From assembly GCA_002726935.1 (NCBI GenBank), contig PBTC01000044.1, positions 1-46,199 of the forward strand: DNA of 46,199 nucleotides, given 5' to 3'. Made by a program: the position numbers and the translations under genes. This DNA is from Candidatus Saccharimonadota bacterium. Its GTDB lineage: Bacteria > Patescibacteriota > Saccharimonadia > Saccharimonadales > Saccharimonadaceae. Numbering within the stretch: position 1 is the first letter of the stretch; each line of letters opens with the position of its first letter. Positions 1-46,199 of this stretch are shown here, in pieces. The notes beneath the pieces are model-generated. The model saw nothing but the letters and a program-made list of their open reading frames with translations. It did no database searches and had not been told where the DNA came from.

Positions 1-558
1 ACGGTTGTTGTCGGGCTGTCGTTGGTGTTGTTGATGATTGCATTTCGCTCGATCTTGATCCCGCTAAAAGCGACCCTGGGGTTCTTGCTATCGGTCGTTG
101 CGATGTTTGGCGCACTGGTCGCGGTGTTCCAGTGGGGTTGGTTTGGCATTACGGACGCACCTGGTCCGATCGTTAGCTTTATTCCGATCATTGCCATCGG
201 CATCTTGTTTGGCCTGGCGATGGACTACGAATTCTTCCTTGTTTCAGGCATGCAAGAGTCGTATCACCATAAGAAAGATGCGAAGGCGGCCATCGTGCGT
301 GGATTTGCCTTGGGCAGTAGAGTCGTGGTTGCAGCCGGTTTAATTATGGTCGCAGTATTTGCCGGCTTCGTCGGTAACCATGATGCTACGATCCAATCAA
401 TCGGCTTTGCTTTGGCTATCGGTATTCTCGTTGATGCATTTATCGTGCGGCTCGTTATTGTCCCGATCGTCATGTCATTCCTTGGTCGAGCAGCCTGGTG
501 GTTGCCAAAATGGCTTGAAAAGCGCTTGCCGAAAATATCGATCGAAGGTGAGTCCTAG
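1..558 (+). CDS. MMPL/RND-type membrane transporter, C-terminal part (truncated by window start)
   Basis: The frame is open from base 1 to a TAG stop, giving about 185 residues of the C-terminal half of an MMPL-family transporter. These inner-membrane proteins export lipids or other hydrophobic compounds with proton antiport. Five hydrophobic segments are visible, followed by a short basic tail. The segment after the second helix contains DYEFFLVSGMQE, close to the DYEVFLLSRIREE-type signature of MMPL domains, and G-x-A-x-D-Y lies in the proton-relay helix. The start and the N-terminal repeat lie outside the window, so substrate and partners cannot be judged. A bidirectional terminator follows directly. 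Confidence 0.85.
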   Translation, partial: TVVVGLSLVLLMIAFRSILIPLKATLGFLLSVVAMFGALVAVFQWGWFGITDAPGPIVSFIPIIAIGILFGLAMDYEFFLVSGMQESYHHKKDAKAAIVRGFALGSRVVVAAGLIMVAVFAGFVGNHDATIQSIGFALAIGILVDAFIVRLVIVPIVMSFLGRAAWWLPKWLEKRLPKISIEGES

Positions 559-563
559 ATAAT

Positions 564-592
564 AAAAATCACCCCGGAATGGGGTGATTTTT
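564..592. terminator. Bidirectional rho-independent terminator
   Basis: A 12-bp perfect stem (564-575 with 581-592) surrounds the loop GGAAT. It has an A-tract on the left and a T-tract on the right, so it can end both the MMPL gene and the convergent membrane-protein gene. Confidence 0.9.
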
Positions 593-608
593 GTATCGAT
601 TGAGCAGC

Positions 609-1403
609 CTAGTAGTAGCTGGCTTGAGCGGCCGTGATAAGGAAGACGAAGAACCCGATAAACCATACGAAGGCAGTCAAGGACCCAACCGTAATCAGGA
701 CGGCGATCATTCCACCTGAATATCCCTCTTTGGCTGGTACAGTTGCCTTTAGCTCTGGTTTTTGCGAGATAGCGATGCGGCGGATGATGGCCGTTAACGA
801 AAGAGCGGTTGCCGTGAGGATGGTGAGGGCACCGACAAGTCGGAAGTAGAACTCGTCAAGCAGCTCGACGTCGACAAAAATCCACGGGGTGAGTAAAAGC
901 GTCCAGATAGCGAGCAGTGCGACGGTCGTGTACACGCTGGCGAGCGTCGCGGGGTGAGCGAGGCGCATTTTTAGGACGCCCGCTAGCAAGAAGGCTGATC
1001 CCACGAGAAGCGTGTACAGCCCGAGTGCCCGCCACGAGATTTCGTTATCCCAGATTTCCCATGTGCCAAAGGTTGTTGTGACCATGTTTGCCAAGACGAC
1101 GCCAAGGATGACAGTAGGAAGAATAGCGCGTCCAATCTGATTTTTTGTGTCTGCCGAAACTAGCGCCAGGACGATAAGGCTGTGGCTGACGAAGATAAAG
1201 GTTGTCAGGAGGGCTTTCTGGATGACCGAGTTAAATTCACCGATCAAAATACCAAAAACTGAAATCAGGGCCGAAAGAATAAGGCCTCCAATCAGTACGT
1301 ATAAGAAAGCGAGTCGTAGCTTTCCGAGACGCTGCTCTTTCACTGGCGCATCCGAGGCGACCTCGGGTGTCGGCTCTGCGTTAGGTAAGGATTCGTGTGT
1401 CAT
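609..1403 (-). CDS. Seven-helix integral membrane protein, unknown function
   Basis: This encodes 264 residues with a polar, acidic N-terminus of about 28 residues and seven predicted membrane segments (roughly 32-52, 65-85, 93-110, 124-143, 153-173, 184-206, 231-256). I see no catalytic or transport motif and do not recognise the family. A GGAGAG site lies 5-6 nt before the ATG, and a TACAAT -10 box lies upstream on the minus strand (ATTGTA at 1430-1435), so it is probably transcribed alone. It converges on the MMPL gene through a shared terminator. Confidence 0.75.
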   Translation of the reverse strand: MTHESLPNAEPTPEVASDAPVKEQRLGKLRLAFLYVLIGGLILSALISVFGILIGEFNSVIQKALLTTFIFVSHSLIVLALVSADTKNQIGRAILPTVILGVVLANMVTTTFGTWEIWDNEISWRALGLYTLLVGSAFLLAGVLKMRLAHPATLASVYTTVALLAIWTLLLTPWIFVDVELLDEFYFRLVGALTILTATALSLTAIIRRIAISQKPELKATVPAKEGYSGGMIAVLITVGSLTAFVWFIGFFVFLITAAQASYY

Positions 1404-1504
1404 GGTACTCTCCGCTTATGTTTGAGCATATTGTACCATGTTTTCGTGAGTTTCTTTTGGCCGAGGCCGACGCAGTGAAGGGCTTATGTAATTTTTGCAA
1501 TAAC

Positions 1505-1513
1505 TGCTATAAT
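1505..1513 (+). promoter_or_regulatory. Extended -10 promoter of the pilin operon
   Basis: TGCTATAAT (extended -10) lies 36 bp before the GTG start at 1550. No convincing -35 box is visible at standard spacing. Confidence 0.6.
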
Positions 1514-1549
1514 TTAGCATAACCATTTAGGTAGCAAGAAATTCTCACA

Positions 1550-2392
1550 GTGAAAAAGAAAATTCTCATCGGCATCATATCGGCTGGAATCCTGATCATT
1601 AGCGCTTTTGGTGCGTACTTTTTATTCGGACACTTCGGCCAGCGTGCCGACAGGGAAGAGCTGGACACAACACCGCTAATGGCGACGTCCGTCATAGAGA
1701 TGCTTGAGAGCAGTGAGCTTGCTGGTCTTGAGGGGTACGATCGTCAAGAGGCTTCGGGTGATAGTTTTGGCATTGTTGCCGCGACGCAGGGTCGAGATTA
1801 CCGCGTCTCTGTCGCCGCCGATGATGCGGCTCTTTATCAAAAAAGCGGTGATCCGCGTCAGTCTATTGAGCTGGCTGAATATGCTTCTGTCCGACAGCAA
1901 ACAGAAGGGTACTTCATCGGCCAAGGCCTTGATAAGTTGAGCAGCAGTAGCGACGCGACCGACCAGTACGCCGGCCGAGGAGTTATCTGCCAAGCCAACT
2001 TCGTCACGAGCGGTGTTGCGACGGTAGTGTATGCCTGTAGCGATGAAGCGGCGCTGAGCGCAGAATACGACCAGATCGAGCAGCTCCTTAATACATATAA
2101 AGAGACAGGAGCGCAGGTTGTCGATTTTGACGTCGCGAGCAGGACCTCCCTGCAGCGAGATGACATCGAAGGGGTCGTTTTGCATCTTAGCCCAGACAGG
2201 GCGGATGAGCAAAACAAAGGAGCGCAGTATTTATTTGGTGCAATTAATGGAGACTGGGAGTTTGTGGCTGACCTCACTAACGGCACAAGCCTTGGCAAGG
2301 TGAACACGACCCCTGAGGCGGAGGTGAAGATCGCCGATCCTAAATGGGATAATGTGCTGTACGAACTTTTGTATGGCGGAGGCAAAGAGTGA
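1550..2392 (+). CDS. Membrane-anchored extracytoplasmic protein encoded with a pilin
   Basis: This encodes 280 residues from a GTG start. A short basic N-terminus precedes one hydrophobic segment (about 4-28), which is an uncleaved anchor or signal peptide. The rest is a soluble, acidic domain of about 250 residues expected outside the membrane, with two cysteines in its middle part that could form a disulfide. No known domain is recognised. The TGA stop overlaps the ATG of the following pilin gene, so translation is probably coupled and the protein may serve the pilus system. That role is inference from the operon only. Confidence 0.75.
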   Translation: MKKKILIGIISAGILIISAFGAYFLFGHFGQRADREELDTTPLMATSVIEMLESSELAGLEGYDRQEASGDSFGIVAATQGRDYRVSVAADDAALYQKSGDPRQSIELAEYASVRQQTEGYFIGQGLDKLSSSSDATDQYAGRGVICQANFVTSGVATVVYACSDEAALSAEYDQIEQLLNTYKETGAQVVDFDVASRTSLQRDDIEGVVLHLSPDRADEQNKGAQYLFGAINGDWEFVADLTNGTSLGKVNTTPEAEVKIADPKWDNVLYELLYGGGKE

Positions 2393-3843
2393 TGGTCCAT
2401 ACGAAGCGAGGCTTTACGCTGATCGAGCTGATTGTGATCATCGGTGTGATCGGTGTACTGGCGGCCGTAGCCGCCTGGGGTCTTGGCCGCTATCAGGAGG
2501 GTGCCCGTGATGCCGAGCGCGCAGCTGACGTCGCGGCGATTACCGAAGCGCTCGAACTGTACTACGATGAGAATGGTGAGTATCCCAGCTGTAGCGCTTT
2601 GACTGGATCGGCTCCGAGCGTCGCAGAACAGCTGAACGTCGAGGAAGGGGCCTTGAGGTCGCCGCAGTCGAGCACTCAAAATGCGGTGCTTTGTAGCGCC
2701 CTTGCTGAAGGGTCAGAAGATGGCTACGCCTACGTCGGCGACGGCTCCGAGACTTGCCAGTCGGGGAATGCCTGTCTTGAATGGACGCTGCAGTATCGAA
2801 GTGAAGAAACGGGTGAGATTGTGAGTGTCAAAAGCCGCCGCAGCGCATCACTTGCTTCCTCTGGTGATGTGAATCTGACAGCTACGGTAAGTTCAAACAC
2901 AGCGATCAACTTAACGTGGAGTGCCGTCTCGAACGCCAGCTCGTATACGGTGGAGCGCAGCCTCAGTTCTAGCATGTCGGGTGCTGTCACTAATTCAACC
3001 ACGGCAACGAGTCAGTCTGTTTCGGGCTTGACGGCAGGTACTCGGTACTACTTCCGAGTCACCCCAGTATCAGGCACGCAACAGGGCGTGCCCGATACTG
3101 ACGACGCCACCACGACTATTAGCGCACCATCAGGTACGCTTGCTATCAGCTCATCGCTACAGTCAAGTAACTCAATTGCTCGTGGGCAGGCAGGTGCGGT
3201 GACCTGTGAACCGGGTACGACACTTGAGTACTCGTTCGGTTACCAAGGTCGTAATACAAATAGTAGTGTGTCGCTGTCCTACGGTTCGTGGGGAACAGCT
3301 GCGCTTCGAGACGTGACGGCTTCGCAGGGCTATAACTATACTTTTGAAGCACGGGCGCGGTGCGTTGGTCCAGATGCCACTAGTTCGCAGGTGACCAGTG
3401 CACGCACCAACGTGACGCGTCCGATCAACACGCCGCCGATGCCTAACTTTAATGGTGATACCAGCATGCAGGCCGGCTATCGCTATACGTTCTCGACCAG
3501 TTCATTTTGCCCAAGCGGTACGTGGGTTGACGGCGCGGTATATATCTACAACAGCGGCTATACCAGCCCCTCCACGGCTCATGTCTATCCATCGAACGGC
3601 GCCTACTACACCAACTCTTTCAATGAGTGGTGGTATCTTGGCTGGGCGGCGAACCAGACATGGGAAGACACCTACTACAACAGTTTTTATAGGTGTAAAA
3701 CCGATTTCACGACATCACCAAACTCTCCGACTCGACAGACGTATGTGACGATTGACTGTGAGCCACACCGACGCACATATAACACCTATCCCCGGTGCGA
3801 TAGCCATGGCCAAGACCCTAACTCTCTTCCTTGGGGTTATTAG
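2392..3843 (+). CDS. Type IV pilin-like (GspG-type) protein with fibronectin III domain
   Basis: A class III prepilin leader ends in RGFTLIEL (cleavage after Gly7, Glu at mature position 5), followed by the hydrophobic pilin helix and a GspG-like segment (YYDENGEYPSC). Residues about 157-240 form a fibronectin type III-like domain with the typical W...V..A..Y.V and Y.FRV strands. The last 240 residues are rich in Tyr, Trp, Thr and paired Cys and look like further beta domains. At 483 residues it is three times the size of a normal pilin, so it is more likely a minor or adhesive subunit than the main shaft protein. The ATG at 2392 overlaps the upstream stop (TGATG). A GTG at 2389 is the alternative start; GGAGG at 2378-2382 fits both. 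Confidence 0.85.
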   Translation: MVHTKRGFTLIELIVIIGVIGVLAAVAAWGLGRYQEGARDAERAADVAAITEALELYYDENGEYPSCSALTGSAPSVAEQLNVEEGALRSPQSSTQNAVLCSALAEGSEDGYAYVGDGSETCQSGNACLEWTLQYRSEETGEIVSVKSRRSASLASSGDVNLTATVSSNTAINLTWSAVSNASSYTVERSLSSSMSGAVTNSTTATSQSVSGLTAGTRYYFRVTPVSGTQQGVPDTDDATTTISAPSGTLAISSSLQSSNSIARGQAGAVTCEPGTTLEYSFGYQGRNTNSSVSLSYGSWGTAALRDVTASQGYNYTFEARARCVGPDATSSQVTSARTNVTRPINTPPMPNFNGDTSMQAGYRYTFSTSSFCPSGTWVDGAVYIYNSGYTSPSTAHVYPSNGAYYTNSFNEWWYLGWAANQTWEDTYYNSFYRCKTDFTTSPNSPTRQTYVTIDCEPHRRTYNTYPRCDSHGQDPNSLPWGY

Positions 3844-3885
3844 TTGAAGCTGGGGTAGATTGTCGATACGTTACGTCGACTCCTC

Positions 3886-3894
3886 TGCTATAAT
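3886..3894 (+). promoter_or_regulatory. Extended -10 promoter of the tRNA-Cys/tRNA-Leu unit
   Basis: TGCTATAAT ends 12 bp before the first base of tRNA-Cys, so transcription would start about 6 nt before the tRNA. Confidence 0.7.
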
Positions 3895-3906
3895 GGATCA
3901 ACAGAT

Positions 3907-3980
3907 GGCGCGTTGGCGGAGCAGTTACGCAGCGGTCTGCAAAACCGTTTAGACGGGTGCGACTCCCGTACGTGCCTCCA
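3907..3980 (+). tRNA. tRNA-Cys (anticodon GCA)
   Basis: This 74-nt tRNA has a seven-pair acceptor stem (GGCGCGT with ACGTGCC, one G-U), an anticodon loop CTGCAAA and an encoded CCA. It decodes UGC/UGU. Its UGC/UGU use and the TGA stops nearby are consistent with the standard code. Confidence 0.95.
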
Positions 3981-3988
3981 TTTTATTT

Positions 3989-4075
3989 GCGCGGATGGTG
4001 GAATTGGTAGACACGAGAGACTTAAAATCTCTTGGCTTCACGGCCGTGCGGGTTCAAGTCCCGCTCTGCGCACCA
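3989..4075 (+). tRNA. tRNA-Leu (anticodon TAA)
   Basis: This 87-nt class II tRNA has a variable arm. Acceptor GCGCGGA pairs with TCTGCGC, the anticodon loop is CTTAAAA, and CCA is encoded. It starts 9 nt after tRNA-Cys and is probably cotranscribed with it. Confidence 0.95.
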
Positions 4076-4086
4076 ACCTAGTTGAC

Positions 4087-4110
4087 ACTCGGCAGTTGCC
4101 GAGTTTTTTG
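4087..4110 (+). terminator. Rho-independent terminator of the tRNA unit
   Basis: Stem ACTCGGC/GCCGAGT (4087-4093 with 4098-4104) is followed by a T-run. It lies immediately before the lemA promoter. Confidence 0.85.
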
Positions 4111-4117
4111 TTATAAT
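4109..4117 (+). promoter_or_regulatory. Extended -10 promoter of lemA-htpX
   Basis: TGTTATAAT overlaps the T-run of the tRNA terminator. Predicted +1 is near 4124, followed by a 23-nt leader with GAGAGGA (4134-4140) six bases before the lemA ATG. Confidence 0.65.
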
Positions 4118-4146
4118 AAAAGCACACATAATAGAGAGGAAAAGAA

Positions 4147-4713
4147 ATGATAACCGTGTTGATTATTGTCGGTGTAATAGTTGTCCTCATCGGCTTGTTT
4201 ATTTGGGTAACTTACAACAGTCTTGTGACTTTGCGACTTCGTGTTGATGAAGCGTGGAGCGACATTACCGTTCAGCTGAAACGCCGTCTTGATCTTATCC
4301 CTAACCTGATTGAGACCGTTAAGGGCTACGCAGCACATGAAAAGGGTGTCTTCGAGAGCGTGACCGAAGCCCGAACAAACGTTATGAACGCCGGCAGCGT
4401 CAAAGAGACTGCTGCTGCTGAAAACCAGCTTGAGGGGACACTCAAAAGCTTGTTCGCTGTTGCTGAAGCGTACCCCGACCTGAAGGCCAGTAACAACTTC
4501 ATCGAGCTGCAAAAAGAGCTCGTTGACACAGAAGACAAGATTCAAGCTGCACGACGCTTCTACAACAACGGCACGATGACCCTGAACACCAAGATTCAGA
4601 CATTCCCAAGCAACGTCGTCGCTGCTATGTTCAGCTTCAAGAACCGTGAATTCTTTGAGCTTGACGAAGCCGAGCAGGCAAAGGCTGAAAAGCCAGTTGA
4701 AGTTAAATTCTAG
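4147..4713 (+). CDS. lemA: LemA family protein
   Basis: This encodes 188 residues, the normal LemA size. An N-terminal membrane helix (about 3-24) is followed by the long helical LemA domain with its signature [17 protein letters not shown], then Y-P-D-L-K-A and RRFYN. In the family the helix anchors the protein with most of the chain outside the cytoplasm; the exact function is not established. It is followed 18 bp later by an HtpX-type protease. The lemA-htpX pairing is common in bacteria and suggests a shared role in membrane-protein quality control. A good SD site precedes the ATG. Confidence 0.93.
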
Positions 4714-4731
4714 AAACCGAGGGATTAGTCC

Positions 4732-5587
4732 ATGTACAAAGCTGTCGCTGCGAATAAGCGAAACACATTCTTGATTATGGCTGTCTTTGTTGGCCTGATC
4801 ACTGCTATCGGCTACCTAGTCAGCTTATGGTATGGTCAGACGTCTATTACGCTTTGGGTGTTAGCGGGTGCGGCGATATACGCCTTGATCCAGTATTTCT
4901 TAGCGGCGAAATTGGCAACGGCCATGACCGGAGCGAAGGAGATTCAGAAGGCTGACAACCCAAGACTCTTCCGCATTGTGGAGAACCTTTCGATTACTCT
5001 AGGTCTGCCTGTTCCGAAGGTGTATTTGATTAATGATCCTGCACCCAACGCATTTGCAACCGGTCGTGATCCTCAGCATGCTATTGTGGCGGCAACCACA
5101 GGGCTGCTCGAGATTATGGACGATAACGAATTAGAAGCGGTAATGGCTCACGAAATGGGACATGTCCAAAACTACGATATACGCGTGAGTATGATCGCTT
5201 TCGGTCTAGTGAGTGCAATCGGCTTACTGGCTGACATTGTGATGCATATGCTTTTCTGGGGAGATCGCCGCGATGGCGTCCACCCGATCATGTACATTAT
5301 CGGCTTGATCATTGTTATTCTTGCTCCGATTGTTGCGCTCATCGTGCAGATGGCGATCAGCCGCCAGAGGGAGTACTTAGCAGACGCCAGTGGTGCACTG
5401 ACCACTCGTGACTCGGAGTCATTGGCGAAAGCGCTTGAAAAACTACAGTCCTATGGCCGGCCAATGCGTCACCAAAACAGCGCAACGGCACATTTGTTCT
5501 TTAGTAATCCTCTGCGAAAAGGTTTCTTTAGCAGACTGTTTAGTAGCCACCCTCCCCTCGAAGACCGTATTGCAAGGTTACGCCAGA

Positions 5588-5604
<17 letters not shown>
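4732..5604 (+). CDS. htpX: HtpX-like M48 zinc metalloprotease
   Basis: This encodes 290 residues, typical for HtpX. The zinc site HEMGH is at residues 140-144, with the third ligand Glu214 in SRQREYLADA. Membrane helices lie near residues 12-34 and 40-60, with two more around 155-175 and 180-205 between the two halves of the active site, as in HtpX. The catalytic part faces the cytoplasm in the family and degrades damaged membrane proteins. It follows lemA by 18 bp in an apparent operon. Its last 17 bp overlap the next gene in another frame. Confidence 0.93.
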
Positions 5605-8627
<3,023 letters not shown>

Positions 8628-8639
8628 AAGCGATTAACA

Positions 8640-8656
8640 GCCAGCCTTCAGCTGGC
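8640..8656 (+). other. Short hairpin after ligA
   Basis: GCCAGC/GCTGGC with a 5-nt loop lies between ligA and the next promoter. There is no T-run, so it is at best a weak terminator or an mRNA 3'-end stabiliser. Confidence 0.4.
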
Positions 8657-8661
8657 GTAGG

Positions 8662-8667
8662 TACAAT
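8662..8667 (+). promoter_or_regulatory. -10 box placing +1 at the start codon of the PGPGW gene
   Basis: TACAAT is followed by 6 nt (AAATCC) and then the GTG start at 8674. There is no SD, so a leaderless mRNA is predicted. Confidence 0.6.
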
Positions 8668-8673
8668 AAATCC

Positions 8674-9033
8674 GTGGAATATGTAAAGCGTCACACGAAG
8701 CGAGTCGCCATTGGTGTTGCCGGTGGTGTCGTTGTTTTGATTGGCATTGTCCTTATCCCGTATCCGGGGCCGGGCTGGCTGATTGTGTTTGCCGGTTTGG
8801 CGATTCTGGCAACCGAGTTTACGTTTGCGCAGCGGGTTCTGGATACCGCTCGCGCTCGTTACGAGCAATGGGTGGCATGGCTAAAGCGGCAGGCGGCATG
8901 GGTGCGGGTCGGCGTTATCTTGTTAACGGGGTTGGTGATTATTCTTACACTTTATGCCCTTAACGTTTTCGGCGTGACTTTTGCCTGGCTAGGGGTTGAC
9001 TGGCCATGGCTGGGATCACCGTTTTTCCGATAA
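8674..9033 (+). CDS. PGPGW-family small membrane protein (TIGR02611-like)
   Basis: This encodes 119 residues from GTG. Two hydrophobic segments (about 11-50 and 79-97) surround the motif YPGPGWLIVFAGLAILATEF, the hallmark of the PGPGW putative transmembrane family that is common in Actinobacteria. A basic amphipathic stretch links the segments. The function of the family is unknown. The GTG sits 6 nt after a TACAAT box without an SD site, so the mRNA is probably leaderless. A bidirectional terminator separates it from the convergent RRM gene. Confidence 0.8.
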   Translation: MEYVKRHTKRVAIGVAGGVVVLIGIVLIPYPGPGWLIVFAGLAILATEFTFAQRVLDTARARYEQWVAWLKRQAAWVRVGVILLTGLVIILTLYALNVFGVTFAWLGVDWPWLGSPFFR

Positions 9034-9068
9034 AATAAAAAATCGCCGGGATGGCGATCTTTTATTTT
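9032..9068. terminator. Bidirectional terminator
   Basis: ATCGCC/GGCGAT core stem (9042-9047 with 9053-9058) is extended by AAAATAAAA/TTTTATTTT flanks. It can end both convergent genes. Confidence 0.85.
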
Positions 9069-9078
9069 CGGTAGAAAA

Positions 9079-9396
9079 CTACCAGCTGCGTTGACGGAAG
9101 CTACCGCCGCCGTTGCTGTTGTTGTTGAAGTCTCGGCGCGGACGGTCCTCTTTTGGTCGGGCAACATCGATGTTGATGGTGCGACCGTCAAGCTCCTTGC
9201 CAGCGAGTGCATCAATGGCTTTTTGGTTGTTGGCTTCGTCGACAAATTGGACGAACCCAAAGCCCTTTGAGCGGTTAGTTTCGCGGTCAGTTACCACTCG
9301 GGCACTTTCCACTTCACCAACTTGCTCGAAGTGTGCACGCAGACTATCATCGGTTGTCGCGTATGCGAGGTTTCCGATAAACAGATTCTGTGACAT
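9079..9396 (-). CDS. RRM-type RNA-binding protein
   Basis: This encodes 105 residues with one RNA recognition motif. RNP2 is LFIGNL (residues 5-10) and RNP1 is KGFGFVQF (about 44-51). A short tail rich in Gly, Asn and Arg (about 85-105) resembles the glycine-rich RRM proteins of cyanobacteria and other bacteria, which act as RNA chaperones, often under cold stress. The ATG has AAGGAA 8 nt upstream. More than 100 bp of non-coding sequence lies before the gene, so a long 5' leader, as in cold-inducible genes, is possible but not shown. Confidence 0.92.
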   Translation of the reverse strand: MSQNLFIGNLAYATTDDSLRAHFEQVGEVESARVVTDRETNRSKGFGFVQFVDEANNQKAIDALAGKELDGRTINIDVARPKEDRPRRDFNNNSNGGGSFRQRSW

Positions 9397-9555
9397 GTGT
9401 TCTCATTTCCTTCGTTACTCTATGCGTCAGATCGACCCTGGCTCGTATTGCGGCGAAGAAGAACGTGTCTTCAGGCTTTGTACATGCGTGCTCTGATCTA
9501 CCTCAGTTAAGCACAGTATTGACTGAAATGCTATAGGGTGCACGGCAAACAGTTA

Positions 9556-9584
9556 TTGTACTTATGCTCCGATAGGTGCATAAT
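9556..9584 (+). promoter_or_regulatory. Promoter of candidate small RNA
   Basis: TTGTAC (9556-9561), 17-bp spacer, CATAAT (9579-9584). Predicted +1 is near 9591, with a terminator hairpin about 130 bp downstream. Confidence 0.45.
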
Positions 9585-9590
9585 AATGGC

Positions 9591-9722
9591 ATGCTGGTGC
9601 GCAAATAAGGGGCTTGTCTCCGTTATGCGCGGCAAAAACAAACACGCAGAAAAAGCGGCCCCCGGGTGGGCGCGCAGCAGCTCGCAAGAGGCTCGTCCTA
9701 GAAAAGAGGACGAGCTTTTGCT
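9591..9722 (+). ncRNA. Candidate structured small RNA (about 130 nt)
   Basis: This stretch lies in the 343-bp gap between the RRM gene and tRNA-Ala. It has its own promoter-like boxes and ends in a strong hairpin (GCTCGTCC/GGACGAGC, 9691-9698 with 9708-9715) plus TTTT. Inside, 9594-9602 can pair with 9672-9680 (8 of 9 pairs) and GGGGC 9609-9613 with GCCCC 9658-9662, giving a closed multi-helix shape. It does not contain the conserved SRP RNA core or a tmRNA-like tRNA end. A 46-codon basic reading frame from the ATG at 9586 runs through it, but it has no SD and ends just past the terminator, so coding is less likely. Confidence 0.35.
9691..9719 (+). terminator. Rho-independent terminator before tRNA-Ala
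   Basis: Eight-pair GC-rich stem with a 9-nt loop, followed by TTTT. The tRNA-Ala promoter begins inside the T-tract. Confidence 0.7.
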
Positions 9723-9727
9723 ATAAT
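9719..9727 (+). promoter_or_regulatory. Extended -10 promoter of tRNA-Ala
   Basis: TGCTATAAT ends 12 bp before the tRNA, the same arrangement as at tRNA-Cys. Confidence 0.7.
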
Positions 9728-9739
9728 CGGTCTCTGTTC

Positions 9740-9816
9740 GGGGCATTGGCGCAGTTGGCTAGCGCGCTTCCATGGCATGGAAGAGGTCATCGGTTCGAAT
9801 CCGATATGCTCCACCA
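9740..9816 (+). tRNA. tRNA-Ala (anticodon GGC)
   Basis: This 77-nt tRNA has acceptor GGGGCAT paired with ATGCTCC (one G-U), stem CTTCC/GGAAG around loop ATGGCAT, and encoded CCA. It decodes GCC/GCU. Confidence 0.95.
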
Positions 9817-9826
9817 ATTTTATTCA

Positions 9827-9857
9827 AGAACTTCGCTGCTCAGCGAGGTTCTTTTTT
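9827..9857 (+). terminator. Terminator of tRNA-Ala
   Basis: Imperfect hairpin built from AAGAACTTCGCT and AGCGAGGTTCTT, followed by T6. Confidence 0.8.
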
Positions 9858-9883
9858 ATGGATAGGGCAAAATGGTTATGCTA

Positions 9884-9892
9884 TGCTATAAC
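9884..9892 (+). promoter_or_regulatory. Extended -10 that sets the pilin start
   Basis: TGCTATAAC is followed by 6 nt and then ATG 9899. This makes the upstream in-frame ATG at 9872 untranscribed and argues for a leaderless mRNA. Confidence 0.6.
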
Positions 9893-9898
9893 CAGCAT

Positions 9899-10714
9899 AT
9901 GAAACTACTAAAGTCACTCCCAACGGCGCTTCATCGAGGATTCACCATTGTTGAATTGGCGGTTGTAATTGTTGTGATCGGTATCCTAGCGGGTGTGGTG
10001 ATTGTCGGTTACGGCACCTGGAATCGCTCGGTAGCTGAAGCGACACTGAAGAATGATCTGCAGGCAGTACTAGGTGCAATGGAAGATGCGCGAACGTTTG
10101 AAAATTCCTATCCCAGTAGCCTTCCGTCGACGTATGCTCCATCGGATAATGTTAACATCCAGCGTGACAGTCGTAGCAATGCCAAGCGCTTTTGCTTTAC
10201 TGCGACGTCAACTACTCAAAGTTCACTGAGTTTTTACATTGCGAGCAACCAGTCAGACCCTAAAACGGGGTCTTGTTCGGCTAACTGGAGCCCGCCCGTC
10301 GTGTCGCTTCCCGTTCCGTCAGCTGTCCAAAGTGCGGGCAGCTATTCTTATCCAGGTGGCCCGACAGAATTTGGTGCCGCTCATTATGGCGATTCAGTCG
10401 CATTTGGCTGGAATGACCCAACCACTACTGGTGGGCAGCCGATTGAGGCATTTCGATTACGCTTTGACCTCGTGAGCCCTTGTAGCGCACAAAATGATTA
10501 CGTGCTTGAAGTCGCCCGTCTTAACAATGGGCAATCATTCAGTGGCAGTAACTACGGATTAAGCCGTAGTTCGACTGGCATGTATGCAATATCGGTATCG
10601 ACGCCCCTGGGTACCTGTACGGTAGACGCGGGGCTTGGTGCTATTTATGTTTCAGCAAAAACTGTCAATGGCTATGGTGCAGAGCGACAATACTTTGTCG
10701 AGCTGCAGAATTAG
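9899..10714 (+). CDS. Type IV pilin-like protein
   Basis: This encodes 271 residues. The prepilin site is HRGFTIVELAVVIVVIGIL, with cleavage between Gly and Phe and Glu at mature position 5, followed by the hydrophobic alpha-1 helix. The head begins with a pilin disulfide element (KRFCFTAT ... GSC) also seen in the pilin at 25142. Residues after about 150 form a separate beta-rich domain with two further Cys that may be FN3-like. The start at 9899 is chosen because a TGCTATAAC -10 box ends 6 nt upstream; an in-frame ATG at 9872 lies upstream of the promoter. There is no SD. It is followed 46 bp later by a PilX-like gene. Confidence 0.85.
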   Translation: MKLLKSLPTALHRGFTIVELAVVIVVIGILAGVVIVGYGTWNRSVAEATLKNDLQAVLGAMEDARTFENSYPSSLPSTYAPSDNVNIQRDSRSNAKRFCFTATSTTQSSLSFYIASNQSDPKTGSCSANWSPPVVSLPVPSAVQSAGSYSYPGGPTEFGAAHYGDSVAFGWNDPTTTGGQPIEAFRLRFDLVSPCSAQNDYVLEVARLNNGQSFSGSNYGLSRSSTGMYAISVSTPLGTCTVDAGLGAIYVSAKTVNGYGAERQYFVELQN

Positions 10715-10760
10715 CCTCGCTTGACCAACTTCTCTGAATGAAACATAATCGATATCAGTT

Positions 10761-11252
10761 ATGCGCAACCAAAGTAAGGGATATGGAATCATTCGGCCTA
10801 CACCAGGCTTTGCCTTGCCGACAGTTCTGATCGCTTCCGTCGTGCTGATGGTCATTCTGACAACGAGCGTGCAGATTACGGTTGCCTCATCCACGTCGCT
10901 GGAAGACAACTATTATGAGCGAGCGGCCACCCTGGCTGCCGAGGCGGGGATAGAGCATGCACGCGCCTGCCTTGACTCGAATAACAATATCGCCCAATGG
11001 AACTCGTCGAGCCCATTACGACCCGGCTCTACCTGTAATGGCTATGCTGGGGGCGGTTGTCCCTCATCTTGCTTTATAGTGAATGGTGATGGTCTGCAGA
11101 CGACCTATACTGTCGGGACCGCCACGTCGCATGCCGGCGATATCATTTCGTTTAATTCCCTCGGCGAAGCGGATCGACTTAGAACCAGCACTGGTAGTGT
11201 CTGGCGCTCGTACACTTCACGAGTCGGTCACTCGGTGTGGCTTAATCAGTAA
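10761..11252 (+). CDS. PilX-like minor pilin (short scaffold form)
   Basis: This encodes 163 residues. After a basic leader, GFALPTVLIASVVLMVIL forms the pilin-type hydrophobic segment. It resembles the N-termini of PilX/GspK-type minor pilins, which lack the canonical Glu5. The first 155 residues align through their whole length with the N-terminal part of the giant pilin at 22475 (for example AAEAGIEHARACL with AAESGLVKAQVCL, and LRTSTGS.WR with LRTSTGTEWR). The proteins are therefore paralogues, and this one lacks the propeller and lectin. CATAAT at 10744-10749 gives a leader of only about 5 nt and no SD is seen. It is followed 12 bp later by the Mur-ligase-like gene. Confidence 0.8.
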   Translation: MRNQSKGYGIIRPTPGFALPTVLIASVVLMVILTTSVQITVASSTSLEDNYYERAATLAAEAGIEHARACLDSNNNIAQWNSSSPLRPGSTCNGYAGGGCPSSCFIVNGDGLQTTYTVGTATSHAGDIISFNSLGEADRLRTSTGSVWRSYTSRVGHSVWLNQ

Positions 11253-11264
11253 TAAGGAATAATC

Positions 11265-12563
11265 ATGTTTAAATCGTATGTCCAACGTCGTCTAGAAAGT
11301 TACGTCCGTCGCTATTTTCGACGCCACCCTGAAGTAAAATTAGTAATCGTGACGGGAAGTGTTGGCAAAACAAGTACGAAATTGGCCATCGGAACGGTGC
11401 TGTCTCATCGTTATACAATCAGACTTCACGAAGGGAATCACAACTCGGAGATTAGTGCACCGCTTGCCATTCTTGGTATCGACTATCCTGACGACATTCG
11501 CAGTATCGGTGCGTGGCGCCAGGTGTTTAAGGCAGCTCGCATGCGCATCAGGCAGCCGGCGGACGTTCAGGTGATTGTTCAAGAGGTCGGGACAGACCGC
11601 ATCGGTCAGGTGCCGCATTTTGGTACCTACGCGACACCGGATATTGCGGTCGTGACTGCTGTCTCTCCAGAGCACATGGAATATTTTGGTACCATCGAGC
11701 AAGTCGCAGCGGAAGAACTTTCGGCAGCTAATTTTAGTCGGCAGGCCATCATCAACCGAGACGATATCGACGGTGATTTTTCGCGGCTCCTCACCAACCC
11801 AAATATCTCGACATACGGGACTAGTTCGGCAGCTGAGTATTCGCTCGAGAGCGGCGAGATTAGTGTGACCGAGCCGATTCGCGCAATCATGAAGGCCAAA
11901 GATTGGGATGAGCGCCCGGTGAAGCTGCAGGTAGTGGGTGAGCACAGCGTGCGCGCGATTGCAGCTGCAGTTGCGGTGGCGGTGAAGCTCGGCATGACGG
12001 CGGACGAAGTCGAAAAAGCTGTCGCAACCATTCGACCGGCCAAAGGACGGATGAATGTACTGCGGGGTCTTGAGGACGCGATTATTCTTGATGATACGTA
12101 TAACTCTAGCCCGCTGGCCGCAGCGGCTGCATTAAGGGTCCTGTATCAGCTGGTCGTGCCGCAGCGAATCGCCGTCTTAGGAAGTATGAATGAGCTAGGC
12201 GCGGTCACCGTTGAGGCACACGACGTTTTGGGCGCAATGTGTGATCCGACGCAGCTTTCCCATGTTGTAACGGTGGGAGAGGAGGCCGAGAAGTACCTGG
12301 CGCCTGCCGCCAAGCGCAATGGTTGTCATGTTGTCAGCTTCAAATCAGCCTTGGAAGCTGGTGCATATGTGCACAAGGTGATGGAGCCGGGTGCCGCTAT
12401 TCTTTTCAAGGGTTCGGAAGGAAAAATTTACCTCGAGGAAGCCATCAAGGTAGTGCTCCATTCGACAGAAGAGGAGGAATCTTTGGTGCGTCAATCTCCT
12501 GCTTGGCTGGAGCGTAAGCGGCAGTTCTTTGAGTCCCTAGCGAATGTGTCGCCCGAGTCCTAG
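11265..12563 (+). CDS. Mur ligase family protein, MurF-like without domain 1
   Basis: This encodes 432 residues of an ATP-dependent amide ligase. The P-loop GSVGKTST lies at about 31-38, followed by the central domain motifs (EVGTDRIGQV, SPEHMEYFGT) and the C-terminal domain with DDTYNSSP and PAKGRMNVL, as in MurF. Normal MurF has about 100 residues before the P-loop for UDP-sugar binding; here there are about 30 and they are very basic. It could be a divergent MurF or another Mur-type ligase acting on a cell-wall precursor. AAGGA sits 6 nt before the ATG. The gap to the PilX-like gene is only 12 bp, so the two are probably cotranscribed. Confidence 0.85.
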   Translation: MFKSYVQRRLESYVRRYFRRHPEVKLVIVTGSVGKTSTKLAIGTVLSHRYTIRLHEGNHNSEISAPLAILGIDYPDDIRSIGAWRQVFKAARMRIRQPADVQVIVQEVGTDRIGQVPHFGTYATPDIAVVTAVSPEHMEYFGTIEQVAAEELSAANFSRQAIINRDDIDGDFSRLLTNPNISTYGTSSAAEYSLESGEISVTEPIRAIMKAKDWDERPVKLQVVGEHSVRAIAAAVAVAVKLGMTADEVEKAVATIRPAKGRMNVLRGLEDAIILDDTYNSSPLAAAAALRVLYQLVVPQRIAVLGSMNELGAVTVEAHDVLGAMCDPTQLSHVVTVGEEAEKYLAPAAKRNGCHVVSFKSALEAGAYVHKVMEPGAAILFKGSEGKIYLEEAIKVVLHSTEEEESLVRQSPAWLERKRQFFESLANVSPES

Positions 12564-12584
12564 GGCGTTTCACCTCTTTAGTGG

Positions 12585-12590
12585 TATACT
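12585..12590 (+). promoter_or_regulatory. -10 box of leuS
   Basis: TATACT lies 10 nt before the leuS ATG. There is no SD, so a very short or absent leader is predicted. Confidence 0.5.
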
Positions 12591-12600
12591 GTAATCTGTT

Positions 12601-15033
12601 ATGCAGCGTTACAATCCATCAGCAATCGAACCAAAATGGCAAAAGGTGTGGGAAGACCAGAAGGTCAACGAGGTCGACGTCGACGAGACAAAGCCAAAGA
12701 CCTATGTTTCGGGTATGTTTCCCTATCCATCGGGTGCAGGCATGCACACTGGCCACGCCTTTAGCTATTCGATTGTTGATACACTAGCGCGCTTCTACCG
12801 ACAACAGGGTCACAATGTCCTGAATCCGATGGGGTGGGACACCTTTGGACTGCCCGCCGAGAACTATGCGATCAAGACTGGCACTGCGCCAGCAAAGGTG
12901 ACGGCTGAAAACATCGCTAATTTCAAGAAGCAGTTTAAGCGAATGGGCGTGTCGATTGACTGGACGCGAGAGATCAACACGAGCGACCCGTCATACTACA
13001 AGTGGACGCAGTGGGTGTTTACGAAGTTGTTTGAACGAGGCCTCGCCTATCAGAAAGAAAGCCTGCAGTGGTGGTGCCCGGTCGACAAGACAGTCCTCGC
13101 GAACGAACAGGTTGAAGGTGGACACTGTTGGCGTTGCGGTAGCCTTGTCGAGAAGAAGTCGATGAAGCAGTGGTTCTTTAAGATTACCGAATACGCCGAC
13201 TCTTTGCTCGAGGAAATCGATGGCCTCGACTGGCCGCAGAAGATTAAGACGGCGCAAACCAACTGGATTGGTAAGAGCCAAGGGGCCGAAATCGAGTTTG
13301 CCCTTGCGTCTGGCGAAGAAGTGATCACCGTCTTTTCGACTCGACCGGATACTATTTTTGGAGCATCATTCTTAGTTCTGGCGCCAGAGCACCCATTGGC
13401 TAAGCAGCTAGGGGCCGGTGATTTCGTCGAGCCACTGACTCGTTACATCGATGACGCAGTTAAGAAGTCGGAGATTGAACGAACGAACGACACAAAAGAG
13501 AAGACGGGAGTCTTCACTGGTAGCTATGCTATTAACCCTGCCACAGGTGAAAAGGTGCCAATTTGGGTCGCTGACTACGTGCTGGGCGGATATGGGACTG
13601 GTGCAATTATGGCTGTGCCGGCGCACGATGAGCGGGATTTTGCCTTTGCCGAGAAGTTTGGCCTGCCTGTTGTTGAAGTAGTTGAGTCAGATAAAAACGA
13701 CGGCGAACTGATTTCGCATGGCGAAGGTCCACTAATCAATTCTGGGCAGTTTGACGGCATGATGAGTTCGGACGCCCGAGAAGAGATCGTCGCGTGGCTT
13801 GAGCAGCGACAGCTTGGGCGTGCTAAAACAACCTACAAGATGCGCGACTGGTTAATTAGCCGACAGCGTTATTGGGGTGCGCCTATCCCGATCATTCACT
13901 GTGCCGATCATGGGGCGGTTGCCGTGCCGGAAGATCAGTTGCCGGTAATTTTGCCTGAAATCGAGGACTACGCCCCTAAAGGTGACGGCAAATCTGCCCT
14001 CGCACGCGCCGAAGACTGGGTGAACACTACTTGTCCAGAGTGTGGAAAGCCTGCACGGCGCGAGACCGACACTATGGATGGCTACGCCTGCAGTAGCTGG
14101 TATTTGCTTCGTTACGCCGACCCTCAGAACACAGAGCGAGCGTGGGACCCGGCAAAAGTAAATTATTGGAATCCGCTTGATTTCTACGTTGGTGGCGATC
14201 ACGCGGTTGCTCACCTGCTGTACGTCCGTTTCTGGACACACGTCTTCAATGACATGGGCCTCGTTGACTTCAAAGAGCCCGTGAAGAAGCTGGTGTACCA
14301 TGGCTACATTAACGCCGAAGACGGTACAAAGATGAGTAAGAGCAAGGGAAATGTGATTGATCCGCTGGATGTGATCGATCAAGGATACGGTGCGGACGCC
14401 CTGCGCACGTACGTCCTATTCATGGGCCCGGTCGAGTTGGATGCAGCTTGGAGCTCGAAGGGCATTGCCGGGATTTACCGTTTTCTTAACCGTGTCTGGA
14501 CGCTTGTTCAAGAGTATGACGATGCCGTCGAGAAAAACGCGACCGACAATGATCAGGCGGTCCTTGTCGCTCGCCACAAAACCGTTCGGAAAGTCACCGA
14601 CGATATCCGACGCATGAGCTTTAATACGGCGATCGCTGGTTTGATGGAGTACGTCAACGAGCTCTATAAGTTAAAGGTTGATGGATTTTCTGAAGATGTC
14701 TGGCGTGACGCGCTTGCGACGTTGGTGCAGTTGTTGGCGCCATTCGCACCACACATTGCTGACGAACTATGGTTGCAACTGGGCCGCGATGGACTGGTGC
14801 AGCATGCACAGTGGCCACATTGGGATGATGAACTGATTGTTGAAGACACGATAACGATCGCTATTCAGGTGCAGGGTAAGTTACGGGGCGAGATTAGTGT
14901 CGCAAAAGACGCTGACCCGGAAGAAGTGAAGGCGCTTGCGCTGCAGCACGATAACGTCGCCCGTTTTGTCGGTGACAAAAAACCGGCCAAGATTATTTAT
15001 GTCCCTGGCCGGTTAGTGAATATTGTTCTGTAG
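12601..15033 (+). CDS. leuS: Leucyl-tRNA synthetase
   Basis: This encodes 810 residues, normal for bacterial LeuRS. It charges tRNA-Leu with leucine. The class I HIGH-type motif appears as YPSGAGMHTGHAFSY (about 41-55) and KMSKS as TKMSKSKGN (about 576-580). The zinc-binding cysteine pairs (WWCPVDK...CWRCG and CPECG...YACSSWY) are kept. The CP1 editing domain lies between them with the threonine-rich FSTRPDTIFG and AVPAHDERD motifs. The anticodon-binding helices and a small C-terminal domain complete the protein. There is no SD; a TATACT box lies 10 nt upstream. It is followed at once by a convergent LysM gene. Confidence 0.97.
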   Translation: MQRYNPSAIEPKWQKVWEDQKVNEVDVDETKPKTYVSGMFPYPSGAGMHTGHAFSYSIVDTLARFYRQQGHNVLNPMGWDTFGLPAENYAIKTGTAPAKVTAENIANFKKQFKRMGVSIDWTREINTSDPSYYKWTQWVFTKLFERGLAYQKESLQWWCPVDKTVLANEQVEGGHCWRCGSLVEKKSMKQWFFKITEYADSLLEEIDGLDWPQKIKTAQTNWIGKSQGAEIEFALASGEEVITVFSTRPDTIFGASFLVLAPEHPLAKQLGAGDFVEPLTRYIDDAVKKSEIERTNDTKEKTGVFTGSYAINPATGEKVPIWVADYVLGGYGTGAIMAVPAHDERDFAFAEKFGLPVVEVVESDKNDGELISHGEGPLINSGQFDGMMSSDAREEIVAWLEQRQLGRAKTTYKMRDWLISRQRYWGAPIPIIHCADHGAVAVPEDQLPVILPEIEDYAPKGDGKSALARAEDWVNTTCPECGKPARRETDTMDGYACSSWYLLRYADPQNTERAWDPAKVNYWNPLDFYVGGDHAVAHLLYVRFWTHVFNDMGLVDFKEPVKKLVYHGYINAEDGTKMSKSKGNVIDPLDVIDQGYGADALRTYVLFMGPVELDAAWSSKGIAGIYRFLNRVWTLVQEYDDAVEKNATDNDQAVLVARHKTVRKVTDDIRRMSFNTAIAGLMEYVNELYKLKVDGFSEDVWRDALATLVQLLAPFAPHIADELWLQLGRDGLVQHAQWPHWDDELIVEDTITIAIQVQGKLRGEISVAKDADPEEVKALALQHDNVARFVGDKKPAKIIYVPGRLVNIVL

Positions 15034-15035
15034 AA

Positions 15036-15527
15036 TTACTTGTACTCTACTGGCACAACGAGGGTTTCACCTGGCTGTAGGCCGTCTTTTAGTGCGCTGA
15101 TGTTCGCTGGATCGCTAGCGATACTGTCGATGACATCGCGCTGATCAAGCTTGTCGGCACCAGGGATGCTATTGGCAACGTCATAGAGTCCGTCGCCCGG
15201 CTGTACGACGTACGTCTTCTTCTCTGTTGATGCATCTGGCGTGATGGCGTCGCCGACGGCAACACCGCCCGCGATGGCGCTCGCGCCGAGGCCTAATCCA
15301 ACCCCAACCCTGACGAGCGTGTTCGCAGCACCAAGCCTCTTGGGCTGCTCTGGTGCTTGCAGTAGTCGAGATGCTGCATCTCGTGCGTTTGCCACTAAAA
15401 TCGCTTCTTCGTCGGCTTGTTGTCGGCGCAGTTCTTGCTGTGGCTGGTTGCCGAGCTCGATGGCCTCATCTGCGTGCTGGTCAAAGTTGGTATCCGGTTC
15501 TGGTGTTTGTTTTAATGCTTCTGTCAT
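15036..15527 (-). CDS. LysM-domain membrane protein
   Basis: This encodes 163 residues. Residues 1-66 are polar and rich in Gln/Glu/Ala, a hydrophobic Gly/Ala-rich helix follows (about 69-92), and the C-terminus (about 107-160) is a LysM domain (YVVQPGDGLYDVANSI...LQPGETLVVP). The likely topology is a cytoplasmic N-terminus, one membrane pass and an external LysM that binds peptidoglycan. It converges with leuS, with 2 bp between the stop codons and no hairpin. Upstream on the minus strand there are AT-rich boxes (TATGGT, TATAAG) within 25 nt of the ATG and no SD. Confidence 0.85.
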   Translation of the reverse strand: MTEALKQTPEPDTNFDQHADEAIELGNQPQQELRRQQADEEAILVANARDAASRLLQAPEQPKRLGAANTLVRVGVGLGLGASAIAGGVAVGDAITPDASTEKKTYVVQPGDGLYDVANSIPGADKLDQRDVIDSIASDPANISALKDGLQPGETLVVPVEYK

Positions 15528-15571
15528 GTTGCTTATACTTTACCATAATTGCGTGAGCTTCGCCCAACTGC

Positions 15572-15600
15572 TTGAGTAAAAGTGTAAAAAATAGTATAAT
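15572..15600 (+). promoter_or_regulatory. Sigma70-type promoter of rpmF
   Basis: TTGAGT, 17-bp spacer, TATAAT. The leader is about 38 nt with AAGGAG at 15631-15636. Confidence 0.8.
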
Positions 15601-15644
15601 GACAACAAGCTTTACATAAAACCGATCTATAAGGAGCACATTTA

Positions 15645-15794
15645 ATGGGACAACCTAAGAAGCAGAGCAGCGCTCGTAAGACAGGTCTTCGCCGCAGCCA
15701 CCTTCGCCTCATCTTGGCTCGCCGTGTCAACGGTAGGTCACCTGTGAAGGTAAAAACCACTCGCCGCGAAACCGGCAAAGCACTGGCCAAGTAG
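15645..15794 (+). CDS. rpmF: Ribosomal protein bL32
   Basis: This short gene encodes 49 very basic residues beginning MGQPKKQSSARKTGLRRSH. That matches the bL32 N-terminal pattern (P-K-x-x-x-S...R...RRSH-x-x-L). The C-terminal zinc-binding cysteines of some bL32 proteins are absent, as in other Cys-minus forms. A textbook promoter and AAGGAG 8 nt before the ATG support expression at ribosomal-protein level. The stop codon sits in the loop of the gene's own terminator hairpin. Another small basic ribosomal protein is possible but less likely. Confidence 0.72.
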   Translation: MGQPKKQSSARKTGLRRSHLRLILARRVNGRSPVKVKTTRRETGKALAK

Positions 15795-15808
15795 TACTTG
15801 GCCTTTTT
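15785..15808 (+). terminator. Terminator overlapping the 3' end of rpmF
   Basis: GGCCAAG/CTTGGCC (15785-15791 with 15797-15803) plus T5. The loop TAGTA contains the TAG stop codon. Confidence 0.8.
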
Positions 15809-15849
15809 GCATACGCTACATTTACAATAACAAGAGAAACAAACGCATT

Positions 15850-16314
15850 ATGGCATCTAATCGTCATCTCGGTCGCATCGTCGCCCTTCAAACACTTTAT
15901 GAGTATGAGTTTCGTACCCAGTGTGGGGATGAAACTGTCGCCATTGCTGAGGTACTCAGTCGCAATATCGACCGATACGAATCAGCGATTGAAGACACCG
16001 CATTCGTCGAAGGACTTGTCGAAGGTGTATTGAAGACACAGGCCGATCTTGATGCAAAGATTCAGCCGATTGCGCCAGACTGGCCGATTGATCAGATTGC
16101 ACGCGTCGACCGTAACGTCCTTCGTATTGGCGTGTACGAACTACTGCATCAGGCAGATATCGTGCCACCGAAGGTCGCGATCAACGAAGCAGTCGAGCTT
16201 GCCAAAGCGTTTGGTTCGGATAACTCAAGCAAGTTTGTTAACGGTGTGCTAGGTACTGCCTACCGGACGCTTGTTGAGGGAGCCAAAGACGATGGCGACA
16301 CCACAGTTCGATAA
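15850..16314 (+). CDS. nusB: Transcription antitermination factor NusB
   Basis: This encodes 154 residues with the NusB fold signatures (RHLGRIVALQTLYEYEF at the start, ARVDRNVLRIGVYELL and PPKVAINEAVELAKAFG...FVNGVL near the end). NusB binds boxA RNA with S10 and supports rRNA antitermination. TACAAT at 15823-15828 gives a leader of about 15 nt with only a weak AAGAG. The 3' end overlaps the Nudix gene by 23 bp, forming a nusB-nudix-rnc operon, which groups RNA-processing functions. Confidence 0.95.
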   Translation: MASNRHLGRIVALQTLYEYEFRTQCGDETVAIAEVLSRNIDRYESAIEDTAFVEGLVEGVLKTQADLDAKIQPIAPDWPIDQIARVDRNVLRIGVYELLHQADIVPPKVAINEAVELAKAFGSDNSSKFVNGVLGTAYRTLVEGAKDDGDTTVR

Positions 16315-16783
16315 GTTTAAGAAATATTTTAGTCGCAAGAAGCCTTCAATTCAGGAGATAGTTCGCGAGCCCACCGCAGGAGGGATCGTATTTCGTCGCG
16401 GTCAGAACGGTATTGAGATTCTTCTTATCCAAGACGCGAAAGACCGTTGGACGATCCCAAAGGGACATATCGAAGAGGGCGAGACAGCAAAGCAAACCGC
16501 AAAACGTGAAATCGGCGAAGAAGCCGGGTTGAAGGACGTTGACGTTCTTGACTGGCTCGGAAAAATTCATTTCCGCTACCGTCGTATCGATAAACTGGTG
16601 CTTATGACGACGCAAATTTACCTGGTTCGAGCAAAGGGCGACACCAATGCAATTCAGAAAGAAGAATGGATGAACGGCATTAAGTGGTTTTCGTTCCACG
16701 ATGCGCTTGAGGCTATCGAATACGAAGATATTGGTAAGTTAATGCTGCTTGCAATGAAAAAAATACGACAGGAGAACCTATAG
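16292..16783 (+). CDS. Nudix hydrolase
   Basis: This encodes 163 residues. The Nudix box is complete and starts at GHIEEGE (G-x5-E-x7-REUxEExGU), ending in REIGEEAGL. The surrounding strand WTIPKGH resembles the MutT / diadenosine-polyphosphate hydrolase group, but the substrate cannot be fixed from sequence. ATG 16292 is chosen because GAGGGAG lies 9 nt upstream; a TTG 21 bp earlier is possible. It overlaps nusB by 23 bp and ends directly before rnc. Confidence 0.92.
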   Translation: MATPQFDKFKKYFSRKKPSIQEIVREPTAGGIVFRRGQNGIEILLIQDAKDRWTIPKGHIEEGETAKQTAKREIGEEAGLKDVDVLDWLGKIHFRYRRIDKLVLMTTQIYLVRAKGDTNAIQKEEWMNGIKWFSFHDALEAIEYEDIGKLMLLAMKKIRQENL

Positions 16784-17500
16784 ATGTCAGGGATGCCAAC
16801 GGCGCCGTATCAAGAATTCTCGCGAACAAAACTGGGCTACGAGTTTAGCAATATCGATCTGCTGGTGACGGCTATGACGCACCGCAGCTATGTCAACGAA
16901 CACCGCAAGAGTGTCTTTGAGCATAACGAGCGGCTTGAATTCCTTGGCGATGCTGTTCTTGAGCTGGTCGTCACTGATTTTCTGTACAATAACTACGAAG
17001 AACCCGAAGGTATCTTGACGAGTTGGCGGGCCGCTCTCGTCCGCACTGAGAGCATTGGCGATGCAGGAAAGAAGCTGGATTACGAGCCACTGTTGCGGAT
17101 GAGCCGCGGCGAGAAGCAGGGTAGCGAACGGGCGCGACTTCAGATTCTGGCGAACGCTTTCGAGGCTCTGATCGGTGCGATTTATCTGGAGCGAGGTTAT
17201 GGTGATGCCGAGACATTTATCCATACCCATATTACGAGCAAGCTGCCGGCCATAATCGCCGAAGGCAGCTGGCGAGATCCAAAATCTCACCTTCAGGAGG
17301 TCATGCAGCGAACCGATGGGGTGACGCCACGTTACGTCGTCATCGACGAAGTTGGCCCTGACCATGACAAGATATTTACGCTAGGGGTCTTCTCTGGTGA
17401 TCGGCTGGTTAGCAAGGGTGTTGGCCCGAGCAAGCAAGCGGCGCAGCAGGCTGCTGCCAAAGCCGCGCTACTAGAGTACGAAACCGGCTCGAAGAATTGA
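16784..17500 (+). CDS. rnc: Ribonuclease III
   Basis: This encodes 238 residues. The endonuclease domain has HNERLEFLGDAV (about 47-58, Asp56 catalytic) and ANAFEALIGAIYLE (Glu127 catalytic). The C-terminal double-stranded-RNA-binding domain spans about 165-235 (DPKSHLQEVMQ ... GPSKQAAQQAAAKAAL). It processes rRNA precursors and other duplex RNA. AGGAGA is 8 nt before the ATG, and the gene starts directly after the Nudix stop. The -35 box of the rpsP promoter overlaps its stop codon. Confidence 0.97.
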   Translation: MSGMPTAPYQEFSRTKLGYEFSNIDLLVTAMTHRSYVNEHRKSVFEHNERLEFLGDAVLELVVTDFLYNNYEEPEGILTSWRAALVRTESIGDAGKKLDYEPLLRMSRGEKQGSERARLQILANAFEALIGAIYLERGYGDAETFIHTHITSKLPAIIAEGSWRDPKSHLQEVMQRTDGVTPRYVVIDEVGPDHDKIFTLGVFSGDRLVSKGVGPSKQAAQQAAAKAALLEYETGSKN

Positions 17501-17525
17501 CTTACAGAGAAGAACAGTGTAAAAT
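17497..17525 (+). promoter_or_regulatory. Promoter of rpsP, first of two
   Basis: TTGACT, 17-bp spacer, TAAAAT; the -35 overlaps the rnc stop codon. A second -10, TATAAT at 17545-17550, lies closer to the gene. Confidence 0.6.
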
Positions 17526-17576
17526 ACTGTGAGAGTAAAATTACTATAATTAAGAGTTAAAGGAAGTTTCGTTTTT

Positions 17577-17939
17577 ATGCTCGCAATTCGTTTGCAACGA
17601 CTCGGTCGCAAGGGGTACGCCACCTACCGTCTTGCTGTTCAGGAGTCTCAGCGCCACCCTTCGAGTGGTCGCGTCGTAGCCTACGTTGGTAGCTACAACC
17701 CACACACCAAAGAATCTAACATTCAGGTTGAGGCGGCACAAAAATACCTTGATAACGGTGCGCAACCAACTCCTCGTGTGGTGAAGCTTCTGAAGGACGC
17801 CGGTGTCACATTGCCAAAGTGGGTCAAGGAATCTGCTAGCGACAAGCAAAAAGCGATCCGTAACGCCGAAAAGCTACGAAAAAACCAGCCAAAGGAAGAG
17901 CCGGTTGAAGAAGTAGCCGAAGAGCCAGCGGAAGCCTAG
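17577..17939 (+). CDS. rpsP: Ribosomal protein bS16
   Basis: This encodes 120 residues. The first 80 match bS16 (MLAIRLQRLGRKGYATYRL, VAYVGSYNPHTK, NGAQPTPRV). The last 40 are a charged extension ending in Glu/Pro/Ala repeats, longer than in E. coli (82 residues). It assembles in the 30S body. AAGGA lies 12 nt before the ATG. In many bacteria rpsP, khpA, rimM and trmD are adjacent. Here khpA and trmD follow but are separated by two minus-strand genes, and rimM is not in the window. Confidence 0.96.
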   Translation: MLAIRLQRLGRKGYATYRLAVQESQRHPSSGRVVAYVGSYNPHTKESNIQVEAAQKYLDNGAQPTPRVVKLLKDAGVTLPKWVKESASDKQKAIRNAEKLRKNQPKEEPVEEVAEEPAEA

Positions 17940-17956
17940 GCGCCTTATACAAATAG

Positions 17957-17987
17957 ACAACCCCACTCATTGAGCGGGGTTGTTTTC
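17957..17987. terminator. Bidirectional terminator between rpsP and csbD-like gene
   Basis: ACAACCCCACTC/GAGCGGGGTTGT stem with a 3-nt loop and T4 on the plus side. Confidence 0.88.
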
Positions 17988-18001
17988 ATCTGCGTACCGA
18001 G

Positions 18002-18193
18002 TTACTTTTGATCGAGTTTCTCTTTTGCCTCATCGATCTTGTCTTTTGTAGTCTCGGTAAACTCATCAACTTTGTTCTTTGCGTCACCTTTGATTTCCTC
18101 GATTTTTCCTTCTGTCTCGAGTTTTTTGTCGTCAGTTGCTTTTCCGGCTGCCTGCTTGGCTTTTCCACTCAGGGAATCAGTGAATCCGTTCAT
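18002..18193 (-). CDS. CsbD-family small stress protein
   Basis: This encodes 63 residues, rich in Lys, Asp, Glu and Ala. The sequence SGKAKQAAGKATDDKKLETE matches the CsbD pattern (GK.KQ..GK...D..L..EGK...). CsbD proteins are abundant under general stress in other bacteria, with unknown molecular role. A strong AAAGGAG lies 5-6 nt before the ATG. It interrupts the rpsP-khpA neighbourhood on the opposite strand. Confidence 0.88.
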   Translation of the reverse strand: MNGFTDSLSGKAKQAAGKATDDKKLETEGKIEEIKGDAKNKVDEFTETTKDKIDEAKEKLDQK

Positions 18194-18278
18194 TATGCTC
18201 CTTTCGTTAGTGACATTCTTAGTAAATAACAGATGGCTGAAATGAAACTGAGAGCCACATTCATCGTTATGGCACTTA

Positions 18279-18287
18279 TGCTACAAT
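18279..18287 (+). promoter_or_regulatory. Extended -10 promoter of khpA
   Basis: TGCTACAAT, about 47 nt before the probable +1-to-ATG leader end; a GGGGGAGGG ribosome site follows. Confidence 0.55.
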
Positions 18288-18340
18288 AAGAACGTAACGT
18301 AACAATACGATAGTCCGAAATTACTCGAGGGGGAGGGTAC

Positions 18341-18721
18341 ATGTCCACAATCGACCAGCAATTCATAGAGTACATCGTAAAGTCAGTCGTCGGTCACCCA
18401 GATGATGTTGTTGTTGACCGCATCATTGATGAGAAGGGGGTCCTGCTCACGCTGACCGTTCATCCGGAAGATCTTGGACGCGTGATTGGGAAGCGTGGTG
18501 TCACCGCGCAGAGTTTACGCACATTGCTCCGCGCGCTTGGCACGAAGAACGATGCCCGATACAACCTCAAAATTGTTAACAACGATGGTGAAGAGGGTGC
18601 CTCGTACTCGTCGACAGACCGACCTGTGGAAAACACTTCAGAGGAAGCTGTGGACAACGGTTCTGACTACTCAAAAAAGACGCGCGCAGAGCTTGCAGAG
18701 CTCGACGACCTTGATATATAA
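18341..18721 (+). CDS. khpA: KH-domain RNA-binding protein KhpA
   Basis: This encodes 126 residues. The KH domain covers about 1-80 with the GxxG loop GKRG in LGRVIGKRGVTAQSLRTLL. A C-terminal tail of about 45 acidic and Ser-rich residues goes beyond the usual 75-80 residue KhpA. In other bacteria KhpA pairs with KhpB and binds many transcripts; the partner is not in this window. GGGGGAGGG is 3-4 nt upstream of the ATG. Confidence 0.92.
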   Translation: MSTIDQQFIEYIVKSVVGHPDDVVVDRIIDEKGVLLTLTVHPEDLGRVIGKRGVTAQSLRTLLRALGTKNDARYNLKIVNNDGEEGASYSSTDRPVENTSEEAVDNGSDYSKKTRAELAELDDLDI

Positions 18722-18807
18722 TAACCATAAGTTCAACAGCCTTTGAACTGCGAGAAAGCTCAATGCGAGCGACAAATCACCACATTTGTTGAGAGCTTAT
18801 GTGTATA

Positions 18808-18837
18808 AAAATCCGCCCTTCTTGTGGGCGGTTTTTT
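18808..18837 (+). terminator. Terminator after khpA
   Basis: CCGCCC/GGGCGG stem (18813-18818 with 18826-18831) flanked by A4/T6. Confidence 0.88.
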
Positions 18838-18855
18838 GTTACGACTTGCGGGTGT

Positions 18856-18926
18856 GAAGAGAGCCCCTCGGAGAGAGGCCGGAACTGCAAAGGCAGCTCA
18901 ACGGGGGACTCTCTTCGATGGGGCTC
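18856..18926 (-). other. GC-rich region with two competing hairpins at the 3' end of the following minus-strand gene
   Basis: GAAGAGAG-CCCC (18856-18867) can pair with GGGG-A-CTCTCTTC (18904-18916), or its inner part GAGCCCC (18861-18867) with GGGGCTC (18920-18926). The two pairings exclude each other. A small internal hairpin CTGC-AAAG-GCAG also fits. There is no T-run on the minus strand. Confidence 0.45.
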
Positions 18927-19185
18927 AGGCGAGGGCATCGGCTTCGGCGTTGAGCTGTTCCAGCTCGCGTCGTTCGATGACCTTCAGGTCCCGGTAGAGG
19001 GTCTCGTCGACCCAAACGACCTGTGTCAGGTTGGCCGAATCGCGGTAGGTGACCTTGTAGGCCCGAAGCTCGGGCTCAGCTTCCACAGGGACGACTTCGA
19101 GCCTGACGAGGCTTGAGGCTTCGATGCGGCGGTTGTCTGCGGTAGTGAAGACGATGGTACCGGTTGCGCTCACGAGGTGCTCCAA
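18925..19185 (-). CDS. Small GC-rich hypothetical protein, possibly acquired
   Basis: This encodes 82-86 residues and no family is recognised. The predicted structure is mostly beta strands, then a charged helix (LYRDLKVIERRELEQLNAEADALA). Codon choice is visibly richer in G/C at third positions than in neighbours. The longest form starts with TTG at 19185. A GTG four codons later (19173) has GGAG 7 nt upstream and is the better supported start. The promoter lies inside an inverted repeat at 19202-19225. It sits between khpA and trmD, where rimM or trmD would normally follow. Confidence 0.65.
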   Translation of the reverse strand: MEHLVSATGTIVFTTADNRRIEASSLVRLEVVPVEAEPELRAYKVTYRDSANLTQVVWVDETLYRDLKVIERRELEQLNAEADALA

Positions 19186-19201
19186 TCAGGAAGAATGGTT
19201 G

Positions 19202-19225
19202 TGTCTATATTATAGCACATATAGA
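19202..19225 (-). promoter_or_regulatory. Inverted repeat around an extended -10 (possible operator)
   Basis: GTCTATAT and ATATAGAC (19202-19209 and 19218-19225) form perfect 8-bp arms. The minus-strand TGCTATAAT (plus ATTATAGCA, 19208-19216) lies between and partly in the arms, so a protein bound here would block this promoter. Confidence 0.5.
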
Positions 19226-19241
19226 CGAATAAATCAATAGA

Positions 19242-19250
19242 TGCTACACT
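19242..19250 (+). promoter_or_regulatory. Extended -10 of trmD
   Basis: TGCTACACT ends 7 nt before the trmD ATG with no SD, so a leaderless mRNA is predicted. Confidence 0.6.
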
Positions 19251-19257
19251 AGTACGG

Positions 19258-19914
19258 ATGAAAAAAATACAAGTGATCTCTCTTTTTCCCGAAATGTTCG
19301 ATGGTGTTTTTCGCACCTCAATGATGTGGAAGGCGCAAAAGGAGGGGGCGGTAGAGTTTCGCTGTCATAACCTGCGTGATTACGGTATCGGACCCCGTCA
19401 ACAAGTAGACGATACACCGTATGGTGGTGGTGATGGAATGCTTTTAAAGCCCGAGCCGCTTTTTGCTGCGGTAGAGGCGGCGAAGGAATATGATCCGACG
19501 GCAAAGGTAGTGCTTATGACGCCTCGTGGCGCACGCTGGAAGCAGGCGACTGCGCAGGCCTGGTCAGAGTCAGAAGTGGGATATATCTTTATCTGTGGGC
19601 GCTACGAGGGCTATGACGAACGGATTGTTTCACTCGTTAACGAGCAGGTGAGCGTTGGGGACTATGTTTTGACGGGTGGCGAACTGCCCGCGATGACTAT
19701 CATTGATAGTATCGTCCGCCTTTTACCGGGCGTACTGGGCGGTGAAGCGAGTGCCGAGATTGAGAGTTTCTCGGACGGCGAGACTCTCGAGTTTCCACAG
19801 TACACGAAGCCGGCTGAGTTTCGGGGTATGAAGGTCCCAGACGTACTGCTGAGTGGCCACCATGCGCAAATTCAAAAATGGCGCCAAGAACACTCCTTGA
19901 AAGCCGACAGCTAG
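19258..19914 (+). CDS. trmD: tRNA (guanine-37-N1) methyltransferase TrmD
   Basis: This encodes 218 residues. It methylates G37 next to the anticodon using S-adenosylmethionine and so prevents frameshifting. The SPOUT/trefoil-knot motifs are present: YGGGDGMLLKPEPL, VLMTPRGA, CGRYEGYDERI, VSVGDYVLTGGELPAM, and the C-terminal LLSGHHAQIQKWR. The length is slightly below E. coli TrmD (255) because the C-terminal domain is short. The ATG lies 7 nt downstream of TGCTACACT without an SD. Confidence 0.96.
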   Translation: MKKIQVISLFPEMFDGVFRTSMMWKAQKEGAVEFRCHNLRDYGIGPRQQVDDTPYGGGDGMLLKPEPLFAAVEAAKEYDPTAKVVLMTPRGARWKQATAQAWSESEVGYIFICGRYEGYDERIVSLVNEQVSVGDYVLTGGELPAMTIIDSIVRLLPGVLGGEASAEIESFSDGETLEFPQYTKPAEFRGMKVPDVLLSGHHAQIQKWRQEHSLKADS

Positions 19915-20031
19915 GCAGGTCTTTTGGTGTAAGCGAAAACCCGCCAAGCGGCGGGTTCTGCGGTTGTTGTGGTGGATATCGTAGAGCGATGGGTCACAGA
20001 TACATTTTGTGGTGTTTTTTGTTTTTGTAAC

Positions 20032-20080
20032 TTTCGCTTGTTGATACTGTAATGGACACCCTCCAAAAGCACAAGCGAAA
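20032..20080. repeat. 10-bp perfect inverted repeat in the trmD downstream gap
   Basis: TTTCGCTTGT (20032-20041) and ACAAGCGAAA (20071-20080) are separated by 29 bp within a T/A-rich 226-bp intergenic region. A GC hairpin ACCCGCC/GGCGGGT near 19940-19960 without a T-run may be the trmD 3' end. The function of the repeat is unknown. Confidence 0.5.
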
Positions 20081-20105
20081 AAGTAAAAATAACAATAAGA
20101 ATGGT

Positions 20106-20134
20106 TTGCTATGAGGGGTGGGCACGCCTATACT
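20106..20134 (+). promoter_or_regulatory. Promoter with leaderless start
   Basis: TTGCTA, 17-bp spacer, TATACT, then 6 nt to the ATG at 20141. Confidence 0.65.
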
Positions 20135-20140
20135 CAGAAT

Positions 20141-20632
20141 ATGAAGTTATTCGTATCCGCGACCACAGCACCGCCGCCACGAACACAAAACGTTGCGCTC
20201 ATCGCGACGTTCTATGCCGGTCTGCTGACCGCTATGGTGGTGTCGCAGTTATTCACCTTCGAGGAATTTTTGCAGCATTTCGTAGTACTTGATCTACCGG
20301 GTGGACGAGCGGTCGCGCACTTTGTCGGGGCGGGGATTATCTTCCTCGAGTTCTTGGCTATTCCGTTTTTGCTGCGCATGGCACTCAGTCCCGCGTTCCG
20401 CTGGGTCAGTTTGGCGGCTGGATGGCTGACTGGGGTTGCTTGGTTGGCGCTGAGCGTCTGGACACTCCTGAACGCCCCAGAGGTCTCGACGATTGGATTT
20501 CTTGGCACCGTGGTTGACCTGACGCCGGGGTGGTGGGCGCCACTGCTTTCTGTAGGCTTTGTCATATTGGCGGCATGGTCAAGTTGGGGCATGAGTCCGA
20601 TTGGCCTAGCGGCGAAGACGAGTCGGAAATAA
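20141..20632 (+). CDS. Four-helix membrane protein, DoxX/MauE-like topology
   Basis: This encodes 163 residues with four predicted membrane helices (about 17-37, 60-83, 92-112, 128-148). The overall pattern, with the polar F-V-G-A-G and LEFLAIPFLLRM segment, resembles DoxX/MauE-type small membrane proteins, but no diagnostic residue makes this firm. The ATG at 20141 lies 6 nt after TATACT. A further in-frame start 30 bp upstream would sit in front of the -10 box and is rejected. The next gene follows after 58 bp with its own SD. Confidence 0.7.
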   Translation: MKLFVSATTAPPPRTQNVALIATFYAGLLTAMVVSQLFTFEEFLQHFVVLDLPGGRAVAHFVGAGIIFLEFLAIPFLLRMALSPAFRWVSLAAGWLTGVAWLALSVWTLLNAPEVSTIGFLGTVVDLTPGWWAPLLSVGFVILAAWSSWGMSPIGLAAKTSRK

Positions 20633-20690
20633 TATTGCTCCGCTCGACCGGTACAGGTATCATAAGGACAAGCAACTGAAGGAGCAGCGT

Positions 20691-21218
20691 ATGGAATTAT
20701 TGCAGAAACTAGAGCACGTGATCCTTAGATGGGTAAAAAACGTCCCGCATCTTCCGGTCAGTCTACGACGATGGCTTGGGGTGAACATTTGGTGGATTAT
20801 CCTGATCGGGGTGATTATTAACGGAATTTGGATATTGTTTCAAATTGTTGGCATCTTTGGCATGATCGCATTTCTTGGTTCGCCAGGGGCAACCTATCAG
20901 ATTGTTTCAACGATTACCTCGTGGAGCATCGTGACGAGTACAGTAGGCACTTTCTTTACTATAGTTGTCACTATCCTGAGCGGACTGGCGATTCAACCAC
21001 TACAGTCACGCTTGAAGAAGGGCTGGGTTCTCTTGTTTTCTGCTTGGTTGGTCAGTATCATCGGAGTCATCGTGGGAGCAGTCTTATCGCTGAATCCGGT
21101 ATTCTTTGTCATTAACCTGCTGTTTGGGGCGATCTTTACGACCTTCCTTGGATATGTCCTGTTCGAGTTGCACGGTCAATTTGCCCACGAGCCAAAAAAG
21201 ACGAAAACTCGCCGCTAA
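20691..21218 (+). CDS. Membrane protein, unknown function
   Basis: This encodes 175 residues with a polar first 30 residues and four hydrophobic segments (about 33-58, 70-98, 112-132, 136-158), ending in a basic tail. The family is not recognised. GAAGGAG is 6 nt before the ATG. It converges on the pilin gene at 21215 with a 4-bp overlap of the stop codons, so transcription of the two would collide. Confidence 0.7.
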   Translation: MELLQKLEHVILRWVKNVPHLPVSLRRWLGVNIWWIILIGVIINGIWILFQIVGIFGMIAFLGSPGATYQIVSTITSWSIVTSTVGTFFTIVVTILSGLAIQPLQSRLKKGWVLLFSAWLVSIIGVIVGAVLSLNPVFFVINLLFGAIFTTFLGYVLFELHGQFAHEPKKTKTRR

Positions 21219-22066
21219 GGGAGTGGCGTGACGCGGTCATTGTAGGCACCAATGCGTGTCGCGCGGAGCGTGCCCGAGTGACTAATGTCTCGTCCACCTG
21301 CCACAGCACTAGGGCTGAGGGTGATCTGGATGGTATCGACGTTGGTGAGTGCTGATTGGCGTGTGCTAAGGTTTTGGCTGCTCGCATTAGTATTCTCGGT
21401 GGTGGTCTGAGCGGAGTTGTAATATCGAATCTGCAAGCCTGCATAGGTGATGTCATCGAGCACACGGACATCGGTTGTTCGGCAGAAGGTCGCGGTGGCA
21501 CCTTCCGAGCAACTTGGCTGTTGCCACGGCACCTGGCCTGAGCATCCAGCACTGGTGTAATTCGACGGCATCATCGTCCGACGCCATAGGCTAGAGACAC
21601 CATCAGTCTCTTTGATGAAGTAAACGATATTGAACGTCATCACCTGATTCTGTGCAATGTCACTACTGGTGCACGCATGGGGTGAGTTGATGAGATAGAT
21701 GGGGGTGCGAGATGCACTGGATGGGTTTTCGGAGGTCGCAAAGGCGTTTAATATCAAGCGGGACCCTCCTGTATCGACACTCTGAAAGCGTTGCGTATCA
21801 TCACTTGATCCTTGCGGAGCCGTGATTGAGGCAAGATTACTCTGAGCGAGGAAGGCTCCGCTGAGGCGAACATCTTGCTCGATGCGGTCGAGCGCGTCTT
21901 GCACGTCATAGGCCATCGTGTTCTGCGCGCGCGTGGCAACGGCGTCACCGGTCATGTAGATAATTGTTGCGATGAACCCGCCGATAGCCAAGATAACCAC
22001 CGGTGCAATGATCAGCATTTCAATGAGGGTGAAGCCTGAATTATTGCGGTCTTGCATAGATGGCAT
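21215..22066 (-). CDS. PilW-like minor pilin
   Basis: This encodes 283 residues with the prepilin motif SGFTLIEMLIIAPVVIL (cleavage G/F, Glu5 present). The long head has PilW-like features (D-V-Q-D-A-L-D-R-I-E-Q-D-V-R-L-S-G-A-F after the helix). PilW-type proteins belong to the tip/priming complex of type IV pili with PilV and PilX. The ATG at 22066 follows GGAGAGG by 9 nt and overlaps the upstream PilV-like gene by 26 bp; ATG 22057 and 22090 are alternatives. It is the second gene of a minor-pilin operon divergent from the giant PilX-like gene. Confidence 0.85.
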   Translation of the reverse strand: MPSMQDRNNSGFTLIEMLIIAPVVILAIGGFIATIIYMTGDAVATRAQNTMAYDVQDALDRIEQDVRLSGAFLAQSNLASITAPQGSSDDTQRFQSVDTGGSRLILNAFATSENPSSASRTPIYLINSPHACTSSDIAQNQVMTFNIVYFIKETDGVSSLWRRTMMPSNYTSAGCSGQVPWQQPSCSEGATATFCRTTDVRVLDDITYAGLQIRYYNSAQTTTENTNASSQNLSTRQSALTNVDTIQITLSPSAVAGGRDISHSGTLRATRIGAYNDRVTPLP

Positions 22067-22427
22067 GAGTGAGCGCCTCTCCTGTTCCATAGGTGACCGT
22101 GACGGTAACTAACGATAATGTGGGCCGAGTACTGTCGGGGCAGGTAATAGCAACGGTCACACGGGCGTTTGGCGGATTGTTATCCGAAGCGGTCGGTGTC
22201 GCGCTAGACAGAGGGGTATTCGCCGTACAGGGGGAAGTGGCATTTGCCGCATAGCGACGCATGTAATCGTACGCGAGGTTGCTTGCCTGAGTTTGCTGTA
22301 AGGCACCACCGCTATCGCGGATGATGGTCACGTAGAGTGTGTAGCCGGCAATCAGGAAGATGACTGCTATAAAAAGCGTCACCAGTAATTCTACCGCTGT
22401 AAAGCCATTACTATTTTTAGCAATCAT
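22041..22427 (-). CDS. PilV-like minor pilin
   Basis: This encodes 128 residues. The prepilin site is NSNGFTAVELLVTLFIAVIF (G/F cleavage and Glu5), followed by a small head with two Cys (TSPCTAN and TCPDSTR). The start at 22427 is set by the 9-residue leader and a TATGGT box 9 nt upstream on the minus strand. The frame is open further, but that region codes for the divergent gene. No SD is visible, so the leader is short or absent. It is followed by and overlaps the PilW-like gene. Confidence 0.8.
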   Translation of the reverse strand: MIAKNSNGFTAVELLVTLFIAVIFLIAGYTLYVTIIRDSGGALQQTQASNLAYDYMRRYAANATSPCTANTPLSSATPTASDNNPPNARVTVAITCPDSTRPTLSLVTVTVTYGTGEALTHAIYARPQ

Positions 22428-22474
22428 GGTATTCTTACCATAAGAGGTTTGATGAAAAAGAGCAAGGAATTCTT

Positions 22475-24736
22475 GTGAAACAAATGCGTGTTGTTCGGCG
22501 AATTTTTCCGCTGAAAGGCAGGGGATTTGCATTGCCGACTGTGCTGATTGCATCGGTGGTGATGCTGTCGATTCTTACCACGACGCTTATTGCCGTCGTG
22601 TCGAGCCGTGGTGCGCTGAGTTCGCAGTACTATCAGCAACTTGCGCGCACCGCCGCCGAAAGCGGACTGGTAAAAGCACAGGTGTGTTTGCAGGCCAGCA
22701 ACTATACGCCTCAGTGGACGGCTGCTCAGCCCCTTCGCCCTAACACCGACTGCTCGGGTAATGTTTTGTCGGGGGCGTCGGCCTACGTGCTCAGCAATAC
22801 GGGCGTACGGTCCACTTTTACGGTTGGCGCCGCATCGACGCTTGCAAATGGCGTTCAGCGGGTGTCTGTAAACGCGACGGCAAGTTTATTGCGGACGAGC
22901 ACAGGGACTGAATGGCGAACTTTTAGCGCCCAAACAAACGCGTTGGTGAGTGCACCGGTATCGTTTGAGCAGGTGACGTTTGGCTATACCAGTCAATCGG
23001 GTGCATTCTTTGCAACAATTGACGCTCAGGGTCGCCCTTACACCGTCGGCTACAATGGGCTGGGCCAGCTAGGTAATGGCACGACTCAGAACGTGGTAAC
23101 GCCGACACAGTTCATCTTGCCAGCTGGTGCACGGGCGCAGGCAATGTACAGCAACTTCTTGTCGGTGGGATATGCGCTCTTCGCGGTAACGCAAGACGGT
23201 CGATTGTTTGGTGCGGGCAATAATGATTCTGGCCAGCTGGGTAACGGAACTGTCTCCGCAACTCAATCGACGCCGGTCCAGTTTGGCCTACCGAGTGGAG
23301 TGACGGCAAGGTATGTGGCGCTATTGCGTCAATCAACTTTCGTGATTGGCAGTGACAACAATATTTATTCCGCCGGTGCGTGTGCCTACGGTCAGTTGGG
23401 CTCTGGCTATACCATTAGCGGTTGTACAAACCGGTCAACGAGAGTAAGAGTGGCGCTGCCGACAGTCAATACCAGCCAGCCCAACACTCTTCCTGTTGTC
23501 AACAGCGACTGGGTGCAGTCAACCAACTTGGCAGCCGATCGACACAATGTGTACGTCCGTATGCAGGGTGGTGCGGTGTACGGTTGGGGGGCGAACGAGT
23601 ATGGACAGCTAGGTAACGGTACGACAACCGATTCGGCAACTCCTGTGAAAATCGGGACATGGGGTGATGCCGGTCAGCCGCAAGCGACACAGCTGGCGTA
23701 TGATGGCGAAACGCTCTATGTCCTTGATTCTTCAGGCCAGGTGCATGCTGTCGGGAAAAATAACCTCGGGTCACTTGCAGGAGCCAAGGCCCCGATTATG
23801 GGAAGCACTGGATTCTGTTTAGATAACCCAGGTAACACGTCAACGATTCGTACGCGAATTAGAATTTATACGTGCAACAACTCTACTGCCCAGAAACTTG
23901 AGTGGACGTCCGAAGGCGAGTTGAAATTTAGGCCAAATAGCAGTAGTGAATTTTGTGTCGACAATGCGAATAACAGTAGCGCGAATGGTAATCCGATTCA
24001 GCTTTATACCTGCAACGGAACGGTCGCTCAAAAATGGCAGTATCGAGATGATGGGAGTATTTATCACCCGTCGACAGGCAGGTGTATCGATAATCCGGGC
24101 AACTCGGCAAGTTCGGGCACAGAAATCCAGCTGTATCAGTGCAATGCAACGCCTGCTCAAGCCTGGAACTTGCAGCCGACACTCGTGCCAGAGCGTGTGC
24201 CAATCCCTGCAAGCTCTGGGCGGGTAACGCGAATCACGACCGACCAGTGGTCGACATTATTCCTTACCGAGGACGGCAAAGTCTGGGGTGCAGGTGGCAA
24301 CGAAAGGGGCATGCTGGGAAGGGGGTCGGCCAATGTGATGAACCCTGCACTGAGCCAGTTTATTCTGCCATCAGGCAGGACGGCGGTCGACTTTTATACC
24401 ACGAAAGCTGGTGTGACAAATTCCGAGTATGGAAATACGTATGTGATCCTCGATGACGGTAGTGTCTATGGCGCCGGTGCGAATACTTTTGGCCAGCTAG
24501 GTATCGGGACAACCTCGACACAGGAAAATACGCCGCGTCGTATGAACCTGCCGAGCGGGGTGAGGGCTCGCAGTGTACAGTCAGGGCTGGGAACGACGCT
24601 TGTCTTGACTGATCAGGGGCGAATATACACCGTCGGCAACAACCAGCACGGACAGCTGGGGGATGGCACGACCAATAATAGCTCGACGCCAAAAGCGAAC
24701 ATCTACACAAACGTTGTACCGGTAACCTACTATTAG
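22475..24736 (+). CDS. Giant PilX-like pilin with RCC1-type propeller and inserted ricin-type lectin
   Basis: This encodes 753 residues. Residues 1-165 are a PilX-like scaffold with the prepilin-type segment RGFALPTVLIASVVML (cleavage after Gly17). From about 185 on there are eight RCC1/BNR-type motifs (GYNGLGQLGNGT, GNNDSGQLGNGT, GANEYGQLGNGT and so on) at about 189, 244, 296, 367, 422, 602, 663 and 716, predicting a beta-propeller. Between the fifth and sixth, residues about 446-567 form a ricin-B beta-trefoil: three FC(L/V)DN or RCIDN repeats with C-x-x-x and QxW-like ends (AQKLEW, AQKWQY, AQAWNL). The likely role is a pilus-tip adhesin that binds glycans. The GTG has AAGGAA 5 nt upstream. 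It is divergent from the PilV/PilW-like genes. Confidence 0.88.
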   Translation: MKQMRVVRRIFPLKGRGFALPTVLIASVVMLSILTTTLIAVVSSRGALSSQYYQQLARTAAESGLVKAQVCLQASNYTPQWTAAQPLRPNTDCSGNVLSGASAYVLSNTGVRSTFTVGAASTLANGVQRVSVNATASLLRTSTGTEWRTFSAQTNALVSAPVSFEQVTFGYTSQSGAFFATIDAQGRPYTVGYNGLGQLGNGTTQNVVTPTQFILPAGARAQAMYSNFLSVGYALFAVTQDGRLFGAGNNDSGQLGNGTVSATQSTPVQFGLPSGVTARYVALLRQSTFVIGSDNNIYSAGACAYGQLGSGYTISGCTNRSTRVRVALPTVNTSQPNTLPVVNSDWVQSTNLAADRHNVYVRMQGGAVYGWGANEYGQLGNGTTTDSATPVKIGTWGDAGQPQATQLAYDGETLYVLDSSGQVHAVGKNNLGSLAGAKAPIMGSTGFCLDNPGNTSTIRTRIRIYTCNNSTAQKLEWTSEGELKFRPNSSSEFCVDNANNSSANGNPIQLYTCNGTVAQKWQYRDDGSIYHPSTGRCIDNPGNSASSGTEIQLYQCNATPAQAWNLQPTLVPERVPIPASSGRVTRITTDQWSTLFLTEDGKVWGAGGNERGMLGRGSANVMNPALSQFILPSGRTAVDFYTTKAGVTNSEYGNTYVILDDGSVYGAGANTFGQLGIGTTSTQENTPRRMNLPSGVRARSVQSGLGTTLVLTDQGRIYTVGNNQHGQLGDGTTNNSSTPKANIYTNVVPVTYY

Positions 24737-24746
24737 AGCGGACCTC

Positions 24747-24775
24747 TTGAGGATCGACCTCAGTTAGTGTACAAT
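24747..24775 (+). promoter_or_regulatory. Promoter of tRNA-Gln
   Basis: TTGAGG, 17-bp spacer, TACAAT; the tRNA begins 25 bp after the -10. Confidence 0.65.
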
Positions 24776-24799
24776 TTGTGGGTACGCTTTTAGCGCTAG

Positions 24800-24874
24800 T
24801 GGGGATTGGCCAAGTGGTAAGGCACCAGGTTTTGGTCCTGGCATTCGGGGGTTCGAATCCCTCATCCCCAGCCA
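24800..24874 (+). tRNA. tRNA-Gln (anticodon TTG)
   Basis: This 75-nt tRNA has acceptor TGGGGAT/ATCCCCA, stem CCAGG/CCTGG around loop TTTTGGT, discriminator G and encoded CCA. It decodes CAA/CAG. Confidence 0.95.
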
Positions 24875-24931
24875 TTCGATAGTTACTCAAACCATGGTCA
24901 AATGAACTGGCCTTTGACGGTTTGGAAGAAG

Positions 24932-24961
24932 AACTCCTCGCATCATTGCGAGGAGTTTTTG
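24932..24961 (+). terminator. Terminator of tRNA-Gln
   Basis: AACTCCTCGCA/TGCGAGGAGTT perfect 11-bp stem with loop TCAT and T5. Confidence 0.9.
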
Positions 24962-25141
24962 CTTTGACTCGGCCGTCCGTCTTCCGTCCGAAACCAGTCG
25001 CGCCGCTCTTTTCCGATTGTGTCCGTAGCGCACTCTTCGAGCGCAAAGACCTTTGACGACACGAGCTGAATTGCGTTGTGAATTCCACACTACCATCGGA
25101 CTTGTTAGTATCGTGCTCGTGCTTCATAGTCAGAACCAGTT

Positions 25142-26122
25142 ATGGCGCGAAAGGCATCACGCACCAGTCACGAGCGGCAGTCCGACTCCTCAGGAGCCGC
25201 TAACTTCGTAAAGGGCGGCTTCACGATCGTGGAGCTACTCATCGTGATCGTCGTCATCGCGATCCTCGCCGCGATCACAATCGTTGCCTACAACGGCATC
25301 CAGAATCAGGCGAAGGCTGCGGCTGCGCAGGCTGCAGCGAAGCAAGCGGCGACAAAGATCCAGACGTACGCCGTCCGGAACGCCGATCAATACCCCGCTG
25401 ACCTTGCTGCAGCAGGTCTCAGCAACTCAGGCGACACTTCTTATCAATACCGCGTCGACAACTCGGCCACGCCGAAGACCTATTGCATCACTGCGACGAC
25501 CCAAAATACGAGCTACTACGTGTCCAGTAGCACGGGCTCTCCGGCCGTCGGCGCATGTGCCGGTCATGGGGCAAATGGTGTAGCGGCAATCACTAATCTG
25601 GCGAATAACCCGGGTGCTGAAGTGAACACCGCGAGCGCTTCCTCAGTTGGTAGCAACGGAACAACGATCGCTCGGGATACGACCACTCGTCGGTCAGGGA
25701 CGGGGAGCTTTCGCGCGACGGCAAACGGCTCAAGCGCCGGATTCACGACCTCGGTCGGGCTTTCTGGTGGCACGTCGTTTCGGTGGAGTGCGTATGTTCG
25801 GTCTGCGACAGCCACGACGATCAACACCTACGGGCAGACCTACGTTAGCGGCACATACACGCCTGTAGTGGTAGCGGGAGGTGACACAACCGTCTCCCTT
25901 CCGGCAAATACATGGACAAGGGTTTCTTGGACAGGCGTAAGCCCCCACGGCGCGTCCTACGTGGCGCTCGGATTTCTCATGAGCGGCGGAGCAACAGTGT
26001 TTATCGATGACGTGATGATCACGACCGGCACCGCGAACTACGCATTCGCAGACGGAGACTCGCCCGGCTGGATCTGGAACGGCGCAAGCAACGCCTCGAC
26101 TTCAACCGGTCCTCCACTCTAG
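25142..26122 (+). CDS. Type IV pilin with carbohydrate-binding / phage-tail-like head
   Basis: This encodes 326 residues. A long 26-residue leader ends at KGG, then FTIVELLIVIVVIAILAAIT gives the canonical alpha-1 helix. Residues about 85-145 form a small pilin head with the disulfide element TYCITAT...GAC. From about 151 (NLANNPGAEVNT) the protein has a jelly-roll domain of the CBM4/9-like type, with GTGSFRATA, W.RVSWTG and VFIDDVMIT, closing with FADGDSPGWIWNGASNASTS. That closing motif is typical of minor-tail proteins of actinobacterial phages and related carbohydrate-binding modules. Codon choice is clearly richer in G/C than in the pilin at 27551, which has the same N-terminal peptide. 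No SD; CATAGT lies 13 nt upstream. Confidence 0.85.
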   Translation: MARKASRTSHERQSDSSGAANFVKGGFTIVELLIVIVVIAILAAITIVAYNGIQNQAKAAAAQAAAKQAATKIQTYAVRNADQYPADLAAAGLSNSGDTSYQYRVDNSATPKTYCITATTQNTSYYVSSSTGSPAVGACAGHGANGVAAITNLANNPGAEVNTASASSVGSNGTTIARDTTTRRSGTGSFRATANGSSAGFTTSVGLSGGTSFRWSAYVRSATATTINTYGQTYVSGTYTPVVVAGGDTTVSLPANTWTRVSWTGVSPHGASYVALGFLMSGGATVFIDDVMITTGTANYAFADGDSPGWIWNGASNASTSTGPPL

Positions 26123-26209
26123 CGACCAGCACTGGACGCCGGTGTGCATCTTGAAAGATAAGCTGGTGTCGAAGCGATGTAGCGCCCGATGCGCCACCCC
26201 GCGCGATAA

Positions 26210-26553
26210 CCCATATGTCTTCTCAAACTTGGCATGTGTGCAGGCGTCTTATGCGTTTCGGAGCTGCCTAGCTTGCTTGTTCCTGACCTTCTTGATCCGT
26301 ATCTCGTGCCTAAGTCGCCTTGGCAGCTTGCGTGCTTGATACGGAGCCGGGGAGTGCAAATCATCTACAGCGTTACACGATACCGCGAGTTTTCTCAGTT
26401 CAACATGGGGGGAAGCGCACATTTAATGCTCTAAACAGAGGGGGCGAGGCCGAGAAAATTGCAAAAATTTTAGCACATGCAGGAACTTTGCGTGAGCGGC
26501 TTCGTGGACGTCACATCGAGGAAGTGCGGGCATTCTTGCACGCTAAATCATAA
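26210..26553 (+). pseudogene. Decayed or frameshifted gene (poly-G tract), unknown family
   Basis: The 490-bp gap after the GC-rich pilin holds two abutting coding-like frames. The first (26210-26434) reads LLVPDLLDPYLVPKSPWQ and further; the second, one frame away, reads GGKRTFNALNRGGEAEKIAK and ends LHAKS at 26553. They join smoothly if one G is added to the six-G run at 26407-26412. I do not recognise the protein. No start with an SD is visible upstream. It may be the remains of a gene, a sequencing error or a contingency tract. The upstream part, 26123-26209, has stops in this frame and nothing recognisable. Confidence 0.4.
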
Positions 26554-26567
26554 GAGGATTCCTTCTT

Positions 26568-26576
26568 TGCTACAAT
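26568..26576 (+). promoter_or_regulatory. Extended -10 promoter of the lipid kinase gene
   Basis: TGCTACAAT; AAAGG at 26599-26603 provides an SD before the GTG at 26613. Confidence 0.5.
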
Positions 26577-26612
26577 AAGGCTACTGTATAAAGAGAGGCA
26601 AAGGCTGCGCGC

Positions 26613-27476
26613 GTGAAGGTCACCATCATCTACAATCCAAAGAGCACTGGTGCCGGTCAGCAGAATGCCGACAGGCTTGCGAATGACTTACGATCTGATG
26701 GCATTTCAGTTGAGGTGCGGCATACTACTCATCCTGGTCACGGTGAAGAGATTGCGAAACAACTGGCAGCCGACAATGAAGAGGGCGTTCTTATCTCTTC
26801 CAGTGGGGACGGTGGGTATCACGAAGTGGTTAACGGCATCCTGAGTGTTCCGGGAAGTCGGCTAGTCGTGGGTGTCTTACCGTCGGGCAATGCCAATGAT
26901 CACGCTTCTTCGCTAGGTAGCGGCGAACTAGTACAAGCGATTCGTGAGATGAAGGTAAAGCGCATCGATGTTTTAAAGATAGAGGCGACGGTCGGTGGGA
27001 GGGCGTGGACTCGATACGCCCATTCCTATGCCAGTATCGGTATATCGGTAGCTGCAGCACATCAGTTGACGAAGCAGAGACCGAATGCCCTGACAGAGAA
27101 ATGGATCGTTGCTCGTTCACTCTTTTCTTTTCGCTCCATTAAGGTGCGCATTGGTGGTAAGGTGAGGCGATATAGCAGTATTGTCTTCTCGAATATTGAC
27201 CGCATGTCGAAAGTCATAAAACTGTCTGATTGGTCGTCTGTCTCTGACGGTAAATTTGAGGTTAATGCGATACGCTTTCGTTCAAAGTTGCGGCTGGTTC
27301 TATACTTGCTGACCGCTGCTACGATCGGTCTACGCAAAGGCTCTTCGCGGCGTCGCTTCGTTTTTTATACCGTTCGCACTACTCAGATTCAACTTGATGG
27401 CGAGGTGTATCAGCTTGATTCTTCGGCTAAGGTGGTGGTAAGTTCGGAACCGACTGTGCTACGCTGCTTGTTGTAG
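26613..27476 (+). CDS. Diacylglycerol kinase-like lipid kinase
   Basis: This encodes 287 residues from GTG. The N-terminal DAGK catalytic domain has IIYNPKSTGAG, SSSGDGGYHEVVNGIL (the GGDGT-type nucleotide loop, here SGDGG) and LPSGNANDHA in place of LPLGTGNDFA. A beta-sandwich C-terminal domain ends with LDGEVYQLD. Members phosphorylate diacylglycerol, sphingoid bases or undecaprenol with ATP; the substrate is not predictable here. In the nucleotide loop the usual first Gly is Ser and Thr is Gly, so activity may differ. It follows the decayed gene. Confidence 0.88.
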   Translation: MKVTIIYNPKSTGAGQQNADRLANDLRSDGISVEVRHTTHPGHGEEIAKQLAADNEEGVLISSSGDGGYHEVVNGILSVPGSRLVVGVLPSGNANDHASSLGSGELVQAIREMKVKRIDVLKIEATVGGRAWTRYAHSYASIGISVAAAHQLTKQRPNALTEKWIVARSLFSFRSIKVRIGGKVRRYSSIVFSNIDRMSKVIKLSDWSSVSDGKFEVNAIRFRSKLRLVLYLLTAATIGLRKGSSRRRFVFYTVRTTQIQLDGEVYQLDSSAKVVVSSEPTVLRCLL

Positions 27477-27515
27477 GAAGGCTCTTTTTTCTTCACGAGG
27501 CAGGACGGAGCGGTT

Positions 27516-27543
27516 TTGACTGAGAATATATCTACGTTACAAT
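27516..27543 (+). promoter_or_regulatory. Promoter of pilin gene with leaderless start
   Basis: TTGACT, 16-bp spacer, TACAAT, then 7 nt to ATG 27551. An in-frame ATG at 27542 lies inside the -10 box and cannot be the start. Confidence 0.7.
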
Positions 27544-27550
27544 GGTGGTA

Positions 27551-28135
27551 ATGCTTGGACAAAACCATAAAGAACAGCGAGTGGGGGATGTTTTGAAGGG
27601 GAGAACTGATCTAAAGAAAGATGGATTTACGATCGTTGAACTATTGATCGTTATTGTCGTTATCGCAATTTTAGCCGCTATTACAGTAGTTGCCTACAAC
27701 GGCATCCAGGGAAGCGCGAGTGATTCAGCCGTGCAAAGCGATATCAATGCTTTTGTGAAAAAAATTAAAATGTATGAAGTAGAGAATAGCATGCCGCCTC
27801 CGGGTGGGAGCTACGATGGTGGAAATAACTCGACCGGTCCTGGTGGACTTTCGATCAAGGTGACGCAAGTTGCTTACCGCGAAGACGCGTACCAATGGTA
27901 CTACTGTCGCGCCGATGTTGCTCCATATAATTATGGTGTTGCTGCCGTCAGTAAGTCTGGCAAAGTGTTCGCCTACACGTCTCAGGATGGATGGTACAAC
28001 TATACCGGATCTTGGGGATCGAGTGGTATGAGCGGAACGATTTGCCCAGTTTTAACAGGCGTTTCAACTGCTAACTCAAGCTTTAGTTACGGCAAGGGTA
28101 CCGGCAACTGGTTCGGATGGACGACCACCAACTAG
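27551..28135 (+). CDS. Type IV pilin (possible major-type)
   Basis: This encodes 194 residues. The leader of about 25 residues is followed by DGFTIVELLIVIVVIAILAA and VAYNGIQ, identical over most of the helix to the pilin at 25142. The small head is rich in Tyr, Trp, Gly and Ser with Cys pairs (WYYCRAD, GTICPV). Its size, near that of ordinary pilins, and strong promoter make it a candidate main subunit, but that is inference. ATG 27551 is set by the -10 box ending 7 nt upstream. No SD. Confidence 0.85.
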   Translation: MLGQNHKEQRVGDVLKGRTDLKKDGFTIVELLIVIVVIAILAAITVVAYNGIQGSASDSAVQSDINAFVKKIKMYEVENSMPPPGGSYDGGNNSTGPGGLSIKVTQVAYREDAYQWYYCRADVAPYNYGVAAVSKSGKVFAYTSQDGWYNYTGSWGSSGMSGTICPVLTGVSTANSSFSYGKGTGNWFGWTTTN

Positions 28136-28145
28136 ACCGCGCGCA

Positions 28146-28364
28146 CTAGGTTTCTTGATCGTAGTCCTCCAAAGCCTCTCTAGTGTCTTCCGACTGTTCA
28201 AGGTCAGGATTCTCGTTATCGTCGAGACGTTCTTTAAATTCTGCGGGATCAACGTGAAGCGTCTCTGTGATATCTTCGTTCTCTTCTTGGATAACTGGGT
28301 CGGTCGCTTTGTTGTCTGCGTCAAGGTCATCTTGGGGTTGGCGTGGTGTGTACGTTTCTTCCAT
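28146..28364 (-). CDS. Small highly acidic protein, unknown
   Basis: This encodes 72 residues with about one third Asp/Glu, no Cys and low hydrophobicity, probably disordered. GAAGGAG lies 5-6 nt before the ATG, and a TATAGT -10 (plus ACTATA, 28392-28397) gives a short leader, so expression is likely. No family is recognised. It converges with the pilin gene with only 10 bp between and no terminator. Confidence 0.65.
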   Translation of the reverse strand: MEETYTPRQPQDDLDADNKATDPVIQEENEDITETLHVDPAEFKERLDDNENPDLEQSEDTREALEDYDQET

Positions 28365-28423
28365 AGTGCTCCTTCACTTAGCTACCCCTTCACTATAAAG
28401 TGCATCACTGAGCATCAGCTGAG

Positions 28424-28452
28424 TTGACGCCGACCCTAGGGGTGGGTACAGT
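28424..28452 (+). promoter_or_regulatory. Promoter with leaderless start
   Basis: TTGACG, 17-bp spacer, TACAGT, then 7 nt to ATG 28460. The longest open frame would begin in the -35 box itself. Confidence 0.7.
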
Positions 28453-28459
28453 GACGCGT

Positions 28460-28954
28460 ATGAGTAATAATCTTTTGTCATTTCCAACACCAGGGAGATC
28501 TCCCGATTTGTCTGAAGTAAGGAAGGGTGTGTTTATTGCCGATCAGCCGATTCCCGCGGAGATTAAAGAGCTGCCAGGATTTTTTATTGCCCAACAATTC
28601 GGTGTGGCTGGTGAGCGAGCGGGTAAAACGCAGAATTATGGACAGGGAGTGATGAGGGACATTGCGCTGCAGATGGTTGGCCTTGAAGCGACCGAACGCT
28701 TTACGGTTGATGGCAAGGGCAGCTACCTGATGAGAGGCACCGAGGATTATGACTTGCACTGGCAAATCTTTTATCTCATGAATAATCCCGACATGATCAA
28801 GCGTGGTTCTCGCCGACAGTTACTGCTGGCGGATCAATTGGTCCATGATGTCTGGGCTAGGGGAGAAGGTAGTCAATTGACGGGAGACGAGCCATTACCG
28901 GTTCTTGGTAAGGTGGGCCATCGAATTGTATCTATGTTGTTTCGCGTACCGTAG
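28460..28954 (+). CDS. Hypothetical soluble protein
   Basis: This encodes 164 residues, mixed alpha/beta, with no membrane segment, signal peptide or Cys. The middle (FTVDGKGSYLMRGTEDYDLHWQ) and the basic helix near 125 are the only marked features. I do not recognise a family. The start is fixed by the promoter ending 7 nt upstream; no SD. It stands alone between the acidic protein and a small reading frame with a terminator. Confidence 0.7.
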   Translation: MSNNLLSFPTPGRSPDLSEVRKGVFIADQPIPAEIKELPGFFIAQQFGVAGERAGKTQNYGQGVMRDIALQMVGLEATERFTVDGKGSYLMRGTEDYDLHWQIFYLMNNPDMIKRGSRRQLLLADQLVHDVWARGEGSQLTGDEPLPVLGKVGHRIVSMLFRVP

Positions 28955-29007
28955 CTTGCCGATGCGTCAAGCTTCTGCTTAAATGAGTGGAGTAAAGGAG
29001 GCGAGAC

Positions 29008-29067
29008 ATGCTACACAATAAACGAATTCGTACATGGTCTGGCTTCGTTGATCGTCGCTCTCTTTAG
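29008..29067 (+). CDS. 19-codon reading frame with strong SD and built-in terminator (leader peptide or small protein)
   Basis: AAAGGAGG at 28994-29001 lies 6 nt before an ATG that opens MLHNKRIRTWSGFVDRRSL and stops at TAG. The last codons form the 5' arm of a strong hairpin followed by T4-C-T5. TTGCCG/TTAAAT boxes at 28956-28961 and 28978-28983 could start the transcript. The peptide is basic with no run of one amino acid that would mark classical attenuation. It could be a regulatory leader for the AlkB-like gene 63 bp downstream, or a free small protein. Confidence 0.5.
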   Translation: MLHNKRIRTWSGFVDRRSL

Positions 29068-29081
29068 CGACGTTTTCTTTT
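29053..29081 (+). terminator. Terminator overlapping the 19-codon frame
   Basis: CGTCGCT/AGCGACG (29053-29059 with 29066-29072), 6-nt loop, then TTTTCTTTTT. Confidence 0.85.
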
Positions 29082-29129
29082 TCTTGTCCCTGATCGTCGC
29101 ACCACTATTTTAAAATTGGAGCGATATCT

Positions 29130-29756
29130 ATGAACGAATCTTATACTCGATACTCTTCTTCATTGCAGCCGAGCGAGGTGATGCGCATGGTACGGCAAGA
29201 AGGTGCTTGCGCAGTCGAAAACTTTGTTCCCGAACATCATCTACGACGGGCCGCCCGGGTGCTGGCTTACGAGGAGATGATAGTGGACCGCGCTCCTGAC
29301 GGCAGTTCCGTCGAGCGTCACCATGGATTGAGCCGCTACTCATACTCCCATGAGCAGCCGTGGACACCATCAATCGCCGGCATCCAACTTCCTCCAGAAC
29401 CCATTTGGACGGCAGCGAGGGCAATCGACCAGTTCGTCAACGACGGTATGTCCGACTGGCAACCCAATGAAATTATCGGCCATCGCTATGAAGTCGGAGA
29501 CTTTATTGGAAAGCATCGAGACTACGCTTCGGCTCTAGGATATGTGGCGGTTTTGACGGTCGACGGCATGCAGGAATTCAGTTTTGAGCGTGATGATGGC
29601 GAAATCAAAACAATTCCTATGCACCCCGGAACACTCACGATCATGCGAGGGTACGATACGACTCATCCTCAACCCAGGCCGTACCATTGGGTGTCCCCCG
29701 CAACCGAGCGGCGTTTAGCGATTTCGCTGCGGCAGATGCGGCAAACCTGGGAGTAA
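29130..29756 (+). CDS. AlkB-like 2-oxoglutarate/Fe(II) dioxygenase
   Basis: This encodes 208 residues. The double-stranded beta-helix core shows the iron triad H-x-D...H: GKHRDYASALGY holds His and Asp, and PYHWVSP the distal His. Arginines in ERRLAISLR bind 2-oxoglutarate. AlkB-type enzymes remove alkyl groups from DNA or RNA bases by oxidation. The arrangement NEIIGHRYEVGDFIGKHRD fits the AlkB group better than prolyl hydroxylases. GGAG lies 9 nt before the ATG. A photolyase gene lies nearby, giving a small repair neighbourhood. Confidence 0.85.
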   Translation: MNESYTRYSSSLQPSEVMRMVRQEGACAVENFVPEHHLRRAARVLAYEEMIVDRAPDGSSVERHHGLSRYSYSHEQPWTPSIAGIQLPPEPIWTAARAIDQFVNDGMSDWQPNEIIGHRYEVGDFIGKHRDYASALGYVAVLTVDGMQEFSFERDDGEIKTIPMHPGTLTIMRGYDTTHPQPRPYHWVSPATERRLAISLRQMRQTWE

Positions 29757-29766
29757 GTTACATGGG

Positions 29767-29795
29767 TTATTGTCGAAGCATAAGCGTGGTACAAT
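29767..29795 (+). promoter_or_regulatory. Promoter of the serine protease gene
   Basis: TTATTG, 17-bp spacer, TACAAT. The -10 overlaps an in-frame ATG at 29794, so translation must start downstream at 29824, which has AAAGGGG 5 nt upstream. Confidence 0.6.
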
Positions 29796-29823
29796 GAAAA
29801 AGACACTTTTTAAAGGGGATAGA

Positions 29824-32133
29824 ATGAAAAAGAAATCGGCTTACGAGACTGTCTCTTCTGCCAGTCGCCATAAACAAAGTAAGCCGACGAAAGCTCGTCG
29901 AGTCCTACTTAAGAAACACCATGCGAAGCCGTACCGAAAGCGCCACTTTGCGCTACTCGTGGTGTTGATCGCAGCCTTGGCCGTTTCTATTATGTTGCTT
30001 GTACAATACCGCGACCAGGTGCTCTCTGGGTTTGCGGCAAGCCGTGCTTTTCTAAGCAGTTTATTCACAGAGCAAGTGGTCAATGATCGAACTGTCACTT
30101 CTTCGCTTGGATTTACGCTGAGTTACGATGCCCGTACGCTGTATGCGAGCGGCGTCGATCAAGACACGGGGCAGCTGTATGCTGGCTCAGAACTTGAGAG
30201 AAAACGTCCCTATAGCCTTGTTCGATTGACGCCTGCTTTTGCGACTACCGAAACACAGGTGGCGCCCACTTCTAGTCTTACAGCGACGGTAGTGTCGTCC
30301 GTAGCCGAAGGGGGTGTTTTGCCCGTCGCGATGCAGCAAGCCGGTATCGACGCGGAAGCGCTACGGTCTATTGCGTATAAAGAAACGCAACTTGCGGGAA
30401 GAACGTTTATGTATCACCAGTGGGAGACGCTGCCAAACGATGCGTTCCCGTCTGGCGTGAAAGCGTACTTTGATACCTACATGACTGACTTAGGCGACGG
30501 CACAAGCCTCGTCGTTACTGTAGCGCTTGGACTAGATCGCTCGTCTGAGGCGTTATACGATACTGTTCTGGATACGATGTTGGTCCAGAATCCAGGCGAT
30601 AGCGCTGTTCTTGGTGCGACAACAAACCTGCGTCAATATGCGACCGTCTTGCCCAAGCTTGACGCTTTTGCGGCATTTGGTAGTGTTCCGAACGCCGCCG
30701 CGGCAGCACCTATTTCTGAACAGATTGCGGCGCAGTATAGTCCGGCGGTCGTCAAAATATATAGCGCTTACTGTGCCGACATCTTAGTGGATGGTCGGTT
30801 GTTCTTCGAGGAGGTATGCGCAGCGGGGACTGGTTCGGGCTTCTTCGTGAGCCAGGATGGGTATGTTGCAACGAACGGTCACGTCGTGTCCTCCGATCCA
30901 AAGGGTCTCGCACTCCAATACGCCGTTGCTGCACTCGCTTCAAATGGTGATAGTCGATACCTTGAGGCGTTAATGGTTCTTGCTGGATTAACGGACGCAA
31001 AGTTGGCCGTCGCACAATCGGAGGAGGAGCTGGTCGCTATCATTGTTGATGCAGTGTACGACATGAGCGATGCGCGGTTTAGCCGAGCGAATAATGTCGA
31101 AAGCATTTTAGTAAACGTGACTGATCAGAGTCCTGATGTTGACGCGTGGCTTCAGTCTATACAGGAGCGACGCAACTACACTGACGATGACAATGTTCTT
31201 GCTGCTGAGCTGGTGGATGAGGACTATCGATTGCTGGACGGATACGATGGCTTCCGAGCGTCTGACGTTGCTATATTGAAGGTAGACGGTTCACAATTCC
31301 CCGTCGTGCGACTGGGAAGCATTAGCGATGTGACGCAAGGCGCCAATTTATCTATCCTCGGATACCCGGGTGAAGCCAGTGGTAATGGCATTGTCGAAAC
31401 AACTGCGACCATGGCAACGCTGACGTCGGGTAAAGTGTCATCGATAAAATCTGACTCGGGCGGCGAACACAAGCTGATCGAGACCGATACAACGATCGGT
31501 AAGGGAAATAGTGGTGGTCCGGTATTCGCCGACAATGGCGCAGTCGTCGGCATTGCCACCTATACTGCCGACGGCAGCGGTGAAGGCGGCGGCGTCTACA
31601 ACTACGTTCGGGACATTCAAGACCTGCTGGATCTTGCCAAGGAAAACGATATTACTTTTGATACAGACAGTCGGACGCAGGCTGAATGGGATGAGGGCTT
31701 AAGCTACTTCTACAATTCTCGGTACTCTCGAGCACTAGAAAACTTCGAGATAGTCGAGGACCTATATCCAGATCATAATCGCGTCGCCGAATTTATAGCA
31801 ACGGCAAAGACGAGGATCGCAAACGGCGAAGATGTGAAAGACTTTCCAGTAGCGCTGGTTGCCGGGATCGCTGTTGTATTGTTGTTGGCCTCGGGTGCTG
31901 TCATCTTTGTCATGGTTCGTCACCACCATAAACACAAAGTGTATGCAGTTGGTGTTGCGCAGGGAACGGTAGTTCCTCAGAGTGTGCCGCAGCAGGTGCA
32001 CGTCACGCCAGCTCAGCCCGAAGTGCAGCCGTCTCGGCCAGTCGTCCCGCCGGTCACGAATGCACCGCCAATGCAGCCCGAGCAAGGTCCCGAGAGCCAA
32101 GACGCCGTCACGCGTCCACCGTTTAATACGTAG
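29824..32133 (+). CDS. Membrane-anchored trypsin-like serine protease with large insertion and TPR-like region
   Basis: This encodes 769 residues. A very basic N-terminus is followed by a membrane helix (about 42-60), an N-terminal domain to about 290, and a HtrA/trypsin-type protease with His353 (ATNGHVVS), Asp481 (ASDVAILKVDG) and Ser563 (GKGNSGGPVF). The His-Asp distance of 127 residues includes an extra mostly helical insertion; about 30 is usual. A TPR-like helical pair follows (FYNSRYSRALENFE), then a second membrane helix (about 677-699), a His/Lys-rich turn and a Pro/Gln-rich tail. No PDZ domain is visible. The protease is probably held outside the membrane at both ends. AAAGGGG supports the ATG at 29824. 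Confidence 0.87.
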   Translation: MKKKSAYETVSSASRHKQSKPTKARRVLLKKHHAKPYRKRHFALLVVLIAALAVSIMLLVQYRDQVLSGFAASRAFLSSLFTEQVVNDRTVTSSLGFTLSYDARTLYASGVDQDTGQLYAGSELERKRPYSLVRLTPAFATTETQVAPTSSLTATVVSSVAEGGVLPVAMQQAGIDAEALRSIAYKETQLAGRTFMYHQWETLPNDAFPSGVKAYFDTYMTDLGDGTSLVVTVALGLDRSSEALYDTVLDTMLVQNPGDSAVLGATTNLRQYATVLPKLDAFAAFGSVPNAAAAAPISEQIAAQYSPAVVKIYSAYCADILVDGRLFFEEVCAAGTGSGFFVSQDGYVATNGHVVSSDPKGLALQYAVAALASNGDSRYLEALMVLAGLTDAKLAVAQSEEELVAIIVDAVYDMSDARFSRANNVESILVNVTDQSPDVDAWLQSIQERRNYTDDDNVLAAELVDEDYRLLDGYDGFRASDVAILKVDGSQFPVVRLGSISDVTQGANLSILGYPGEASGNGIVETTATMATLTSGKVSSIKSDSGGEHKLIETDTTIGKGNSGGPVFADNGAVVGIATYTADGSGEGGGVYNYVRDIQDLLDLAKENDITFDTDSRTQAEWDEGLSYFYNSRYSRALENFEIVEDLYPDHNRVAEFIATAKTRIANGEDVKDFPVALVAGIAVVLLLASGAVIFVMVRHHHKHKVYAVGVAQGTVVPQSVPQQVHVTPAQPEVQPSRPVVPPVTNAPPMQPEQGPESQDAVTRPPFNT

Positions 32134-32140
32134 GCGTTAT

Positions 32141-33541
32141 CTAACGCTGCTGGTCGATATAGAGTGCAATATCAAATTTGCGCTTTAGGCCAGCTGCGTT
32201 CATGTAGCGAATTTTTCCAAAGATTGGACGCTCGGTCCAAGGGCGGTCATGAAGCCCTGCGATAGACCAAAGGATTCCGACATAGCCATTGGGGTCGCCG
32301 CCGTCGATTGAGTAGGTGTCATTGAGCCGTATGGCGGTTTCCAGAGCTTCCTCGGGGCTCGTTGACCACTCGAGAATCTTCTTTGCCCAGTACATTCGCA
32401 TGTATCCATGAATGCGTCCTGCGTGAACGAGCTGTCGCTGGGCCGCATTCCATGCTTCGTCGTGTGTATTTGCCGCCTCCCATTCTTGATAGGTGTAAAG
32501 ATGATCGCGCGGGTCATCCTGGTGCTGCTTTAGCGAAGCTTGTGCCCATGCCGGAGCGGTAGTGAGCGAGGTGGGTTCTTGGTCAAGATAAAGGCAAAAA
32601 TTATCGGATAGTTCTTTGCGGACAATCAGCTCTTCGAGGAGCGCGTCCATGCTGGCGAATTCAGATGATTCTTCGGCGCCCGCTGGCATTCGTGCCTCGT
32701 CAAATAATAGTGGACGTCGATCAGTGTGCTTTACTAGCTCGAGTGCAACTCGAAGACTAGATAATTGCCCAAAATGGAGATAGGGACTGAGTCGAGACTG
32801 GGCATCTTTGGTTGGGTCGTTTCGATCGACAGCATAGCGCTCTAGGCCATGCTGTAGAAAATCATTCAGCGACGAGAGGGCTGCTGCTTGTCCTGCTTCA
32901 CAGTCGAGAGTGATACCGGACGAAGGAATGTCGGAGATGAATGCGACGATATCTTGATCACTCATACTTTGCAGCTGGACAGACGCAGGGTGAGGATGTT
33001 TTTGTAGCTCACCCGGTTCTTTGAGGTAGTTTTCAATGTATTTATGGATTTTGCGTCGGATAGTATAAGCCGCGAACTCCTGCTTGTCCGAAGTTACCCA
33101 TGCTGGAATTAGATTGTGAGTATCAACAACGGCAACATAGCCATCGAATTGGCTTGCGATTGATTGTCTCATTTGCCTTTGCTTGAACTGCGGATGGAAA
33201 TCAAAGAAAATCGCTCCGGCATCGACAGTAGTCGCGGATTCTTGGACGCAGGAGACGGAATCTCCTGATTGCATTGAAAAGGCGATATCGTGCTTCTCTA
33301 GCGAAGCCTTGACCTCTTTCAGGCCATCGATCATGAATGCATAGTGTTCTTGGCGCCGATTAGGCACCTTTTTGAGCACAAAGAGGACATAGAGCGGAAC
33401 CTTATTTTCTTGAGCGAATTGCTGGGCGCAGAGCAGGGCGTGGTTATCCTGCGTACGCTGGTCTCGTGACATAACATATAGTACCGATTTTCCTTTGAAC
33501 GGAGCGGATTTGAGCACGGTGGTTCTAGATTCGTACGTCAC
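32141..33541 (-). CDS. Class II CPD photolyase
   Basis: This encodes 466 residues from GTG. It uses FAD and light to split cyclobutane pyrimidine dimers. Class II marks are VLYVMSRDQRTQDNHAL at the N-terminus, SRLSPYLHFGQLS, GRIHGYMRMYWAKKIL and the C-terminal NGYVGILWSIAGLHDRPW and FGKIRYMN motifs. The length is usual. The GTG lies 6 nt after a TATCAT box on the minus strand (plus 33548-33553), so a leaderless mRNA is predicted. The promoter region of 17 bp is shared with the divergent Erm-like gene. Confidence 0.95.
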   Translation of the reverse strand: MTYESRTTVLKSAPFKGKSVLYVMSRDQRTQDNHALLCAQQFAQENKVPLYVLFVLKKVPNRRQEHYAFMIDGLKEVKASLEKHDIAFSMQSGDSVSCVQESATTVDAGAIFFDFHPQFKQRQMRQSIASQFDGYVAVVDTHNLIPAWVTSDKQEFAAYTIRRKIHKYIENYLKEPGELQKHPHPASVQLQSMSDQDIVAFISDIPSSGITLDCEAGQAAALSSLNDFLQHGLERYAVDRNDPTKDAQSRLSPYLHFGQLSSLRVALELVKHTDRRPLLFDEARMPAGAEESSEFASMDALLEELIVRKELSDNFCLYLDQEPTSLTTAPAWAQASLKQHQDDPRDHLYTYQEWEAANTHDEAWNAAQRQLVHAGRIHGYMRMYWAKKILEWSTSPEEALETAIRLNDTYSIDGGDPNGYVGILWSIAGLHDRPWTERPIFGKIRYMNAAGLKRKFDIALYIDQQR

Positions 33542-33554
33542 GTATCTATGATAC
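33542..33554. promoter_or_regulatory. Palindromic divergent promoter shared by two leaderless genes
   Basis: GTATC-TAT-GATAC. The plus-strand -10 (TATGAT, 33547-33552) is 6 nt from ATG 33559. The minus-strand -10 (TATCAT, complement of 33548-33553) is 6 nt from GTG 33541. The two -10 boxes overlap by 5 bp. Confidence 0.6.
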
Positions 33555-33558
33555 AGTA

Positions 33559-34314
33559 ATGGGACAACGCATCATGAAACGACTTGCCGATTATTCACAA
33601 TATTTTCTTCGCCGACCGCAGCTTATCAAGGAGCTTGTCGGCCACAGCTCGATCAAGAAAACTGATGTGGTATACGATATTGGTGCAGGAAGCGGGGTGA
33701 TCAGCGCCGTGCTCGCTACTCGTGCAAAACAGGTAGTTGCGATTGAGGCGGAACCTCGGATGGCGCAGAAACTGCGGCAGAATCTTGCTCGCTACGACAA
33801 TGTTTCTGTTGTCGAATCGGACGTACTGCGCTATGACTTCCCGCAAGCTCCGTATAAAGTTTTTGCAAACATTCCTTTTCACATCAGTGCAGACATAGTC
33901 AGACGCTTGTTTCTCGGTAATGCAGTGCCCAAGGCCGCTTATTTGGTCGTGCAGAAACAATTCGCTCAGAAGCTACTCATAGACCGAGCCGGTTTTGTCG
34001 GTCAGCTCGGTGCGGTGCTTGCTCCGTGGTGCGCATTCAGGATCCGCCGACCTTTACGGCGGACAGATTTTTGGCCACACCCTAACGTCGACACTGTACT
34101 GTTGGAGATCATGCCGAGAGAAGAGGCACTCATCGACAGGAAGAAACTGAAGGCATACGAAGCAATGGTAGTGGCCGCCTACCATGACCCGCGTCAATTT
34201 CGCAAACTGCCACTGGGGGCTGCAGGTATTGATCCATCTACAAAACCTTCGCAGCTGAGTCTTGCTCAGTGGCTGTTGCTATTTGCTGCTCATTCCGGAG
34301 ACCTGCATCGGTGA
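33559..34314 (+). CDS. rRNA adenine N6-dimethyltransferase, Erm-like
   Basis: This encodes 251 residues of the KsgA/Erm family. It has SQYFLRRPQLIKELV, the SAM motif YDIGAGSGVISAVLA, and ANIPFHIS (from about 103) as motif IV. NIPF-H-I and the following R-x-L, LVVQKQFAQKL and GAVLAPWCAFRIRRPL are closer to actinobacterial Erm than to KsgA, which has NLPYNIS. Erm methylates A2058 of 23S rRNA and gives macrolide resistance; KsgA modifies 16S rRNA. No SD; -10 lies 6 nt upstream. Its 3' end overlaps the convergent histidine kinase by 36 bp. Confidence 0.85.
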   Translation: MGQRIMKRLADYSQYFLRRPQLIKELVGHSSIKKTDVVYDIGAGSGVISAVLATRAKQVVAIEAEPRMAQKLRQNLARYDNVSVVESDVLRYDFPQAPYKVFANIPFHISADIVRRLFLGNAVPKAAYLVVQKQFAQKLLIDRAGFVGQLGAVLAPWCAFRIRRPLRRTDFWPHPNVDTVLLEIMPREEALIDRKKLKAYEAMVVAAYHDPRQFRKLPLGAAGIDPSTKPSQLSLAQWLLLFAAHSGDLHR

Positions 34315-35598
34315 AGGCGCTCTGGTGATAGGGAGCTGTACGACGAACATCGTGCAGTCTTGCGAATCGTCTAGGGTCAGATCGCCGTGGAAATGGTGTC
34401 GGATGATTTGTCGTGCAATATACAGCCCGATCCCGTGACCGTTTTGCTTGTAGGTTCTTGGTTGCTTGAATAGATCTTTTCGCCGTTCTGGTGAAATTCC
34501 GGTGCCGAAATCCTTCACTGCGATTTCTACGCTGCCCCGCTCAATTTTCATAATCAGTTGAATAGGTCGCTTCTTTCGGGTGCGGGGAGCGCACGCTTCG
34601 ATTGCATTCTGAACCAGGATGTCGAGAACCAGCGTGAGTTGGCGCTGGTTACCAAGAACGAAACACGGTTTATTCGTGGAGCTGCGTAGTTCAATGTCTG
34701 CCCCTTGTGCTGATGCGAGAACTTGCAAACGCTCTTGCCAGTAGCCTTTCACGAGGCGGCCGACATCTAGCCGTTTCTGGCTCACCGGCTGAATGGCCTC
34801 AAGAGCGGAAGTGACAAGAGACTCAATTTCCGTCAAGGTGTGTTGGATGTTGTCCTCATGATCGTTGTCGCCATCATCGCGCAGGAAAAGGCTGAGTGTT
34901 GAAAGCTCGTTTGCTATGTCGTGCAGGATTGCGGTGGCATTTCTGCCGACGGCCGCAAACTGGTAAATGGACATTAGTTCCTCGGCCTGGCGCTTATGAG
35001 TCAACGCATACTCCGATAAAAGCTGCCTCCTCATGAGAGACCCCCGCTGTTGCAATTCCATCTGCGTGCGAACAAGCTGCCGAATGATACGCTCGGTATA
35101 GGCACTTGATAGCCACCCGATCACAGAAAAAGCGCCGAGGAAGAGTGCATATAACGTTGCGCTGCTTGGCTGAGGTCCTGTAGCTTGAACCGCATCACTG
35201 GCACTGTATAGTAAGAAGAAAGTGATAACAGCGACGGTTGCTGACGGCAGGATTGCCTTTGAGCCGAAGAACATACCGGCTAGCAGAATCGTAAAACCGA
35301 ACATTATATTAGAAGTCGTCTGCAGTCCCGACATTATAGAGAAGCAGATTGCACAGACGTATGTGTAGCATAAGACAAGAAAGGCTGCGAGATGCAGCCT
35401 TTTGTCATAAAAGCAGAGAGAGGCGGTAGTGATGACGACAGCGCTTACCGTGAGGAATAAAAACAACCAATACAGGCTATGTTTGTTGTTGAGCGATGCG
35501 TCAAGAAAGAGGCCGGCAGTGGCGATGATTGACATTCCCACGGTTCCGATAAGGGCCATTTTTACGATTTCATGAAAATGAGAGCTACTTACCGGCAT
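34279..35598 (-). CDS. Membrane sensor histidine kinase
   Basis: This encodes 439 residues. About six hydrophobic helices (15-35, 42-62, 68-90, 95-112, 115-132, 148-165) carry no large external domain and may sense a membrane signal. A coiled linker leads to the phosphoacceptor box ILHDIANELS (His226). The ATPase has QNAIEAC (N box), VKDFGTGIS (G1) and NGHGIGLYIAR (G2). The ATG at 35598 overlaps the regulator's 3' end by 14 bp, so the pair is coupled. It passes phosphate to the upstream-encoded OmpR-type regulator. The stimulus and targets are unknown. Confidence 0.92.
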   Translation of the reverse strand: MPVSSSHFHEIVKMALIGTVGMSIIATAGLFLDASLNNKHSLYWLFLFLTVSAVVITTASLCFYDKRLHLAAFLVLCYTYVCAICFSIMSGLQTTSNIMFGFTILLAGMFFGSKAILPSATVAVITFFLLYSASDAVQATGPQPSSATLYALFLGAFSVIGWLSSAYTERIIRQLVRTQMELQQRGSLMRRQLLSEYALTHKRQAEELMSIYQFAAVGRNATAILHDIANELSTLSLFLRDDGDNDHEDNIQHTLTEIESLVTSALEAIQPVSQKRLDVGRLVKGYWQERLQVLASAQGADIELRSSTNKPCFVLGNQRQLTLVLDILVQNAIEACAPRTRKKRPIQLIMKIERGSVEIAVKDFGTGISPERRKDLFKQPRTYKQNGHGIGLYIARQIIRHHFHGDLTLDDSQDCTMFVVQLPITRAPSPMQVSGMSSK

Positions 35599-36259
35599 CA
35601 AGCGTATATCCAAGTCCGTAGGCTGTTTTAATATATGCCGTGCCGAAGGGGCGGTCAATTTTGTCCCGAAGGTGCTTGATGTGCACGTCAATGGTCGATA
35701 TCCAGCTGGTAGATTCATTCCCCCAGACGTTATCCATGATCATCTGTCTGGTCAAAATCCTTCCTTGATTCTGGGCAAGGTAGAGCAGGATCGCAAATTC
35801 TTTGCGCCGAAGAGGTATAAGAATATCACCTCGGTTGACAGTTTTCTTATCATTGTCGATTTCGAGAGCACCGCAGATAATTTTTTGTCCAAGTGTGCGT
35901 TCGGCCCTTCTGCGCTGCAGTGCACGAATCCTTGCCCGTAACTCATGAATATCGAAAGGCTTCGTGAGGTAGTCGTCTGCACCGCTGTCGAGGAGCTCGA
36001 CCCTTGTTTGTACTGCATTAAGGCCGGAGAGAATAAGGATGGGCGAGGTGTATTTTGAGCGTCGCAATTCTTTACAGACGTCAACTCCGGACATCCGCGG
36101 TAAGCCAAGATCGAGAACAATAACTGAGTAGTGTATATTTCGGCACTGTTCGAGCGCTTCCTCGCCGCTGGTCGCCACGTCAACCGTGAAATCTTTGGAA
36201 AGTTTATAAGTGATGCGTTCTGCGAGTCTGGCGTTGTCTTCGACGACTAAGACTTTCAT
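35585..36259 (-). CDS. OmpR-family response regulator
   Basis: This encodes 224 residues. The receiver domain has the acidic pocket (EDN at 7-9), phosphoacceptor Asp50 (VIVLDLGLP), and the conserved Lys in LTKPFD. The C-terminal winged helix (about 130-222) ends IDVHIKHLRDKID...IKTAYGLGYTL, typical of OmpR/PhoB regulators. GAAGGAG is about 9 nt before the ATG. It is the first gene of a two-gene operon with the kinase. Confidence 0.95.
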   Translation of the reverse strand: MKVLVVEDNARLAERITYKLSKDFTVDVATSGEEALEQCRNIHYSVIVLDLGLPRMSGVDVCKELRRSKYTSPILILSGLNAVQTRVELLDSGADDYLTKPFDIHELRARIRALQRRRAERTLGQKIICGALEIDNDKKTVNRGDILIPLRRKEFAILLYLAQNQGRILTRQMIMDNVWGNESTSWISTIDVHIKHLRDKIDRPFGTAYIKTAYGLGYTLDAGK

Positions 36260-36338
36260 GCTGCTCTGCTCCTTCCGTTTATCTCTTTAAGCATAATCAA
36301 GCTTTCTTAACTATTTTTAAATTATTCCGAGTTCAGCG

Positions 36339-36344
36339 TATGAT
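36339..36344 (+). promoter_or_regulatory. -10 box with leaderless start of PAP2 gene
   Basis: TATGAT is followed by 6 nt and then ATG 36351. TTTAAA at 36316-36321 may act as -35. No SD. Confidence 0.55.
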
Positions 36345-36350
36345 GGATAC

Positions 36351-36854
36351 ATGACTAGCGAACTCGTCATCCGGATTATCGCCGATGCTGCCGTCGTGCC
36401 AGTTGTCCTGCTTGCAGCATATGCGTTGCTTTTTAAGGTGCCGAAAGGTGCGCGCTTCCAAGCCTATAGCCGTGTTTTGATGGCTGGCCTGACCGCGTAT
36501 CTTCTGGCGAAGTTCATCGGTTTTGTGTATCAGCCGACCGACATGAGACCATTTGAGCTGCTCGGTGTCGAGCCGGGTGCTTCATATCTTGATAATCCCG
36601 GATTTCCTTCTGATCACGTACTATTTGTGACGGCCATTACGCTCGCAGTATGGTTCGAGACAAAGCAGCGCATCATCACGGGTATACTTGTTGTCCTTTC
36701 TGGGTGTGTCGCCCTAGGCCGCATTCTTGCCTTGGTGCACAGCCCACTTGACGTTATTGGGGGTGTTGTCATCGCAGCGATTGGTGCGCTATGGTATATA
36801 CAAGTTCCGGTGGAGAAAAGAGGAGATCGTGGCAAGAGTCGTCGAAGACAATAG
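36351..36854 (+). CDS. PAP2-family phosphatase (undecaprenyl-diphosphatase type)
   Basis: This encodes 167 residues with five or six membrane helices. The three PAP2 motifs are present: K-x6-RP as KFIGFVYQPTDMRPF (spacing wider than canonical), PSDH in PGFPSDHVLF (PSGH in most members), and GRILALVHSPLDVIGG (S/G-R-x5-H-x3-D). Such enzymes recycle undecaprenyl pyrophosphate or dephosphorylate other lipid phosphates outside the membrane. The Gly to Asp change in the second motif is unusual but occurs in some members. It overlaps the next gene by 26 bp. Confidence 0.88.
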   Translation: MTSELVIRIIADAAVVPVVLLAAYALLFKVPKGARFQAYSRVLMAGLTAYLLAKFIGFVYQPTDMRPFELLGVEPGASYLDNPGFPSDHVLFVTAITLAVWFETKQRIITGILVVLSGCVALGRILALVHSPLDVIGGVVIAAIGALWYIQVPVEKRGDRGKSRRRQ

Positions 36855-37311
36855 AGTAGTAAGGCCTGCTTGGTGGAATGCAGGGCAGGTAGTTGCCTTT
36901 GGGGCGGTTGTCGGTGTCGCCTACTATCTGGTGATGTTGCTGGTGGGCCGCTATATCGTCGAGCCTTTGGCGTGCCGTGAAATTATTGAGGCTTCCGCTT
37001 GTGTCGCGGCGACAGCCACGGCTGGAAAGATCAGCACGGTTATTGTTGCTGTCGCGGCTATTTTTGGCATGATACGGTTGGGGATTGCGAGGCCGCTGGT
37101 GGTAGCAGCGGGTGCTGCTGTTGTCTTGTGGAATCTGTCGGAATGGACGGCTGGGTTGTTTTGGCTTGAGGCGTTTGCCTGGAGTGTCCTGTTGTACGCC
37201 TTGGCCTACGCGCTGTTTGGGTGGATTGCTCACTTCCCGCGTGTTATCGTATCGATCGTTGTCGCGGTGATCGTGGCCGTATTGCTCGCCGTTCTGCTTA
37301 TGCTTGTCTAG
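36829..37311 (+). CDS. Membrane protein, unknown
   Basis: This encodes 160 residues from the GTG at 36829, chosen because AGAGG/AGGAG lies just upstream and because a longer frame would lie deep inside the PAP2 gene. Four or five hydrophobic helices (about 20-40, 62-82, 85-105, 110-130, 138-158) are Val/Ala/Ile-rich. No motif identifies it. It overlaps PAP2 by 26 bp and is followed by rmuC, which has its own promoter. Confidence 0.65.
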   Translation: MARVVEDNRVVRPAWWNAGQVVAFGAVVGVAYYLVMLLVGRYIVEPLACREIIEASACVAATATAGKISTVIVAVAAIFGMIRLGIARPLVVAAGAAVVLWNLSEWTAGLFWLEAFAWSVLLYALAYALFGWIAHFPRVIVSIVVAVIVAVLLAVLLMLV

Positions 37312-37320
37312 CTCTGACGA

Positions 37321-37329
37321 TGCTATACT
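37321..37329 (+). promoter_or_regulatory. Extended -10 of rmuC
   Basis: TGCTATACT ends 6 nt before the rmuC ATG. No SD, so a leaderless mRNA is predicted. Confidence 0.65.
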
Positions 37330-37335
37330 AATGGT

Positions 37336-38406
37336 ATGGAACTATTCTTGTTGATTGTACTCATTGTCCTTGTTATCGTTTTAATTCTTGCCGTCACGAT
37401 CGTTGCGAGCCGCATGCGAGGTGGTCAATCGCAGGGAAGTGTCGAACTTCTAAAATCCGATGTTACCGAGCTGTCGCGAACGATCAGCCAGCTTCAGACA
37501 AATTTAGGCGAGAAGTTAGAGCGCAACGCGGCTTCGATGCAAACCTCGGTGCAACGACAACTGACCGAGAGCGTCAAGTTAGTCAACGACGTTTCGATGA
37601 GGTTAACGAAGCTAGACGAGACGAATCGTCGGGTAGTTGATGTTGCCGATGAATTAAAGACGCTGCAAAACGTACTGCAGAATCCTAAGCAGCGAGGCGT
37701 ATTTGGCGAGTATTACTTAGAGTCGGTGCTGGCGAATATGTTGCCCACAAAAAATTTTCAGATGCAGTATCGATTTAAGGATGGAGTGATTGCCGATGCC
37801 GTGGTCTTTCTGGATAAGGGCCAGATTCTGCCGGTTGACAGTAAGTTTAGTTTGGAAAATTACAATCGGATGGTCGCTGCTTCTACCAAAGCTGAGCGTG
37901 AAGAGTGGTTAAGGAAGGTGCGTGCCGATCTGAAGGGTCGTATCGACGAGACGAGCAAATATATCAGACCAGCCGAAAAAACGATGGATTTTGCCTTTAT
38001 GTTTATACCAAGCGAGTCTTTGTACTACGATCTCTTGATTGGAGATGTCGGTACCGGGTCGAGCGCAAGGGACCTTATTGAGTATGCTTTCAGAGAAAAG
38101 AAGGTGGTGATTGTTAGCCCCACGAGTTTCATGGCCTACCTACAGACTGTTTTGCAGGGTCTTAGGAGTCTGCAGATTGAAGAACAGGCAAAAGACATCC
38201 AGATTCAGGTGGGCAAGCTCGGCCGTCACATTGCTGCCTTCGATAGCTTCATGGGGAAGCTCGGGAAGTCGCTCTCTACTACGGTCAATCACTACAACAG
38301 CGCGCACAAGGAGCTTGCCAAGGTTGATACGGATGTCGTCAAGATTGCAGGCGGTAATAAGTCGGTCGAGCCGCTGCTGATCGACCGCCCGCAAACGGAC
38401 GAGTAG
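37336..38406 (+). CDS. rmuC: DNA recombination protein RmuC family
   Basis: This encodes 356 residues. An N-terminal membrane helix (3-25) is followed by a coiled coil (about 35-110) and the RmuC nuclease-like domain, with QRGVFGEYYLESVL, DAVVFLDKGQILPVDSKFSLENY and VVIVSPTSFMAYLQTVL. RmuC limits inversions at short repeats in E. coli and the core resembles restriction-endonuclease folds. The length is shorter than E. coli RmuC (475) but usual for compact genomes. The ATG is 6 nt after an extended -10. Confidence 0.94.
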   Translation: MELFLLIVLIVLVIVLILAVTIVASRMRGGQSQGSVELLKSDVTELSRTISQLQTNLGEKLERNAASMQTSVQRQLTESVKLVNDVSMRLTKLDETNRRVVDVADELKTLQNVLQNPKQRGVFGEYYLESVLANMLPTKNFQMQYRFKDGVIADAVVFLDKGQILPVDSKFSLENYNRMVAASTKAEREEWLRKVRADLKGRIDETSKYIRPAEKTMDFAFMFIPSESLYYDLLIGDVGTGSSARDLIEYAFREKKVVIVSPTSFMAYLQTVLQGLRSLQIEEQAKDIQIQVGKLGRHIAAFDSFMGKLGKSLSTTVNHYNSAHKELAKVDTDVVKIAGGNKSVEPLLIDRPQTDE

Positions 38407-38412
38407 AATATA

Positions 38413-38445
38413 AAAAAACACCCCGTCGTGCACAGGGTGTTTTTT
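38413..38445. terminator. Bidirectional terminator between rmuC and aquaporin
   Basis: AAAAAACACCC/GGGTGTTTTTT stem with an 11-nt loop. Confidence 0.88.
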
Positions 38446-38462
38446 GTTTACCTCAGTCGCTA

Positions 38463-39296
38463 CTAGCGAGTTCGCGGCATGAGGAGGTCGTGGAGGATGA
38501 ATCCCACAACAGCACCAATGGCTGGAGCGATTGCGTAGATTGCGAACGTCCAAAGTTGAGACCAGTCGTATGCGTACAGTGTGACGGCAACGGCAGGGTT
38601 AAAGACGGCAGTCGCGTTAACATAGCCAACTGCAGTCACTGCTACCATCAGACCGATGAATGCACCAACACCATAGGTGAGCGCGCTGGCGGTCGGTTGA
38701 TCTTTACCAAAGCCACGTGAGTGTGCAAAGGCGAAGGCGAGAATCGCTGCACCAAGTAATTCGGCAAATAGTACGAACCATTCTTTTCCTTCGTAGGCTG
38801 CGTATGTTGCAGCGGCGTATAGTGTTGGCGCAGACTGTCCGTACAAGGCAGCCTCTTCGCTTACTGGGGCGGCGCCACCGATGAATGCAGAGAGCGTAAT
38901 AAACGCGAGAGCTGCACCAAGTAGCTGTGCGATGATGTAGCCGAGTGCACGAAGCCATCCAATACGTCGAGTTACCCATGCACCGATGGTGACGGCCGGG
39001 TTAACATGCGCTCCAGAAATTCCGCCGATGATAAGCACGATACCGGCAAGTCCAAAGAGCAGGAAGATAGGCTGCCCTTGTCCAGTAACAAAAATGCTTG
39101 CGAGCAGGAACGTACCGATAAGCTCGGCTGCCAGTGCACGCCAGAGCGAGTATGATCGTAATGATTGACTGATGTGGTCGGCAAGACCAGATGATGTTGC
39201 AGGAGCTGCCTTCACGGTCGTTGTCGTTTTTGCTGGGCGAGCGGTTTGCTTCGCCGGCGCTTTCTTAGTCTTAGAAGCGGCTTTATTGGTAGCCAT
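38463..39296 (-). CDS. Aquaporin/MIP-family channel with altered selectivity filter
   Basis: This encodes 277 residues. A polar Lys/Ala/Thr/Pro-rich extension (1-50) precedes six membrane helices and two half-helices. The first NPA is GAHVNPAVT (Asn99); the second is AVFNPAVAV (Asn233). The residue after the second NPA is Val236, where nearly all aquaporins have the selectivity-filter Arg, so solute selectivity may differ. AAGGAGGGAA precedes the ATG, and TGCTACAAT (minus; plus 39328-39336) gives a leader of about 25 nt. The N-terminal extension is histone-tail-like in composition. Confidence 0.9.
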   Translation of the reverse strand: MATNKAASKTKKAPAKQTARPAKTTTTVKAAPATSSGLADHISQSLRSYSLWRALAAELIGTFLLASIFVTGQGQPIFLLFGLAGIVLIIGGISGAHVNPAVTIGAWVTRRIGWLRALGYIIAQLLGAALAFITLSAFIGGAAPVSEEAALYGQSAPTLYAAATYAAYEGKEWFVLFAELLGAAILAFAFAHSRGFGKDQPTASALTYGVGAFIGLMVAVTAVGYVNATAVFNPAVAVTLYAYDWSQLWTFAIYAIAPAIGAVVGFILHDLLMPRTR

Positions 39297-39359
39297 ATGT
39301 TTCCCTCCTTATAGTAAACATGACCTCATTGTAGCATAGACGGTATGCTGTCACTGGGA

Positions 39360-39365
39360 TACAAT
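39360..39365 (+). promoter_or_regulatory. -10 box with leaderless start
   Basis: TACAAT, then 6 nt, then ATG 39372. It excludes the in-frame start 27 bp upstream. Confidence 0.6.
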
Positions 39366-39371
39366 AACGGC

Positions 39372-39605
39372 ATGGCTTTATTTATGAAACAAGAAGAGGG
39401 ACGCACCGAGCTACAAAAAAAGTTGGCCGCAGAGTTGCAGGCTAAGGCTCGTCAGCCAAAGCCCGGTGATCTTCCTGATGGCGTCGAGGATGCTGCCTTT
39501 GTGAAGGGCACTAAGCAGACAACCAGCTTGGCGGGTGTCTGGGTGATGATAGTCTTGGCGATTATTGTTGTCTTGATTTGGTTGGTCGCAACGGCAATCG
39601 GATAG
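39372..39605 (+). CDS. Small tail-anchored membrane protein
   Basis: This encodes 77 residues. The first 50 are polar and charged (MALFMKQEEGRTELQKKLAA and on); a single hydrophobic helix (about 54-75) lies at the C-terminus, suggesting a cytoplasmic domain anchored by its tail, like SecE or tail-anchored chaperones in shape. I do not recognise the family. There is no SD and the ATG is 6 nt after TACAAT. Confidence 0.65.
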   Translation: MALFMKQEEGRTELQKKLAAELQAKARQPKPGDLPDGVEDAAFVKGTKQTTSLAGVWVMIVLAIIVVLIWLVATAIG

Positions 39606-39615
39606 TCTTTACCTC

Positions 39616-39644
39616 TTACGTCTTGCGGGCTGATAGCGTATAAT
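39616..39644 (+). promoter_or_regulatory. Promoter of pheS-pheT
   Basis: TTACGT, 17-bp spacer, TATAAT; ATG 11 nt further. No SD, so leaderless or nearly so. Confidence 0.65.
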
Positions 39645-39655
39645 GAGCAGCAGTT

Positions 39656-40669
39656 ATGGCGACATATGATATTGATGCTGTTCGTGAACAGCTACTTGAG
39701 CGGGTTGCACGGAGCGAGAGTCCACGAGAGGTCTTGCGAGCCCCTGAATTAAAAGAGCTCTACGGAGCGATTGGTTCACTTGATCCAGCAGAGCGAGGTG
39801 TGTTCGGGAAATCCGTTAACGAACTCAAGCTGGCTATTGAGGCGGCTATTGAAGCAAAAGAAGAGAGTGCTGCCGACGCTGCGGTCGTACCACTTGATGT
39901 GACGGCTCCATGGGACACGACCGGTGGTCCGATCGAACTTCTTCGCACATCACAGGGTTCACAGCATCCGCTGACTGTTGAGCTTGAGAGGGTTGTCGAT
40001 ATCTTCACAAGAATGGGTTTCCAGGCTATCGAGTCGCGCCAAATTGACGACGATTTTCACATGTTTGGCTCGCTGAACTTTCCTGACGACCACCCTGCTC
40101 GTGACGGCTACGACACCTTCCGTACAGAAGAGGGATTCATTCCTCCTGCTCACACGAGTACGATGCAGCACCGAATCCTAAAGGACGGCCGGGACAAGCT
40201 CGAAAAAGGCGAATCGATTGCGGCAATTAGCTATGGGCGCGTTTTTCGTAACGAGGATGTTGATGCCACGCACGAACACACGTTTTATCAAGTTGAAGGC
40301 GTGTTTGTGAGCGAAACGGCGACACTCGGCGATATGCTGGGGACGCTCCGGAGCTTCTTCGAGGCCTATTATGGTCAACAGCTCAAGATTAAAACGCAGC
40401 CAGCCTACTTTCCTTTCGTTGAGCCGGGGCTTGAGTTTGCGATCGAGAAGCCAGCGGCGTTGGGTGGTAAGCCCGGCGAATGGCTTGAGATGCTGGGGTG
40501 TGGCATGATTCACCCGAATGTGCTCGAAGCGGCCGGTATCGACGCCAAAAAATATCGCGGCTTCGCTTGGGGTGGTGGCGTCGAAAGACTGGTTATGTTG
40601 AAGTACGGCATTGAGGACTTGCGTCATTTCGAGTCGGCGAAACTTAAATTCCTGAGGAAGTTTGCATGA
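39656..40669 (+). CDS. pheS: Phenylalanyl-tRNA synthetase alpha subunit
   Basis: This encodes 337 residues. The class II catalytic core shows PLTVELERVVDIFTRMGF, SYGRVFRNEDVDATHEHTFY (motif 2), TQPAYFPFVEPGLEF and AWGGGVERLVMLKYGIEDLR (motif 3). The N-terminal coiled coil that contacts tRNA is present. The alpha2-beta2 enzyme charges tRNA-Phe. The last four bases overlap pheT (ATGA). Confidence 0.97.
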   Translation: MATYDIDAVREQLLERVARSESPREVLRAPELKELYGAIGSLDPAERGVFGKSVNELKLAIEAAIEAKEESAADAAVVPLDVTAPWDTTGGPIELLRTSQGSQHPLTVELERVVDIFTRMGFQAIESRQIDDDFHMFGSLNFPDDHPARDGYDTFRTEEGFIPPAHTSTMQHRILKDGRDKLEKGESIAAISYGRVFRNEDVDATHEHTFYQVEGVFVSETATLGDMLGTLRSFFEAYYGQQLKIKTQPAYFPFVEPGLEFAIEKPAALGGKPGEWLEMLGCGMIHPNVLEAAGIDAKKYRGFAWGGGVERLVMLKYGIEDLRHFESAKLKFLRKFA

Positions 40670-43155
40670 TCATATCTGTTAATTGGTTAAAGAAGTTTAC
40701 AGACATCGACCTTCCTGTCCAAGAGCTTGCAGAACTCATCGGACAACGACTCGTCGAGATCGAGGAGGTCATTCCACTGACCGATAAGTACCGTGACGTC
40801 CGAATTGTGAAGGTTGTCAGTTGCTCTCCCGTCGAAGACTCCGACCACCTGCATCTTACGAAGGTGGATGACGGAGGCGTCGTTGAGGGCGTTGACCGTG
40901 ATGAGAACGGCTACGTTCAAGTTGTCTGTGGAGCACCAAATGTTCGCGAGGGTATGTTTGCGGCTTGGCTACCGCCGAAAACGGTTGTGCCGGAAACATA
41001 TGGTACTGCGGAACCATTCACGCTCGGCGCTCGGCAGCTTCGCGGCCACATGAGCAATGGAATGCTGGCGAGTGCAAAAGAGCTAGCGCTGTACGATGAT
41101 CACGCAGGAATTATTGAGATTGACCAACCGGTCGAGCCGGGTGCGTCATTTGCCGATGTTTTCGAGCTTAATGACTACTTGCTTGATATTGAAAATAAGT
41201 CATTAACTCATCGCCCCGATGCCTTTGGGGTGATTGGTTTCGCTCGTGAGGTTGCCGGCATCCAAGGAAAAGCTTTCCGTACTCCTGAATGGCTGAGCCA
41301 CTCTGCGCCAGTCGAGACGGTTGAGCAAAGCAGCGATGCAGCACCTCGTGTGGTAATTGAGGATCCAATCCTATCAGATAGATTTACAGGAATGGTATTT
41401 GAAGGAGCCAGCGAAGCGGCACAGTCGCCATTATGGATGCAAACATACCTCGCCCGAAGTGGAATGCGGCCTATTAACGCAATTGTCGACATCACAAACT
41501 ACCTCATGCTTCTGACCGGTCAGCCGATGCATGCTTACGATTATGACAAGCTACTTGAAGTATCTGGCGGTGTCAACGAAGTGCGAGTGCGAGCGGCTCG
41601 ACCTGGCGAGAACCTCAAGATTCTTGATGGTCGCGAACTAGAACTGTCGCCAGATGATACGGTCATTGCTGCTGGTGAGGTGGCGGTTGGTCTTGCGGGT
41701 GCGATGGGTGGCGCCGCGACCGAAATCGACGCAAACACACGACGAATTTTCCTTGAGTGCGCAACCTTTAATCTCTTCAAGCTTCGAGCTGTTCAGATGA
41801 GGCATGGTATTTTTAGCGAAGCAATTACACGTTTGACGAAAGGTGTACCTGCGCCGCTTGCCCAACCTGTCTTGCTTCAGGCGGCAGCACTGCTCGCCGA
41901 GTATACCGGTGCGCATGCAACGTCTTCGATTGTCGAAGACTATCCGGGCCAGTCCGGTGAAAGTCAAGTCGTGACAGATGTTCAAAGAATTAATGATGTT
42001 TTAGGCACCGCACTATCCGAAGATGACGTGAAGCGTACTCTCGAAGCGGTTGAATTTACTGTCGAGATTGTCGATGGTCAGGTTGTCGTTGGAGTGCCGT
42101 ATTGGCGCCATGACATCTCTATCCCCGAGGACGTGATTGAAGAGATTGGGCGACTGCGCGGGTTTGACTCAATTGATGTCACACTGCCACTTCGCCGCAT
42201 CCGTGCAGTTGAGCCAAGTGCTTTCGATCAGCTCCGCACGAAGCTCCGTCGACAGCTTGTACGAGCGGGGGCTAACGAGGTGCTTACCTATAGCTTCGTT
42301 CATGGTGATCTGATGCAGAAGGCAGGACAAAAACGCGAAGAAGCCTACCGAATTACAAACAGTATTAGCCCAGACCTGCAGTACTACCGGCAGAGCTTGA
42401 CCCCCAGCCTTCTTGCTGCCATTCATCCAAATGTTAAGGCTGGCTACGATGAATACGCCATCTTTGAATTTAATAAGTTTCACACAAAACGACATGGACT
42501 AAACGAGGAGGAAGTGCCGAAAGAGCTCGACAGTTTGGCCTTGGTGGTTACGCGTCAAAAAAAGCAAGCGTCGGCGGCTTTCTACTCGGCAAAACAGTAT
42601 CTTCAGTACCTTGCGGACAGCATGGGAATCGAGCTATTCTACGAACCGCTTGAGGCTGACAGCGACTATCCTGTGACGCAGCCCTTTGAACCCAAGCGCA
42701 GTGCGAGGGTTTGGGACCGCACTAAGACGGTGCGAATCGGCGTGGTAGGTGAGTATCGCCGTGCTGTTGCAAAGGCCTTTAAATTACCTGATCATACTGC
42801 TGGATTTGAAGTATCGCCGCGAGCACTTCATCAGCTTGCAGAAGAAGCGAGTGTTGCATACCGCCCAATGAGTCGCTACCCGTCAGTGGAGCGTGATGTC
42901 TGTTTCCAAGTTTCGGTAGAAACGACCTATCAGCAGTTGGCTGATGCTATGACTGTATCACTCTCGAATGCGCCATTTGAAGTATCCTTTGCACCGCTCG
43001 ATATCTTCCAGCCTTCGTCTGGCAATAAAAAGAACATAACAATGACATTCACAATGTTCTCATATGACCGAACCCTCACGGGCGAAGAAGTCTCGGCGTA
43101 TATGGAGAGTGTGGTAAAGGGTGTGTTGAATCAAGTAGAAGGAGAGGTAGTGTAA
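40666..43155 (+). CDS. pheT: Phenylalanyl-tRNA synthetase beta subunit
   Basis: This encodes 829 residues, standard for PheT. In order there are the N-terminal OB fold/tRNA-binding domain (VQVVCGAPNVREGMFAAWLP), the B3/B4 domain (NYLMLLTGQPMHAYDYDKL), the B5 domain (PYWRHDISIPEDVIEEIGRL), the pseudo-catalytic core and the FDX-ACB domain (SRYPSVERDVCFQVSVETTY). The B3/B4 domain edits Tyr-tRNA-Phe. The ATG overlaps the pheS stop. The next gene starts at its stop (TAATG), extending the operon to an FKBP and probably trxB. Confidence 0.97.
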   Translation: MIISVNWLKKFTDIDLPVQELAELIGQRLVEIEEVIPLTDKYRDVRIVKVVSCSPVEDSDHLHLTKVDDGGVVEGVDRDENGYVQVVCGAPNVREGMFAAWLPPKTVVPETYGTAEPFTLGARQLRGHMSNGMLASAKELALYDDHAGIIEIDQPVEPGASFADVFELNDYLLDIENKSLTHRPDAFGVIGFAREVAGIQGKAFRTPEWLSHSAPVETVEQSSDAAPRVVIEDPILSDRFTGMVFEGASEAAQSPLWMQTYLARSGMRPINAIVDITNYLMLLTGQPMHAYDYDKLLEVSGGVNEVRVRAARPGENLKILDGRELELSPDDTVIAAGEVAVGLAGAMGGAATEIDANTRRIFLECATFNLFKLRAVQMRHGIFSEAITRLTKGVPAPLAQPVLLQAAALLAEYTGAHATSSIVEDYPGQSGESQVVTDVQRINDVLGTALSEDDVKRTLEAVEFTVEIVDGQVVVGVPYWRHDISIPEDVIEEIGRLRGFDSIDVTLPLRRIRAVEPSAFDQLRTKLRRQLVRAGANEVLTYSFVHGDLMQKAGQKREEAYRITNSISPDLQYYRQSLTPSLLAAIHPNVKAGYDEYAIFEFNKFHTKRHGLNEEEVPKELDSLALVVTRQKKQASAAFYSAKQYLQYLADSMGIELFYEPLEADSDYPVTQPFEPKRSARVWDRTKTVRIGVVGEYRRAVAKAFKLPDHTAGFEVSPRALHQLAEEASVAYRPMSRYPSVERDVCFQVSVETTYQQLADAMTVSLSNAPFEVSFAPLDIFQPSSGNKKNITMTFTMFSYDRTLTGEEVSAYMESVVKGVLNQVEGEVV

Positions 43156-43745
43156 TGGCGATTAGGAGAGCGCAGCAGATCGGAATATGGATTATTGTTA
43201 TAGCGCTGACGGTGGGAACGATCGCGTCGTTTGTGGCGATAGTCCTGGCGAACGAAAACGATCGAACGCAACAAATACAGCAGCAAGAAGAGTACGACCG
43301 AATGATTGAAGAGTACACTAAGCAGCAGGAAGAAGCCGCACGTCAGAACGCTGAGAATTCTGAACCTCTCGAAGGCTATAGTGCAGAACCATTCGATGCC
43401 TCATCAGTCACAGAGCTACGGGTTGACGTTCTTCGTGAAGGTGACGGTCAAGTAGTGAGTGAGGACGATACTATCAACGCGAGCTATTTTGGTTGGATTA
43501 GCGATGGAACTATTTTTGATAGCACAAACAAAAAAGACGCCGATAACGTGCCGATTGATTTTTCTCTTCAGCAGGTGATTGAAGGGTGGACAGAGGGACT
43601 TTCAGGCCAAAAGGTGGGGAGCGTAGTGAAGCTGACCATCCCAGCAGATCAAGCCTATGGCGATACGGCATCTGGAGTGATTCCAGCAAACGCACCGCTA
43701 CAGTTTATCGTTATCATTAATAGCATTGTCGAACAGACAGAATAG
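43155..43745 (+). CDS. FKBP-type peptidyl-prolyl isomerase, membrane-anchored
   Basis: This encodes 196 residues. A signal anchor (about 9-31) is followed by a Gln/Glu-rich coiled coil (37-68) and an FKBP domain (about 88-195) with NASYFGWISDGTIFDST, QQVIEGWTEGLSGQKVGS, IPADQAYGD and ANAPLQFIVIINS. It probably folds exported proteins on the outer face of the membrane. AAGGAGAGG lies upstream within pheT, whose stop overlaps the ATG. trxB follows 12 bp later. Confidence 0.93.
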   Translation: MAIRRAQQIGIWIIVIALTVGTIASFVAIVLANENDRTQQIQQQEEYDRMIEEYTKQQEEAARQNAENSEPLEGYSAEPFDASSVTELRVDVLREGDGQVVSEDDTINASYFGWISDGTIFDSTNKKDADNVPIDFSLQQVIEGWTEGLSGQKVGSVVKLTIPADQAYGDTASGVIPANAPLQFIVIINSIVEQTE

Positions 43746-43757
43746 AAGGAGGGGGTC

Positions 43758-44696
43758 ATGGCACAGCAAGTAAGAGATGTCGTGATGATCGGAGCGGGTC
43801 CTAGTGCGCTGACTGCAGCAATCTACACCACCCGTGAAGACATCGACACGGTTCTGTACGAAAAAAGTGCAATTGGCGGCTTGGCTGCGATCACCGATGT
43901 TGTTGATAATTACCCAGGTTTTCCTGAGGGTATTGAAGGGTTGACGCTCGCGGGACATCTAGAGAAGCAGGCCGAGAGATTCGGTGCTCATATTGAGTAC
44001 GGTCAGGTTGATGCTATCCGCGATGAAGGCGACGTGAAGGTGGTGACCGTTGACGGCGAAGAAGTGCAGGCAAAAACGGTATTGATCGCTACAGGTAGTG
44101 ATTACAAGAAAATCGGTGTTCCTGGTGAGGCGGAGCTATACGGACGCGGCGTTCACTACTGCGCAACGTGCGATGGCGCTTTCTATCGCGAAAAGCGACT
44201 TGTTGTTATTGGCGGGGGTAACTCCGCATTCCAAGAAGCTCTTTTCTTGACCCGATATGCAACACATATTGATGTATTGATCCGCAGCGAGATCCGCGCT
44301 AGCGATGTCTTGCAGCATGACATGCAAAAATATGTCGACGAAGGTAAGGTGACCTTGCATTTAAACACCAATACGGATGAGATTGTCGCCGAGAACGGCC
44401 GTGTCACTTCCGTAAAGGCGACGAAGAGCGGTGAGCCGGTTGAGTTTGAGACCGATGGCGTCTTCGTTTTTGTTGGCTTGAAGCCAAACACGGAATTTTT
44501 GGCGGGAAGTGGTATTGAGCTTGATGAGGTAGGACTCATAAAGACCGACCAGCACCTTCAAACGTCGATCGCGGGGATTTATGCAAGTGGCGATGTCAGA
44601 AGTGGTGCAACCATGCAGATTGCCAGCGCTGTTGGTGAAGGTGCTGCAGCTGCACTTTCAATAAGAGAGTATCTTGACCAGCTGAGTAAAAAATAA
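43758..44696 (+). CDS. trxB: Thioredoxin reductase-like flavoprotein
   Basis: This encodes 312 residues. It has an FAD site (IGAGPSALTAAIY), the redox pair CATC (Cys135/Cys138), a second dinucleotide fold (VVIGGGNSAFQEAL) and the C-terminal FAD loop (IYASGDVRSGA). The usual NADPH-phosphate motif HRRxxxR appears only as IRSEIRA, so the electron donor may be NADH or another carrier. AAGGAGGGGG lies just before the ATG. It is the last gene of the pheS-pheT-FKBP-trxB cluster and converges with the PLD-like gene, with 1 bp between them. Confidence 0.93.
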   Translation: MAQQVRDVVMIGAGPSALTAAIYTTREDIDTVLYEKSAIGGLAAITDVVDNYPGFPEGIEGLTLAGHLEKQAERFGAHIEYGQVDAIRDEGDVKVVTVDGEEVQAKTVLIATGSDYKKIGVPGEAELYGRGVHYCATCDGAFYREKRLVVIGGGNSAFQEALFLTRYATHIDVLIRSEIRASDVLQHDMQKYVDEGKVTLHLNTNTDEIVAENGRVTSVKATKSGEPVEFETDGVFVFVGLKPNTEFLAGSGIELDEVGLIKTDQHLQTSIAGIYASGDVRSGATMQIASAVGEGAAAALSIREYLDQLSKK

Positions 44697-44697
44697 A

Positions 44698-45681
44698 CTA
44701 CGCAACGTGTTGTTTAACGAAAGACTCCAGCTGCTCAATAATGGCTGGGTCTTTTGTTTCTAGGGCAATTTCGCGTGTTCCAAACAGGACGCCGGTGTAG
44801 GCAAAATTGTGCGATCCACTGATGGCTACTTTTTTGCCGTCAGGCATGGTGAAGATGATGAACTTCGCGTGCAGGTAAGGCTGCTTTTCGTATTCGGTTC
44901 GCAGACCACTGACGGTGGTCGAAAACCAAAGAAGAATGCGGTTAAGAAGGCTGGCTTGTTCGCGGCGGTTGAAGTACAGGCGGTAAGGTTTCTGTTTCAG
45001 GATTCGAGAAAGTTTGCCTGTCGGACAGTACTGCGAGACGAACAGGACGCTTTCTGCCTTTCTCGCAAGCTCGCAGGCACGCCGGTAGATAAGTGAGTGT
45101 CCAATGATACCTCCGTCAAATAGTGCAATCGACTGTTCATCGAGGGCAAGACTGTGGCTGGGGAAATTCTGTGAAGCGCGTTCGGCGCGAAGAATTCGTT
45201 GCTGTTCTTTAATCAATGTGTCGGCTAGTACCGGGTCTTTCGTCTCTAGCATGTAGTCGGTGTTCTCGATGCCTTCTTGGTACATGTTCACCCCACCGAA
45301 GCTAAAGACGGTATCATCGACGACGCACCATTTGCTATGGGTTCTTCCGTTAAAGAGGGTGATGCGTCCGTGCCCTAGCCAGGTAAATTTCACTCCTCCG
45401 GCGCGCAGTCTTCGGGCCATCGTCGTTGCTGCTCGCGAGCCCTTGCTATCGTAGCGAAGCGGCAGAAAGCTTCCGCTTACTTCGCCATACGTAAAGATAT
45501 CAGCGGCGACAGAGACGTTTACTCCCCGTTTCGCGGCGCGAAGCAGTGCCTCGATAAGTTCATGCGTCGCAGGATGGTCGGCAATCACCATTGCAATGAG
45601 GGCGACGTGCTTAGTGGCTTCATCGACACGCTTTGCAGCCTGTGTGACGTACTCTTTAGAGAGTAGTAGTTTCATTTTCAT
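44698..45681 (-). CDS. Phospholipase D-like / cardiolipin synthase-type protein
   Basis: This encodes 327 residues with two PLD halves. The first HKD motif is intact: THSKWCVVDD with His115, Lys117, Asp122 and a downstream GGVN. The second is YLHAKFIIFTM (His271, Lys273) with Thr at 278 where Asp is expected, followed by SGSHN. Family members transfer phosphatidyl groups or act as nucleases. There is no membrane segment at the N-terminus, unlike most cardiolipin synthases. The ATG is 8 nt after a minus-strand TATAAT, with no SD. Confidence 0.85.
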   Translation of the reverse strand: MKMKLLLSKEYVTQAAKRVDEATKHVALIAMVIADHPATHELIEALLRAAKRGVNVSVAADIFTYGEVSGSFLPLRYDSKGSRAATTMARRLRAGGVKFTWLGHGRITLFNGRTHSKWCVVDDTVFSFGGVNMYQEGIENTDYMLETKDPVLADTLIKEQQRILRAERASQNFPSHSLALDEQSIALFDGGIIGHSLIYRRACELARKAESVLFVSQYCPTGKLSRILKQKPYRLYFNRREQASLLNRILLWFSTTVSGLRTEYEKQPYLHAKFIIFTMPDGKKVAISGSHNFAYTGVLFGTREIALETKDPAIIEQLESFVKQHVA

Positions 45682-45689
45682 CTGTAGTG

Positions 45690-45695
45690 ATTATA
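45690..45695 (-). promoter_or_regulatory. -10 box of the PLD-like gene
   Basis: TATAAT on the minus strand, 8 nt from the start codon; leaderless or nearly so. The plus-strand TGCTAAAAT of ppa lies 20 bp away. Confidence 0.55.
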
Positions 45696-45713
45696 TCGTT
45701 GTTTTCGTAAAAC

Positions 45714-45722
45714 TGCTAAAAT
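45714..45722 (+). promoter_or_regulatory. Extended -10 of ppa
   Basis: TGCTAAAAT, then a leader of about 20 nt with AAAGGAG (45737-45743) 7 nt before the ATG. Confidence 0.6.
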
Positions 45723-45750
45723 AACAGAGAAGAAATAAAGGAGACATATA

Positions 45751-46199
45751 ATGGCAGACTTTAATCAGATTTTGACGCCCGGAGATTTCGAAAATGGTGT
45801 CGTAAATGTTGTCGTAGAAATTCCAGCTGGCAGTAGTCACAAAATCGAATGGAACAGGGAGAAAGCGGCCTTTCAGCTTGACCGCGTCGAGCCAGCAATC
45901 TTTGCAAAGCCGACAAACTACGGATTTATTCCTCAGACACTCGACGAGGACGGCGACGAACTGGATGCGCTGATTGTGACGTCAGAACCGCTACCAACGG
46001 GAATTTTCCTTGAGGCAAAAATTATCGGAGTCATGAAATTCGAAGATGACGGTGAAGTTGATGACAAGGTTGTCGTTGTGCCAGCGGATGACCGCCACAG
46101 CGGTAACGCAGTTGAAAGCCTTTCAGACTTGCCAGGGCAAGTTGTTCGACAAATCGAGCACCACTTTACGCACTATAAGGATTTGAAGAAACCAGGATC
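45751..46199 (+). CDS. ppa: Inorganic pyrophosphatase (truncated by window end)
   Basis: The first 149 codons of a family I inorganic pyrophosphatase are present. KPTNYGFIPQTLDEDGDELD contains the metal-binding D-x-D-x-x-D signature; VVVVPADDRH, YK and the N-terminal VVVEIPAGSSHKIEW also match. It hydrolyses pyrophosphate made by tRNA synthetases and polymerases. The frame is open at 46199, and about 20-30 residues are missing. A strong SD and promoter precede it. Confidence 0.96.
   Translation, partial: MADFNQILTPGDFENGVVNVVVEIPAGSSHKIEWNREKAAFQLDRVEPAIFAKPTNYGFIPQTLDEDGDELDALIVTSEPLPTGIFLEAKIIGVMKFEDDGEVDDKVVVVPADDRHSGNAVESLSDLPGQVVRQIEHHFTHYKDLKKPG

What the first reader, a model, noticed from the sequence alone, without database searches (positions are those of the whole stretch)
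22475..24736. Giant minor pilin: PilX scaffold carrying an RCC1-type propeller with a ricin-type lectin inserted between blades
Seen: a prepilin-type N-terminus, eight G-x-G...GQLGNGT motifs in two blocks (5 + 3), and between them a 120-residue triplet repeat with C(L/V)DN and QxW-like motifs. Known: PilY1/PilC tip adhesins use propellers; ricin-B trefoils bind sugars. Inference: a tip adhesin that displays a lectin from a propeller loop, suited to recognising an actinobacterial host surface. I know of no described protein with this order of domains.
Basis: partly seen in the sequence, partly recalled or inferred. Interest (0 to 1): 0.82.

Follow-up and report, generated by a model that had tools for sequence, protein, structure and literature searches.

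The report
Pilus-tip propeller carrying a sugar-binding lectin
A tiny bacterium that probably lives on other bacteria encodes a giant pilus protein whose ring-shaped head carries an inserted sugar-binding lectin; it looks like the grip with which the pilus recognises its host, and is a lectin-bearing variant of a pilus protein (PilX2) already shown to promote host binding in a relative.

Summary
ORF 22475-24736 (+, 753 aa) has a prepilin-like N-terminus, a small pilin domain, eight RCC1-type units split 5 + 3, and a complete ricin-B/CBM13 beta-trefoil (aa 439-567, Pfam E 1e-24) inside unit 5. AlphaFold2 (pLDDT 86) gives a trefoil matching Streptomyces CBM13 at 1.0 A. The propeller is predicted to be eight-bladed, not seven: superposed on seven-bladed UVR8 it differs by 3.6 A or more, while a seven-unit control fits at 1.2-1.7 A. 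The architecture is not a one-off: about 20 of 198 sampled genomes of the family have a lectin-bearing version, in two clades with insertion points one loop apart, and two orthologues lack the lectin cleanly. The lectin is the fastest-diverging module (26% identity; propeller 45-47%). Literature: a minor pilin with a seven-bladed RCC1 propeller, PilX2 of Nanosynbacter lyticus TM7x, is known, and deleting it halves host binding; lectin-bearing modular pilins are known in Streptococcus sanguinis. So this is most likely a pilus-tip host adhesin: a new variant of a known kind. New are the lectin inserted in the propeller, the predicted eighth blade, and repeated use of this site. Tip location, sugar binding and host are inferred.

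The parts
22475..24736 (+). Whole gene: lectin-bearing PilX-like modular minor pilin, 753 aa, GTG start; AAGGA at 22464-22468
22475..22525 (+). Leader peptide (aa 1-17, cleavage expected G17|F18; +4 Pro, +5 Thr, no Glu5)
   Evidence: sequence; invariant F18, L20, P21 in orthologues
22526..22948 (+). Pilin module: long N-terminal helix (aa 22-74 in the model) and small three-strand beta domain (aa 111-158)
   Evidence: AlphaFold2 model; 50% mean pairwise identity of the helix among orthologues
22976..23782 (+). Propeller units 1-5 (aa 168-436); unit 5 is interrupted after its third strand
23789..24175 (+). Ricin-B/CBM13 beta-trefoil lectin (aa 439-567) inserted in unit 5; candidate sugar-site residues D450/Y465/Q473, D496/Y511/Q519, D539/Y554/Q562
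24179..24697 (+). Fourth strand of unit 5 and propeller units 6-8 (aa 569-741); the last strand (736-740) is in the position expected to close the ring on blade 1
22041..22427 (-). Divergently transcribed PilV-like minor pilin, start inferred at 22427; homologue lies next to the PilX pair in Saccharibacteria 47-87
   Evidence: NCBIfam type_IV_pilV 2e-5, below its cut-off, N_methyl, linkage
21215..22090 (-). PilW/GspJ-like minor pilin; homologue (7e-70) linked to PilX in Saccharibacteria 47-87
10761..11252 (+). Module-free paralogue of the PilX scaffold (163 aa, 41% identical to aa 16-154)

Best explanation
The gene encodes a PilX/GspK-type modular minor pilin. After cleavage at G17|F18 the N-terminal helix would pack into the pilus; with no Glu at +5 and a head of about 600 residues it most likely sits at the tip. 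The head is an RCC1-type propeller, predicted to have eight blades, and a ricin-B/CBM13 lectin hangs from blade 5, half a turn from the blade joined to the pilin, so it faces away from the filament. The lectin (three candidate sugar pockets), perhaps with the propeller, binds glycans on a neighbouring cell, most likely the host bacterium, so that pilus retraction can pull the cell in. Shown: domains, order, predicted folds, insertion point, recurrence in relatives, lectin-less orthologues, faster divergence of the lectin, pilus motor and platform genes in the genome. Inferred: tip location, ring closure, sugar binding, host recognition.
For: Domain matches. AlphaFold2 pLDDT 86: helix 22-74, trefoil about 93. 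Trefoil against CBM13 Z 24, 1.0 A; propeller against UVR8 Z 32. Eight units in the lectin clade; most non-pilin RCC1 proteins found have 7, 14 or 28. Seven-unit control fits UVR8 at 1.2-1.7 A, against 3.6-4.4 A here, with different solved chains matching units 1-7 or 2-8; idealised rings predict 2.9-3.5 A. Lectin-less orthologues L017/L018 show the insertion point. Lectin is the most divergent module. Two platform (PilC-type) genes with paired domains and several PilB/PilT-type ATPase genes in the genome; PilV- and PilW-like neighbours, linkage conserved in Saccharibacteria 47-87. TM7x PilX2, an RCC1-propeller minor pilin, is needed for normal host binding (PMC12206443). The K subunit of tip complexes lacks Glu5 and is bulky; lectin pilin PilC binds glycans (PMC9934059).
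Against: No experiment on this protein. The host is unknown and the organism is known only as an assembly. The CBM13 Asn before the conserved Gln is Ala at all three sites, and several orthologues have lost the Asp or aromatic residue at one or more sites, so some lectins may not bind sugar. PilX_N is below threshold. Two lineages lack the lectin, so it is not essential to the pilin.
Confidence: 0.62

Rival explanations
1. It is a tip adhesin, but the lectin binds environmental or biofilm polysaccharide (for example xylan-like, plant or EPS glycans), so it anchors the cell to surfaces rather than to a specific host.
For: The closest solved relatives include CBM13 domains of Streptomyces xylanase and arabinofuranosidase. 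Ricin-B lectins also occur in other secreted proteins of the family.
Against: Cultivated Saccharibacteria use T4P in host attachment, and the related PilX2 acts in host binding. Rapid lectin divergence fits changing partners better than a uniform polysaccharide.
Confidence: 0.2
2. The propeller is the real adhesin and the lectin is an accessory or non-binding insert (spacer, shield or decoy), tolerated and partly degenerating.
For: TM7x PilX2 works in host binding and is described with only a propeller. L017/L018 lack the lectin and keep all eight units. Sugar-site residues are lost in several orthologues.
Against: In the window protein all three sites keep Asp, aromatic and Gln; the lectin is kept in most members of the clade and was probably acquired more than once.
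Confidence: 0.15
3. The protein is not a pilus subunit but a membrane-anchored surface lectin that merely resembles a pilin at its N-terminus.
For: Non-canonical leader (no Glu5); Pfam pilin models do not reach threshold. TM7x PilX1/PilX2 also had no predicted PilD signal.
Against: Linkage to PilV/PilW-like genes, long helix plus small beta domain in the model, a module-free paralogue with the same N-terminus, and the pilus phenotype of TM7x PilX2.
Confidence: 0.08

Closest known systems
PilX2 of Nanosynbacter lyticus TM7x (Saccharibacteria), PMC12206443
   Same: PilX-type minor pilin with a C-terminal RCC1 beta-propeller, non-canonical leader, pilus locus with PilV/PilW; proposed tip adhesin; deletion halves host binding
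   Different: Described as seven-bladed, with no lectin reported; the window protein has eight units and a ricin-B lectin inside unit 5.
PilC (and PilB) of Streptococcus sanguinis, PMC9934059 and PMC8179133
   Same: Modular pilins with a bulky binding module grafted on a small pilin; PilC carries a lectin that binds glycans; tip location modelled
   Different: ConA-like lectin or vWA module grafted end-on; no propeller and no lectin within a propeller; canonical Glu5 in PilC
PilY1/PilC tip adhesins (PF05567 propeller)
   Same: Propeller-based adhesin at the tip of type IV pili
   Different: PilY1 is not a pilin and has another propeller family; no PF05567 match in the window protein
RCC1/UVR8/BLIP-II propellers
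   Same: Repeat sequence, four-stranded units, fold (Z 32 to UVR8)
   Different: The solved ones are seven-bladed (general knowledge); here eight units, predicted eight blades, with a domain inserted
CBM13 / R-type (ricin-B) lectins of Streptomyces xylanases
   Same: Complete beta-trefoil, 35-37% identity, rmsd 1.0-1.1 A, three Q-x-W subdomains with paired cysteines
   Different: There a C-terminal module of a secreted enzyme; here inserted in a propeller loop of a pilin; Asn before the Gln replaced by Ala

Membership tests
PilX/GspK (K-type) minor pilin | Prepilin-like leader with hydrophobic helix | tested here: met
   KGRG|FALPT..., helix aa 22-74; weak NCBIfam prepilin match 1e-3, below its cut-off
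PilX/GspK (K-type) minor pilin | No Glu at position +5 and bulky head | tested here: met
   Thr at +5; criterion from PMC9934059
PilX/GspK (K-type) minor pilin | PilX_N (PF14341) match above the gathering score | tested here: not met
   No match in the window protein; orthologue L005 E 0.25, 11.8 of 25.5 bits. Hence called PilX-like by features and linkage, not filed as a PilX_N member
PilX/GspK (K-type) minor pilin | Located at the pilus tip | not testable with these tools
   Needs microscopy or pilus fractionation
PilX2 of TM7x | Prepilin-like N-terminus followed by an RCC1 propeller, linked to PilV/PilW genes | tested here: met
   PMC12206443
PilX2 of TM7x | Seven-bladed propeller without lectin | tested here: not met
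   Eight units and a lectin
RCC1 repeat propeller | RCC1 repeats above cut-off | tested here: met
   PF00415 149 bits (cut-off 21.7), PF25390 191 bits (cut-off 150)
RCC1 repeat propeller | Seven blades | tested here: not met
   Eight units; rmsd to UVR8 3.6-4.4 A against 1.2-1.7 A for a seven-unit control; predicted model only
Ricin-B / CBM13 lectin | Beta-trefoil with three Q-x-W subdomains | tested here: met
   PF00652 87.6 bits (cut-off 29); Z 24, rmsd 1.0 A to CBM13
Ricin-B / CBM13 lectin | Sugar-contact residues (Asp, aromatic, Asn, Gln) | tested here: inconclusive
   Asp, Tyr and Gln kept at three of three sites, Asn replaced by Ala at all three; positional assignment from general knowledge
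Ricin-B / CBM13 lectin | Binds a carbohydrate | not testable with these tools
   Needs glycan array or calorimetry
PilY1 | PF05567 propeller | tested here: not met
   No match in the window protein at E 1. The genome search rang in no control either, so absence of PilY1 from the genome is not shown
Modular pilin (as defined in PMC8179133) | Pilin module with a grafted non-pilin functional domain | tested here: met
   definition in PMC8179133, though a formal N_methyl-type N-terminal match is missing

The most novel reading that the evidence does not exclude
In this family of Saccharibacteria the PilX propeller serves as a display platform on which a lectin is carried at the blade farthest from the pilus, was acquired at least twice at nearly the same place, diverges fastest and is sometimes lost, so that the lectin's sequence sets which host is recognised.
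Probability: 0.3. Interest if true: 0.75.

Novelty: new variant of a known kind. Interest (0 to 1): 0.52.

Why it matters
How ultrasmall epibiotic bacteria choose their hosts is open. A tip pilin that carries a recognisable, isolable, fast-diverging glycan-binding domain makes the question directly testable: the trefoils of many species can be expressed and read on glycan arrays, and the result compared with host identity. It also extends the modular-pilin idea from end-on grafts to a domain inserted within a propeller, and suggests an eight-bladed relative of the RCC1 fold.

Tried and rejected
Chance or assembly artefact: rejected, since many independent genomes share the architecture. Stand-alone lectin or lytic enzyme: rejected for this gene; such lectin proteins exist elsewhere in the family. 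First genome-contig scan with the single protein found nothing; the alignment scan worked. PilY1 genome search uninformative. PilX_N membership not reached. Promoter and terminator scans at or below chance level. Attempt to decide gain or loss of the lectin in clade A: the tree favours two losses, but one later gain is not rejected (p-AU 0.07). The lectin tree is too poorly supported to say whether the two clades got the same lectin. The sequence of TM7x PilX2 could not be fetched by name.

Full report
Observation. The ORF 22475-24736 (+) is real and reads as described. It starts with GTG six bases after AAGGA. Pfam gives RCC1 repeats (4.9e-44), an RCC1-like domain (4.3e-56) and a nearly full-length Ricin_B_lectin at aa 442-564 (1.0e-24). 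Eight GQLG-type motifs lie in blocks of five and three. The lectin is the only ricin-B match in this genome.

Origin. The window is contig 44 of a 1.34 Mb, 45-contig assembly.

Structure. AlphaFold2 with 15 sequences gives mean pLDDT 86 and pTM 0.75: helix 22-74, a small beta domain to 158, eight four-stranded units starting near residues 168, 221, 278, 352, 404, 584, 637 and 698, and a trefoil at 439-567 lying between the third and fourth strands of unit 5. VIA-align puts the trefoil at 1.0-1.1 A from Streptomyces CBM13 (Z about 24) and the propeller on UVR8 with Z 32.6 but rmsd 3.6-4.4 A.

Eight blades. Some solved seven-bladed chains align to model residues 162-659 (units 1-7), others to 220-748 (units 2-8). 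A seven-unit Flavobacterium RCC1 protein folded in the same way fits UVR8 at 1.2-1.7 A over about 355 residues, Z 57. Idealised seven- and eight-blade rings differ by 2.9-3.5 A over seven blades. In a scan of related proteins most non-pilin RCC1 proteins have 7, 14 or 28 units, whereas every full-length pilin of this clade has 8. I conclude that the model has eight blades. In an eight-blade ring, blade 5 lies opposite blade 1, which is joined to the pilin, so the lectin would face away from the filament (inference).

Relatives. In 198 genomes of the family, 147 have some match (many only to the pilin part) and about 15 genomes have near full-length lectin-bearing orthologues. Pfam PF00652 places a lectin within such a pilin ORF in 19 of 198 genomes (read together). 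Four further orthologues (L009, L011, L014, L016) have weaker lectins found only by a profile that included them, so these four count as probable. Matches at 1e-30 in a class-wide sample of 393 genomes all fall in the same family. Two orthologues (L017, L018) have all eight units and no lectin; in L018 unit 5 runs on as an ordinary repeat (GQLGLGTTTYND...), which shows the insertion point directly.

Evolution. On a tree without lectin columns, lectin bearers form two groups: clade A (the window's) and clade B, whose nearest relatives lack it. In clade B the lectin comes after the fourth strand of unit 5, one loop later than in A, which suggests a separate insertion. In clade A the tree favours two losses, but a single gain is not rejected (p-AU 0.07). 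The lectin is the most divergent module: mean pairwise identity 26%, against 45-47% for the propeller blocks and 50% for the pilin helix. In Saccharibacteria 47-87 two tandem copies are 88% identical in the pilin, 62-67% in the propeller and 43% in the lectin.

Sugar sites. The window lectin keeps Asp, aromatic and Gln in all three subdomains and the paired cysteines, but has Ala in place of the Asn that precedes the Gln in CBM13. Several orthologues have lost residues at one or more sites. Binding is therefore plausible but open.

Pilus context. PilV- and PilW-like genes lie divergently next to the gene and are linked to it in 47-87. In the other named orthologues no such linkage was found within the DNA held. 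The genome has two platform genes with paired PF00482 domains and several PF00437 ATPases, in line with the two pilus systems of TM7x.

Literature. TM7x PilX2 is a minor pilin with a hepta-bladed RCC1 propeller; its deletion reduced host-bound cells from about 10.6% to 4.6%, and it was proposed as the adhesin (PMC12206443). Modular pilins with lectin or vWA modules and tip location are established (PMC8179133; PMC9934059). No paper found combines a pilin, an RCC1 propeller and a ricin lectin; the library lacks most subscription journals.

Verdict. This is a lectin-bearing, probably eight-bladed variant of the PilX2-type adhesive pilin. The architecture is solid; tip location, sugar binding and host role are inference by analogy.

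Noticed in passing
L047:507-4496, L038:174-3047, L052:183-3002: Pilins with 21 and 14 RCC1 units, i.e. apparently three or two seven-bladed propellers on one prepilin-like N-terminus.
   Followed up: no
L040:3313-4251 and L068:1377-4154: PilX-like pilins carrying phage tail collar and Gp10 C-terminal domains (Pfam collar 2e-17 and 4.5e-55), i.e. tail-fibre-like modules on a pilin.
   Followed up: partly
L044, L055, L057, L067: PilX-like pilins carrying a glycine-rich domain (PF21722) instead of a propeller.
   Followed up: no
L092:7652-12259: Tandem copies of the gene in Saccharibacteria 47-87; the second is interrupted by an in-frame TGA, and the two lectins differ far more than the pilins.
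   Followed up: partly
L090/L185 (genome G032): The genome whose PilX lacks the lectin (L018) encodes a separate, apparently membrane-anchored ricin-B lectin protein of 428 aa.
   Followed up: no
L199, L201, L203, L207, L213: Proteins of other genomes of the family with a conserved region resembling a cell-wall hydrolase (not tested) followed by two to four ricin-B lectins.
   Followed up: no
window 2389-3843, 9872-10714, 25142-26122, 27542-28135: Four more prepilin-like genes in the same 46 kb, so pilin genes are dense here.
   Followed up: partly
window 24800-24874: tRNA-Gln (ttg) directly downstream of the gene.
   Followed up: no
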